Source: a virus. From it: a stretch of 46,279 bases of DNA. Under the pieces are notes generated by a model. It saw only the letters and a list, made by a program, of their open reading frames with translations, was not told the origin of the DNA and did no database searches. A program made the position numbers and the translations under genes. Location: the IMG/VR virus record IMGVR_UViG_3300005265_000032, positions 1 to 46,279 of that record. One strand, 5' to 3'. Numbering within the stretch: the first letter of the stretch is position 1; each line of letters starts with the position of its first letter. Of the stretch, positions 1-46,279 are shown piece after piece.

Positions 1-3000
1 CAGTCTTCCCAGTTGAGTTTGGGGACTTTGGGTTCAGCCCATGAATTGAAGCCGTAGAAGAGGACTGCTCTCTTGGCTTCTTCAAGTGGTGTGGGTTTGG
101 GTGTAGGTGTGGATATGGGAACAATATCGAAGTGTATTGTGCTCTTGCCGAGGTTCCAAGTAGCGGTGATCTTATATCCGTGACTTATGGTCGTAAATAC
201 CTTTCGCTCCTTGAAGTCCACGTGATAGCGCTCAAGAACATCGTCTTCAGATGTACCCATTAAAAGCTCTGAGCCCTCGCCGAGAATTCCCATTGATCTA
301 CTGCATGGGATTCGTGTAATCGCGCCTCCGCCTGCGGAGAAGTAAAGAGGAATGGGAGAGTTTGCAGTGATTTGTATCTCCCCTTTGGGTTCAAATTCCT
401 CTTCAGTTGGTGTAGTGAACGTAAAACTGCCGATATCGGATGGTAGATACTTTTTGGGTTGACCTTCATACGTATCTATGATTTGCACTTCGAGTTTATG
501 CGTTGACCCAGGAGATAACCCGTCTACTGGGATATGGGGCTGTGGGTCGTTAACGACCTTACTCGATATGTCGACACCATCGAGCCACGCTTTGGCTGTG
601 CAGCCGCAAGCTATTGGCATTGCCCCTTCGTAGGGGCAGCATTCTTTAACTGCACCCCACTGAAGCCAAACAGAAGTGGGAGTGAGTTCAGCAGCTTTGA
701 AGTTTGTTGGTGTTCTGTGCTTCTCTGTGGGTGTGGGTGTGGGTGTTGGAATGGGCGTCTCAGCCGCGACCTCTGGGTAATCGGTAATAACGACATGCAT
801 AGTGTAGGGGGACGTGGTAAAGTCTATCTTTACGGTTCCGCGGTATCCATTTGTGTTTATCTTCTTATTCACTACACCTTTGTAATCTGTGATGTAGTCT
901 TCATAGATGACACACTCTTCCCATCGCTCCCAGCATTTCCAATCGTCATACCGACCGTCACAGACGGCGAAGCCGAGATCAAAGCAGTGGTTTGTTGTGG
1001 TTGGTAAGATGGAAGTGCCGCAATCGCTGCTGTAGACTAATGGTATTGGTGAGGAGACGGTTATGTTTACGTCAGGAAGTCTGGGTTTGGGTGTAGGTGT
1101 TCCGGGTAGGAATGGAGTTGGTGTAGGAAGAGGAGTGGAAACTGGTGTTGGTGTGACTCCAAGAATACCCGCTTTGGGTGTAGGAGAAGGAGAAGGAGAA
1201 GGAGAAGGAGTTGCACCGGGGACCTTTTCGCACTTAACACGGAAGACGATATGGGTTTTTGGGCATCCGTGTCCGCCGTTGAGGCTGACAAAGCTTCTTC
1301 TGGTTAGTTTGTATCCCGCGGGGCATTCATACCCAAGAGCATAAGGCTGGGTGCACACGTAGCCTTCAATAGACTCGGGGAGGTCGTTGCTGATAATCTC
1401 AGAGATGCCAAATTCTTTGGCTTCGTCAGGGATAACGGGAGTAGGTGTGGGTTCGGGTGTAGGAGTTGGTGTGGGAGTAGGAGTTGAAGGAATAAGAGGA
1501 GTGGTTTTTGTGCCTCTAACCATCTTTGGGGTATCGACAAATGCGTCACCGGGTTGGATGTCTCTAGTGACAGTGAAGTTGTCGTAGCCGGTTTTGGTGA
1601 TGGTGATGGTATGGGTTCCGAAGCCGAATTGGGAATTGGCACTGAAGGTAAGGAGTTCGGGAGCGTAGTGGTGGACGTAGATACCGTCTATATATACTTT
1701 GGCATGGGTGACGTCTGTACCGGTGGCTTCTTCGATAGGCGTCTTGATTTCCCATGTTGCTGAGCCATGAGCGGGAGTAGGAGTTGGGGTTCCGCCGGGA
1801 GCAGGAGTTGTACCGGGAGCAGGAGTTGGGGTAGGAGTTGCACCGGGGGCAGGAGTAGGAGTAAGAGTTGAGGGAATAAGAGGAGTGGTTTTTGTGCCTC
1901 TAACCATCTTTGGGGTGTCGACAAATGTGTCACCGGGTTGGATGTCTCTGGTGACAGTGAAGTTGTCGTAGCCGGTTTTGGTGATGGTAATGGTGTGAGT
2001 TCCGAAGCCAAATTCGGAATCGCTGCCGAAGGTAAGGAGTTCGGGGGCATAGTGGTGGACGTAGATACCGTCGATGTAGATCTTTGCACTATGGATGTCT
2101 GTGCCTGTTTCATCGTCGATAGGCATCTGGATGTCCCACGTAGCGTCTTTGGGCCTTAGCGGAAGTGGCGTCTCGCCGGGCGCGGGAGTTATTGCAGGTT
2201 GCGCGGAACCTCGCTGATAAGCATAACCATTTTCGATCATCCACTCGCCGATGCTCAAGGTGCCAATATACGCTTCGGCAAGAATTCGCCCGTAAGAATC
2301 TGTTGGCGAATTTGGATCGAAAACCAATGTGACTTCTTTTTCTCTGATCAGATCGTCAAGGGCATGCGTGGCTTCCTCCCATGTAACTCCCCCGGGACCA
2401 GTAAAGCCTTTTTCGGGAGCTTCAATCCCCTTTATTCTTACTGACTCTCCGGTAGAGAGGACAAACGTATCGCCGTCATTGACCTTGACAACCGTGCCTT
2501 CCGTAGGGACATCTTCAAGTGGTATTGTTTTCCCTTTTTGCTCTTCGAGCACCGATGTGCCGGCGTTAAGTACGGCGAGATATGTTTCATAAATATTAAC
2601 TGCAAGAACGTAAGATTCTTCAGCTTCTAAAGCGTCCTTATTTGCATCGAGCCACGTCTTATAATTTGCGAGATGATCTTCAAGATTTGCAAGACCAACC
2701 TCCAATGTCTCCCAATCTTTATAGAACTCGGCAGACGAGATGACGTCTTTATCTTCACCTAAAATGATGCTCATGCTGGTCAGGCGTTTAGTTGCTTCGC
2801 CGACAATAACTTCAGTTGCTTTGCTGGCTTCAAGAAGCTGCGCGTAAGTCTCGTAGGTGCTGGATGCGATTTCGTAACTTCCTTCAGCTTTGAGGGCGTC
2901 CTCATTCGCATCGAGCCACGTCTTATAATTTGTTAAGTGAGACTCAAGACTGGCTGTGGCTGCATCGAGTTGCGTTTGATCACCAGCTCGAATTGCGGCT

Positions 3001-5864
3001 TCGATGAGGTCCTTATCAGCATTAAGTGAGATGCTGTAAGTGGTCACCTTTTCCGTTACTGGCTTGATAGGGACAGTCCCGCCTTCATTCGTGGTAAGCA
3101 CTAGGTGATATGTATTATACGTATTGAGCGCAGATTGGTAATTTCCGCCCTGTTCTAAGGCATCCTTATTCGCATCGATAAATTTTTTGTAGTCTGCGAG
3201 ATGCGTCTTGAGATTAGCAACAGCCTTATCAAAAAGCGCCTGATCGGAATCTCTAATTGCCGATTTAATAAGATCCTCAGCAGCGTTAAGTGAGATGCTG
3301 TAACTTGTTAGTTTTTTGGCGATATCCGCGGGGGTCTTAGTTTTTTGCTCTTCAACCCATGATCTTGCTGCTGTAACAATGAGCGTCTTTGTCTCGTAGA
3401 CAGCGAGTGCATTCTGGTAAGTGCCTTGGGTTTCTAAAGCGTCCTTATTTTTATCAATATAGTCTTTGTACTCTGCAAGATGGTCTTCTAAATTAGAAGC
3501 GGCGGTCTCGACCATATCAATATCGTTATTGAATTGAGCGCTGGCAATAACTTTTTCGTCTTGACCTAGTGCAATAGACATGGAAGTGACCCGTCTGCTC
3601 TCATCTCCGGGCCTAGAAGGGCCTTTCTCGATGACGTGGACATAAGTGTCATGTTGACTCTGAGCTGCAACGGCATAAGCTTCAAAAGAAGTAACAAGAG
3701 AAGCAGAAATAGGAGCGGCAGCAAGACCAGCAATGGGCCCCCCAATTGCAGTTGACCCTGCGATGGAAGAACCGCCAAGACCTACGAGAGCCCAACTATA
3801 GAGGTTGATTGCATCTTGGTACTTCTGGTTTGCTCTTTCAGCTTCCTCCCAATCTTCGGCTTCGATAGCGGAATAGACGGCAATGGAAAGAGCACCGAGT
3901 GCTTCTTCACCAAGCCATGATAAAATAGTCTGCCCGCTCAGGGCAGCACCAACGCCAGCGGGAATAACGATTCCGGGATGGGCTTTAAGCCAATTGCCTA
4001 TTCTTGTAATTATGCGTTCTTTATCGCCCGCTTTAGTAGACTTTATAGTGGTCTTGATATACTCATCGAGCCCGATGTCTCTGGTGACTTTGTCGATGTC
4101 GCCGATGTCGCCCCCTTCCGCGCGTATATATGCTGCGATCTCATCATAGAGATGAAGAGCATCATCTAAATCCTGAGAGGAGTGCCCAGCGGGAATTCGC
4201 GCAGACCACGTGGGAATTTTATCGGCGAACCCAGACGCTCCCTCCAGCCCTGCTTTGAACTCTTTTAGTGGTGCGTTATCGCCCTCCTTAATGCTCTTCA
4301 GAATGGACTTAGCTTTTGTGGGGTCTTTAAGCAGTGCAGTGATTACATCTTCATCTAGAAGCGCCTTCAGTTCAGGCGAGAGATCGGCTGCTTTCCGAAG
4401 CGTTTTTGACAATAAGGCGCCTTCACTAATTATGCCTGGGGAGATGGCCATCCCAATGGTGGAACCTATTAAAGAGACCCAAACAAAGAAGTCGTCGTCC
4501 CGCTCGTTTCCAAGCAGATCTTTTCCAGTCTTGATAATAGAGGCGGAGTTGGCAATGTCGACTGGATCAGAGCCGAGTGTGCCTATCCATAATAAGCACT
4601 CTTCATCTGGTATATCAAATAGATGGCAGATAACTCTAAGTTCCACTGGGCAGATACCTGTAAGGATAAGGTCTCTTAGATCTTGTAAGGATTGCGGCTT
4701 AGGTGTTGGAGTTGGTGCAGGTGTGGGTTCGGGAGTTGGGTGGCATGTGCCGTCTGACCACCAATAACATCCATTTGCTGCGCATGTTAAGGCATCGTCC
4801 CAATCGCTGCAGACGGGAGGGCGGAGCGTTGGTGTAGGAGTAGGAGTTGAGGGAATTGTTTTCCTTACTTCATCGACGTATGAGCGAGCATCCACATTAT
4901 CTCTATCTATCTTTACCAACTTTAATGTGACCGTATCTCCAACATTACCAGCAAATGAGACTCGCCCGGTGAGGTTACCCACTTGCATATTGCTGCCCCC
5001 ATTGCTTTTGCACACACCACCAATCCAAGGTTCACCTACATAATAGTAACGATATGGGTAATTAGGCGGCAGAAAAGGTGTTGTGTCAGGATCTTGCATT
5101 TCATAGTCTATCTTAACCCACTTACCATCCCAATACGGCTCGCTTACGGTTTTCCATTTCTCGTTGCCTGCTGGAGGTAGCGATGGAACAGGAGTTGGCG
5201 TTGGGCAGAACGAAGGAATTAATGTTAAAGTTATCTCGGCTGTGCAAGCGGTAAAGTCAAACGTATCCTCGATATAATCCCTTTTTGTTGCTCTTGCTTT
5301 AAAGGTGTTGCCTTTAGTTAAAGTAATCGAGTATTTCCCCGTAGAGAGATGCGAGCAGGACATGCCATTGACAGAGACAGAAGCGTCAATAAGATTTCTG
5401 TTATCATCGACAACTCTTATTCGCTGTTCGCATGAGTTGGGTCCGGGTTTGGGTGTGGGCGTTGGTTTGGGTGTGGGCGTGGAAGGAGCCGGTGTAGGCG
5501 TGGGTGGTTGTGTAAAATACACGTTGTAGACGCGAGATGATGCTGAAGGAGCCGTAAACGTATGGAGTTCGAGATAGCCCCCTATTCCAAGACCTGCTAT
5601 ATCCTCCGCGGTGATAGTATGATTCTTAGCAAGAAACCCATTTTCGTCCGTTGTGCCATTAAGCCAAACATCATGATACACATCTCCCCTATAATTTTGA
5701 AAGCGGAGTATGATATGTATATCATCCATTGGGTTGCCCTCATCCCAAAAAGCATAGCAACCCACCTGAATTGTGTCACCCACAGCTAAATCGCATGATG
5801 CTGAAGTTAGGATATCACATTTGCCGTAATTGCTCAGTGTAGTAACATCTATAGAGACCCCCAT
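1..5864 (-). CDS. Giant modular virion/adhesin-like protein, N-terminal 1,954 codons (continues at 46279)
   Basis: The frame opens at ATG 5864 behind a GGAGGT ribosome site and runs off the left edge without a stop. Joined to 46279-45280 it gives 2,287 residues. I see no signal peptide or N-terminal membrane segment, which fits a virion fibre better than a secreted protein. Approximate layout: beta domain 1-115; Pro/Thr linker; carboxypeptidase-regulatory-like domain 144-217; beta domain 233-335; small Cys motif 352-373; helical part with Gly/Ala-rich hydrophobic segments near 626-640 and 688-725; four helical repeats of about 85 residues (753-1093, recurring NKDALE-like ends); staphylococcal-nuclease domain 1120-1213; two PEGA-like domains (1240-1332, 1365-1460); Cys-rich domain 1478-1550; two related beta domains (1597-1700, 1818-1916) around a fibronectin-III-like domain 1715-1813. 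The role as host-binding fibre is inference. Confidence 0.85.
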   Translation of the reverse strand, partial: MGVSIDVTTLSNYGKCDILTSASCDLAVGDTIQVGCYAFWDEGNPMDDIHIILRFQNYRGDVYHDVWLNGTTDENGFLAKNHTITAEDIAGLGIGGYLELHTFTAPSASSRVYNVYFTQPPTPTPAPSTPTPKPTPTPKPGPNSCEQRIRVVDDNRNLIDASVSVNGMSCSHLSTGKYSITLTKGNTFKARATKRDYIEDTFDFTACTAEITLTLIPSFCPTPTPVPSLPPAGNEKWKTVSEPYWDGKWVKIDYEMQDPDTTPFLPPNYPYRYYYVGEPWIGGVCKSNGGSNMQVGNLTGRVSFAGNVGDTVTLKLVKIDRDNVDARSYVDEVRKTIPSTPTPTPTLRPPVCSDWDDALTCAANGCYWWSDGTCHPTPEPTPAPTPTPKPQSLQDLRDLILTGICPVELRVICHLFDIPDEECLLWIGTLGSDPVDIANSASIIKTGKDLLGNERDDDFFVWVSLIGSTIGMAISPGIISEGALLSKTLRKAADLSPELKALLDEDVITALLKDPTKAKSILKSIKEGDNAPLKEFKAGLEGASGFADKIPTWSARIPAGHSSQDLDDALHLYDEIAAYIRAEGGDIGDIDKVTRDIGLDEYIKTTIKSTKAGDKERIITRIGNWLKAHPGIVIPAGVGAALSGQTILSWLGEEALGALSIAVYSAIEAEDWEEAERANQKYQDAINLYSWALVGLGGSSIAGSTAIGGPIAGLAAAPISASLVTSFEAYAVAAQSQHDTYVHVIEKGPSRPGDESRRVTSMSIALGQDEKVIASAQFNNDIDMVETAASNLEDHLAEYKDYIDKNKDALETQGTYQNALAVYETKTLIVTAARSWVEEQKTKTPADIAKKLTSYSISLNAAEDLIKSAIRDSDQALFDKAVANLKTHLADYKKFIDANKDALEQGGNYQSALNTYNTYHLVLTTNEGGTVPIKPVTEKVTTYSISLNADKDLIEAAIRAGDQTQLDAATASLESHLTNYKTWLDANEDALKAEGSYEIASSTYETYAQLLEASKATEVIVGEATKRLTSMSIILGEDKDVISSAEFYKDWETLEVGLANLEDHLANYKTWLDANKDALEAEESYVLAVNIYETYLAVLNAGTSVLEEQKGKTIPLEDVPTEGTVVKVNDGDTFVLSTGESVRIKGIEAPEKGFTGPGGVTWEEATHALDDLIREKEVTLVFDPNSPTDSYGRILAEAYIGTLSIGEWMIENGYAYQRGSAQPAITPAPGETPLPLRPKDATWDIQMPIDDETGTDIHSAKIYIDGIYVHHYAPELLTFGSDSEFGFGTHTITITKTGYDNFTVTRDIQPGDTFVDTPKMVRGTKTTPLIPSTLTPTPAPGATPTPTPAPGTTPAPGGTPTPTPAHGSATWEIKTPIEEATGTDVTHAKVYIDGIYVHHYAPELLTFSANSQFGFGTHTITITKTGYDNFTVTRDIQPGDAFVDTPKMVRGTKTTPLIPSTPTPTPTPTPEPTPTPVIPDEAKEFGISEIISNDLPESIEGYVCTQPYALGYECPAGYKLTRRSFVSLNGGHGCPKTHIVFRVKCEKVPGATPSPSPSPSPTPKAGILGVTPTPVSTPLPTPTPFLPGTPTPKPRLPDVNITVSSPIPLVYSSDCGTSILPTTTNHCFDLGFAVCDGRYDDWKCWERWEECVIYEDYITDYKGVVNKKINTNGYRGTVKIDFTTSPYTMHVVITDYPEVAAETPIPTPTPTPTEKHRTPTNFKAAELTPTSVWLQWGAVKECCPYEGAMPIACGCTAKAWLDGVDISSKVVNDPQPHIPVDGLSPGSTHKLEVQIIDTYEGQPKKYLPSDIGSFTFTTPTEEEFEPKGEIQITANSPIPLYFSAGGGAITRIPCSRSMGILGEGSELLMGTSEDDVLERYHVDFKERKVFTTISHGYKITATWNLGKSTIHFDIVPISTPTPKPTPLEEAKRAVLFYGFNSWAEPKVPKLNWED
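2225..2505 (-). other. Staphylococcal-nuclease (thermonuclease) domain inside the giant protein
   Basis: Residues about 1120-1213 of the giant protein read as an SNase fold. The start is VNDGDTF, followed by VRIKGIEAPE, then DSYGRILA, and the end is a WMIENGYAY-like segment. In the family, Arg35, Asp40, Glu43 and Arg87 act with calcium. Here the Arg of VRI, the Glu of APE and the Arg of YGR are present, while the Asp position is Glu. Activity is plausible but not certain. The domain sits between helical repeats and PEGA domains, so it would be displayed by the same polypeptide. Confidence 0.8.
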
Positions 5865-5979
5865 TCAAGCTACCTCCATAAATACAATTAAGACTTTATC
5901 CATGTGGGATTATCTTGCGCTTGCTCGTTTAAGATAGAGAAGATATTTCCGTGGATGGCAGAACGCATTGCGAGGAAAA

Positions 5980-6582
5980 TTAAATTGAGTTGATAGATGC
6001 ATCACCGGCAATGTTTGCAGCATTCCACCAATCCCACTCAAGGCAGCCTCCCCATGCTTCGCACGCTTCAAACACATCTTCATAATATTCCTGATCATGT
6101 ATGTATTCTTTCTTCACAAGAGGAGAAAAGTAAGGAGAATCTTGAAAGCGCTCAATGCACATCGTGACAGGGAAATCCTCGTAAAGAGGGATTACACCCC
6201 TAACTTCAACCCACGCATGGACCTCGCCTTGAGCATTTGTGCCAACAACGATAGCAGTATCATAGCCGTGATTTTCCAGATACCATTCCGTGAACGCAGC
6301 GCTTTCTGAGCAATCAAACACGTGTTCTTCATAAGGATGTGGATATTGAATCTTGCGTAGCAGATGCTGGAATTCTGAGAGGTCGTGCGTACTGTTGAGA
6401 GTATTGGAGCCGTTAGGAATATAATAGTTTTGAGGGATAATAAATCGCCCGGAGTCAAGTGCGGGCTGAGATAAGCGTTCAACATGATGTGAAATATTGA
6501 GAGCTATCACTGGGAAGACAATTGCATAGCAGGAATAGCAAAAAATAACGATAACGATGAGCAGAAGTTCTCGTCGGTTCAT
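5980..6582 (-). CDS. Membrane-anchored transglutaminase-like cysteine enzyme
   Basis: This 200-residue protein starts with a hydrophobic segment (about residues 6-29) that looks like a signal anchor. The rest would lie outside the membrane. A transglutaminase-like core follows: Cys91 in FDCSES and His122 in VHAWVEV, with acidic residues after it, as in the Cys-His-Asp triad of this superfamily. Archaeal members are usually peptidases or amidases; cell-envelope or pseudomurein-type cutting during exit or entry is possible. It has its own TATA box about 29 bp before the ATG and lies just upstream of the giant fibre-like gene. The specific substrate is unknown. Confidence 0.6.
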   Translation of the reverse strand: MNRRELLLIVIVIFCYSCYAIVFPVIALNISHHVERLSQPALDSGRFIIPQNYYIPNGSNTLNSTHDLSEFQHLLRKIQYPHPYEEHVFDCSESAAFTEWYLENHGYDTAIVVGTNAQGEVHAWVEVRGVIPLYEDFPVTMCIERFQDSPYFSPLVKKEYIHDQEYYEDVFEACEAWGGCLEWDWWNAANIAGDASINSI

Positions 6583-6602
6583 GGTAGTAGTTATGGAGAT
6601 GA

Positions 6603-6614
6603 GAGATATAAATG
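6603..6614 (-). promoter_or_regulatory. TATA box of the transglutaminase-like gene
   Basis: On the minus strand the sequence CATTTATATCTC is centred about 29 bp before ATG 6582, the spacing expected for an archaeal promoter with a leaderless or near-leaderless transcript. Confidence 0.55.
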
Positions 6615-6708
6615 TGCCGTTTCACAACCAGATTGCGAGAAATTTAGACATATCCAATTTTGAATATATTCAGAAAAAAAAACAAAAAAAAAAATGAAGA
6701 AAATCCGT

Positions 6709-6831
6709 TTACGATCTTCTTCGTTTGATAGCGGGATGCCTGCAGACGGAGGTCTGATTACGCCCACGCCCACCGCTTTTCCGCCCTCTTTGACTTCCGT
6801 CCTTATTTCCAAATCCACGTCTGTTTACCAT
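6709..6831 (-). CDS. Small Arg/Gly-rich basic protein (40 aa)
   Basis: ATG 6831 lies 16 bp after a strong GGAGGTGA site. The product is rich in Gly and Arg and ends in KRRRS, so it is very basic and could bind nucleic acid. A longer overlapping frame (6591-6818) reads through homopolymer A/T tracts and looks less like a protein. No family is recognised, and the choice of frame rests on the ribosome site and composition only. Confidence 0.4.
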   Translation of the reverse strand: MVNRRGFGNKDGSQRGRKSGGRGRNQTSVCRHPAIKRRRS

Positions 6832-6854
6832 CTTTCTTCTGTTGTTTCACCTCC

Positions 6855-7067
6855 TTAATATTGAAATGGCGCTTGAACTCGAAAAATTCTATTGCCTTTC
6901 TCGTCGTACTGCTCGCCGTGCGAATCGTTTTGGACGCTGCCTAATACGCTCAGAATTATCGTGCTGGCTAGTTCTTCGATAGACTTTTTGCCTTTCTCAG
7001 ATTGGTGACTTAACGCTCTGTAAGCTTCTGCGCTCACCTTCACTGTTCTTTTCGTATTGTCCACCAT
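6855..7067 (-). CDS. Ribbon-helix-helix-like DNA-binding protein
   Basis: This 70-residue protein has a short beta segment (KRTVKVSAEAYRAL) followed by a helix and a second helix, the size and pattern of CopG/Arc-type regulators. It has its own clear BRE/TATA element and a start 25-30 bp below it, suggesting a leaderless message. It sits between the terminase and the giant gene and may regulate one of them; the operator is unknown. Confidence 0.5.
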   Translation of the reverse strand: MVDNTKRTVKVSAEAYRALSHQSEKGKKSIEELASTIILSVLGSVQNDSHGEQYDEKGNRIFRVQAPFQY

Positions 7068-7090
7068 GATATATCGATAGTCTTCACCGA

Positions 7091-7104
7091 TATATAAAGC
7101 TTTT
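7091..7104 (-). promoter_or_regulatory. BRE/TATA promoter of the ribbon-helix-helix gene
   Basis: The minus strand reads AAAAGCTTTATATATC, an archaeal BRE plus TATA box, about 27 bp before ATG 7067. The AAAGCTT core recurs before the genes at 20401 and 18417, which defines one promoter class of this genome. Confidence 0.7.
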
Positions 7105-7133
7105 TTGAATCGGAGGGTCTGAGGAAAGACGCG

Positions 7134-8486
7134 TTATCGTGCCCGCGGGATAGGAACTTTGGGTTTATGCAAGGGCGTGTGCAGCGCTGCAAGAACTGCA
7201 TATCGAAGTGCGTCGAGCCGATGATACTTATCTTTATCCTTGATCTCTTCTGTGAGCTCGCCGTTTTTGTCTATCTTTCGACTGTACTGAGAGAACTCGC
7301 TGAAAATGTCTGGGAAATCGGATAAGGAACCTGATGGAGAATGCACTTCGCAGTTATCAAAGAAAAACAGCCGCTTTTCTTTTAGTAATTCGATAACACG
7401 ATCGATGCCCGATTCGACATCGGAAATTGGCGGGGGAGTAACGGCAACGCCCGCTTCTTGCCAGTCCAGTCGGAATTGCTTTTCAGATGCAGCGCCGCCG
7501 CACCATTTCACCACTCGCTCTTTTGCCGTGCGTTGAAGCGCACGAGTTGCATGTTGAGACGATGTTAAATTTCCCTCAACTATGACCCGATATGCATAAA
7601 ACGCTTTTTTTGATATGTCTTCAGCAAGATAAAGTGTAGCGGTGTGGATGGCACCCGGATCGATACCAACAAATCTGGGCCATTCCGCTGGGATGTCAAA
7701 TGGTTTAACAATGTGTGTGCTTTCATCAAAATCATGGTAAATCTGCCCTGTTGGATGGGAATACTGAGCGTCGTAGAGCATGGAGAACTTCCAGGGTGGG
7801 AGCGTTTTCTTTGCACGGTTGTATTCTCTGCGTGGAAAAGCCGGATTGGCTATGCTGGGAAATTGAATGACATCGATAGTTTCATCCCCTTTCTCCCAGC
7901 GATCGTATATCTCGCGTTTGAGCCACGAAATATTGTATAGAGTAGTAGTTGCGAGAATTCGACCTTCTGATAAGGACAAACGGCGTAGAACTGCAAGCCA
8001 AGCTTCCAGCGAAAATGAATCTAACCCTATTTCGTCTAGCCATGCGGAACGGACCGTAGCGGACTCCAGTCCGCCGGCTCCAACTGATTCCCGCTTTGTG
8101 CCTGCCACTGCGCTGCGCAGTATTATCCGCCCCCACATGGGGTCATTGGCGAGTTCAGCTTCAAATTTGCCTGTTATAGGATTTCTGATTTCCATGACCC
8201 GCTCACTTGCGAAGAAACGCCCGATGCCCAATACTTGCTCAAAGACGTAGCGCAATGCAGGGAGCATTTTCATACGGAAGAGATCAAAAGTAGAAGTGAC
8301 AGCGAGATGGTCGCCCCCTTGAGACCGTTTGATTTCGCGATATAACCACCATGGCCCCCAAGATGTCTTCCCGCTTTGAGTCCCACCCAAAACAAATACG
8401 AACCGCTTTTGAGAGTCCCATGCTTTTTTCTGCCCTGGATGGAAATTGAGGCATACTTTTCCATCTTTAATTTCGACAAGTTCCAT
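7134..8486 (-). CDS. terL: Terminase large subunit (packaging ATPase and nuclease)
   Basis: TerL pumps DNA into the prohead and cuts the concatemer. The 450-residue length is normal. The ATPase half shows Walker A GGTQSGKTS (Lys40), then Walker B SAWLDEIG (Asp151-Glu152) and a TTT coupling motif. The nuclease half has an RNase H-like FVGIDPG (Asp276), and a further acidic residue lies in the KYHRLDALRYA segment near the C-terminus. It follows the small subunit by about 35 bp and probably shares its transcript. This marks a tailed-virus-like packaging machine. Confidence 0.93.
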   Translation of the reverse strand: MELVEIKDGKVCLNFHPGQKKAWDSQKRFVFVLGGTQSGKTSWGPWWLYREIKRSQGGDHLAVTSTFDLFRMKMLPALRYVFEQVLGIGRFFASERVMEIRNPITGKFEAELANDPMWGRIILRSAVAGTKRESVGAGGLESATVRSAWLDEIGLDSFSLEAWLAVLRRLSLSEGRILATTTLYNISWLKREIYDRWEKGDETIDVIQFPSIANPAFPRREYNRAKKTLPPWKFSMLYDAQYSHPTGQIYHDFDESTHIVKPFDIPAEWPRFVGIDPGAIHTATLYLAEDISKKAFYAYRVIVEGNLTSSQHATRALQRTAKERVVKWCGGAASEKQFRLDWQEAGVAVTPPPISDVESGIDRVIELLKEKRLFFFDNCEVHSPSGSLSDFPDIFSEFSQYSRKIDKNGELTEEIKDKDKYHRLDALRYAVLAALHTPLHKPKVPIPRAR

Positions 8487-8521
8487 GATCAGTACCTCCC
8501 TGCTGGGCGCGCTGCAAGCCT

Positions 8522-8977
8522 CTAATCTTTTCTCTTTTGCTCGTGGATTTCGATAATTTGAATTTCATGATGATGGTTGACTGCTTTTTCTTCAGGCTCG
8601 CCGATAAGTTGCAAGGCAAGCTTAATGGTGGCATTCAGAGTGGCATGATCTTCGATGGGAAACTTTGGGTCGCCATTGGGTAGAAAAGCAGTGGCGATTC
8701 TTTTTTCCGTTTCCATAAGCCACTTAGCCTTACGATCGATGTTGGCTTTCGTGGTCTTCTTATCGATGCCCGCTGCAACAGCTTTGTCCTTGATTGCAAC
8801 GCGCTGCTGCCAGTGGAACCATTTAGACCAGTTTTGAAGCGTGCGGAGCGAGGGTTGCGTTTCTGACGCAATATCGATGAAATGTTGGCGCAACTTAGCA
8901 AGGCTGCGCCCTGCGCCCATAGCATAATAAGCTTCAAAAGCTGCTGCTTGCTCCGCTGTTTCCTGGTGTTGCGTCAT
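8522..8977 (-). CDS. terS: Terminase small subunit
   Basis: This 151-residue protein lies directly upstream of terL. An N-terminal helix-turn-helix-like part (ending near LRTLQNWSKW) would recognise the packaging site, followed by a helical middle and a charged tail, as in phage small terminases. GGAGGTCTTGAAC precedes ATG 8977, which overlaps the stop of the TBP gene (ATGA). The call rests on position, size and the helix-turn-helix pattern rather than on strong motifs. Confidence 0.7.
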   Translation of the reverse strand: MTQHQETAEQAAAFEAYYAMGAGRSLAKLRQHFIDIASETQPSLRTLQNWSKWFHWQQRVAIKDKAVAAGIDKKTTKANIDRKAKWLMETEKRIATAFLPNGDPKFPIEDHATLNATIKLALQLIGEPEEKAVNHHHEIQIIEIHEQKRKD

Positions 8978-9603
8978 GTCTTGTTCAAGACCTCCGGATG
9001 CTCAAGGCTAATTTTAAAAAGAAGGGAAGAGAGTTTAAGAGCGTGAAATTCGAGTTCGGGAAGCGACCGGAAACCAGTGAGTGTTATCTTCCCAGAGGGA
9101 AATATGAGTGCGGTATAGTGAGGTTTGTGCTCATGAAAGTAAAAAGTGATACAATTGACGAGATGCTCGTGGCTGTCCTTCTCAGAAAAAAGAGGAGAGG
9201 GGTCATAAGAACAGTTAGGTAGATAAGTGGCAAGTTCAGAAAGATTAAAAGAATAGAAAAAATCAGAGAAACCTACAATGTTAAGAACTTCGTATCGATC
9301 AGCAAGTTTGAGATCGAAATCAGGAAGGAATTTGGCGGATAGCCAAGTAAAAGAATCATCAAGTTCATCAAGTGAGCGAGCAGCACGGGACATAACTGTT
9401 CCAGTGCGAAAGATGGAGAACTTAACACGGTTATGAGGAATGAAGATGCGCGAAAGAACGGCTTGATGATCAAACGGGTGCTTAGATTCGAGTGCGGAGA
9501 GAGAGAAAGGCGGGACGAGTTGAGATTTAGCGATGATGTTGGTGACTTCTATCTCAGGTTTCTCCGCCTTCTTCACGCTTCTTGGTTGGAGTTGAGGGGG
9601 CAT
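8974..9603 (-). CDS. Virus-encoded TATA-binding protein (divergent)
   Basis: TBP binds TATA boxes and recruits TFB and RNA polymerase in archaea. This product of about 209 residues has the two tandem TBP repeats. The first begins EIEVTNIIAKS and contains VKFSIFRTGTVMSR; the second begins YEVLNIVGFSD and contains HYTALIFPSGKITLTG. The second match is very close to the family signature (T-LIF-SGK--TG--S). The repeats are far from each other and from typical host TBPs. I choose ATG 9603 because a TATA element lies about 30 bp upstream; the longer frame to 9645 only translates that promoter. It overlaps terS by four bases and may direct transcription of late genes. Confidence 0.82.
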   Translation of the reverse strand: MPPQLQPRSVKKAEKPEIEVTNIIAKSQLVPPFSLSALESKHPFDHQAVLSRIFIPHNRVKFSIFRTGTVMSRAARSLDELDDSFTWLSAKFLPDFDLKLADRYEVLNIVGFSDFFYSFNLSELATYLPNCSYDPSPLFSEKDSHEHLVNCITFYFHEHKPHYTALIFPSGKITLTGFRSLPELEFHALKLSSLLFKISLEHPEVLNKT

Positions 9604-9626
9604 GCCTAGTAGTAGTACATAGAGGC

Positions 9627-9640
9627 ATATAAAATATATA
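9627..9640 (-). promoter_or_regulatory. TATA region of the TBP/terminase operon
   Basis: The minus strand has TATATATTTTATATG centred about 30 bp before ATG 9603. This placement supports a leaderless transcript beginning at or near that codon and argues against the upstream in-frame ATG. Confidence 0.6.
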
Positions 9641-9821
9641 GTCATATAGAGTTTTCACTTGCGGGATCTATGCTTGTCTCTTCACTATTCTTCTCTCTCT
9701 TTTGCCCCATCCATCTTACTGTATTAGATTGTATTACATTGTGCTTGTGACGTAGTACACTGTGTTGCATTGTGATACATGTTTGAATCGGAAATAGAAA
9801 ACAACAGAAGCAACAGCGAAG

Positions 9822-9872
9822 CCGCTCCTGCGGAGCGGCGCATGTAATAACGAAGCCGCTCCTGCGGAGCGG
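9822..9872. repeat. Two tandem copies of the 17-bp hairpin repeat
   Basis: Copies at 9822-9838 and 9856-9872 read CCGCTCCTGCGGAGCGG, a perfect 7-bp stem with a TGC loop, separated by CGCATGTAATAACGAAG. The spacing is 34 bp. The same unit occurs five times at 42265-42409 with a 32-bp period. Confidence 0.9.
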
Positions 9873-9892
9873 CGCATGTAATAACGAACAAT

Positions 9893-10169
9893 CAAAGGGG
9901 GGGCTATGATCTCTAATACAAGGAACGGAGTGGTCTGCGGGGAGAGCCGCCTTATGATAAAATTTTAGCAAATTCCCGCTGCGTCTCGATATAAAATCGA
10001 GAAAGCGCAGCGTCTCGATTTTAGGTCGAGAAAGCAGGAGACGGAGTTAGGGAATTTGCGGTTTCAATCAGCACAAGATTATACAGGAATCTAAAAGTTA
10101 TCGTGCTGATTGAAAAAAATTTTACTCTCCCCGCAGAGCGCTCCGTTCAGTAAAAAAAGCCCCCCAAAG
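9893..10169. repeat. Branched nested palindrome 1 (cloverleaf-like)
   Basis: The outer arms are GAACGGAG (9923-9930) with CTCCGTTC (10141-10148), and CTGCGGGGAGAG (9935-9946) with CTCTCCCCGCAG (10125-10136). Beyond them GGGGGGCT can pair with AGCCCCCC at 10158-10165. Inside are two separate branches: GCAAATTCCC (9968-9977) with GGGAATTTGC (10050-10059), which contains smaller TCTCGAT/ATCGAGA hairpins, and TTTCAATCAGCAC (10062-10074) with GTGCTGATTGAAA (10103-10115). The arms listed are exact, so this is unlikely by chance. Confidence 0.9.
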
Positions 10170-10400
10170 CAGGATTGGGCGGTCCAAACAATATTAAATA
10201 ACGCCTGTTCTTATACGATCCATCTATCTTGAGATACCGCCCCGCCCGGGAGTTTCACCCGGCACTACCGCGCATCGAGCGCTACTCCGCGTGGTCTCGG
10301 TCGACATTGCGCCTGCGGGAATCATGATAGAAGCGAATCGCCAGCCTGTCATTGCCCCTCCTTTTATGCTTGAGTTTTATTATATATAAAATTCTCAATA

Positions 10401-10478
10401 GCGTTAATACCACCTCATTCTGTATAACGTTGATACTTTCTCGATCTGTATAACGTTGATACTTTCTCATCCGTAGCA
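10401..10478. repeat. Iteron cluster A (three 26-bp units)
   Basis: Units start at 10401, 10427 and 10453 with an exact 26-bp period. The core is ACGTTGATACTTTCTCGATC followed by TGTATA. The joint between units, GTATAACGTTGATAC, is nearly palindromic and could bind a dimeric protein once per period. Related clusters lie at 13642, 42428 and 42816. Confidence 0.9.
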
Positions 10479-10925
10479 TGAGCGGCTCAGGGGCGAATAA
10501 CGAGTTGAGGTCTGGTCTCCCGTGTGCGGGAGCTCCGTAGGCTAATACGATGTCTATACGGGGGGGTGAGGGGGTCGAGTCCCCCTAGAAAACACAGCAA
10601 AATAAGAGGGAGACAAAGAGAAAAGATAAGAAGGAAAATAAGAAGAAAAATAGGCATCTCCATAACTTCCATCATAAGAAGAAGCAGAATCAAGAGGAAG
10701 AATGCATCAGAGGAGGCAGGTAACAATATGAAACTTAGTAGTTGTAGTTAGAATGGAACGGCTGCTTGCAGCCAGAGCAATGACACTATAACTACTATCA
10801 TGTGGGGTGGGCGGGACCAAGCAAGGCATCCGCATATTGTTAGGCTTGGGCGCATGCAATGCGTAAGGGAAGGCAAAGTCGGATGCGAAGAAGTTGGGAC
10901 TCGCTCTGGCAAAATGGTTCGTAGA

Positions 10926-11408
10926 TTACTTTTGGAGTGGACCCATTTTCGCGGCATCAAACGGAAGTGATGGTTCCGCATCATAGGTAGGCACGCCGTT
11001 TTCTTGCATCCATTTCTCGAGTTCACGGTGCGCTTCCATGCTGCGATAGTATTTGCATCTGTATTCTTCTGCGGGCGAAAGTTGCCACTTGCGCACTCTG
11101 CGTTTTGAATGCGCCTCCTGATGTTGGGCGCTGCGGTGCGATTGTTTGAATACGCTTGAGAGCTGATAGGCGGTTATCTTTGGGTCATAGTCTTCCCACT
11201 GCGCATGCTCATCAATAATTTTGAATGCCTCATCGTAACTGTAACCGGCATATTTGAGGAAGCCTGCCAGATATAATCGTTCACTATGAGTTGGGTGTAT
11301 TGCCTGCAAGATGTCAAAGAGGTCCAGCCGTTTTTTGATACTGTATATTTTGTGAAGAAAATTAAAAGAGGGAGTTGGTTGGACTCCCTCAGTTCCTGTT
11401 GCATTCAT
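10926..11408 (-). CDS. Possible primase-type C-terminal domain protein
   Basis: This 160-residue protein has a helical core around residues 38-95 (PTHSERLYLAGFLKYAGYS, then a segment ending DPKITAYQLSSVF). It resembles the helical PriCT/PriL-like segment found after archaeo-eukaryotic primase domains, where a His/Arg helix is followed by a glycine turn. No catalytic primase domain and no Cys cluster are present, so it could be a stand-alone accessory or only a look-alike. GGAGG lies 12 bp before the ATG. It is the last gene of the early block before the large non-coding region. Confidence 0.4.
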   Translation of the reverse strand: MNATGTEGVQPTPSFNFLHKIYSIKKRLDLFDILQAIHPTHSERLYLAGFLKYAGYSYDEAFKIIDEHAQWEDYDPKITAYQLSSVFKQSHRSAQHQEAHSKRRVRKWQLSPAEEYRCKYYRSMEAHRELEKWMQENGVPTYDAEPSLPFDAAKMGPLQK

Positions 11409-11444
11409 TTTTCTTTTTTGCCTCCTAAATTATTTTGCATCTTC

Positions 11445-11579
11445 TTAGCCCCTGTATCCTCTATCTACTACTTCCATTTCTGGCAGATTCGTCAGCGCAT
11501 TTATCAAGCGAGTTAACTCGCTGTCCCTGTTATATCTTATCTTCACTACTTTCTCCCTTCTAAATATTATTGTTTTCAT
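11445..11579 (-). CDS. Small hypothetical protein (44 aa)
   Basis: ATG 11579 opens a short basic product containing ELTRLINALTNLPEME and ending in RGYRG. It fits between its neighbours with only 2 bp to the gene upstream, which supports an operonic gene. No family is recognised. Confidence 0.5.
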   Translation of the reverse strand: MKTIIFRREKVVKIRYNRDSELTRLINALTNLPEMEVVDRGYRG

Positions 11580-11581
11580 TT

Positions 11582-11791
11582 TTACCACTTGCTTCCGCCC
11601 CATTCGCTAATATTCATTCTCTTTGCTACTCTCTCCGCTTCTCTTTTTGTTGTCCACACGCTGTGGATATGGATATCCGCAATGGATTGCTTTAGGACAT
11701 TCTCACTTGTTCTTTCCGCTATCCACGGTCCAGATGTTGAGTTCAACCGGACAACTGCATACCCATTTCCATCTTTCTTCAGCCCTTTCAT
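11582..11791 (-). CDS. Hypothetical protein (69 aa)
   Basis: The product has a beta-rich first half (GYAVVRLNSTSG) and a helical segment KREAERVAKRMN near the C-terminus. The pattern is typical of small viral accessory proteins; no function can be assigned. It lies in the same tight minus-strand operon as its neighbours. Confidence 0.55.
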   Translation of the reverse strand: MKGLKKDGNGYAVVRLNSTSGPWIAERTSENVLKQSIADIHIHSVWTTKREAERVAKRMNISEWGGSKW

Positions 11792-11809
11792 TTTTCTTTT
11801 TTCACTCTC

Positions 11810-11983
11810 CTATTCTTTTACCTTTCGCAGTTTGACGGTCCCTGATCCATCTTCAAAAAAAGAAAGACCACGCCCCTGCTCCCAAAAGCAATAGAAAAAG
11901 AACGCGTACAGATCAGTCGGCGCGATATTGGCGTCAAATTGCCTGTCGAAACCGCGGAAGGTTATTGCTTCTTTTTTATCCAT
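11810..11983 (-). CDS. Hypothetical protein (57 aa)
   Basis: ATG 11983 follows the 147-residue gene by about 30 bp. The product begins MDKKEAITFRGFDRQFDA, contains an aromatic patch (YAFFFYCFWEQG) and ends basic. No family is recognised; spacing within the operon and normal codon use support it. Confidence 0.5.
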   Translation of the reverse strand: MDKKEAITFRGFDRQFDANIAPTDLYAFFFYCFWEQGRGLSFFEDGSGTVKLRKVKE

Positions 11984-12012
11984 TTTTCCTTTTCCAACCA
12001 GAGAAGAGCAGG

Positions 12013-12456
12013 TTAAGTCTGCTCCTCCTCGCGGTCGCCTCCGTTTCTCAGCTCTGCTATCAGCTCGCTCCTTCGGTCGCGTGTGATCGCATTGAAAACC
12101 ATATTGATCGCATAGCCCCGCTCTTGCTCACTAATTCGCTCTTCCGCATCGACTGCCTCTGTGATCTCCGCAAGCAGCGTAACATATTCTTTGATGCGGT
12201 TTTGTTCTGCTTGCGTTTGCTTTTCAGGTTCTTCTTCTGCTTGTGCTTTGGGTTCTTGCGCTTCTGCTTCTGCTTTCTTCTCCTTTTCTAGTTGTTCCAG
12301 ATCCTCGATATAAGTGCTGCACTGACCACGTGAGAGTCTTGCGAAACTTGCAATGTTTTGCTCTTTTTTCCATTGTTTGGGGTCAATCCCCAACGAGTGG
12401 AGAACGGCGTAGAGATGCTTTATCTGCGCCTCCGTTGCCGCGTCTTCGCTTGCCAT
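12013..12456 (-). CDS. Hypothetical early protein with charged linker (147 aa)
   Basis: The N-terminal 55 residues (TEAQIKHLYAVLHSLG, then NIASFARLSRGQCSTYIEDL) form a small helical domain of a kind often seen near phage recombination or single-strand-binding genes. A Glu/Ala/Gln-rich linker (residues 58-85) joins it to a second helical domain. No catalytic motif is visible. It starts two bases after the stop of the 52-residue gene. Confidence 0.6.
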   Translation of the reverse strand: MASEDAATEAQIKHLYAVLHSLGIDPKQWKKEQNIASFARLSRGQCSTYIEDLEQLEKEKKAEAEAQEPKAQAEEEPEKQTQAEQNRIKEYVTLLAEITEAVDAEERISEQERGYAINMVFNAITRDRRSELIAELRNGGDREEEQT

Positions 12457-12457
12457 T

Positions 12458-12616
12458 TTATTTGCTCACCTCCTTTAGGATCTCTTCATTAAGTTTCCGG
12501 TTGAGGAACTCGCACATCGTGCTGAGGTGCTGAGCTGCTCCGTTCTCCTTTGCCTCCTCGGCCCAATCCGGGTGAGAACTGCAGAGTTCCCAAATCAGCG
12601 GCTCGATTGCTTGCAT
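12458..12616 (-). CDS. Small hypothetical protein (52 aa)
   Basis: ATG 12616 overlaps the stop of the preceding gene by one base (TGATG). The helical product begins MQAIEPLIWELCSSHPDW and ends EEILKEVSK; GGAGGTGAGC near its end serves the next gene. The tight coupling is the main support. Confidence 0.6.
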   Translation of the reverse strand: MQAIEPLIWELCSSHPDWAEEAKENGAAQHLSTMCEFLNRKLNEEILKEVSK

Positions 12617-12879
12617 CAGCACATCACCTCCATCTCCTCAATTGCCTTTTCCCAATCTGCGAAGTTAAGGCGCATTTCCTCCTCAAAGAGGATCGCATTA
12701 CCAATTACCTCGCCGGTAATCTCCTCTCTGCCCATCTGCCTTCTTACATATTCAAGAAGGTCTCTATCTACACTCGTGGCGTTTGACCGAAGTGTTTCAG
12801 ATTCGCCAGTTTCTGAAACCTTTATATTCCCCTCTTCCAATATTTCATTGGTGGGGGTAGAGGTTGCGTTTGCGTGCAT
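12616..12879 (-). CDS. Hypothetical early protein (87 aa)
   Basis: GGAGGT lies 8 bp before ATG 12879, a good ribosome site. The first 35 residues are Thr/Ser/Glu-rich, then an amphipathic helical part (LLEYVRRQMGREEITGEV) follows. No family is recognised. It is the first clear gene of the short operon that runs down to 10926. Confidence 0.6.
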   Translation of the reverse strand: MHANATSTPTNEILEEGNIKVSETGESETLRSNATSVDRDLLEYVRRQMGREEITGEVIGNAILFEEEMRLNFADWEKAIEEMEVMC

Positions 12880-13002
12880 CTTCTTTTACCTCCATCTATC
12901 ATTTTTTTTAAAAAAAAGGAAGTACCGGGAATCAAACCCGATTGCACAACTATCATTTTTTTCTTTTTTCACCTCCAAAACTGTTAGGTTGCCCTAACCC
13001 GC

Positions 13003-13027
13003 GGGGGTAATGTTGGGAATTACCCCC
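13003..13027 (-). promoter_or_regulatory. Hairpin in the leader of the early operon
   Basis: GGGGGTAAT and ATTACCCCC form a perfect 9-bp stem with a 7-base loop, about 125-150 bp before ATG 12879. It is preceded by a GC-rich stretch and followed by a smaller GGTT/AACC hairpin. A transcript crossing it would fold strongly; a regulatory or terminator role is inference. Confidence 0.5.
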
Positions 13028-13276
13028 AGCCTAAAGGCTTCGGCTCGCGCGTCTCTCTCTTGACTCCACTACCTTGAGTCTTTGTCTCATTGTGGGGTTG
13101 CTTTTTTTCTTGCCCGCCCTTCTTTGATCGTTTGCTTTGCGTGCCTTATCTGCGGTTTGCTCCGCGAGCCCTTTCGCGTCCCTCGCCCGCGATCCCTTTC
13201 CCTCGCGGGTTCACTCCTTTTTATCCTGATTAAATTTTTGAGCAAGGGCGCCTTGGATGGTGGGACAGCAAAAGCG

Positions 13277-13420
13277 GGGATTATATGACTTCCCGCCAGA
13301 GTAAAGTTTTAAGTCTGATTAAAATCGAGAAAGCGGCTTCAAGTGGTCTACTACGGAGCGTCTCGATTTTAGGCAGACTTATAAAGTTTACCTGCGCGGA
13401 TAAAGAAGTCATATAATCCC
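13277..13420. repeat. Nested palindrome 2, GGATTATATGACT ends
   Basis: Outer arms GGGATTATATGACTTC (13277-13292) and GAAGTCATATAATCCC (13405-13420) match over 16 bp. Inner arms AAGTCTG (13311-13317) with CAGACTT (13374-13380), and AAAATCGAGA (13321-13330) with TCTCGATTTT (13361-13370), match exactly with symmetric 3-bp internal loops. Its ends are shared with palindrome 4 at 42708-42799. Confidence 0.9.
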
Positions 13421-13451
13421 GGCGGGTCAGTTTCGCATAACGAATAGCGCA

Positions 13452-13596
13452 GGGATTTTCGAGGCTCGTTTTTAGAGCGGCTTGATATTCGAAAAGATAA
13501 TTTGGCAGACTAACCTCTCAAAAATGGATGAATGCCAAATTCTTGCCGCTCTAAAAATCGCGAAAGCGACAGCCCGCTGCGAGCCTCGAAAATCCC
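13452..13596. repeat. Nested palindrome 3 (three concentric stems)
   Basis: Three perfect stems lie one inside another: GGGATTTTCGAGGCTCG (13452-13468) with its complement at 13580-13596 (17 bp); TTTTTAGAGCGGC (13469-13481) with 13545-13557 (13 bp); AATTTGGCA (13499-13507) with 13533-13541 (9 bp). A small TCGC-GAAA-GCGA hairpin sits between the outer two on the right side. Confidence 0.9.
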
Positions 13597-13641
13597 GCAT
13601 GTTGGGTCTTTCCCTTGAGGGAAGCTCCGATCGGGTGAGTG

Positions 13642-13780
13642 ACGTTGATACATTTCGATCTATATAGCGTTAATACTTTCTCGATCTGTATAGCGTTAAT
13701 ACTTTCTCGATCTGTATAACGTTGATACCATCTCGCTCTGTATAAGGTTGATACTTTCTCATCCTGTATAGCGTTTTTTT
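13642..13780. repeat. Iteron cluster B (five units plus a partial)
   Basis: Units start at 13642, 13667, 13693, 13719, 13745 and 13771, all 26 bp apart except the first (25). The consensus matches cluster A. The array overlaps the last codons of the Hjc-like gene, whose C-terminal Tyr-Thr-Gly is encoded by repeat sequence. Confidence 0.9.
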
Positions 13781-14061
13781 TCATAGATGATGTCGAAGCA
13801 AATCTCATTCTCTCCATTTACACGTGCATTGAGTACTCGGGACCCGCATTGCCTGCCAAGTGCCTGCAATCGCGATCTGGTGTATTGGCGGAGTTTTCCA
13901 TGTCCATTACCACGAGCGCGGATGAACGTTACTTTGCCGTTTTTCATTGCGATGAGGTCAATTGGCTCTCGATCTTCCGAGTCTGCGTATGGTGCTACTT
14001 GGATAACATGCAGCCCCTGCTTTTCTTGGTTGCGCTTAACGCGCTTGGTGAAGTTTTTCAT
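13759..14061 (-). CDS. Hjc/VRR-NUC-like PD-(D/E)XK nuclease
   Basis: The product of about 100 residues has the order expected for archaeal Holliday-junction resolvase-like nucleases: a basic helix (NFTKRVKRNQEKQG), a strand, an acidic DREPIDLIAMKNGKVTFIRA segment, then a helix (QYTRSRLQALGRQCG) and a last strand. The usual Glu-X-Lys triplet is not obvious (FIRAR in its place), so it may be inactive or divergent. ATG 14061 is one base after the previous stop. Its tail runs into iteron DNA. Confidence 0.5.
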   Translation of the reverse strand: MKNFTKRVKRNQEKQGLHVIQVAPYADSEDREPIDLIAMKNGKVTFIRARGNGHGKLRQYTRSRLQALGRQCGSRVLNARVNGENEICFDIIYEKKRYTG

Positions 14062-14062
14062 T

Positions 14063-14242
14063 TTACCGTATTCCAAACCTAACTACCTTTTTCTCTTCAT
14101 CCCAGTACGCCCTGATGTTCAATCTGCCTTCTCGCATGAGCTGCAGCATCTGCTCGTTGCGACTGTAGCGTTCCGCCTGGGTTAGCGTTATTTCTTTTAG
14201 CCTCCCCGATTCCAAGCCGAGTTTGATCTCTGCGAGTTTCAT
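14063..14242 (-). CDS. Hypothetical protein (59 aa)
   Basis: ATG 14242 overlaps the IscB stop by one base. The helical product contains LTQAERYSRNEQMLQLMREG and ends with a strand-forming YWDEEKKVVRFGI. Because the IscB element abuts it, its original promoter and perhaps its first codons may have been altered by the insertion. No family is recognised. Confidence 0.5.
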   Translation of the reverse strand: MKLAEIKLGLESGRLKEITLTQAERYSRNEQMLQLMREGRLNIRAYWDEEKKVVRFGIR

Positions 14243-15516
14243 CACACATGGGCAAGGATACCTCGTGCTTCAGCACGGGAAGGAATTGCCCTTCTCACCT
14301 CCTCTATTCTTCCTCTTGCTCTTTCTACAAGTGTCAGTTTCTTATAACTCACAGAATCGCTTACCTTCTCTCCATCAATTGTTTTTAGATTAAAGTGACC
14401 ACTGCTTCTCAATCCGAATATGTAGCATTTTGCTTTTCCATACATCACCTTATCAAACCTCCGGAATCCTTTTACTTCCTTTACTGTATTTCGCTTCCTT
14501 CTGCCGCCTTTTAGCAGGTTCGCCTTGAACAAACTCCTGTTCTGCCTTCTTACCTGCTTGCCCTTATAGACATATCCTGCTCGTTCCTGCCCCGTTCCCC
14601 CCGCGATAACAAACGCATCGTTTACGTGCGACTTCTCTATCCCAAGCTTCGTTCTCCAGTATTTTGTTATGCTGCCGTAAGTCCAGCCGCAGCCAAGCAT
14701 ATTCACCAGCTTCCAGCGAATGATATTCATAAACGCCGTTGCCTTCAGAGATTGTTTTGCCTGTTTCTGTATCTCCGGATAGCCGAACTCTTCGGCTGTT
14801 CTATTACCTTTTTCTTGGTTGCACTCGTGGCAAGATATTGTCAGGTTTGAGACTCTATCACTGCCTCCTCGTGACTTCGGTATGATGTGCTCTATTTCTA
14901 ACGGTACATCTGTCTTACCGCAATATGCGCATTTTCTATGGTATTTCTCCAACAAATACTCTCTTACTTCATAGCCTTGCAATTCGCCTTGCTGATATTC
15001 AACACCACTTATCTCTGGGCGCTGCATCTTCTGCGTATCAGAGCTCGCTACTTCCACGATTATCTTCGTTATCGGTAGTATTTGCTTTAGTCGTTCTATC
15101 AATTTGGCATGGCTTTGCAGCTTGTGCTCCAGCGAAGGTGCTAACCAACCGTTTTTTCTACCGCGATTGACAAATCTCGGTTTTCTATGCCATTTCCTGT
15201 TTCTTCTATCTCTTCGATACGCTCTCCTCTTCTCCAATAACCTCTTTATATCTGTTCTTAACTCCAATTCGCCTGCTATAAGTTCCCTGCTTGCTGTCAC
15301 CGCACTGTACCCGACTGTCTTGTAGCCTGCGTCTATCCCAAGTGTTATGTCCTGCTTGTAGCCGCTTGAGCCGTAGGGTAATTGTATGGTGAATGGCGTC
15401 AGGCTCACTATTTTCGCTTTTCCTTGTTTCAACAATCTTCTTGCTTTTCCTGCCGTGCATGGCATTAACTGCTTGCCATGTTTGTTCAGTACGAACACTA
15501 AAATGGAGTGTTCCAC
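14242..15516 (-). CDS. iscB: IscB RNA-guided endonuclease
   Basis: IscB is the Cas9-like nuclease of OMEGA systems. From GTG 15516 the protein has 424 residues, the family size. It starts with the PLMP-type domain (VFVLNKHGKQLMPC), then RuvC-I GIDAGYKTVG (Asp62), an Arg-rich bridge helix, RuvC-II IIVEVA (Glu155), an HNH domain with CAYC, EIEHIIP (His210) and CHEC, and RuvC-III HVNDAFVIA (Asp300). All catalytic residues are present. The frame is open to ATG 15690, but that part carries the omega RNA stem-loops, so the GTG (or GTG 15498) is the likelier start. No TnpA transposase is nearby. The element sits inside a viral gene cluster. Confidence 0.9.
   Translation of the reverse strand: MEHSILVFVLNKHGKQLMPCTAGKARRLLKQGKAKIVSLTPFTIQLPYGSSGYKQDITLGIDAGYKTVGYSAVTASRELIAGELELRTDIKRLLEKRRAYRRDRRNRKWHRKPRFVNRGRKNGWLAPSLEHKLQSHAKLIERLKQILPITKIIVEVASSDTQKMQRPEISGVEYQQGELQGYEVREYLLEKYHRKCAYCGKTDVPLEIEHIIPKSRGGSDRVSNLTISCHECNQEKGNRTAEEFGYPEIQKQAKQSLKATAFMNIIRWKLVNMLGCGWTYGSITKYWRTKLGIEKSHVNDAFVIAGGTGQERAGYVYKGKQVRRQNRSLFKANLLKGGRRKRNTVKEVKGFRRFDKVMYGKAKCYIFGLRSSGHFNLKTIDGEKVSDSVSYKKLTLVERARGRIEEVRRAIPSRAEARGILAHV
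14248..14280 (-). mobile_element. Right-end hairpin of the IscB element
   Basis: The last IscB codons read CGTGC-TGAA-GCACG on the minus strand, a perfect stem with a TGAA loop, followed by GAGGTATCCTTGCCC. Such a sub-terminal hairpin with a conserved flank is typical of IS200/IS605-type right ends, here translated as the C-terminus of IscB. Confidence 0.65.
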
Positions 15517-15529
15517 CTGTTCCCGTGTT

Positions 15530-15690
15530 TTTTGCTCCTCGGAGTTGTTGGAAAACGTTTTTAAATCCGCCACACCGCAGCTACCTCTCGCTGCTTTTAA
15601 TGACGGATCACAGTTGCTACGGGCTGGAGCAGCACCCGTAGATGTGTATGTATTTCTTCTTTCCAACTGCTGCGTATCCTCTTCTTGCAT
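15530..15690 (-). ncRNA. Putative omega RNA (HEARO-type) of IscB
   Basis: Directly upstream of the IscB GTG the minus strand folds into ordered stem-loops. CTACGGG/CCCGTAG (15641-15617) encloses an 11-base loop. Next comes an outer stem ATCCG/CGGAT (15608-15565) enclosing GCAGC/GCTGC (15594-15577). Position and order fit the guide-carrying RNA encoded before iscB. The guide should lie at its 5' end, roughly 15650-15720. The coding frame through this part has unusual composition (TSTGAAPARSN), which supports a non-coding role. Confidence 0.65.
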
Positions 15691-15719
15691 TTACGCCTCC
15701 TGATCACGTAGAGGCTTGC

Positions 15720-15818
15720 TTGCTTAACGGCAAACCTCACCCTTCAGGGCGGGGTACGTGATTTCCTCTTTGCTTACTTAACGGCAAGCCTCACCCTTCA
15801 GGGCGGGGTACGTGACTT
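15720..15818 (-). mobile_element. Left end of the IscB element with a tandem hairpin duplication
   Basis: Two near-identical copies (15727-15762 and 15781-15816, 54 bp apart) read on the minus strand TCACGTACCCCGCCC-TGAA-GGGTGAGG, then TTGCCGTTAAG. Each forms a hairpin with a TGAA loop like the right end. The outer copy supplies the last codons and the stop of the upstream gene. Confidence 0.7.
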
Positions 15819-16292
15819 TTCCCGTTTCTCTATTATCTTCTTCACATCCACTTGAAACCACCGGATATGCTGCTCAGGAGTTCCCACTTCCCGAAGATAA
15901 GAAACGAAGCTTCCCACATCGCCATCAGAACCATTATCAAGGAATTGAAATATCAGCGGTTCCGTTGCTGCCTTTCGCCTTCGCATGTAGTTTTTGTAAT
16001 AATTGGGGTTCTTATCACGCCACCGCTTTTGAATAGCTGAGACTTTTTTGGGGTTGTTGCGGCACCATTCGCGATTCTGTTTGGCACAGTGGGCTTTGTG
16101 TTCTAAATACCACTGATGGCGGTAGTTTTTGATTTTAAATTCGTTTAGTATTTCAATGGTTTCTTCAAATTCTTCGGGATTAATTGTAACCTTCCCAGTC
16201 GTTTTGCCGTCTGCATATTCTTTTAGCGTGATGCTATATTCTGTTCCTTCGATTTCTATTCCGGATTCCATAGTGCCTATCATCCGTATCAT
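15798..16292 (-). CDS. Hypothetical protein, C-terminus altered by the IscB element
   Basis: From ATG 16292 the product has about 164 residues. A beta-rich N-terminal part (EGTEYSITLKEYADGKTTG) is followed by a basic helical stretch with repeated Tyr/Trp/Asn (NREWCRNNPKKVS, then RDKNPNYYKNYMRRRK), like the basic linkers seen in HNH or AP2-type DNA-binding proteins; no catalytic motif is visible. The last residues (SRTPP) and the stop come from the IscB left-end hairpin, so the native C-terminus has probably been replaced. Confidence 0.55.
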   Translation of the reverse strand: MIRMIGTMESGIEIEGTEYSITLKEYADGKTTGKVTINPEEFEETIEILNEFKIKNYRHQWYLEHKAHCAKQNREWCRNNPKKVSAIQKRWRDKNPNYYKNYMRRRKAATEPLIFQFLDNGSDGDVGSFVSYLREVGTPEQHIRWFQVDVKKIIEKREKSRTPP

Positions 16293-16329
16293 CTTTTTGC
16301 CTTTCAAATCCGCAGAATGCTAGGCGTTG

Positions 16330-16647
16330 TTACCCCCAACTTGGGACGTAATCTAAATATGACCTAATGCCATCTTTGTCCGTATTGATTACACTGAGTC
16401 TAATTGCGCTTGGAAATCCTTCGCCATATAACGCATCTTGTATTTGAATACCGTCAATGCATTCAAGAATCCGTACTTCTGCGTGCATGTGATCCCCGGG
16501 GCTTTCAACAGAAAGATAATAATTATAAGGTCTTGTCCTCCTCTTTATCTTTCTCCGCATTTCTTCCTTTTTTTGCTCGGATATGTTAGGACTTATGAAT
16601 GCCTCTTTCCATGATTCCAGTATCATTGTACCATTTTTTATTTTCAT
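16330..16647 (-). CDS. Hypothetical protein (105 aa)
   Basis: The product has a charged helical N-terminus (EQKKEEMRRKIKRRTRPY) and then alternating strands (YYLSVESPGDHMHAEVRILE and further on AIRLSVINTDKDG). No family is recognised. It sits in the minus-strand early block between two other small genes. Confidence 0.55.
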   Translation of the reverse strand: MKIKNGTMILESWKEAFISPNISEQKKEEMRRKIKRRTRPYNYYLSVESPGDHMHAEVRILECIDGIQIQDALYGEGFPSAIRLSVINTDKDGIRSYLDYVPSWG

Positions 16648-16678
16648 TTTTCTAACAGCTCCGCCATCCTTTCGCTTA

Positions 16679-16906
16679 TCATTTTATTCTCTTACTATCT
16701 TCATCTTGGATTCTCTTAAGCCACAATCGAAACATATCCTCAAGAAGGAACGGAAACAGCTCAGCGCTCACAGAATCGCGCCAGACGGTATTGTTATCTT
16801 CTCTTAGGATAACGAGATTGATCGCCTTGCTTTCTTTTTCTTTTCTCTTGTTCTCCCTATTTCGAGTCTGCTTGCGGCACGATTTTCCTGAGAAGGCGAT
16901 AGTCAT
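16679..16906 (-). CDS. Small hypothetical protein (75 aa)
   Basis: The frame overlaps the end of the OB-fold-like gene by 50 bp, so the true start may be further in. The Lys/Arg/Glu-rich first third is doubtful; the remainder (INLVILREDNNTVWRDS, then a Leu/Phe-rich helix) looks like real protein. No family is recognised. Confidence 0.45.
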   Translation of the reverse strand: MTIAFSGKSCRKQTRNRENKRKEKESKAINLVILREDNNTVWRDSVSAELFPFLLEDMFRLWLKRIQDEDSKRIK

Positions 16907-17249
16907 TAACTTTCCTTCCTCCTTTTGTTCTGGTCACTCCCAGATATATGATACGGACAAAATCACCGACTGCGATTTTCTCGATTCGCGATTGAAGGAT
17001 CTTGTGCGCAGGCGTCTTGATTACCTCGCCGTCTACCGTTTCGAGTGTTGCTTCGATTCCATACGAACTCTCCTGGATATCGAGAACTAAGCCGGAGAGC
17101 GAATCCCCTCTTTTCTCCGGTATCCAGATGTCATGCAAGTCCGGCACAACTTCCTCAAATCCCTCTTCTTCTACATTCTGTTCGACTTCATCACTCGGCT
17201 CGCGTTCACTATATTCCCATCCCTCTTCTTCTTCTTCTTTTTTATTCAT
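16857..17249 (-). CDS. Possible OB-fold nucleic-acid-binding protein
   Basis: The first 45 residues are very acidic. The rest (residues 50-127) alternates strands: SGLVLDIQESSYGIEATLET, then GDFVRIIYLGVTRT, then DYRLLRKI. This pattern, including the glycine turns, resembles small OB-fold single-strand-binding proteins in phage early regions. No zinc or catalytic residues are seen. A promoter-like TTTTAAAA lies about 26 bp before the start. Confidence 0.45.
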   Translation of the reverse strand: MNKKEEEEEGWEYSEREPSDEVEQNVEEEGFEEVVPDLHDIWIPEKRGDSLSGLVLDIQESSYGIEATLETVDGEVIKTPAHKILQSRIEKIAVGDFVRIIYLGVTRTKGGRKVNDYRLLRKIVPQADSK

Positions 17250-17270
17250 TTTCTCCTACTCCTACTCAAC

Positions 17271-17280
17271 TTTTAAAATC
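17271..17280 (-). promoter_or_regulatory. TATA-like element before the OB-fold-like gene
   Basis: GATTTTAAAA on the minus strand is centred about 26 bp before ATG 17249. It overlaps the last codons of the upstream gene. Confidence 0.45.
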
Positions 17281-17798
17281 TATTTTTCCCTTCCCTTTTC
17301 ATGATGTTGCAAAGAAAGAATATCGACATAGTCATTTTCTTCTTTCAGGAAGCTCTGGAATCTCAAGAGCGTGTCAACGAATTCTTCAGAATTGACTCCT
17401 TCACAGAGACGGATGGTAGGTCTGAGCCGGAGTTGTTGCCAATGGATATAATGCGCGCCGCTCAGCTTTCTGAGATGTTTTGAGAGCGTCTTCTGATCGA
17501 AACCTGTACGCCCAATCAGGATAGGGAGGAAATAATCTATTGTTCCTAAGTTTTTCCCGTTCATCAAGTATGCTATTACGATTCCTCGATATGTCTCTTG
17601 GAGATGTGGATCATCGGGGGTGATAATAGAATCCCAGAAGAGAGTTTCGATTCCGGGTTTCTTTTTCGTGTTTTTGGCGTTCTGCGCTTCTTCGATAAGC
17701 GATTCGATTGCCTTTGTCTTTCCTCCCTTGCTTTCGAGGAATGCGAGATGCGCTTCACTTAATTTTAGAGATATTGTTCTCTTCTTCTTTGCGCTCAT
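17280..17798 (-). CDS. DNA-binding regulator with ribbon-helix-helix and winged-helix-like parts
   Basis: This 172-residue protein begins with a ribbon-helix-helix-like segment (RTISLKLSEAHLAFLESKG, residues 6-35). After a Lys-rich linker the second part (residues 60-165) has the helix pattern of a winged helix, including TGFDQKTLSKHLRKLSGA, followed by two strands and a long C-terminal helix. A viral transcription regulator is the likely role. The fusion of both DNA-binding types is uncommon. Confidence 0.55.
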   Translation of the reverse strand: MSAKKKRTISLKLSEAHLAFLESKGGKTKAIESLIEEAQNAKNTKKKPGIETLFWDSIITPDDPHLQETYRGIVIAYLMNGKNLGTIDYFLPILIGRTGFDQKTLSKHLRKLSGAHYIHWQQLRLRPTIRLCEGVNSEEFVDTLLRFQSFLKEENDYVDILSLQHHEKGREK

Positions 17799-17799
17799 T

Positions 17800-18081
17800 T
17801 TATTTTATGTATTTCAGTTCCCAGGGAGAGTAGGTCTGCCCGTAACCAATGGTACTTCTGGCAACGCAGTATTCACCTTCTTCTATTACGCGGTTGCATA
17901 TGTCACACCGTAATTGTATAAGTGCTTTACCGCCGACTTTCCTGACTTCTTCGGGTATTGGAGGTGGCGATATTATGGCTCCTCCTGCTTCTTCTACATC
18001 TTCAGCGGTTATTAACAAGTTTCTGAGGTTTATTCCGCTTGTTTCCCTGTTACAATCTATACATAGAATTTCTTTTTTCAT
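17800..18081 (-). CDS. Zinc-ribbon-like protein
   Basis: The 93-residue product has two Cys pairs, CIDC (residues 7-10) and CDIC (59-62), with a further Cys at about 72 and a Pro-rich stretch (SPPPIPEEV) between them. This suggests a zinc-binding knuckle of the kind used for nucleic-acid or protein contacts. It overlaps the preceding gene by four bases. Confidence 0.55.
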   Translation of the reverse strand: MKKEILCIDCNRETSGINLRNLLITAEDVEEAGGAIISPPPIPEEVRKVGGKALIQLRCDICNRVIEEGEYCVARSTIGYGQTYSPWELKYIK

Positions 18082-18263
18082 TTCTCGAACACCTCATCTT
18101 GGCACTTTTGGCAGAGCCCTGAAACTTCATGCTCGCGCATTGAAAGTTCATCACGGAATTCTGTCATTGTATCTATCTTCTTACCACAAAAAGGGCATCT
18201 ACCTTCTTTTACACTGTCAACTTCTTTTCCAAGCCCTGCTTTACGCGTTATCTTTTCATTCAT
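18078..18263 (-). CDS. Small zinc-finger protein (61 aa)
   Basis: CPFC (residues 23-26) and CQKC (51-54) form a CXXC-CXXC zinc knuckle with a helical charged stretch between. The gene overlaps the preceding ribbon-helix-helix gene and the next zinc-ribbon gene by a few bases each, indicating translational coupling. Confidence 0.6.
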   Translation of the reverse strand: MNEKITRKAGLGKEVDSVKEGRCPFCGKKIDTMTEFRDELSMREHEVSGLCQKCQDEVFEK

Positions 18264-18417
18264 TTTGATTCACCTCGCGGCTTTCTATTTCGCCTTGCGA
18301 CTTTTCCTTTAGGAATGTATCTAATGCTGTATCTAAATTAGAGACTTTTTGCTCTTCTTTGTATCTCCTCAGGATACCATACGCTTCTTCACTAATCACA
18401 ACTAGCATTTTCTTCAT
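18256..18417 (-). CDS. Short ribbon-helix-helix-type protein (53 aa)
   Basis: The product begins MKKMLVVISEEAYGILRRYK and continues with a helix and an acidic tail, the size of an antitoxin-like CopG regulator. ATG 18417 lies about 28 bp below a TATA box, so the message is probably leaderless. Its upstream region carries a 28-bp element that is repeated before the ribbon-helix-helix gene at 20401, suggesting both are controlled by the same factor. Confidence 0.6.
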   Translation of the reverse strand: MKKMLVVISEEAYGILRRYKEEQKVSNLDTALDTFLKEKSQGEIESREVNQNE

Positions 18418-18439
18418 ACTAATAAATATCATAATTACA

Positions 18440-18453
18440 GTATAAAAGCTTTT
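18440..18453 (-). promoter_or_regulatory. BRE/TATA promoter of the 53-residue regulator
   Basis: AAAAGCTTTTATAC on the minus strand is placed about 28 bp before ATG 18417. It belongs to the AAAGCTT class also seen at 7091 and 20421. Confidence 0.65.
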
Positions 18454-18458
18454 CGGTT

Positions 18459-18486
18459 TTTGTTTTTATGTTAGCCAAATGGGTAA
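18459..18486 (-). promoter_or_regulatory. Shared 28-bp upstream element, copy 1
   Basis: The minus strand begins TTACCCATTTGGCTAACATA and continues with AAAACAAA. Copy 2 lies at 20444-20472 with a single extra base. Both copies sit just upstream of a BRE/TATA box, so an operator or activator site is the simplest reading. Confidence 0.75.
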
Positions 18487-19098
18487 CTAAAAATATTTAG
18501 TTAAGTCAAGTTGCTTATTTTTTTCAATCTTATCTGTTTCATTTAAATCTAATTGATAGAAGTGTTCATCTCCTGCATACTTCTTTATATACTTGATATG
18601 GACTAACCTATTATGCGTGTGATAAAGACCATTTGTGCTTACAATGCTTTCTCTTAAGTCATCAATATTGTTTTCAAACCATATTCTCAATGCTTTTGTT
18701 AATGGAAAGAAAAGGAGTTCTAACACTTCAGTTGCTTTTTCGTTTTGCCCATCGGTATTCACTGTGCCGTATGAGATATAGCCTGCTTGTAATGTATAGA
18801 ACCACCCTTTATGTCCTAATTCTTTGTTGCTCCATGTTTCAAACGGGTATGTTTTCCAACCTAAATAGTCTATTCGCCTTGTCTTTTCATCTATTGAAAA
18901 GCGTGTGGTATCTGGTCTTGTTACTACTACGTCAGTACCAAAACTGCGTTGTGCTTTTTCGTTTTTATCGAAGCGGTCTATTTTTATGCTTTTGCCAAAT
19001 ATTTTCTTGTAATAATTATTAAAACTCGCCTTTACCTCTTCGGTGTTGAATTTTTCATTACTTTTGAGCCATTCGTAATCTTTTTCGTTATGTATCAA
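18487..19098 (-). CDS. PD-(D/E)XK-like nuclease paired with the methyltransferase
   Basis: This 203-residue protein has Asp56 in SFGTDVVV, then Asp70-Glu71-Lys72 in RFSIDEKTRR, matching a PD-(D/E)XK catalytic core, followed by GHKGWFYTLQAGYISYG as in many Mrr- or restriction-like nucleases. The start is TTG 19098, overlapping the methyltransferase stop; no Met occurs inside the protein, which supports this unusual start. The tight coupling to a DNA methyltransferase suggests a restriction-modification or self/non-self discrimination role. The cleavage target is unknown. Confidence 0.6.
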   Translation of the reverse strand: MIHNEKDYEWLKSNEKFNTEEVKASFNNYYKKIFGKSIKIDRFDKNEKAQRSFGTDVVVTRPDTTRFSIDEKTRRIDYLGWKTYPFETWSNKELGHKGWFYTLQAGYISYGTVNTDGQNEKATEVLELLFFPLTKALRIWFENNIDDLRESIVSTNGLYHTHNRLVHIKYIKKYAGDEHFYQLDLNETDKIEKNKQLDLTKYF

Positions 19099-20285
19099 TT
19101 TCTAATATCCCCTTTAAACGTTTCCCAGTTTTCACGTTCAGGAAAGAATATTTGTAAGTAGGGGGGATATGATGCCCTTTCTATTATTTCGTATATCTTC
19201 TCTGGTTTCTTACTATGCTCAGCTCTCGGCGCTTCAAAAGAAGTTGGTATATCTTTTACGCGTGTAGTTAGCTTACCGGAAACAAAAAATAAACAGTGCT
19301 CTGTATTATTCCTGAAGTATGAACCCAACCCGATTGACGGCTTTATCCAAGTTAGCGCTGTTTTATATGTAAATCCCCAGTGTATTCCTAATTTTAATGC
19401 TTCATAAAGAAAATTATTTGTAGTCCAGAGGTAAAGATGGCATCCTTCTTTATCTACGTATCTTTGTATATCAAATGCCTTTAATTCATCGATACTCAGC
19501 ACAGCATATTTTGGTTTGCCTCTTCCTGCCAGCGATAAATGCTCATAGTCCCAGGGTGGGTCTATTAAAATTGTCTTGAAAACACCTTCAATCTTTTTTT
19601 GTGGTATTTGATTAATTAAGCGTTTCTCGTCTTCTTTTTGCTTCGTAATTCTTTTCATCTGACTGTAGGCATTGTGAGTCGTGATTTTATCTTCTTGCCA
19701 CTGTTTCTTTATCGGCTCTGGCGCTTCTTGATAGACTTTTTTCGCTTTTTCGTATTGCCTGCCTGAGCCGAAGCCTACATTTTTTGCTACTTTGTCGCGG
19801 GTTGCACCCTCTTCTTCCCGTATGGGAAAATTTTCCATATCGGGAATCTTATCCCCTTTTTTTAAAGTTGCTAATTTTCTCTTCTCCGCCTTCAGTCTTT
19901 CAATCGGTTCTAACTCCAACCCGCATTTGACCTTCTGATAATCATTCAAATGCCTTCTCAGTAAATTATCCTTGATCAGCGCCTCCTTTATCTGCCACTC
20001 CTCTTTTAAATCCGTTCTTATGATGCAAGGTACTTTTATGCCCAGTTCTTTCGCTATTGCGCTCCTTCTATGACCTGATATAATTAGATAATCAGCGCCT
20101 TGCGAGATAACTTGTAGCGGATCTTGAATGCCTCTGTGTTCAATATCCGCTTTCAATGTTTCATATTCTTCCGTGCTTGTTTCACCAAAGAGTTCTTCAC
20201 TTAGATTATGCTCTTGTAGCTGCTTGGGGTCCAATTCTACTATTGGTTTATCCCTTAGCAGAAAGATTGTCTGTTCACTGCTCAT
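19095..20285 (-). CDS. ParB-domain / MT-A70 adenine methyltransferase fusion
   Basis: Residues about 10-115 form a ParB/Srx-like domain with ISGHRRSAIAKELG (Arg pair at 73-74), followed by a helical ParB middle part. Residues about 230-390 are an MT-A70-type N6-adenine methyltransferase with catalytic DPPW (242-245), LYLWTTNN and an SYPPYLQIFF end. Such fusions occur in phages and mobile elements and would methylate DNA adenine at chosen sites. The gene overlaps both the upstream ribbon-helix-helix gene (ATGA) and the downstream nuclease gene (TTGA), forming a three-gene unit under one TATA promoter. Confidence 0.85.
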   Translation of the reverse strand: MSSEQTIFLLRDKPIVELDPKQLQEHNLSEELFGETSTEEYETLKADIEHRGIQDPLQVISQGADYLIISGHRRSAIAKELGIKVPCIIRTDLKEEWQIKEALIKDNLLRRHLNDYQKVKCGLELEPIERLKAEKRKLATLKKGDKIPDMENFPIREEEGATRDKVAKNVGFGSGRQYEKAKKVYQEAPEPIKKQWQEDKITTHNAYSQMKRITKQKEDEKRLINQIPQKKIEGVFKTILIDPPWDYEHLSLAGRGKPKYAVLSIDELKAFDIQRYVDKEGCHLYLWTTNNFLYEALKLGIHWGFTYKTALTWIKPSIGLGSYFRNNTEHCLFFVSGKLTTRVKDIPTSFEAPRAEHSKKPEKIYEIIERASYPPYLQIFFPERENWETFKGDIRN

Positions 20286-20401
20286 TTCTTATTCCTCTCT
20301 AGTAAACTCCTTACAACACTATCCAACGACTTATGTCCTTCTTCTCGTTTTATCGCTTCCAACTTTGCCTTTACAAATTCGCTTATTTCTACATTGACCA
20401 T
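20282..20401 (-). CDS. Ribbon-helix-helix regulator (39 aa)
   Basis: From ATG 20401 the product reads MVNVEISEFVKAKLEAIKRE and ends SVVRSLLERNKK, a compact CopG-like fold. The TATA box about 25 bp upstream makes this start leaderless; the open frame further upstream crosses promoter and operator DNA. It probably represses its own promoter and so the methyltransferase-nuclease pair. Confidence 0.65.
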   Translation of the reverse strand: MVNVEISEFVKAKLEAIKREEGHKSLDSVVRSLLERNKK

Positions 20402-20420
20402 ATATCTAAGATAGTTTGAG

Positions 20421-20435
20421 AGCATATAAGCTTTT
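20421..20435 (-). promoter_or_regulatory. BRE/TATA promoter of the methyltransferase-nuclease unit
   Basis: CAAAAGCTTATATGC on the minus strand lies about 25 bp before ATG 20401. Confidence 0.7.
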
Positions 20436-20443
20436 GTCTTTTT

Positions 20444-20472
20444 CTTTGTTTTTATGTTAGCCAAATGGGTAA
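20444..20472 (-). promoter_or_regulatory. Shared 28-bp upstream element, copy 2
   Basis: Same sequence as 18459-18486 except for one extra base (GGG instead of GG before CTAACATA). A partial copy (TTAGCCAAA) follows at about 20479-20488. Confidence 0.75.
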
Positions 20473-20491
20473 GAGACGTTAGCCAAAACGC

Positions 20492-20814
<323 letters not shown>

Positions 20815-20822
20815 GCCAAAAC

Positions 20823-20907
20823 TGAGATGCATCTCAAGAATGAGATAGCCCAAAATTGAGGTAGACCTCAGAAATGAGAAGGGATGCCAAAATTGAGATG
20901 TACCCTA
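20823..20907. repeat. Three dyads of TGAGATGCATCTCA type
   Basis: TGAGATGCATCTCA (20823-20836) is a perfect palindrome, TGAGGTAGACCTCA (20857-20870) is nearly perfect, and a degenerate form sits at 20894-20907. Units are 34-37 bp apart and share flanks (CCAAAA before, AATGAGA after). Confidence 0.7.
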
Positions 20908-20955
20908 AAAATGAGATAGCTCAGATCGAGATAATCTTACGAACGAGAAGTTTGA

Positions 20956-21263
20956 TCATCTCCTTCGCACTTTCAGGTCTGTGAGATCCTCCAGCTTAAG
21001 ATTAAATCGAGAAGGCACCTCACTTGCTTCTTCAGATTGGGGATACATTTCCAAATAAGCCTTCGTTATCGCTCGATTTACATCTTGGGTTGTTGGTATT
21101 CTGCTATCGCTGAAATCGCTTTCAAGCGCTAAGCAAACATGCGCAATTATGAGATCGCCTTCTGTTGCGTTGCTTACTACACGATATTATCCATATGCAT
21201 TTCTAATAACGAATCTCGCACCTGGCTATTTATAAAGCGTCTTAACTTGTCGTCAGATATCAT
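20956..21263 (-). pseudogene. Frameshifted small gene (would be about 101 aa)
   Basis: ATG 21263 overlaps the preceding stop (ATGA) and reads 28 codons to TAG at 21177. The continuation (starting VVSNATEGDLIIAHVCLALE) is open in another frame down to TGA 20956. Adding one T in the AATATC near 21185 restores a single frame through MDN-YRVVSN. No family is recognised. A recent deletion, a read error or programmed slippage are the options. Confidence 0.6.
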
Positions 21264-21583
21264 CGTTTTGTTTCCTCCTCTTTTAACTCTTCATGCCGCC
21301 AGCTAAATACGAAGAGATAATGCCCCAAAAGCTCGCCGATCTGCTCTATGCTTGTGAGGACGCGTGTGAACGGCTCAAAGCAAGTATCATCTACATTTCG
21401 CCTGATGCATTCTATTCGTATCTTTCGAATGCGTGATATTGCCTGCATCCCACGAATAGGTTTGATCTGTAGCATTTCCTTCCGGGTGAGCAGTTGCACG
21501 GTATTGGACTTTAATCCATCTCGTTCTTGTTTGAAATAGTATGGTTCGCTTTTGAAGATTACAGTATCATATTCTATTTTCAT
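21260..21583 (-). CDS. Hypothetical protein (107 aa)
   Basis: From ATG 21583 the product begins MKIEYDTVIFKSEPYYFKQE, with a middle rich in Arg/Ile strands (QAISRIRKIRIECIRR) and a last helix ending in EELKEEETKR. It resembles small ASCH- or nucleic-acid-binding viral proteins in feel, but no family is recognised. It is coupled to the frameshifted gene downstream. Confidence 0.5.
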   Translation of the reverse strand: MKIEYDTVIFKSEPYYFKQERDGLKSNTVQLLTRKEMLQIKPIRGMQAISRIRKIRIECIRRNVDDTCFEPFTRVLTSIEQIGELLGHYLFVFSWRHEELKEEETKR

Positions 21584-21656
21584 TTCTTTCTTCAAAACGC
21601 TTTGCGTTAAGTTCTGCCACCATCTCCTTTTTCTGTATCTATTACTTCTTTGTTTT

Positions 21657-22088
21657 TCATTTTTTAGCTTCTGTATATTGGAATATTGGTTTCACCCAAT
21701 TAGGGCATTCCCCTCTTGCGAATACTACTACGCCTATTGCATCCGGTAAATTCCACTTTTCCCGCTCCTTTTCAAACGATTTCCCTGTTGTTAAGACATC
21801 ATCTACAATGAGAACTGTCTTGTATTCCCACCAATCGTATTTATATTTTCTTAATTTCTCTGCAAACTTATTACCTCCTGTTGGAATTGAAATCACCCCA
21901 CTATAACATAAGTTCCACTCTCTTGCTACAATCCACGCTAATGTTTCATAGTCTTCATCTGTTAGTGCATCGCAATCTATTTTCCACTTTGATCTTTCAC
22001 CTGAATGTAATGTGAATTTTCCCATTTGAAATAAGTTCATATTTTCGCCCTTTCCTTTTTCTTCCTTTTTAGGTTCATTCCATCCCAT
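21657..22088 (-). CDS. Phosphoribosyltransferase (orotate PRTase-like)
   Basis: The PRTase signature VLIVDDVLTTGKSFE is clear, binding the ribose-phosphate of PRPP. An upstream FTLHSGERSKWKID segment resembles the substrate hood of orotate PRTases, and GVISIPTGGNKFA supplies the pyrophosphate loop. I choose ATG 22088 because AGAGGT lies close upstream; the frame to 22112 begins with GTG. A nucleotide-salvage or base-modification role for the virus is likely; the base is unknown. Confidence 0.75.
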   Translation of the reverse strand: MGWNEPKKEEKGKGENMNLFQMGKFTLHSGERSKWKIDCDALTDEDYETLAWIVAREWNLCYSGVISIPTGGNKFAEKLRKYKYDWWEYKTVLIVDDVLTTGKSFEKEREKWNLPDAIGVVVFARGECPNWVKPIFQYTEAKK

Positions 22089-22105
22089 CTTTCTACCTCT
22101 ATTTT

Positions 22106-22417
22106 TCACCACGGTCTTGGATTGTTTACTGGGTCCATTTCGTAAGCTTCTTCTTCTCGTTGCATTTGTATCTCATAAGGCTCATCATCCATGCTGCCTC
22201 TGCCATTTGCCAATTCGTTAGTGCACTCTTCACATATCCACGTTTCCACTCGCTCGCTTTCTGGAATGGGTATATTTTTATCCTCATACATCCAAGTCAT
22301 TCCATCCCTCGCTTTGTAGTGGCTGTAAAGCGTATCGACATAATCAGCACATCGCTCGCATTCCAGATCGCAGTCATCGGATTGTCTAATATCCTCCGAT
22401 TCTTTTATTATTGGCAT
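22106..22417 (-). CDS. Zinc-finger-like acidic protein (103 aa)
   Basis: CDLECERC (residues 16-23) and CEEC (about 63-66) give a CX2C-CX2C type zinc site. The rest is acidic and helical and ends in NNPRPW. It overlaps the gene before it by 32 bases. No specific family is recognised. Confidence 0.55.
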   Translation of the reverse strand: MPIIKESEDIRQSDDCDLECERCADYVDTLYSHYKARDGMTWMYEDKNIPIPESERVETWICEECTNELANGRGSMDDEPYEIQMQREEEAYEMDPVNNPRPW

Positions 22418-22628
22418 TTCTTGTTATTCCTTTTTTTTCTATTTTGAACTTCAAGACTTTCAGTCCAGTCTCATTTTCTATGGCCTTGATTATATCATCC
22501 TTGATGTAGCTATTCATCTCTGACTCATTGTATAATTCTTCTGGTTCTTCTTCATCAGATATTTCATCGAAAACCTCTAATGTTATAATCCACTCTTGTT
22601 TAATATCCCCTCTTGGAGAGCCCTTCAT
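22386..22628 (-). CDS. Hypothetical protein (80 aa)
   Basis: Short product with alternating pattern (EWIITLEVFDEISDEEE, then an amphipathic helix DDIIKAIENETGLKVLKFKI). It is encoded in series with its neighbours, with 6 bp to the gene upstream. No family is recognised. Confidence 0.55.
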   Translation of the reverse strand: MKGSPRGDIKQEWIITLEVFDEISDEEEPEELYNESEMNSYIKDDIIKAIENETGLKVLKFKIEKKGITRNANNKRIGGY

Positions 22629-22634
22629 TTTTTC

Positions 22635-22796
22635 TCACTTCCTGTTAGTAATTTCATAATATTCCGATTCAATCATATCTGATATTGCCTGCACTGGGTA
22701 TAAGCTACCGCCATCTACAAAGCAGAATACTAAGCTTTCTCTGTTTGGTATATGTGTTAAATATAGCGAGACACCATTAACTTCTAATCCATCCAT
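22635..22796 (-). CDS. Small hypothetical protein (53 aa)
   Basis: ATG 22796 overlaps the preceding stop by one base (TAATG). The product begins MDGLEVNGVSLYLTHIPNRE and ends SEYYEITNRK. The coupling supports a real gene. Confidence 0.6.
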   Translation of the reverse strand: MDGLEVNGVSLYLTHIPNRESLVFCFVDGGSLYPVQAISDMIESEYYEITNRK

Positions 22797-23272
22797 TATC
22801 TTGCCCCCGCATTTAGTTTATTCCCAAACTCATTTAACTTAGTCTCCACCCAATCCTTAAATTCTTTGTAGTCTTTTAGTTTTGGCGTATAGTTTGATTC
22901 TATGTTATGCTCGCGTAGCCATTCTCGAAAGAACTCCCCATGTTGAGGGTCGTGGTACATCTGCCAGTATAGATGCTCATGCGTTATCATATTTTCTGCG
23001 AGTTTATCGAGATTTTTTAGTATATGCCATTTATAGCCGCTCAACACATGTTTTTCCATTTTCGATAAGACTTCTACTGCTTTCTCTTTGTCATTGCCAC
23101 CCCAATTTTCTGACATTCCTATTAGTCTCTTTATCGCTTCATCCATGATTCGCCCCCATGTTACAACTTCTGCAAACTGGTCTCGTTCTTCTTCGGGCAC
23201 TGATGCAACTAGATCATATAGGTCTATTGCAAATTCTATTTTTCCGTCTTTTACTTCTATTTCGGTTTTCAT
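22796..23272 (-). CDS. Hypothetical early protein (158 aa)
   Basis: An acidic helical protein: a short strand segment at the start (TEIEVKDGKIEFAIDLYD), a long helical middle with HEHLYWQMYHDPQHG and a C-terminal helix. ATG 23272 overlaps the previous stop (ATGA). No known family is recognised. Confidence 0.6.
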   Translation of the reverse strand: MKTEIEVKDGKIEFAIDLYDLVASVPEEERDQFAEVVTWGRIMDEAIKRLIGMSENWGGNDKEKAVEVLSKMEKHVLSGYKWHILKNLDKLAENMITHEHLYWQMYHDPQHGEFFREWLREHNIESNYTPKLKDYKEFKDWVETKLNEFGNKLNAGAR

Positions 23273-23466
23273 CTCCCTTCCCTTTTTTTCTCTCCTGCAG
23301 CAACCACTTTTGGACCCTTTCTTGCGGGCTTCGGGTCTTTGCCCAGTCGGAACGGATATAGTGCGCAGTCTGATACTGTGCAGAGCCTAACCTCCTCTTT
23401 GGAGCCGCCGCAGCAATCTATACAGTGCTCTCTGATTGCGTGCAGTATCCGCTTTTTAGTTGTCAT
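23269..23466 (-). CDS. Cys-rich zinc-binding protein of a common phage type
   Basis: The pattern IREHCIDCCGGSKEEVRLC followed by VSDCALYPFRLGKDP is characteristic of small proteins found beside RuvC-like and replication genes in many phages. Four or five Cys would bind zinc. The basic tail could contact nucleic acid. Function is unproven. Confidence 0.65.
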   Translation of the reverse strand: MTTKKRILHAIREHCIDCCGGSKEEVRLCTVSDCALYPFRLGKDPKPARKGPKVVAAGEKKREGR

Positions 23467-24064
23467 TTTTCAACATCCACTTCAATTCCTCTATCTCCTC
23501 TTCTGTATAATTGTGACCTTTTAGCGTAGATATTAATGCTTCATCTATTCCTACGTCTATTCTTTCGTTGTGTCTCCCCCCTTCCCCATGTCGTCGCCTT
23601 GCAAACTCCGCAATTAGCACCGCATCCACGATCCCCTGGTGTGGCTTCTTTGCTCTTTCTGTCGCGAGCAGATTAACATCTGGGAACAAGCTCTGGCATA
23701 TCTGCAGTGCTTGCACTTTTGTGTTGCCTTTGCGCCCTGAAATGCCGAACTCCTTCTGCCACACCTGAGCTCTGATGACTTCATGCGGGATAGCGAAATC
23801 CGTGAGACACTGTTTAAGCGCACCAAACCCATAGCCGGTGCTGAACATTGAAGTTACGCCTTGTTTTGGCATTGCATGTTGCTCTTCGAGAATTGCATAG
23901 CACTCGGTACCTTCAAAGGAATAGAAGAATCGCGCCAGATCGAGATGATTGTAAGTTCTCTTCTTGCCCTGCAGCGTGGTCGGGATTACAGACGTTTCAA
24001 CGCTATCTTGATACATGATTGCAAAACCGCCATGAAGCCCTGGATCTATGCCGATATATATCAT
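23456..24064 (-). CDS. RuvC-like Holliday-junction resolvase
   Basis: RNase H-fold endonuclease that would resolve four-way junctions before packaging. Family landmarks: IYIGIDPGLHGG with the first Asp, AILEEQHAMPKQG with the Glu, KPHQGIVDAVLIAEF with the last Asp. ATG 24064 overlaps the previous stop (ATGA), so the longer open frame to 24148 is not used. The roughly 202-residue length is close to RuvC plus a short C-terminal extension (EEEIEELKWML). Confidence 0.8.
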   Translation of the reverse strand: MIYIGIDPGLHGGFAIMYQDSVETSVIPTTLQGKKRTYNHLDLARFFYSFEGTECYAILEEQHAMPKQGVTSMFSTGYGFGALKQCLTDFAIPHEVIRAQVWQKEFGISGRKGNTKVQALQICQSLFPDVNLLATERAKKPHQGIVDAVLIAEFARRRHGEGGRHNERIDVGIDEALISTLKGHNYTEEEIEELKWMLKNDN

Positions 24065-24333
24065 AACAAGACGCTCACGAGGAAGCAAGCTATCGCGCTT
24101 ACGACTATCCCAAGTACAAAAGCCGCTCTTGTAGCCTTTACTTGCCATCTGAGTTCTGACTGAAGCCGTGCGATTTTTGCTTTATCCTCATTGACCTTCG
24201 CTTCCTTTTTTTTGAAGAGCACGAGGATTGCCTCGCTGGCAAGTTCTTTCATTGGAATCCCGAGTTTCTTTGCTTTCTCTGCGAGGAGCATATGAGATTC
24301 CTGAGAGAGACGCACATTAAATCCTTTGCTCAT
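24061..24333 (-). CDS. Ribbon-helix-helix-like protein with a C-terminal membrane helix
   Basis: Residues 3-30 (FNVRLSQESHMLLAEKAKK) look like a ribbon-helix-helix or HicB-like start, a charged coiled stretch follows, and residues 70-90 (AFVLGIVVSAIACFLVSVLL) form one membrane helix. DNA-binding-like and membrane parts in 90 residues suggest tethering of DNA or of partners to the membrane; this is inference. Confidence 0.5.
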   Translation of the reverse strand: MSKGFNVRLSQESHMLLAEKAKKLGIPMKELASEAILVLFKKKEAKVNEDKAKIARLQSELRWQVKATRAAFVLGIVVSAIACFLVSVLL

Positions 24334-24646
24334 CTCTTGCTTCCTCCCTTAGTTGAAATCTCTTCTTCATTGTTCCCTCTTCGGATAGGACAGATGGGTG
24401 CGCATCTGTTGAGAGAAGCTCCTCATCTTCATCAGAAATAAGCTGCGTTTGCGGATTGAAAAGCATGACTTGGATCTTCTCCCCCGTGTTGAGTCGCGGG
24501 ATGAATTTAGGATCCCCTTTGATTGTGATCGTTGTGAGATCGTTTTCCAACGTGAGCGTTCGCTCATGTGCAATATAGTTTTCGCCATTTCTTTCTGTTT
24601 CCGTGTCTTTGACTCTTCTGACAATTAAGTCCTCTTTAAACGCCAT
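24317..24646 (-). CDS. Hypothetical protein (109 aa)
   Basis: Beta-rich product (RTLTLENDLTTITIKGDP, then GEKIQVMLFNPQTQL) with an acidic tail. The start shares one base with the preceding stop, and its end overlaps the next gene. No family is recognised. Confidence 0.55.
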   Translation of the reverse strand: MAFKEDLIVRRVKDTETERNGENYIAHERTLTLENDLTTITIKGDPKFIPRLNTGEKIQVMLFNPQTQLISDEDEELLSTDAHPSVLSEEGTMKKRFQLREEARDEQRI

Positions 24647-24828
24647 TACGCTGCGACCTCCATTTCTGTCACCTCGACGAAGTCACGCAATAGATTAACA
24701 GCGAGAAAATTCTCGAGCGTGTCAAGCAATCGCTGCCGAATAAGTGTCGCCGAGTGAGGTGAAACGTTTTTAATATCTACACGTAGCGATAAATTTAATG
24801 CCAACCCTTCTTTTTCCTTTTCGCTCAT
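24646..24828 (-). CDS. Small hypothetical protein (60 aa)
   Basis: ATG 24828 overlaps the stop of the AbrB-like gene (ATGA). The product contains VDIKNVSPHSATLIRQRLLD and a hydrophobic helix NFLAVNLLRDFVEV. No family is recognised; translational coupling supports it. Confidence 0.55.
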   Translation of the reverse strand: MSEKEKEGLALNLSLRVDIKNVSPHSATLIRQRLLDTLENFLAVNLLRDFVEVTEMEVAA

Positions 24829-24992
24829 CTCTTCTTCATCTCCTCCAAAATCTCGCTGTCTGTTGCCTTACGGAAACGGCACGATACATAGTCCCCCTCG
24901 CTTATCTCTAACCTCTGTCGCAAGTCACGCGGGATTGAGACGCGACCTTGCCGCTGGACCAGAAAAACCCCTTCCTCATCTTTTCCCTTCAT
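24825..24992 (-). CDS. AbrB/SpoVT-like swapped-hairpin regulator (55 aa)
   Basis: The core VFLVQRQGRVSIPRDLRQRL and GDYVSCRF match the AbrB/MazE swapped-hairpin DNA-binding fold. It is the first gene of a coupled run going down to about 21657. A perfect inverted repeat just upstream (24998-25016) is a good candidate for its own operator. Confidence 0.75.
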   Translation of the reverse strand: MKGKDEEGVFLVQRQGRVSIPRDLRQRLEISEGDYVSCRFRKATDSEILEEMKKR

Positions 24993-24997
24993 AATTT

Positions 24998-25016
24998 ATT
25001 TTACCTCAAGTAAAAT
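24998..25016. promoter_or_regulatory. Operator-like inverted repeat before the AbrB-like gene
   Basis: ATTTTAC-CTCAA-GTAAAAT has perfect 7-bp arms and ends 6 bp before ATG 24992. Its position over the expected start of transcription fits autorepression. Confidence 0.6.
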
Positions 25017-25147
25017 AGGTTTCATGTCTTTAAGTCCTTATTGATTTTTAAAAAACCGAAATTGACTTTAAGAATGAAGTTTTAAATGGCATTGGGATTT
25101 TGAGTTGTCCTCTCGTTTTCTTCACAGGATTTTCTTTTTGGGGCGGG

Positions 25148-25327
25148 CTAATCCGGCAAGGAAGATAAGTCAGCAAGAACGTCACGCCACTTCTCGCAAA
25201 ACGCCTCTAAGCTTCTCCTCCGCGTCGGGCTCAAATTGCTAAGAGAGTAGTCGTTGAGAATATCCCGAAATATCTCCTTGATATCCCCTTTCAGGTTCAC
25301 TCCTACTCTTTTGGTTTTGTGCGGCAT
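25148..25327 (-). CDS. Small hypothetical protein (59 aa)
   Basis: From ATG 25327 the product begins MPHKTKRVGVNLKGDIKEIF and ends in a helix before DLSSLPD. The first strand plus two helices could be a ribbon-helix-helix fold. It follows the next gene by about 10 bp. Confidence 0.5.
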   Translation of the reverse strand: MPHKTKRVGVNLKGDIKEIFRDILNDYSLSNLSPTRRRSLEAFCEKWRDVLADLSSLPD

Positions 25328-25336
25328 ATTCACATC

Positions 25337-25549
25337 CTATAGTTCAGGATTCCGCATTATGTTCGCAAAGGTTTCCGGATGCATCCATATGACACCTTTT
25401 GGAAGATGGCTATCTACTCTAATCTTTGCCCCTCCAATCTGCGGTAGAGTTCTGTATACGGGTAGCATATCATAGAGTGTTCTTTCAATGCTGTGGACCA
25501 GCCTCATCAGTTCTAATCTCAAAAAGGTCGGCTCCAAGCGAAGTGCCAT
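25337..25549 (-). CDS. Hypothetical protein, probably missing its native start
   Basis: The ATG at 25549 opens 70 residues (MALRLEPTFLRLELMRLVHS and on to HPETFANIMRNPEL). The same frame upstream still looks like protein (RLESKVNGINIEWKSDPPSD) for about 46 codons to an in-frame TAG next to a run of nine T, but it contains no ATG, GTG or TTG. A one-base change in the T run would connect it to a GTG start near 25718. See findings. Confidence 0.5.
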   Translation of the reverse strand: MALRLEPTFLRLELMRLVHSIERTLYDMLPVYRTLPQIGGAKIRVDSHLPKGVIWMHPETFANIMRNPEL

Positions 25550-25813
25550 ATTGGACAGTGTTTCTTTTGCACCAATTGTGAATGTTGCGCTTATTTTTAA
25601 GCTGTCGGATGGAGGGTCGCTTTTCCATTCAATGTTGATTCCGTTTACCTTACTTTCTAATCTGTGCAGAAAAAAAAAGAACTATAACCTCATAGCTTAT
25701 TTGCGCCACTCCACATTAACGCTTAAAAAGAGCCATCCTAACGCAATTTTATAGGGGTCCGCATGCATTAGGTATAAGACCATCGAAAACATTGCTGAGG
25801 GAGCATGTCTGCT

Positions 25814-26242
25814 TCAAAACAAAACAAACCTCGCACGAGAAGAAAGTTTAATTTCCTTATCTGATTGTGGCTCAATAAAATGTATTCTATTATCGTCTGA
25901 GCAATAAACTAAATTGAATGCGTGCCCGCCCGCCCAGCAAAGTCCAAAGGCGGGGTTGATGTTTTTCTTTTCGATGAAATAGACTTGCGCATTTGACATT
26001 AATCTTAATGCATACTTGTCGCAGTTCCAACCAGGGTCGCCGGTATAGACTTTTTTATCGGTGATATCTTGTTTTAAGAATGCGACAACATCTTTCCTCT
26101 TTAGGGCGCTGAGATATTGATCCCCGATAAAAATCTTGGAGGAAGGTGCCTTTGTTGCTTTGCGAACTATTCGCTTCAAGGAAGGGCGCCCTCTTCCTCC
26201 TTTCTCTTTCAATTTTTCCTTTAGTTTGTCTAACAGGGCCAT
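25814..26242 (-). CDS. MOA-related papain-like cysteine protease
   Basis: Residues about 65-140 carry the pattern of the cysteine-protease domain of the lectin MOA and its phage relatives: GDPGWNCDKYALRL with the candidate catalytic Cys, FGLCWAGGHAFNLV with the candidate His, and IHFIEPQSDKEI. The basic N-terminal 35 residues lack a signal peptide. Phage homologues are often encoded with tail genes and may assist wall passage. It follows the secreted 224-residue gene by 7 bp. Confidence 0.6.
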   Translation of the reverse strand: MALLDKLKEKLKEKGGRGRPSLKRIVRKATKAPSSKIFIGDQYLSALKRKDVVAFLKQDITDKKVYTGDPGWNCDKYALRLMSNAQVYFIEKKNINPAFGLCWAGGHAFNLVYCSDDNRIHFIEPQSDKEIKLSSRARFVLF

Positions 26243-26248
26243 ATCGAA

Positions 26249-26923
26249 TTACGGCTTCGCTTTAAAGAAGGGGCAGAGTGTCTCCTCTCTTGCAGGAGCT
26301 GCAGGGTAATCCGGTATCTCGCTTGTAAACTCCGCAGTTGCGTTCCAAATTCCAGAACGTACCTTAAAACTATCTGTGATCCGTGAGTTTGTGAATGTCT
26401 TATTGACATCCCCTCTCAATATTCTTTCTTGTGTCTGCATGCTGAACTTGCCAACACCCACCGAATTGACGGCAAAGGCGACATTGCTTGGATCTGCAAC
26501 AGTCGCAGACTCATAACCTAAATTACGAGCGGTAATGCGCGTTTTTGCCGAGGCGCCATAGCAGACAGACTCATTATCGCCTTCTGAAACTCTGGCCTTC
26601 CTCAAGCCTTCATCGAGGAAGACCCGTTTTAGGTTACTTGCCGGAATATAATTGACAGTCGTTTGTGCTTCTATGCTTCCTCCGTCCATATCGAGCGATG
26701 AGGACATGGCAAACTGACCAGCATGGACAGCGAGTATATCGCGATTATATCTCGTTTCATCAAAAGGCAAACCGCCGTGAGTCGTGCTCATCTGGCTGGA
26801 CTGCGTCCGAACCGAACCGCCTGTGACCGTGACCGAGAATGACGTTTGTGCTGCAAGGGCAACGCCGCTGAAAGCGATCGAGAGAACCATTGCGGTGGCT
26901 ATTACCACTAATGTTTTATTCAT
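26249..26923 (-). CDS. Secreted beta-rich protein with signal peptide
   Basis: The N-terminus has a basic start, a hydrophobic core (LVVIATAMVLSIAFSGVALA) and an Ala-X-Ala cut site near residue 24. The mature part of about 200 residues is Ser/Thr/Asn-rich with regular strands (SFSVTVTGGSVRTQ) and two Cys. It lacks a membrane anchor, so it should be released or bound outside. A strong GGAGGTGA site precedes it. A role in envelope interaction or exclusion of other viruses is only a guess. Confidence 0.6.
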   Translation of the reverse strand: MNKTLVVIATAMVLSIAFSGVALAAQTSFSVTVTGGSVRTQSSQMSTTHGGLPFDETRYNRDILAVHAGQFAMSSSLDMDGGSIEAQTTVNYIPASNLKRVFLDEGLRKARVSEGDNESVCYGASAKTRITARNLGYESATVADPSNVAFAVNSVGVGKFSMQTQERILRGDVNKTFTNSRITDSFKVRSGIWNATAEFTSEIPDYPAAPAREETLCPFFKAKP

Positions 26924-26976
26924 TTTTTATGTTCTTTTTCACCTCCTTTTTTTTTATTCTTAAGAGAGAGACACGA

Positions 26977-27201
26977 TTAAACTTTCTTAGCCATCTCTGC
27001 AAGTTCCACATCGACATCAAACTTTCGGAGTTCTGCAATTTCATCATTGAGCCTCTCTTCTTGTCGCTGCGCTTCCTCGAGATGCCGCTGGCGCATGAAT
27101 ATCTCGCCGGCAACGACCATCTTCGCTGCTGCGGGTTCTTTCCCTTTGATTTCTTCACGAACCTGCTTGAACATGTGTTCTCTTAGAACTGTGTCTAACA
27201 T
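26977..27201 (-). CDS. Coiled-coil hypothetical protein (74 aa)
   Basis: Mostly helical with heptad-like charge (RHLEEAQRQEERLNDEIAEL). GGAGGTGAT lies upstream of the ATG region. A small structural or chaperone role is possible. Confidence 0.55.
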   Translation of the reverse strand: MLDTVLREHMFKQVREEIKGKEPAAAKMVVAGEIFMRQRHLEEAQRQEERLNDEIAELRKFDVDVELAEMAKKV

Positions 27202-27213
27202 TTAGTTTTCATA

Positions 27214-27402
27214 TCACCTCCTAAGTCTTTCTTTCTCCGGAGCAACAGGGAGAAGCGTGATAGTGGGTTGTAAGAATTTATCGTGGTTAACTTCAATGCC
27301 GACAGAGAAGGGAAGCTTATTTATGATCCGGGCAAAGTTGAGGGAGAGTGGGAGAGAGTTGCTCTTGCCCTTCTTGAGGATTATATCAGGTTGTAATTCC
27401 AT
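27214..27402 (-). CDS. Hypothetical protein (62 aa)
   Basis: A TATA box (27425-27434) lies about 27 bp before ATG 27402, giving a leaderless message that starts the short operon down to 25814. The product begins MELQPDIILKKGKSNSLPLS; no family is recognised. Confidence 0.5.
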   Translation of the reverse strand: MELQPDIILKKGKSNSLPLSLNFARIINKLPFSVGIEVNHDKFLQPTITLLPVAPEKERLRR

Positions 27403-27424
27403 GTAAAAGCTTTGAGAATAAAAC

Positions 27425-27434
27425 TATATAAATC
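27425..27434 (-). promoter_or_regulatory. TATA box of the 27402 operon
   Basis: GATTTATATAG on the minus strand, about 27 bp before ATG 27402. Confidence 0.6.
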
Positions 27435-27442
27435 AATTCGAA

Positions 27443-28492
27443 TCAAGTTGTCTCTTCTTGAGCGAAGTACGTAAATGTAACAGAGGTGTTGGCAAGCGGA
27501 GTAGGTTCGTCTTCAGCGATTTCGTGATAATGATAGCCGTCGTATCCTTCCGGATGGTCATGACCGTCATGCTGAGAAGTAGTCCATGCGACAATGTCAA
27601 TATGAAGATCTGTCATGAACCACAGATCCACGTAACTAATAGGGTGCTCATGAGAATCAACCGCATGAATATGCGAGGGGCCTGCGGCATTTGCACCTAA
27701 AAACCCGGTTACACACCAACCGCTTTCGCATTCGCTTCCGCTATTGATTGTGTGGACAAGTGTGACGTAGGTAGACGGGCCGCCAGTGTAAGGCGCGACA
27801 GAGCCGGTGTAATTGGATGCCAGCCCCCAAACATTCTTTTCCTCCTTCGTCCAGTGAATCTCCCCGCCGACCGTATGCCAGTGGACGCCACTTGTGTAGA
27901 TGACATGAGAGTGGGAGCCCCCACCGCCAGATGAAGAGCCGTGACTGTGCTTGGTTTTTAAGATGCGTGCAGTGAACCCGAACTCATTACGCGACAAGAC
28001 AGTCACTTGCCACGTCACATCTGCTTGAGGAGTAGCGACAACGCCGGGAACCGTGCGGAACACACGCGGGAATGTAACAGTGACCTTGCCCTGACTATCT
28101 GTCACTGCCGTATACGTTTTCATAATCGAATACCGCGTGTAGAGCGGAGGAAAGCTAAGCGTAGGGAAGCGGGGCATGCGCTTTGGTTTATCGGGTTCGA
28201 CCTTGAGTAATGATTTGACCGATCGGGCGATGCGAATCAGGTGTGGATATTTATCAAGCTTTGACCGGGAGCGGGGCATAACAATTGGGAATTCGGCAGC
28301 AGAAGATGTGCGTGGTGCATGGAATAGCTTGGGCATTGGCGGGACTTTTTTAGAAGGAGAAGAAGGAAGCGTGACTTTTGTCTTGGGAGTTGTAGGCGTG
28401 CGAGACCGTGAGGCTTTGAAGATCCGCAAGAGCCTGGGAGTAGAGATTCGAGGTGGTGAGTTGGGCAGCGTAGAGCGGCGATGGCGCGGCAT
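27443..28492 (-). CDS. Fibre-like protein with a His-rich C-terminal domain
   Basis: The product has about 349 residues from ATG 28492. The first 110 are basic and Ser/Pro/Arg-rich (probably disordered). Residues about 125-190 hold a beta domain (AVTDSQGKVTVTFPRVFRTV) like the H-type lectin or fibre-tip domains of phages. The C-terminal part is unusually rich in His (SHSHVIY, HIHAVDSHEHP, HDGHDHPEGYDGYHYHE), suggesting metal-bound beta strands as in long tail-fibre needles. A CTTAAAC promoter lies 28 bp upstream; the frame continues to 28549 but would cross this promoter. Confidence 0.6.
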   Translation of the reverse strand: MPRHRRSTLPNSPPRISTPRLLRIFKASRSRTPTTPKTKVTLPSSPSKKVPPMPKLFHAPRTSSAAEFPIVMPRSRSKLDKYPHLIRIARSVKSLLKVEPDKPKRMPRFPTLSFPPLYTRYSIMKTYTAVTDSQGKVTVTFPRVFRTVPGVVATPQADVTWQVTVLSRNEFGFTARILKTKHSHGSSSGGGGSHSHVIYTSGVHWHTVGGEIHWTKEEKNVWGLASNYTGSVAPYTGGPSTYVTLVHTINSGSECESGWCVTGFLGANAAGPSHIHAVDSHEHPISYVDLWFMTDLHIDIVAWTTSQHDGHDHPEGYDGYHYHEIAEDEPTPLANTSVTFTYFAQEETT

Positions 28493-28514
28493 AATAATAG
28501 AACAGAGAAAGAAA

Positions 28515-28526
28515 AGGTTTAAGACA
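28515..28526. promoter_or_regulatory. Bidirectional TTTAA promoter element
   Basis: GGTTTAAGAC reads CTTAAAC on the minus strand. Its centre (28520) is 28 bp from ATG 28492 on the minus strand and 28 bp from ATG 28548 on the plus strand, so one symmetric box could serve both genes. Confidence 0.55.
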
Positions 28527-28547
28527 AGGAAGGATAGAGAATAAAGC

Positions 28548-28946
28548 ATGAGATTTTACGGCAGCGAAATATTTGAAGGCGCCGAAGTAGATGCCGCAGA
28601 TTACGAACGGTTAATGGCATTAAGAGAAGAAGAAGAATGGCGAAAGACAGAAATCAAAGAAGATGCAGAAGCAAGAAGACTAGAAATAGACCGATGGGAG
28701 AATGAGGAGATAGAAGAGACAGAGCGAAAGACAAACGAAGAAATAGAAGCAGTGCTCGATGCGCGGCAGTTCATAGCGGTATATGAAGTGAAAGGCGAGC
28801 GCGGCAGATGCGCGTTATGCGATGCGAAAATAGGCACAATTGGGACGATGGACGAGCTGGAAGAGAAAGACTGTGTGCCGCCTTTCCATCAAAACTGCCG
28901 CTGCTTTTTAGAAGAAGTCGGTTATTGCGTCAAAAGCGGAATGTGA
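28548..28946 (+). CDS. MuF/SPP1-gp7-type C-terminal zinc-site protein
   Basis: A 132-residue product: charged coiled helix (residues 15-75) followed by RCALCDAKIGTIGTMDELEE and CVPPFHQNCRCFLEEV. The CXXC ... PPXHXNCRC pattern is the C-terminal signature of phage MuF-like minor head proteins, which usually exceed 250 residues and sit after the portal gene. Here only the end of the family is present, far from the portal (43974) and on the plus strand. Confidence 0.6.
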   Translation: MRFYGSEIFEGAEVDAADYERLMALREEEEWRKTEIKEDAEARRLEIDRWENEEIEETERKTNEEIEAVLDARQFIAVYEVKGERGRCALCDAKIGTIGTMDELEEKDCVPPFHQNCRCFLEEVGYCVKSGM

Positions 28947-28976
28947 TATAAGATACCAAGAAAGCAAGCGAAAGGC

Positions 28977-29702
28977 TCACAACGAAATGAGATGATCAGC
29001 GAGGCGTACATTTGCAAGAAGCTCAAGGTTTCGCGATTGGTCATAATATAAGAGATTCTGAGTCATCTCTGCTTGCTCTAAGAGCGGATGCGATCCGACA
29101 TCGTAAGTCACGGCATAGAATGCTGCAATGGACGTGGTAGCACGCTGAATAAGACCATGCTTATCAGCGCTGAACGTAAAGTCTGTCACCGTTCCTCTGC
29201 CAGTAAATCGCATAACAGCATCGACAATACTCTCAGCCTGAAAGATGAACGTCTTGATGTCATCATCCAAAACATCCGTATGGATATACTTTGCAGCTTT
29301 GCGCACAAGCGCAACAGATGAATACGTGACGGTACTAATAGAAGTAGTCAAACCTGCAAGAAAATCCGCAACACGCGTATCCGCAAGCAGCGTAAGAATG
29401 CGAAGCTGATCATAGTATAAAAGATTCTGAGTCATCTCTGCTTGCTCAAGAAGAGGATGAGATGCAACATTATACGAGCAGGCGGCAAACGCCGCGGCGG
29501 CAGTTGCAGCACGTTGGATGATTGCATGCCTTTTAGCATCAAACGTGAAGTCAGGCGATCCGCCACGAGCAGTACGCAGCATTGTCTCATCAATGACGCT
29601 CTCAGCCTGCACGATGAACGACTCGAGATTGGAATCAGACAATCCCGAAGGAATCCACTTTGCAGCTTTGCGAACAAGAGTCGCGGAAGAATACGTAGGC
29701 AT
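28977..29702 (-). CDS. Duplicated head-tail connector-like protein
   Basis: Two copies of one domain of about 115 residues lie in tandem. Copy 1 (residues 2-115) and copy 2 (126-240) share YSSATLVRKAAKWI-type starts, an FIVQAESVID-type helix, DFTFDAKRHAIIQRA and SHPLLEQAEMTQNLLYYDQ with few changes. Helical composition and neighbourhood fit the gp6/gp15-type adaptor that binds the portal ring. A CTTAAAC box lies about 26 bp before the ATG. The internal duplication is unusual for this family. Confidence 0.6.
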   Translation of the reverse strand: MPTYSSATLVRKAAKWIPSGLSDSNLESFIVQAESVIDETMLRTARGGSPDFTFDAKRHAIIQRAATAAAAFAACSYNVASHPLLEQAEMTQNLLYYDQLRILTLLADTRVADFLAGLTTSISTVTYSSVALVRKAAKYIHTDVLDDDIKTFIFQAESIVDAVMRFTGRGTVTDFTFSADKHGLIQRATTSIAAFYAVTYDVGSHPLLEQAEMTQNLLYYDQSRNLELLANVRLADHLISL

Positions 29703-29726
29703 GAATGAAAAGAGAGCGCGAACAGT

Positions 29727-30110
29727 TTAAGAAGTAGAAGAACGTGGTAAAAGCGCAGTAGATGCAGGGGCGAGCAGCTCGATAGCGGATTCCGCACGCG
29801 TGGTGAGCATCTGCGCGATCTCAAGTTTCGCCTTTTGCTGCGAAGAGAGATTGAGCGAATCCTCATGGAACTGCAGACCAGAGTAAGAGCCGCCAAGCGC
29901 TCGAACGATGCAGTACGCAGCAGCAAGATCAGTGCAGGCAGCGCGAGCCAGTTTGAAATTGCTATCAGAAGCAGCATAAGTGTGTTGCGTCTCCGCCTCG
30001 ATGAACGCTTGTGCATCCTCTATAAACTCTTCGACATGTGCCGGATCGACATCCTGGGCAGACAGCCCCGCGCGATGTATAACGCGCTTATAATCCGTAA
30101 GTGGCGGCAT
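29727..30110 (-). CDS. Head-tail connector-like protein (single domain)
   Basis: The 127-residue helical product (PPLTDYKRVIHRAGLSA, EFIEDAQAFIEAETQHTYA, then FKLARAACTDLAAAYCI) has the same plan as each half of the next gene and as phage head-tail adaptors. It would form a ring under the portal. It lies 24 bp before the duplicated homologue. Confidence 0.6.
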   Translation of the reverse strand: MPPLTDYKRVIHRAGLSAQDVDPAHVEEFIEDAQAFIEAETQHTYAASDSNFKLARAACTDLAAAYCIVRALGGSYSGLQFHEDSLNLSSQQKAKLEIAQMLTTRAESAIELLAPASTALLPRSSTS

Positions 30111-30134
30111 TTTCTTCTTCCTTCTTTTTCTTCA

Positions 30135-30425
30135 CTATGTAATGGAGTTTACAACAGTAAAATGATCCTGCTCGATAGCAGTAAAGCCCTTAACCGCCTT
30201 AATCTCAGACTTGTAATCGCCACAGGGCGCACTGACGGGAATGACAAAGTCAAAGTAATACTTTCCGGTATCGGACTTGGACATTGACTGAGCATCGACC
30301 TGTGTCGACCCTTCAGAGTCAATGATAGTAATTACAATAGAATCGGGATCGAGATATGCGCCTGTGGAGTCGGTAACCTCTGCAATTTGCCTGACGTTTT
30401 CTCCACGGACGTATACTTTAGACAT
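30135..30425 (-). CDS. Small beta-sandwich virion protein
   Basis: From ATG 30425 the product reads MSKVYVRGENVRQIAEVTDS and later YYFDFVIPVSAPCGDY, an immunoglobulin-like pattern often seen in phage tail or baseplate accessory proteins. The start overlaps the preceding stop by 8 bases; a longer frame to 30503 reads inside the upstream gene. A CTTAAAC box sits 46 bp upstream. Confidence 0.5.
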   Translation of the reverse strand: MSKVYVRGENVRQIAEVTDSTGAYLDPDSIVITIIDSEGSTQVDAQSMSKSDTGKYYFDFVIPVSAPCGDYKSEIKAVKGFTAIEQDHFTVVNSIT

Positions 30426-31896
30426 GTTCTTGCGATAATTGAATGCGTAATAGAGAGCGTTGTAAGAGTTTAAGAGCGACAGGATATTCATGAGAGAGCG
30501 CAAGAAACAAAAACACGAAGATCTTCTTGGACGCGGTTTCAGCAGCAGATCCTGATTCGGACTGGATGATAGAAGCTAAGATGTCGAGGAGGGCGTCCGT
30601 GCCGATGCCAGAATCAGCGTTCGAGAGAATTGCAATTAGTTCGGATAAGCTCTCAGTGGCAGCGGCGGAATCTGACTCGATAAGATCACTGAGAAGTTGG
30701 ACAAGATCATCGATTCCAGCTCCTTGATCGTATTTTAAGACCTCAGCGTGAAGAGCGGAAACGACATCAGTGCAATGCCCGGAATCCGCCAGTAAAAGAA
30801 GGAGTTGAGCAGTATCAGACGCTGCGGCTTGGTCGGAAACGTCTCTGAGAAAGGCAGAGAATGCGTCAGAAGCTGCAGCTTGATCGAAAACATTCCTAAC
30901 AAAGGAGAGGAGTGCAGCAGAGGCACTGCCGCTGTCCGATGAGATCTTTCGGGCCTCTTCACCAAACCAACTTCCCCATGTCGGTTCAGGATCGGCGTAT
31001 TTGCGGACGAAGATCCAATCTAAGTACGCTTTACTTTTATAAGCCATCCAGAATACTTTATCAGTTGTGGGATTGTAAGCCGTGTCACTGCCAGTAAGTT
31101 CAAAATGCCCTTCTGCTTTGAAGTATTGATCGCTATTTCTGCCTCTAAAATCAATCGTTACAAACTCTAAATCTGGACGTGGTTTTAAGGTAACGCTGTT
31201 AATGTCTGTTCCAGTTCGCTCTATCTCCCCCCTATCATTATATTTCTCTTCCCACACTCCTCTATAATGAGGCGAAGGATTATCATCAGCAGTATTAGTT
31301 GAGCTGGTCACTCCAAACTGTGTTCGTTCATAATCTCCTGAATAGTAATTAACATCCACTGCGTCCCGTAACCTTATTGCATAATCATTGAAATTGAATG
31401 TCTCTTTCGATATTATTCCTACTGCGGTAGTTGCGCCAGGAGTGCCTATGAAACAGCTATTCTCACAGGAATAAGAAGAACTTCCTCCCTGTATACCCCA
31501 CTTGCTTTCATCAAGTGTCTCAAAGTCATCAAAGAGCTCAAAGGTATCGTCACCGTTACTTTCTCCACTATCGCTTGATCTACCGTAGTACAAATAGACA
31601 TCAACAGCTCCGGTATCAGGGATTGAAGGTATCTTGAACCAGAAGGTGGCTTTTCTGTTTGGCGCTGTGCCTGATAATTCTTTCGTCCAGTATGAAATCT
31701 TAGTTACCTGATCCTCCTTGGTTAATCGAACATCATCAGGGAAATTTTCGCAGTGGTTTTCGCAATGGACATCGCAACCAGACGCACCACTGCTCTCACC
31801 AACTATCAGTTTCTTCTGATAATTCGTCTGCGCACCGGCGGTAGTTGCATTGACAGCGCCTTTCTTGCGATATGTATAGCCCGACAGCCAGCTCAT
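30418..31896 (-). CDS. DUF2341 lectin-like protein with Ser/Asp repeats
   Basis: The 492-residue protein starts with a DUF2341-type beta domain (residues about 5-130: WLSGYTYRKKGAV, then DDVRLTKEDQVTKISYWTKE and VDVYLYYGRSSD) and a second beta domain (130-310) like concanavalin A folds. The C-terminal part (315-455) holds irregular repeats of about 25 residues, each with SDS/SDQAAASD and a Leu-rich helix. This suggests a carbohydrate-binding fibre with a repetitive stalk. Sugar specificity cannot be told. Confidence 0.65.
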   Translation of the reverse strand: MSWLSGYTYRKKGAVNATTAGAQTNYQKKLIVGESSGASGCDVHCENHCENFPDDVRLTKEDQVTKISYWTKELSGTAPNRKATFWFKIPSIPDTGAVDVYLYYGRSSDSGESNGDDTFELFDDFETLDESKWGIQGGSSSYSCENSCFIGTPGATTAVGIISKETFNFNDYAIRLRDAVDVNYYSGDYERTQFGVTSSTNTADDNPSPHYRGVWEEKYNDRGEIERTGTDINSVTLKPRPDLEFVTIDFRGRNSDQYFKAEGHFELTGSDTAYNPTTDKVFWMAYKSKAYLDWIFVRKYADPEPTWGSWFGEEARKISSDSGSASAALLSFVRNVFDQAAASDAFSAFLRDVSDQAAASDTAQLLLLLADSGHCTDVVSALHAEVLKYDQGAGIDDLVQLLSDLIESDSAAATESLSELIAILSNADSGIGTDALLDILASIIQSESGSAAETASKKIFVFLFLALSHEYPVALKLLQRSLLRIQLSQEHV

Positions 31897-31913
31897 TTGC
31901 TCGATAGAGAAAA

Positions 31914-32432
31914 CTAACTCAGCGTAATCGAGACCTCAAGCGTCCATGTAGAACCGCTTGCCTTTGTACCCATCGCATCGACTTTGCGATTGATAGAAAT
32001 ACCAGACGTAGACTGCTTCACAACCCACTCCTTCCATGCATAATTGGCGTCCCCAGAGCCAAAACTCGACTTAAACGTAACCTTCTGCGATGACGAAGTA
32101 GGATAGCCCGCTTCCATGCCCTTATATGTTTTGTTAGATCCCTGCAAGTCGGTTTGCGTTGGATCCGCAGCGGTATCGCTATCGCCGACCCCGATTTGCG
32201 CTGCGGCATTATCGAATATGTGCGATGCACCGCTGACGGCGCCAGTGACCAAATCCCAGATCTCGTCAATACCCGCATTGAGCAGGCAGTTAAGTTCGCC
32301 CTCAATGACCTCAAAAGGCTCAACGCGATCGAGGAATGCGAGACGCTGAAGAGGCGTAAGGCATGCGTTGATGTTGCCTTGCCTCTTTTCCAGTCTGTAT
32401 TTGCAGAACCAATTCCCTATTTCTTTTTTCAT
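31914..32432 (-). CDS. Conserved phage-type fibre/structural protein
   Basis: The 172-residue product contains FDNAAAQIGVGDSDTAADP, DLQGSNKTYKGMEAGYP and ANYAWKEWVVKQS, a pattern shared by many phage structural proteins placed near fibre genes. The beta-rich C-terminus ends in TWTLEVSITLS. GGTGAAG precedes the ATG, and a CTTAAAC box lies about 47 bp upstream. Its exact place in the virion is unknown. Confidence 0.6.
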   Translation of the reverse strand: MKKEIGNWFCKYRLEKRQGNINACLTPLQRLAFLDRVEPFEVIEGELNCLLNAGIDEIWDLVTGAVSGASHIFDNAAAQIGVGDSDTAADPTQTDLQGSNKTYKGMEAGYPTSSSQKVTFKSSFGSGDANYAWKEWVVKQSTSGISINRKVDAMGTKASGSTWTLEVSITLS

Positions 32433-32540
32433 TTTTTGATTTCTTCACCTTTTGATTATTGACTGCACTGAAGATGTTTAAGGGCGGTGATCTTCACCTT
32501 GCGCTTCTCGCACCCCGCCACGCTGGCTGCTGCAGCAATC

Positions 32541-33239
32541 TCATAGGATCGACGCCTCGCTGCATGTAATATATAGCGAATGCGTGTAATTATGAAAAAC
32601 GTCAGAAGCACTCAAAGCCCTGTTGTAGATGCGGACTTCGTCGATTGTGCCGTTGAAATAATAAGAAGAGTCTTCAGACCAACCTATCCTTATATTTCCT
32701 GTTCCAATGTCTAATGAACTATATGATATATCGTTATCTTTTTTCAATGCACCGTTAAGATAAGCATAGCTATGAGTTGGTGTCCAGATGACAACATAAT
32801 GTTGCCATTCTGGTTGTAGTGTGCCTTCTGGATACAAAATATAAAGATTTCCTACATCTGTTCTAATGCGAGAATACATGTAATCATCTGAGCCGTGTTT
32901 TTCAAAAAAGAAACTGTATCCATAGGACCCTTTTGTAATAACTGACATAAAGTCATTGCCTGGTAAAGCAGGTTTCACCCACGCCTCAATCGTAATTGCA
33001 TCAGTAATATTCAAACTCTCATCATTCCCGCAATTACAAAAAGCAAACCCATTAAACTTGCCAACATTGCCATTAAGGCCGATGTCCCATTCAACATCTG
33101 AGAGCACTGCATAATTGCCATATTGCGAATAGTCCTTTGCTACATTGCCTATGCCCTCATTGAAAGGCACGTAGAGATGCAAGCTGGGGTCTATGTCGGG
33201 CTTCGCGTAGCTGATGGCTTTCGCCATTACGGGTCTCAT
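32541..33239 (-). CDS. LamG/concanavalin-like lectin protein
   Basis: Residues about 18-220 form one LamG-type jelly roll: HLYVPFNEGIGNVAKDYSQY, AITIEAWVKPALPG, YVVIWTPTHSYAYLNG and NGTIDEVRIYNRALS. Such domains bind sugars or surface proteins. ATG 33239 overlaps the previous stop (ATGA). With the DUF2341 and His-rich proteins this gives three adhesion-type proteins in one late operon. Confidence 0.8.
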   Translation of the reverse strand: MRPVMAKAISYAKPDIDPSLHLYVPFNEGIGNVAKDYSQYGNYAVLSDVEWDIGLNGNVGKFNGFAFCNCGNDESLNITDAITIEAWVKPALPGNDFMSVITKGSYGYSFFFEKHGSDDYMYSRIRTDVGNLYILYPEGTLQPEWQHYVVIWTPTHSYAYLNGALKKDNDISYSSLDIGTGNIRIGWSEDSSYYFNGTIDEVRIYNRALSASDVFHNYTHSLYITCSEASIL

Positions 33240-33559
33240 TTCTTGCGGAGAGATATCGTTTCAGAAGTTGCTTTGCCGAGAAGAGATTTGTATTTTTTCC
33301 CGCTTGCTTCCTTGGCGTGGAACGCCTCTTTGGCTTTGGCCAAGATTAAGGAGGGTATGTTCTTTTCGATAGAAGGCAATTTGGATACGGGGATTTGAAG
33401 CATGATAGTTTCTTTGCGTTCGATTGGTATTTCATTGCCCTCTTCATCATTGCGAGTCCCTATTTGCGTCACCGCGGAAACCGCTACTTGCAAGGTTGCC
33501 GTGCCGCTCTCATCCATGACTTCAGTCGCGTTTGTTATCGTGTATGTTCTTTTACTCAT
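33236..33559 (-). CDS. Hypothetical virion-cluster protein (107 aa)
   Basis: Beta-rich N-terminal half (TYTITNATEVMDESGTATLQ) and a helical, basic C-terminus. It lies between two other structural-type genes and is probably a minor virion component. No family is recognised. Confidence 0.5.
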   Translation of the reverse strand: MSKRTYTITNATEVMDESGTATLQVAVSAVTQIGTRNDEEGNEIPIERKETIMLQIPVSKLPSIEKNIPSLILAKAKEAFHAKEASGKKYKSLLGKATSETISLRKK

Positions 33560-33565
33560 GCTTCC

Positions 33566-33940
33566 TCACATCCCAATAACCTCGATCATGAAAGTTTCAT
33601 TGGCATTGACATTACCATCACAGGTGATTTTGAACTTCGTCTTGCTGCGTAATCCGCGTTGCAGGTGGATAGGGTGGTCGGTAGCAGTAGTTGCATCGAG
33701 AAATCCCGTAGAGTAGATGACGTTATCGCGTTCAGTCAATAGCTCAAGCTTGAATTTGTTTGCGACACCGGTGACGATTGCCGGTGCCTCGATGTAAAGG
33801 TCAGTGAGCAAGAGATTGTAACTGACTTCCTCAGTCTTTTCTGACGTGCCATTTGCCACGACAATTTCGAGTACAAAGCCGGCGATGCTGTCTCCAGCGC
33901 GAACGCCTGCTTCCGTTTTAGTGATGTCCCCTGATCCCAT
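33566..33940 (-). CDS. Hypothetical beta-rich virion protein (124 aa)
   Basis: Regular strands (SIAGFVLEIVVANGTSEKTE, TDLYIEAPAIVTG, FKLELLTERD, FMIEVIGM) suggest a single beta sandwich, like tail-tube, stopper or decoration proteins. Position after the capsid gene fits a neck or tail component; nothing more specific can be said. Confidence 0.5.
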   Translation of the reverse strand: MGSGDITKTEAGVRAGDSIAGFVLEIVVANGTSEKTEEVSYNLLLTDLYIEAPAIVTGVANKFKLELLTERDNVIYSTGFLDATTATDHPIHLQRGLRSKTKFKITCDGNVNANETFMIEVIGM

Positions 33941-33946
33941 TTTGAA

Positions 33947-34147
33947 TCACTCTTTTTTCTTACCCCCATTGCATCTTTCATTAAGCTTAACGATCTCAAC
34001 TTTGAGATCGTTGATTGCCTGGGCAAGATCAATTTTTATGGCTTTTTCGAAGCGGCGCATCGTATTGTTGCGCTCGTAGAGCAGATAGCAGACTACGGCA
34101 ATGGGGAAGCCAAGCGTGCTGATTAGAGCGGGAAGATCTTCAACCAT
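33947..34147 (-). CDS. Holin-like small membrane protein
   Basis: The 66-residue product has one membrane helix (residues 10-24, LGFPIAVVCYLLYE) followed by a charged amphipathic helix (LAQAINDLKVEIVKLNERC). This is the layout of YvrJ/BhlA-type phage holin-like proteins. Lysis is the usual role; in archaea this is not established. Confidence 0.6.
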   Translation of the reverse strand: MVEDLPALISTLGFPIAVVCYLLYERNNTMRRFEKAIKIDLAQAINDLKVEIVKLNERCNGGKKKE

Positions 34148-34160
34148 CGTGGATTTAGTT

Positions 34161-34637
34161 TTAAGATGCTGCTCTTAACACTACATATGAGATGACCGCA
34201 TCATTAGAGGTATTGGCAGCGCTTAAAGTTGCAGTTACGGTGTCTGCAGTGACCGCGATAGACTTCAAATACGCGGCTTCAGAAGGAGCGGATTGGATTG
34301 ACCCTATAACTATATCAGAAGCTAATGCGCCAGTTACCGTTTCCGCTTTAGAAGTTCCGCCACCTGTCCACGTGAATTCTCCAGCATAGACGATAATGAA
34401 CGCGGGCGTGATGCCGGAAGCGAGTTTCGCAAGCGTAACATTAGCGTCCTTGATCTTAGCGGTTTCAACGGAATCAGCAGCTAACTTTGCAGCAGTGACG
34501 CCACCATCTTCAATCTTAGCCGTGGTGACATTGGCATCTTTAATCTTGGCAGTTTCCACCGCATTACTCTGGATATGCGCAGCTACGATCCAGCCTGCAC
34601 GATCCAGTTCTGCTTTACCGGGAGCGGGGTCAGCCAT
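34161..34637 (-). CDS. Fibre-type protein with short repeats
   Basis: The N-terminal 70 residues contain repeats of about 11-14 residues (VETAKIKDANVT three times in variants, also VTTAKIEDGGVTAAKL), as in trimeric beta-helical fibre shafts. The C-terminal half is a beta domain (AGEFTWTGGGTSKAETVTG). It lies directly after the capsid gene. Confidence 0.6.
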   Translation of the reverse strand: MADPAPGKAELDRAGWIVAAHIQSNAVETAKIKDANVTTAKIEDGGVTAAKLAADSVETAKIKDANVTLAKLASGITPAFIIVYAGEFTWTGGGTSKAETVTGALASDIVIGSIQSAPSEAAYLKSIAVTADTVTATLSAANTSNDAVISYVVLRAAS

Positions 34638-34655
34638 CTTTATCTTTCACCTCGT

Positions 34656-35528
34656 TTATCCCGTCGCTATTTCCACAAACGCATTCTTCTGATGTATTTC
34701 TGGAGCGACCCAAGAGACCAGCTCGAAGTAATAGTTCTGACCTGCCTGCATCGGATACTCAATAAGATGCGCGTTCTCAGCGACGACAAACTCGCCAGCT
34801 AAGAAGTCCTTTGGTATCACATACACATGACCCGCGGTGATATGGTTAGTCATCCACATCCATGATTTGTCGTTCTCGTCTGTCTTTCCGAAAAGCCCTG
34901 CGATCGATTTGTAATATGGTTGCCGTTCGGAGTCGGGTCGGTTTAAGCGAAGAAGGTCGGTTCTGTTGCCAACCAAATAAGCTGGCTCGAAATCGCCGTC
35001 CATTAAGCCGATTGCAGTGTTTATATCGTCGTAGATATCCGTGCCCGTTTCGCCAGACCACGCGCCTTTGTTAGTTGACGTAGTAATCTTTCCATTGGCA
35101 TTTGCTTGCGCAGCGCCTACGATGCCTTTTACATTGAGGGAGCTTTTGCCATTGAGCGCAAAGTCATCCTCTGCTCTGTGAACATCACGCATTGCAATGT
35201 CGACCAGCCGAAGCTTGGTGTTTGGGTCGGATGCAAGATCCTTCGCATTAAGGTAAAAGCCAGTTGCGATCTGGTACATCTCATGATTTTCTGTTGAGGA
35301 TGTAACACCCATCGTGTCTGGGGCAGACCCTTTCGCAACGATCTGCGCTCCTGGGCCAGACCGATCATACTTCTGTACGACATCTATCTGAACAGATTCA
35401 CCGACAAACCTAACAGGCAGCAAATTACGAGCTGCCATGTTGTCTTTATACTTCTCGATGTACAACGCTATCTCACGTTGCCACGCCTCTACGAAATGCG
35501 AGAGGATGGCTGAATCATTTTGTATCAT
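34656..35528 (-). CDS. Major capsid protein, HK97 fold
   Basis: The 290-residue protein shows the HK97/encapsulin order: N-terminal helical arm (HFVEAWQREIALYIEKY), an E-loop-like strand region (VQIDVVQKYDRSGPGAQIV), the spine helix with AMRDVHRAEDDFALNG, a P-domain/A-domain segment with YDDINTAIGLMDG and AYLVGNRTDLLRL, and a closing strand ending YYFELVSWVAPE. Neighbours (scaffold-protease and decoration protein upstream) support the call. It overlaps the decoration gene by four bases. Confidence 0.85.
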   Translation of the reverse strand: MIQNDSAILSHFVEAWQREIALYIEKYKDNMAARNLLPVRFVGESVQIDVVQKYDRSGPGAQIVAKGSAPDTMGVTSSTENHEMYQIATGFYLNAKDLASDPNTKLRLVDIAMRDVHRAEDDFALNGKSSLNVKGIVGAAQANANGKITTSTNKGAWSGETGTDIYDDINTAIGLMDGDFEPAYLVGNRTDLLRLNRPDSERQPYYKSIAGLFGKTDENDKSWMWMTNHITAGHVYVIPKDFLAGEFVVAENAHLIEYPMQAGQNYYFELVSWVAPEIHQKNAFVEIATG

Positions 35529-36181
35529 AGTAACAGCACCTCCGCTTGGACCAATTTATATATTTTGATATTCGTAGCGTGACTTGCACTTGGATCGAGC
35601 TGAACAGAGCACGTAGTGGTTGAGACAGCAGGATTATCAATTCGATTCACCTCGGCAGCTTCATCGGAATCAATCACAACATAGTCGCCTTTTGCTAGTG
35701 AAAGTGCCGTTAAATGCGCCGCACTATCGATTGTCAACACTTTCTCGGAGATACTTGAGACGGTTTGGTCATAATCCGCATCACCAACATCGGGACCAAC
35801 ACATTTGGCAAGCGACTTTGTAGTTCTCGTTGTTGCCGTGCCTTCGGGAACGAGTACGCCTAAAGGCTCAGTACCTGCGCCTAATGTAGTTGGGGCTTTC
35901 AGGTAATTGCCACTATCGATCGTTTCGCCTCCGAGCAGCCAAACATGAACTACGCCAGCGGAGATCAGCGGCAGCGTGTCGTACTGGGAATAAAACCCCT
36001 CCACTGTTTTGGTCACCATATCCTCCGGTGCCACGCCAATATAATCAGATACCGTTGTACCTGTGGCAATTGGCTTAGCAATGCCGTCTGCTGATCGAGT
36101 GCAGAGAGCGCCAAACGCTGTGCGCGCCCCAGCTGCAAATCCATTCCGAATATCAAAAGCATTTACTTTAACAGGTTTCAT
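35525..36181 (-). CDS. Capsid decoration protein (DUF2190-like)
   Basis: Residues 10-125 have the small barrel pattern of head decoration proteins (GFAAGARTAFGALCTRSADG, SDYIGVAPEDM, SAGVVHVWLLGGETI). An additional strand domain follows to residue 218. Its place between protease-scaffold and capsid genes matches tailed phages. It would cap the capsid surface. Confidence 0.7.
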   Translation of the reverse strand: MKPVKVNAFDIRNGFAAGARTAFGALCTRSADGIAKPIATGTTVSDYIGVAPEDMVTKTVEGFYSQYDTLPLISAGVVHVWLLGGETIDSGNYLKAPTTLGAGTEPLGVLVPEGTATTRTTKSLAKCVGPDVGDADYDQTVSSISEKVLTIDSAAHLTALSLAKGDYVVIDSDEAAEVNRIDNPAVSTTTCSVQLDPSASHATNIKIYKLVQAEVLLL

Positions 36182-36228
36182 TTTTTCTTTTTCTCATTTT
36201 CCTCCTTTCTTTTCTATTTTCCTCCTTT

Positions 36229-37497
36229 CTAAATTCTTCTATACGCATCATCGATGATCTTCTGTCCCGCCTGACCTGCTTGTTCCGTTGCGGGGAACGA
36301 GAGTCGATTAGCTTTCAGCTGCTTCACGAGACTGAGTTCTTTTCTCAGGTCGTCCAGAGACAGCTTAGCCAGATCGGACTTGCCTTTTGCGTCTTGCAGT
36401 GAAGTGAGTTCATCGATGAGCATGACTTTCTCAGTATTAACAATGTCTTCAAGTTCAGACTTTAGAATATCGCGTTCCCTTTTGACATCCTTTGCAGCGT
36501 CAAGAACCACCTTAACGTCTTGAAGTGCCGCTAACTCCGCACCGAGCGAATCGCCTTCGGAGTGTACAAAGTTATCGAGTGTAGCCTTTAAAGTGTCGCG
36601 CTGAGCTTGGATTGACACAAGCGCATCCTGAAGCTTAGTTATGTCAGGAGCGGGAGCTTTGATCTCTATGCTATCTTTCTTCACGCTAACACTTTTCAAG
36701 AGTTCCTTGAGCATGTTCAGCAGGCTCTTGTCCTTTATTGCTTTAGCACGTTCGATACCTGCTTTGATTTTATCTACGAGTTCTGAAGGAACCGGATATT
36801 TCTTCGAGTCCAAGCCGATTCCACAGCCGTCTTCAATGCTGCACCTGCCGTTCTTCACAATTGCAATGTGGTTGAGAAATATTTCTTTCTGCGTGGCGTC
36901 AAAATGTTCGCCATTGAACTCGCCAGAATCAGACCTATCCAAATTGCAGAAGAATCCGGGTGAGACCTCGGTGAGTTTCTTGTCTTTCACATCTGCAATC
37001 AAGTCCTTATCGGTTATTTCCAGGATGCCTTTGAGCGTGTCGTTCTCTGCGAGCGGGTTACGGAAGAAGCCAAGCACTTCAGCGCGATCGGTGACAATTC
37101 CGGACTGAGGATGCTCGCGAGTGACGGGAATACCATTTGCGAACAGCGAAGCAGCCTTCAGTTCATCCGCGGGTTTCAGCACTTTCAAGCCGTCATAATC
37201 ATAGACCATTTCTCGGGCAACGATTGCGGGCACTGAAAGAACACCATCTGCTTCTTCTGCGGAATCCAGATCGAGCTTCATTGCGGGTAGAGAATCGGTG
37301 AATCTGGCTTTGGAATCTTTTGTGCCTTCGGGCTTTGGATATTCAGACTTGTAGCCAGCGGGCATCACTACGACATCGACATTGGTGAACTTTACCGGTT
37401 TCCGCTCTGGAAGTGGATAATCCGTATCGGCAAGAGGGTCAACAAGATCGGCGATGAGCGCATCGATTTCAGTGGAGTCGTGTTCTGTTTCCTCCAT
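36229..37497 (-). CDS. Prohead protease fused to scaffold (DUF2213-like)
   Basis: The 422-residue protein has a DUF2213-type protease half (residues about 85-250: VLSVPAIVAREMVYDYDGLK, GIPVTREHPQSGIVTDRAEV, KLTEVSPGFFCNL, EIFLNHIAIVKNGRC), with a candidate His in TREHP and a Ser in VSPGF. A coiled-coil scaffold half (280-410) follows. Such fusions assemble the prohead and are then cleaved. A CTTAAAC box about 40 bp upstream and a TATA box facing the other way separate it from the plus-strand gene. Confidence 0.8.
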   Translation of the reverse strand: MEETEHDSTEIDALIADLVDPLADTDYPLPERKPVKFTNVDVVVMPAGYKSEYPKPEGTKDSKARFTDSLPAMKLDLDSAEEADGVLSVPAIVAREMVYDYDGLKVLKPADELKAASLFANGIPVTREHPQSGIVTDRAEVLGFFRNPLAENDTLKGILEITDKDLIADVKDKKLTEVSPGFFCNLDRSDSGEFNGEHFDATQKEIFLNHIAIVKNGRCSIEDGCGIGLDSKKYPVPSELVDKIKAGIERAKAIKDKSLLNMLKELLKSVSVKKDSIEIKAPAPDITKLQDALVSIQAQRDTLKATLDNFVHSEGDSLGAELAALQDVKVVLDAAKDVKRERDILKSELEDIVNTEKVMLIDELTSLQDAKGKSDLAKLSLDDLRKELSLVKQLKANRLSFPATEQAGQAGQKIIDDAYRRI

Positions 37498-37544
37498 TTT
37501 TTCTTCACTGAGAAAAGAAAAGAAAATAGGAACGTTTAAGGGGG

Positions 37545-37554
37545 TTTATATATT
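37545..37554 (+). promoter_or_regulatory. TATA box of the small plus-strand membrane gene
   Basis: TTTATATATT lies 25 bp before ATG 37574, giving a leaderless message. Confidence 0.6.
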
Positions 37555-37573
37555 GAGAATTAAATTATAATTT

Positions 37574-37723
37574 ATGAGCATGAGTGATATCATGACCGGG
37601 GAAGCATGGATGATGGTGGGATTTATAATTGGTGTAATAGCTTGGATGGCCGTCTGCATTTTGAGAATGCAATATGCTTTGAGCCACCCCAAACCGCTGT
37701 TTGACAATAAGAGGGGAGATTAA
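37574..37723 (+). CDS. Small single-pass membrane protein (49 aa)
   Basis: The product begins MSMSDIMTGEAWMMVGFIIG and has one membrane helix (about residues 13-31), then a basic tail. TATA spacing supports the start. Its TAA overlaps the TAA of the convergent zinc-ribbon gene in the four bases TTAA. Confidence 0.55.
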   Translation: MSMSDIMTGEAWMMVGFIIGVIAWMAVCILRMQYALSHPKPLFDNKRGD

Positions 37724-37878
37724 TGCAAGCCTCTATCCTTTTTGAACGCAGTCTCTGTTGTCGTCATGAGACGGAAAGATCCACAAAAAGGGCATGATGG
37801 CTCTTGATCTGGCGAATAGTTGCGAGTGCGAAATGTGCATCCGCAGTCTATGCAGCGCCAATAATTGTAACTCACCAT
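37720..37878 (-). CDS. Zinc-ribbon protein (52 aa)
   Basis: CIDCGCTF (first CXXC at about residues 9-12) and CPFCGSF (about 29-32) define a rubredoxin-like zinc ribbon. The product begins MVSYNYWR and ends KKDRGLH. It is only 4 bp from the next gene upstream. Confidence 0.65.
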   Translation of the reverse strand: MVSYNYWRCIDCGCTFRTRNYSPDQEPSCPFCGSFRLMTTTETAFKKDRGLH

Positions 37879-37882
37879 TTTC

Positions 37883-38116
37883 TCAGACCATAGTTTTAGC
37901 CAAAATTATGATTATTGCAATACGCAAGAATGTGCCAAGAATGTAACCGCCTTTGGCGTAGTGCACTTCTTTTTGGACATCAGGATTTTGCATAGTTGCC
38001 GAATCGATTCCTTTCCATTCTGTTATGCCTGAATAGACGCCGTGGATAAAGGCATGGATTTCGGCATATGTGCTAAGAAATTCGCTTATTTTAACTTCTT
38101 TTGGTTTTTCAGTCAT
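37883..38116 (-). CDS. Small membrane protein (77 aa)
   Basis: AGGAG precedes ATG 38116, so the upstream in-frame Met is not needed. The product is soluble and helical first (ISEFLSTYAEIHAFIHGVYS) and ends with one membrane helix (GTFLRIAIIIILAKTMV). No family is recognised. Confidence 0.55.
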   Translation of the reverse strand: MTEKPKEVKISEFLSTYAEIHAFIHGVYSGITEWKGIDSATMQNPDVQKEVHYAKGGYILGTFLRIAIIIILAKTMV

Positions 38117-38250
38117 TCTCTTCGCTCCTTTCAATATGAAAAGACAACACATCTTCATCTTCAGAGATAGAGCATATTTTCTCTTCTATTCTTTTTCTGC
38201 TCTCAGGGCGGATACTAAACTGGGAGATCAGGATCATTTTTCTTTTTTCC

Positions 38251-46279: not shown

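Follow-up and report, generated by a model that had tools for sequence, protein, structure and literature searches.

The window analyzed here, a stretch of 46,279 bases from an uncultured virus (IMG/VR record IMGVR_UViG_3300005265_000032), contains four related palindromes, A, B1, B2, and C, in three non-coding regions, each of which also carries 26-bp direct repeats. The palindromes are probably DNA control sites, perhaps with a role in the control of replication. The most structured of them, A (9893–10169), is a branched foldback with a three-way junction; the original prediction of this structure missed its membership in the set of four, and A is better described as a member of this family than as a single element.

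Judged by its gene content, the window derives from an archaeal head-tailed virus, as it encodes a terminase large subunit (TerL; 7134–8486, − strand), a terminase small subunit, a portal, a major head protein, and a maturation protease, together with a TBP-like protein and an IscB with its omegaRNA. The TBP-like gene (8974–9645, − strand; Pfam TBP, E = 2e-13) directly adjoins palindrome A. Its product, for which the predicted structure is poor (AlphaFold, pLDDT 47), is 71% identical to the counterpart in the metagenome-assembled genome (MAG) contig L028, where the gene likewise adjoins the terminase genes. To our knowledge, virus-encoded TBP-like genes are rare among archaeal viruses. The IscB gene and a HEARO (omegaRNA, RF02033) match lie at 14242–15818; a second copy of a 49-nt stretch from the end of the omegaRNA lies 54 bp on (15716–15764 and 15770–15818, 94%). 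Among the genomes searched, the nearest IscB relatives are found in MAGs labeled Methanosarcinales and Methanolliviera, and the relatives of TerL (67% identity) and of the portal (~60% identity) are found in MAGs of the class that contains the best IscB match. This archaeal class is probably Syntrophoarchaeia/ANME-1, an assignment based in part on the head-tailed virome of ANME-1 that has already been described (PMC9894754). Few replication genes are recognizable in the window. The gene at 19095–20285 (− strand) encodes a single protein that combines a ParB N-terminal domain with an MT-A70 methyltransferase domain. Near both contig ends (1–5500 and 45270–46279), tail-fiber-like frames contain long arrays of GGTGTGGGT-type repeats, at which the contig may have broken.

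Palindrome A is non-coding and internal, and sits between the TBP-like and terminase genes on one side and the early genes on the other. It had been predicted to have an outer stem of 8 + 12 perfect pairs that encloses two stems of 10 and 13 bp, one with further hairpins inside. Both direct inspection of the sequence and a repeat finder confirm a branched palindrome at 9893–10169, and it is stronger than predicted. The outer 8 bp (GGGGGGCT/AGCCCCCC, 9898–9905/10158–10165) are present as described. They are followed by a 24-nt stem (9923–9946/10125–10148, 92% complementary) in which 8 bp and 13 bp, where the prediction had 12, flank a short interruption. A 9-bp closing stem absent from the prediction (TAAAATTTT/AAAATTTTA, 9958–9966/10116–10124) opens into the three-way junction with the two enclosed stems, both of which were located: the 10-bp stem (GCAAATTCCC/GGGAATTTGC, 9968–9977/10050–10059), whose inner hairpins are two 29-nt tandem units that each form a small hairpin, and the 13-bp stem (10062–10074/10103–10115). 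A 5-bp direct repeat, CAAAG, lies exactly at the borders of A (9893–9897 and 10165–10169), adjoined by inverted G-runs. The minimum free energy of A is −127.8 kcal/mol for the + strand and −122.9 kcal/mol for the − strand, with z = −12.4 and −12.3, respectively, and none of 200 shuffled sequences is as stable, which bears out the description of the structure as far beyond chance. In the fold scan, A ranks first among 576 segments of the whole genome and first among 5302 segments of this genome and ~36 related viral loci.

The next most structured segments of the genome-wide scan are B2, B1, and C, all of which are non-coding. B1 (13277–13420; outer arms GGGATTATATGACTTC/GAAGTCATATAATCCC) has an inner hairpin, TAAAATCGAGAAAGCG ... 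CGTCTCGATTTTAGG, in common with A, and B2 (13452–13596) has outer arms GGGATTTTCGAGGCTCG/CGAGCCTCGAAAATCCC. C (42708–42799) contains a three-way junction, and its outer arms GATTATATGACT/AGTCATATAATC are common to B1. The arms shared by B1 and C, GGATTATATGACT ... AGTCATATAATC, include a G.G mismatch within AAAGTTT arms in both palindromes, and the interiors that they enclose are largely different; with the arm columns registered by hand, three pairs are changed on both sides with pairing kept. In local alignments against shuffled controls, none of 500 shuffles is as good as the A–B1 or the B1–C similarity, and five of 500 are as good as that of A–B2; the A–C, B2–C, and B1–B2 comparisons have no significance on their own.

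The 26-bp direct repeats accompany the palindromes at all three loci in one orientation (+ strand), with nine matches against zero expected. They are found at 10391–10468 in the A region (about three copies), at 13643–13775 in the B region (about five copies), and at 42425–42484 and 42822–42871 in the C region, and each repeat contains an imperfect dyad, GTATAACGTTGATAC. A TATA-like box (10381–10390) lies between A and its 26-bp repeats. Two of the regions additionally hold tandem units of 32–34 bp built on the hairpin GCCGCTCCTGCGGAGCGGC: two 34-bp units precede A (9817–9888), and five 32-bp units are present in the C region (42265–42418). A shared word, ATCGAGA(A/T)AG, occurs eight times in the window compared with 0.27 expected. 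Seven of the eight occurrences belong to these three regions, where the word lies within palindromes A and B1 and, in reverse orientation, within the 26-bp direct repeats.

Folding is strong for either strand of each palindrome (z = −5.6 to −13.7), with G.U making up 0–5% of the pairs; the corresponding values for the omegaRNA of this genome, on its own strand, are z = −3.4 and 9%. The palindromes pair almost perfectly, with little G.U and symmetrically between the strands, which sets them apart from the omegaRNA and, indirectly, favors DNA palindromes over folded RNA. Both DNA palindromes and recent inverted duplications yield such symmetry, and homogenization of the arms could keep them complementary without selection. 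If A, B1, B2, and C were instead transcribed and acted as structured RNAs (regulators, decoys, or packaging RNAs), the depth of the folds (z down to −13.7), the slightly better folding of the + strand in all four palindromes, the TATA-like box beside A, and the survival of B1/C pairing through a few double changes would be accounted for. We consider this unlikely, however, given the few G.U pairs and the strong folding of both strands, and no Rfam family matches A at either gathering or permissive thresholds. Searches of phages, plasmids, viral contigs, and the host phylum also gave no homologues outside this genome in which covariation could be checked. A resembles the HEARO/omegaRNA (RF02033) of this genome in being a large structured stretch in the same virus but differs from it in not matching that family, in folding equally on both strands, and in having no linked nuclease gene.

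On present sequence comparisons, the A family appears to have no counterpart in any collection searched. No relatives of A were found in phages and plasmids by blastn, and exact patterns for the A stem, the 26-bp repeat, the core hairpin, and the C outer stem had no match in viral contigs. A, B, and the core hairpin had no match in 58 genomes of the probable host class, among which the true host may be absent. Across 392 genomes of the archaeal phylum, only four weak matches of 28–46 bp were obtained. The best of these pairs 10084–10122 of A (the loop and 3′ arm of the 13-bp stem) with L078:1501–1539, just upstream of an acetyltransferase-like host gene (39 nt, 87% identical; E = 6e-6 for one genome, with 392 searched); this likeness may be due to chance. 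The 26-bp repeat pattern is no commoner in host genomes than a control, and no tandem array was seen in the matches read. The 13-bp stem of A (GTGCTGATTGAAA) was also considered as a mimic of a CRISPR repeat and rejected, as no array-like pile-up was present in the 58 genomes. Likewise, searches with the TBP-like and primase-like neighbor proteins returned no viral relatives.

The gene context of A and C can be compared with that in related contigs. In L028 (TerL 67% identical), the TBP-like gene adjoins the terminase genes, with protease-like and tail genes preceding and no gap. In L099 and L100, a homologue of 38251–41547 comes directly after the portal gene and shares its strand, whereas in the window the portal is on the strand opposite to 38251–41547, with two accessory genes and region C intervening. 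A and C are thus located where gene order departs from that of relatives. Compared with L099 and L100, the stretch 41579–45191 (+ strand; PAPS-reductase, glycosyltransferase, and portal genes), which includes region C, appears to have been inverted or inserted. The fold scan found no comparable palindrome in the relatives' contigs, which are fragments; the best z was −5.6, at an AAAAG-rich repeat. Since relatives at 60–67% TerL or portal identity have no comparable palindrome in these fragments, the group does not share the palindrome as a conserved, essential site. Two features of the related contigs were observed in passing. The TerL of L028 (9137–11704) is encoded by a single open frame of 855 aa, in which an intein-like insert of ~400 aa immediately follows the Walker A region. 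In L035 (1500–1680), tandem repeats GGGGGATTTTTTCTCACG...CAATATAA and their inverted counterpart adjoin the terminase gene on its upstream side; this is another foldback, unrelated in sequence to the A family.

These departures in gene order are among the observations that would fit non-autonomous, MITE-like foldback elements, spread within the virus or derived from the host, as would the exact bounding of A by the CAAAG direct repeat next to inverted G-runs and the common outer arms of B1 and C around largely different interiors. Like MITEs and other foldback elements, the palindromes are non-coding with inverted ends, and A has a 5-bp flanking direct repeat. The family differs from MITEs, however, in being branched and tied to tandem repeats, and no target duplication abuts B1, B2, or C. 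The constant company of the 26-bp repeats is unexpected for random insertions, and no copy was found in the 58 class genomes, the 392 phylum genomes, the viral contigs, the phages, or the plasmids. A mobile origin is, in our estimation, rather doubtful. A role in transcription control, in which the palindromes would terminate or insulate transcription and a viral regulator would use the 26-bp repeats as operators, appears improbable. A does stand between the early genes and the TBP-like and terminase genes, the 26-bp repeats hold an imperfect dyad and adjoin the TATA-like box, and the virus encodes its own TBP-like protein; yet the palindromes are far longer than terminators require, A is not followed by a T run on the + strand, and the genes on either side of C point the same way.

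The original prediction likened the shape of A to hairpin origins or folded terminal repeats. The latter does not agree with the internal position of A, and none of the four palindromes lies at an end of the contig, the position expected of a hairpin telomere. A hairpin origin is possible, as the direct repeats and the palindromes at three loci are origin-like and the strand symmetry favors DNA, but the cumulative GC skew, proposed as a check, is unsupportive. The skew has its maximum at 11,382 and its minimum at 27,238, such that a maximum, and not a minimum, is near A. A maximum would more usually mark a terminus, and the skew tracks the edges of gene blocks, so it gives no support for an origin at A. 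Pfam and PHROGs scans recognized no initiator gene (Rep, Orc/Cdc6, or similar) among the neighboring genes, giving only the TBP and a sub-threshold primase-like match at 10926–11408. A 105-aa protein encoded beside B (13759–14076, − strand) was considered as a junction resolvase and rejected, as its similarity to the archaeal Holliday junction resolvase Hjc is weak (E = 0.019) and the motif Glu/Lys are not kept; its AlphaFold model is unusable (pLDDT 44). Repeated candidate protein-binding sites, the 26-bp dyad repeats, are present beside the structures at three of three loci.

Palindromes beside direct repeats are a common origin architecture, and the herpesvirus oriL is an example from large DNA viruses of an origin built from palindromes and direct repeats. 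The loci described here are similar to oriL in having long palindromes beside repeated, putative binding sites at more than one place per genome but differ in the absence of homology, in their hosts, in the branching of the palindromes, and in that no initiator was recognized. In the archaeal virus SNJ2, a hairpin origin of ~22 nt beside the rep gene has been shown (PMC13107129). Such hairpin origins of archaeal rolling-circle replicons (Rep-Arvir/SNJ2) resemble the loci described here in that a non-coding DNA hairpin of an archaeal virus has a further inverted repeat close by. The palindromes here, in contrast, are 92–277 nt long and branched and occur as four related copies distributed over three loci, and no Rep was recognized.

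Tentatively, and with somewhat less than even confidence, we interpret the palindromes and repeats as a multi-copy cis-acting DNA site of an archaeal head-tailed virus that carries long, cruciform-capable palindromes and nearly dyad-symmetric 26-bp repeats in three non-coding regions. A viral or host protein would bind the shared word ATCGAGAAAG and the dyad repeats, the palindrome would extrude as a hairpin or branched cruciform, and the extruded form may then be recognized or processed during replication or recombination of the viral DNA; an origin is one possible sub-case. This interpretation draws on the finding that each of the four strongest folds of the genome falls in non-coding sequence, within a region that also holds 26-bp repeats, on the A–B1 and B1–C similarities that beat 500 of 500 shuffles (495 of 500 for A–B2), and on the enrichment of the shared word. 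The strong, G.U-poor folding of both strands, the three double changes in the B1/C arms, the commonness of palindrome and direct-repeat origins, and the SNJ2 precedent also argue for it. Against it stand the lack of a recognized initiator, the sign of the skew at A, the lack of a comparable palindrome in the relatives' fragments, the possible homogenization of the arms, and the slightly better folding of the + strand, which leaves some room for RNA.

We know of no described mechanism for the start of replication or for DNA partition in head-tailed viruses of uncultured methane-metabolizing archaea. It would be a long shot, but the branched cruciforms and 26-bp repeat arrays with the same recognition word at three loci per genome may represent an undescribed replication or segregation module of archaeal viruses. 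If the palindromes are mobile, they would constitute a foldback family so far known from one virus only. The four related palindromes and their shared repeats provide concrete candidate sites for protein binding, nicking, and origin activity.

Follow-up and report, generated by a model that had tools for sequence, protein, structure and literature searches.

The components of the locus described here are already known separately. Fusions of ParB-CTPase-fold domains to MT-A70 adenine methyltransferases are reported in a survey to be enriched in archaea (PNAS 2025, PMC12704722); nicking ParB-methylases have been described, with Bce_0392 cited as a fusion of ParB to an adenine methylase (PMC5512222); and restriction-modification (R-M) is on record for archaeal tailed viruses, some of which carry methylase-restriction endonuclease pairs for which degradation of host DNA has been proposed (PMC8651126). 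Here we analyze a 46,279-bp IMG/VR virus record (hereafter, the window) that encodes a methylase with the same ParB and MT-A70 domain fusion as in the survey, and the same combination of ParB and adenine methylase as in Bce_0392, and next to it a nuclease. As in the archaeal tailed-virus R-M, methylase and nuclease are both virus-borne, and an attack on host or rival DNA can be proposed.

The three-gene unit and its viral context

Judging by the recognizable genes for the portal and terminase, and for the head protease and major head protein, the window is an archaeal tailed virus. On the minus strand, three genes follow in a row, overlapping as in the original prediction and at its coordinates, by 4 nt each, and a second regulator-like gene lies beyond them:

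20282-20401, minus strand: small ribbon-helix-helix (RHH)-like regulator, 39 aa, ATG at 20401, overlapping the methyltransferase gene (VAPB_antitox match; beta-helix-helix by eye)
19095-20285, minus strand: ParB_N domain, HTH-like linker and MT-A70 adenine methyltransferase, 396 aa (Pfam, PHROGs and PDB matches; residue alignment)
18487-19098, minus strand: PD-(D/E)XK-like nuclease, 203 aa, TTG start (relatives, alignment, leave-one-out profile, fold of a relative)
18490-18513, minus strand: nuclease C-terminal octamer QLDLTKYF, which fits the strict PIP-box (PCNA-binding) consensus
18256-18417, minus strand: second small RHH-like gene, neighbor of the unit, 53 aa from the ATG at 18417, under the second 28-bp repeat and a TATA box (18441-18448)

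The RHH-like gene and the methyltransferase start share ATGA, and the methyltransferase stop and the nuclease start share TTGA. By sequence criteria, the three genes are not chance ORFs: curated or domain-like matches back two of them, and other genomes conserve the third beside the same kind of gene. The small RHH-like regulator that had been proposed is compatible with the beta-helix-helix pattern and with a match to Pfam VAPB_antitox that stays below the cut-off (E = 0.0015; 19.7 bits against 27.9). A search for a VapBC toxin-antitoxin partner gave no PIN hit in Pfam, the next genes being those for the methylase and the nuclease. The second RHH-like protein is weakly similar to the first (E = 0.02).

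The middle gene had been taken to encode an adenine methyltransferase with a ParB-like domain, and both domains score above their Pfam cut-offs, ParB_N at residues 37-105 (E = 5.2e-6; 26.9 bits against 26.3) and MT-A70 at residues 236-372 (E = 1.7e-17; 64.3 bits against 23.9). The PHROGs ParB-like profiles cover residues 26-227, and the region between the two domains is consistent with a ParB-type HTH. Matches in the PDB include ParB proteins (E = 5e-5 to 2e-4) as well as METTL3/METTL4-like proteins. The catalytic-type motif DPPW is intact at residues 242-245 and is invariant in the alignment with the homologs from loci L024 and L030 (see below). The ParB NTP-binding boxes (GxRR, ENxxR) are kept as GHRR (box II) and DNLLRRHLN (box III), with GHRR and DNLLRR aligning with GERR and ENLQR/ENIQR.

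Our leading reading, with a probability of roughly 0.45, is that the unit is a virus-encoded mark-and-cut, that is, R-M-like, module with an autoregulated promoter of its own. In this reading, the MT-A70 domain would add N6-methyl-adenine to viral DNA, presumably at a specific motif, and the N-terminal ParB-type NTP-binding domain would load the methylase on DNA in cis. The translationally coupled PD-(D/E)XK nuclease, if methylation-sensitive, would cut unmarked DNA, be it the host chromosome or rival elements, and the RHH protein would repress the unit via a 28-bp repeat and/or a set of palindromes.

The window further encodes, at 8974-9645 (minus strand), a TATA-binding-protein (TBP)-domain protein, in which a single TBP domain follows about 117 residues of no known domain. 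Its homologs adjoin ParB-MT-A70-like and terminase genes in L025 and L026, two contigs from the same order as a Methanosarcinales MAG; both contigs share the TBP-like and the ParB-MT-A70-like proteins, the latter with a degenerate methylase motif. In these proteins of related archaeal viruses (L025:1883-3037 and L026:641-2002), DPPW is lost (DLPI and DLSN among the two), and they are possibly methylases turned into DNA-binding regulators. The virus also carries an IscB gene (RRXRR and HNH; 14242-15690, minus strand) with an Rfam HEARO (omega) RNA (120 bits; 15527-15762, minus strand). The nearest genome relatives of this IscB, in Methanosarcinales MAGs, are 70% identical, and the nearest relatives found come from Methanosarcinales, Methanolliviera and Thermoplasmatota MAGs. 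Because the TBP-like and ParB-MT-A70-like proteins and the IscB relatives occur in those lineages, the host is likely methanogen- or ANME-like; a capsid-protein search found no near relative of the whole virus.

Two kinds of tandem repeats were observed in the window. Those of 26 bp (CTGTATAACGTTGATACTTTCTCGAT-like) occupy four intergenic places (10393-10472, 13633-13790, 42394-42499 and 42782-42887) and look origin- or regulator-like; those of 32 bp (CCGCTCCTGYGGAGCGGCGCATGTAAACGAAG), with a hairpin, are at 9824-9887 and 42233-42424.

The nuclease family and its pairing with methylases

The claim that the third gene encodes a PD-(D/E)XK-like nuclease translated from TTG began as a guess and was later backed by relatives and a fold model. 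TTG is the plausible start because the 203-aa ORF has no internal Met. The protein has no match in Pfam, PHROGs, NCBIfam, PADLOC or the PDB, the known restriction endonuclease and R-M models of PADLOC, NCBIfam and Pfam included, and direct searches of viral contigs, genome contigs, phages, plasmids and the PDB gave no relative. The nuclease therefore seemed to be an orphan until the proteins of one archaeal phylum (392 genomes) were searched, which yielded a 206-aa relative in genome G335 (E = 2.7e-5 for a single genome; E = 2e-9 in the pairwise comparison). Profile searches added relatives in genomes G085 and G132 and in 7 of 398 Bacillota genomes, and a later one, ten IMG/VR phage contigs with members of the family. 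A profile built without the window sequence detects the window ORF with E = 4e-18, against 0.09 for the best decoy when every window ORF and its reversal were scored, a comparison that is partly circular in that the members were recruited by profiles that included the window sequence. A probe made from the consensus of another phage nuclease family led nowhere.

The window nuclease contains the active site D56-x13-D70-E71-K72. In the alignment of 11 sequences, D56 is invariant and K72 nearly so; E87, S90 and G98 likewise are invariant or nearly so, most members have D or E two residues before K72, and Y110 is listed with these as a marked residue of the window protein. One alignment (A6) moves the D70-E71-K72 motif by one residue. 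Six of the 11 members match phrog_13596 (function unknown), a phage family that thus gains a probable PD-(D/E)XK assignment. The phrog_13596/NOV_C-like phage PD-(D/E)XK proteins and the window nuclease belong to the same homologous family; phrog_13596 is not matched by the window protein, however, which differs in its DEK active site, its longer C-terminus and its PIP-like tail.

AlphaFold modeling of the family member L060 from an eight-row alignment gave a confident structure (pLDDT 82, pTM 0.80); the single-sequence model of the window nuclease itself (pLDDT 33) was left unused. The VIA-align matches of L060 are mostly PD-(D/E)XK proteins, namely, the Eco15I/NhoI domain (Z = 9.5/8.9, the former the highest), I-Ssp6803I, RecU, Hjc, HinP1I, PvuII, MspI and the fusellovirus nuclease D212. 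Foldseek matches of the model in the PDB are weak (best E = 0.0099, to D212, and nothing below 0.001), and those in BFVD are mostly uncharacterized phage proteins, with one NO VEIN C-terminal-like protein and one putative endonuclease. The PD-(D/E)XK fold is thus supported by modeling for the family and is carried over to the window protein by homology, so that the PD-(D/E)XK core, the lack of which in a nuclease model would have spoken against the original prediction, is predicted in the one confident model, that of the relative L060.

PIP boxes follow the consensus Q-x-x-I/L/M-x-x-aromatic-aromatic, and QLDLTKYF is the only strict match among the 65 putative genes (13,769 aa). The probability of a strict match at the C-terminus is 1.35e-4 given the composition, for a motif that was noticed post hoc and with P uncorrected for looking. 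The L024 homolog has a related QMSLFDF near its C-terminus, and the bacterial family members were found to have no PIP motif, which is therefore not a family-wide trait. If real, the PIP-like tail would connect DNA cutting by the virus to the replication clamp of archaea.

The tail suggests a role at the replication fork and so argues against mark-and-cut, as does the presence of Holliday junction resolvases among the best structural matches, the archaeal Hjc (Z = 8.1) and RecU (Z = 7.6-8.4), with scores similar to those of restriction enzymes. The nuclease could then be a viral replication or recombination enzyme, Hjc/RecU-like or flap/branch-cutting, that host PCNA recruits to forks via the PIP motif located exactly at its C-terminus; the methylase would mark or position viral DNA, and the two would be co-expressed for their common action on replicating viral DNA, without being restriction partners. 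This alternative, the main rival and in our view somewhat unlikely, draws on the location of family members between the genes for DNA polymerase and a RecA-like protein in IMG/VR phages L054 and L056 and beside primase/terminase genes in L046 and L049. It does not account, however, for a coupling that recurs with methylases of more than one class; the window already encodes a RuvC-like protein (assigned by eye) at 23456-24148; the bacterial members lack the PIP motif; and, the similar predicted fold notwithstanding, the window nuclease has no sequence match to Hjc or RecU, and restriction enzymes fit the L060 model equally well.

The mark-and-cut reading draws on the retention of D56 and D70-x-K72, on the match of the family model to PD-(D/E)XK restriction enzymes and on the recurrence of the pair. 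A ParB-methylase gene directly upstream of, and overlapping, the nuclease gene is present in five loci: the window (4-nt overlap), L024 in G335 (14 nt), L030 in G085 (8 nt), and L047 and L051 in G850 (14 and 29 nt, respectively), the latter four having been found via the nuclease alone. The nuclease partner is constant whereas the methylase class varies, being MT-A70 in L024 and L030 and of the DPPY type in L047 and L051, and the pairing spans unrelated archaea and bacteria. In L031, a further member of the family, the neighbor is a methylase of the D12 class (Dam type), which likewise favors mark-and-cut, and so does the finding that the nuclease is not a neighbor of the two ParB-MT-A70 proteins with a lost DPPW (L025, L026) or of DPPY-type methylases without a ParB domain (0 of 6 loci). 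Nor does a nuclease of this family adjoin L032-L034, ParB-MT-A70-type proteins of bacterial phages.

Methanoculleus virus L4768/Blf4 encodes a possible analog, gp52-gp53 (L037:2983-4759), in which the gene for a ParB and DPPY methylase is overlapped by that for a 189-aa protein. We did not count it as a further pair, gp53 being not detectably related to the nuclease.

The nuclease family is not consistently tied to methylases, and this, together with the lack of a match to any R-M database model, is evidence against mark-and-cut. Most of the other members (L023, L046, L048-L050, L052, L053 and those in IMG/VR phages) have no adjacent methylase and are found near genes for primase, terminase and DNA polymerase. 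Given these many methylase-free members and that the methylase-adjacent ones do not cluster in the nuclease tree, the link has been made or lost several times. Of the predicted R-M module, the functional unit is supported by the overlapping order in four other loci; R-M is possible and, since methylase-free members lie near polymerase, primase or terminase genes, it is the leading reading only. The host-genome attack and the ParB domain that picks or slides to sites, also part of the prediction, are inferred.

The control region

Upstream of the unit, 20402-21259 is a stretch of about 850 bp without a convincing gene; besides palindromes, it contains a long (AG)n run near 20640-20690 and, near 20820-20940, TCTCAATTTTGG-like iterations. 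The control elements, including one beyond the nuclease gene, are as follows; the 28-bp repeat and the palindrome cluster, like the PIP motif, had no place in the original prediction:

20490-20820, no strand assigned: palindrome cluster sharing CGTATATACG, with cores at 20496, 20517, 20697, 20711 and 20802, and including the 22-bp GCAAAACGTATATACGTTTTGC
20445-20472, minus strand: 28-bp exact repeat (family D18), copy 1 (minus-strand sequence TTACCCATTTGGCTAACATAAAAACAAA), preceding the BRE/TATA of the unit
20423-20430, minus strand: CTTATATG, a candidate TATA box read directly from the sequence, about 25 nt upstream of the RHH ATG
18459-18486, minus strand: 28-bp exact repeat, copy 2, directly past the nuclease stop and ahead of the next small RHH-like gene's promoter

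The TATA box was called under the archaeal promoter rule, and its spacing of about 25 nt to the ATG suggests that the transcript of the unit is leaderless. The core of the 28-bp repeat has only two copies at up to 3 mismatches (0.08 expected); it contains an imperfect dyad, TTASCC-N4-GGSTAA, and a third, partial copy lies 22 bp away, so that dyad and partial copy look like an operator. We also considered the repeats as the ends of an inserted cassette, for which no near relative with an empty site was found; a duplicated promoter/operator is the simpler explanation because both copies precede a BRE/TATA and an RHH-like gene. In viral contigs, the repeat core has 4 exact matches, about the chance estimate, and no nuclease was detected among the ORFs of L002-L005.

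Early anti-defense genes of archaeal viruses are described as having shared BRE/TATA regulatory sequences and sometimes HTH or RHH proteins (PMC11065993). The resemblance of the 28-bp repeat to such shared sequences fits the possibility that the methylase acts on its own, as an anti-restriction enzyme that shields viral DNA from host restriction or as a regulator that marks DNA, and that the nuclease, another early gene of the same anti-defense operon, is useful independently of it, for example in host-DNA degradation. Stand-alone viral methylases are common (PMC8651126), and the window is depleted as if under host restriction, with 21 GGCC sites found against 100 expected and 20 CTAG sites against 80, which suggests such pressure on the virus. 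An adenine methylase cannot protect GGCC, however, and the start-stop overlaps and the recurrence of the pair argue for a closer coupling, so that we deem this explanation unlikely. Palindrome counts across the window did not reveal the methylase motif, CAATTG being neutral.

CGTATATACG is present in five copies within 316 bp directly upstream of the unit and nowhere else in the 46 kb (mean in shuffles, 0.01). The palindromes could be RHH operators, promoter elements or parS-like ParB loading sites. The last possibility, along with the kept box II and III residues and the citation of Bce_0392 as a non-specific nicking enzyme (PMC5512222), would accommodate a ParB domain that itself has a nicking or NTP-dependent activity, the pair being a modified partition or copy-control device that loads at the palindrome cluster. 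No ParA gene was identified, and the upstream stretches examined at L024, L030, L047 and L051 have no comparable palindrome, which makes this the least probable of the explanations. Mark-and-cut might, in turn, take a clamp-guided form, a very unlikely elaboration: the ParB-methylase would load at CGTATATACG, slide and mark viral DNA in cis, and the nuclease would ride PCNA via the PIP motif and cut unmarked, newly replicated DNA, making up a self/non-self system. If true, restriction would be coupled to replication, and modification to an NTP-gated clamp.

Comparison with known systems

The window differs from each of the described systems in one or more parts. The survey of ParB-MT-A70 fusions, in its accessible text, names no nuclease partner, overlapping operon or target (PMC12704722); for Bce_0392, the accessible citing text mentions no separate nuclease gene and does not state the MT-A70 class (PMC5512222); and, compared with the archaeal tailed-virus R-M (PMC8651126), the window methylase has a ParB domain and its nuclease comes from a family that is often methylase-free. 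As far as we found, the coupled ParB-methylase/nuclease pair is new, with no earlier report in the open-access literature searched. The ParB-MT-A70 fusions, enriched in archaea and without a known role, thereby gain a concrete partner in one unannotated nuclease family, and the repeated coupling points to a restriction-like system whose sites of methylation may be under the control of a ParB-type NTP switch.
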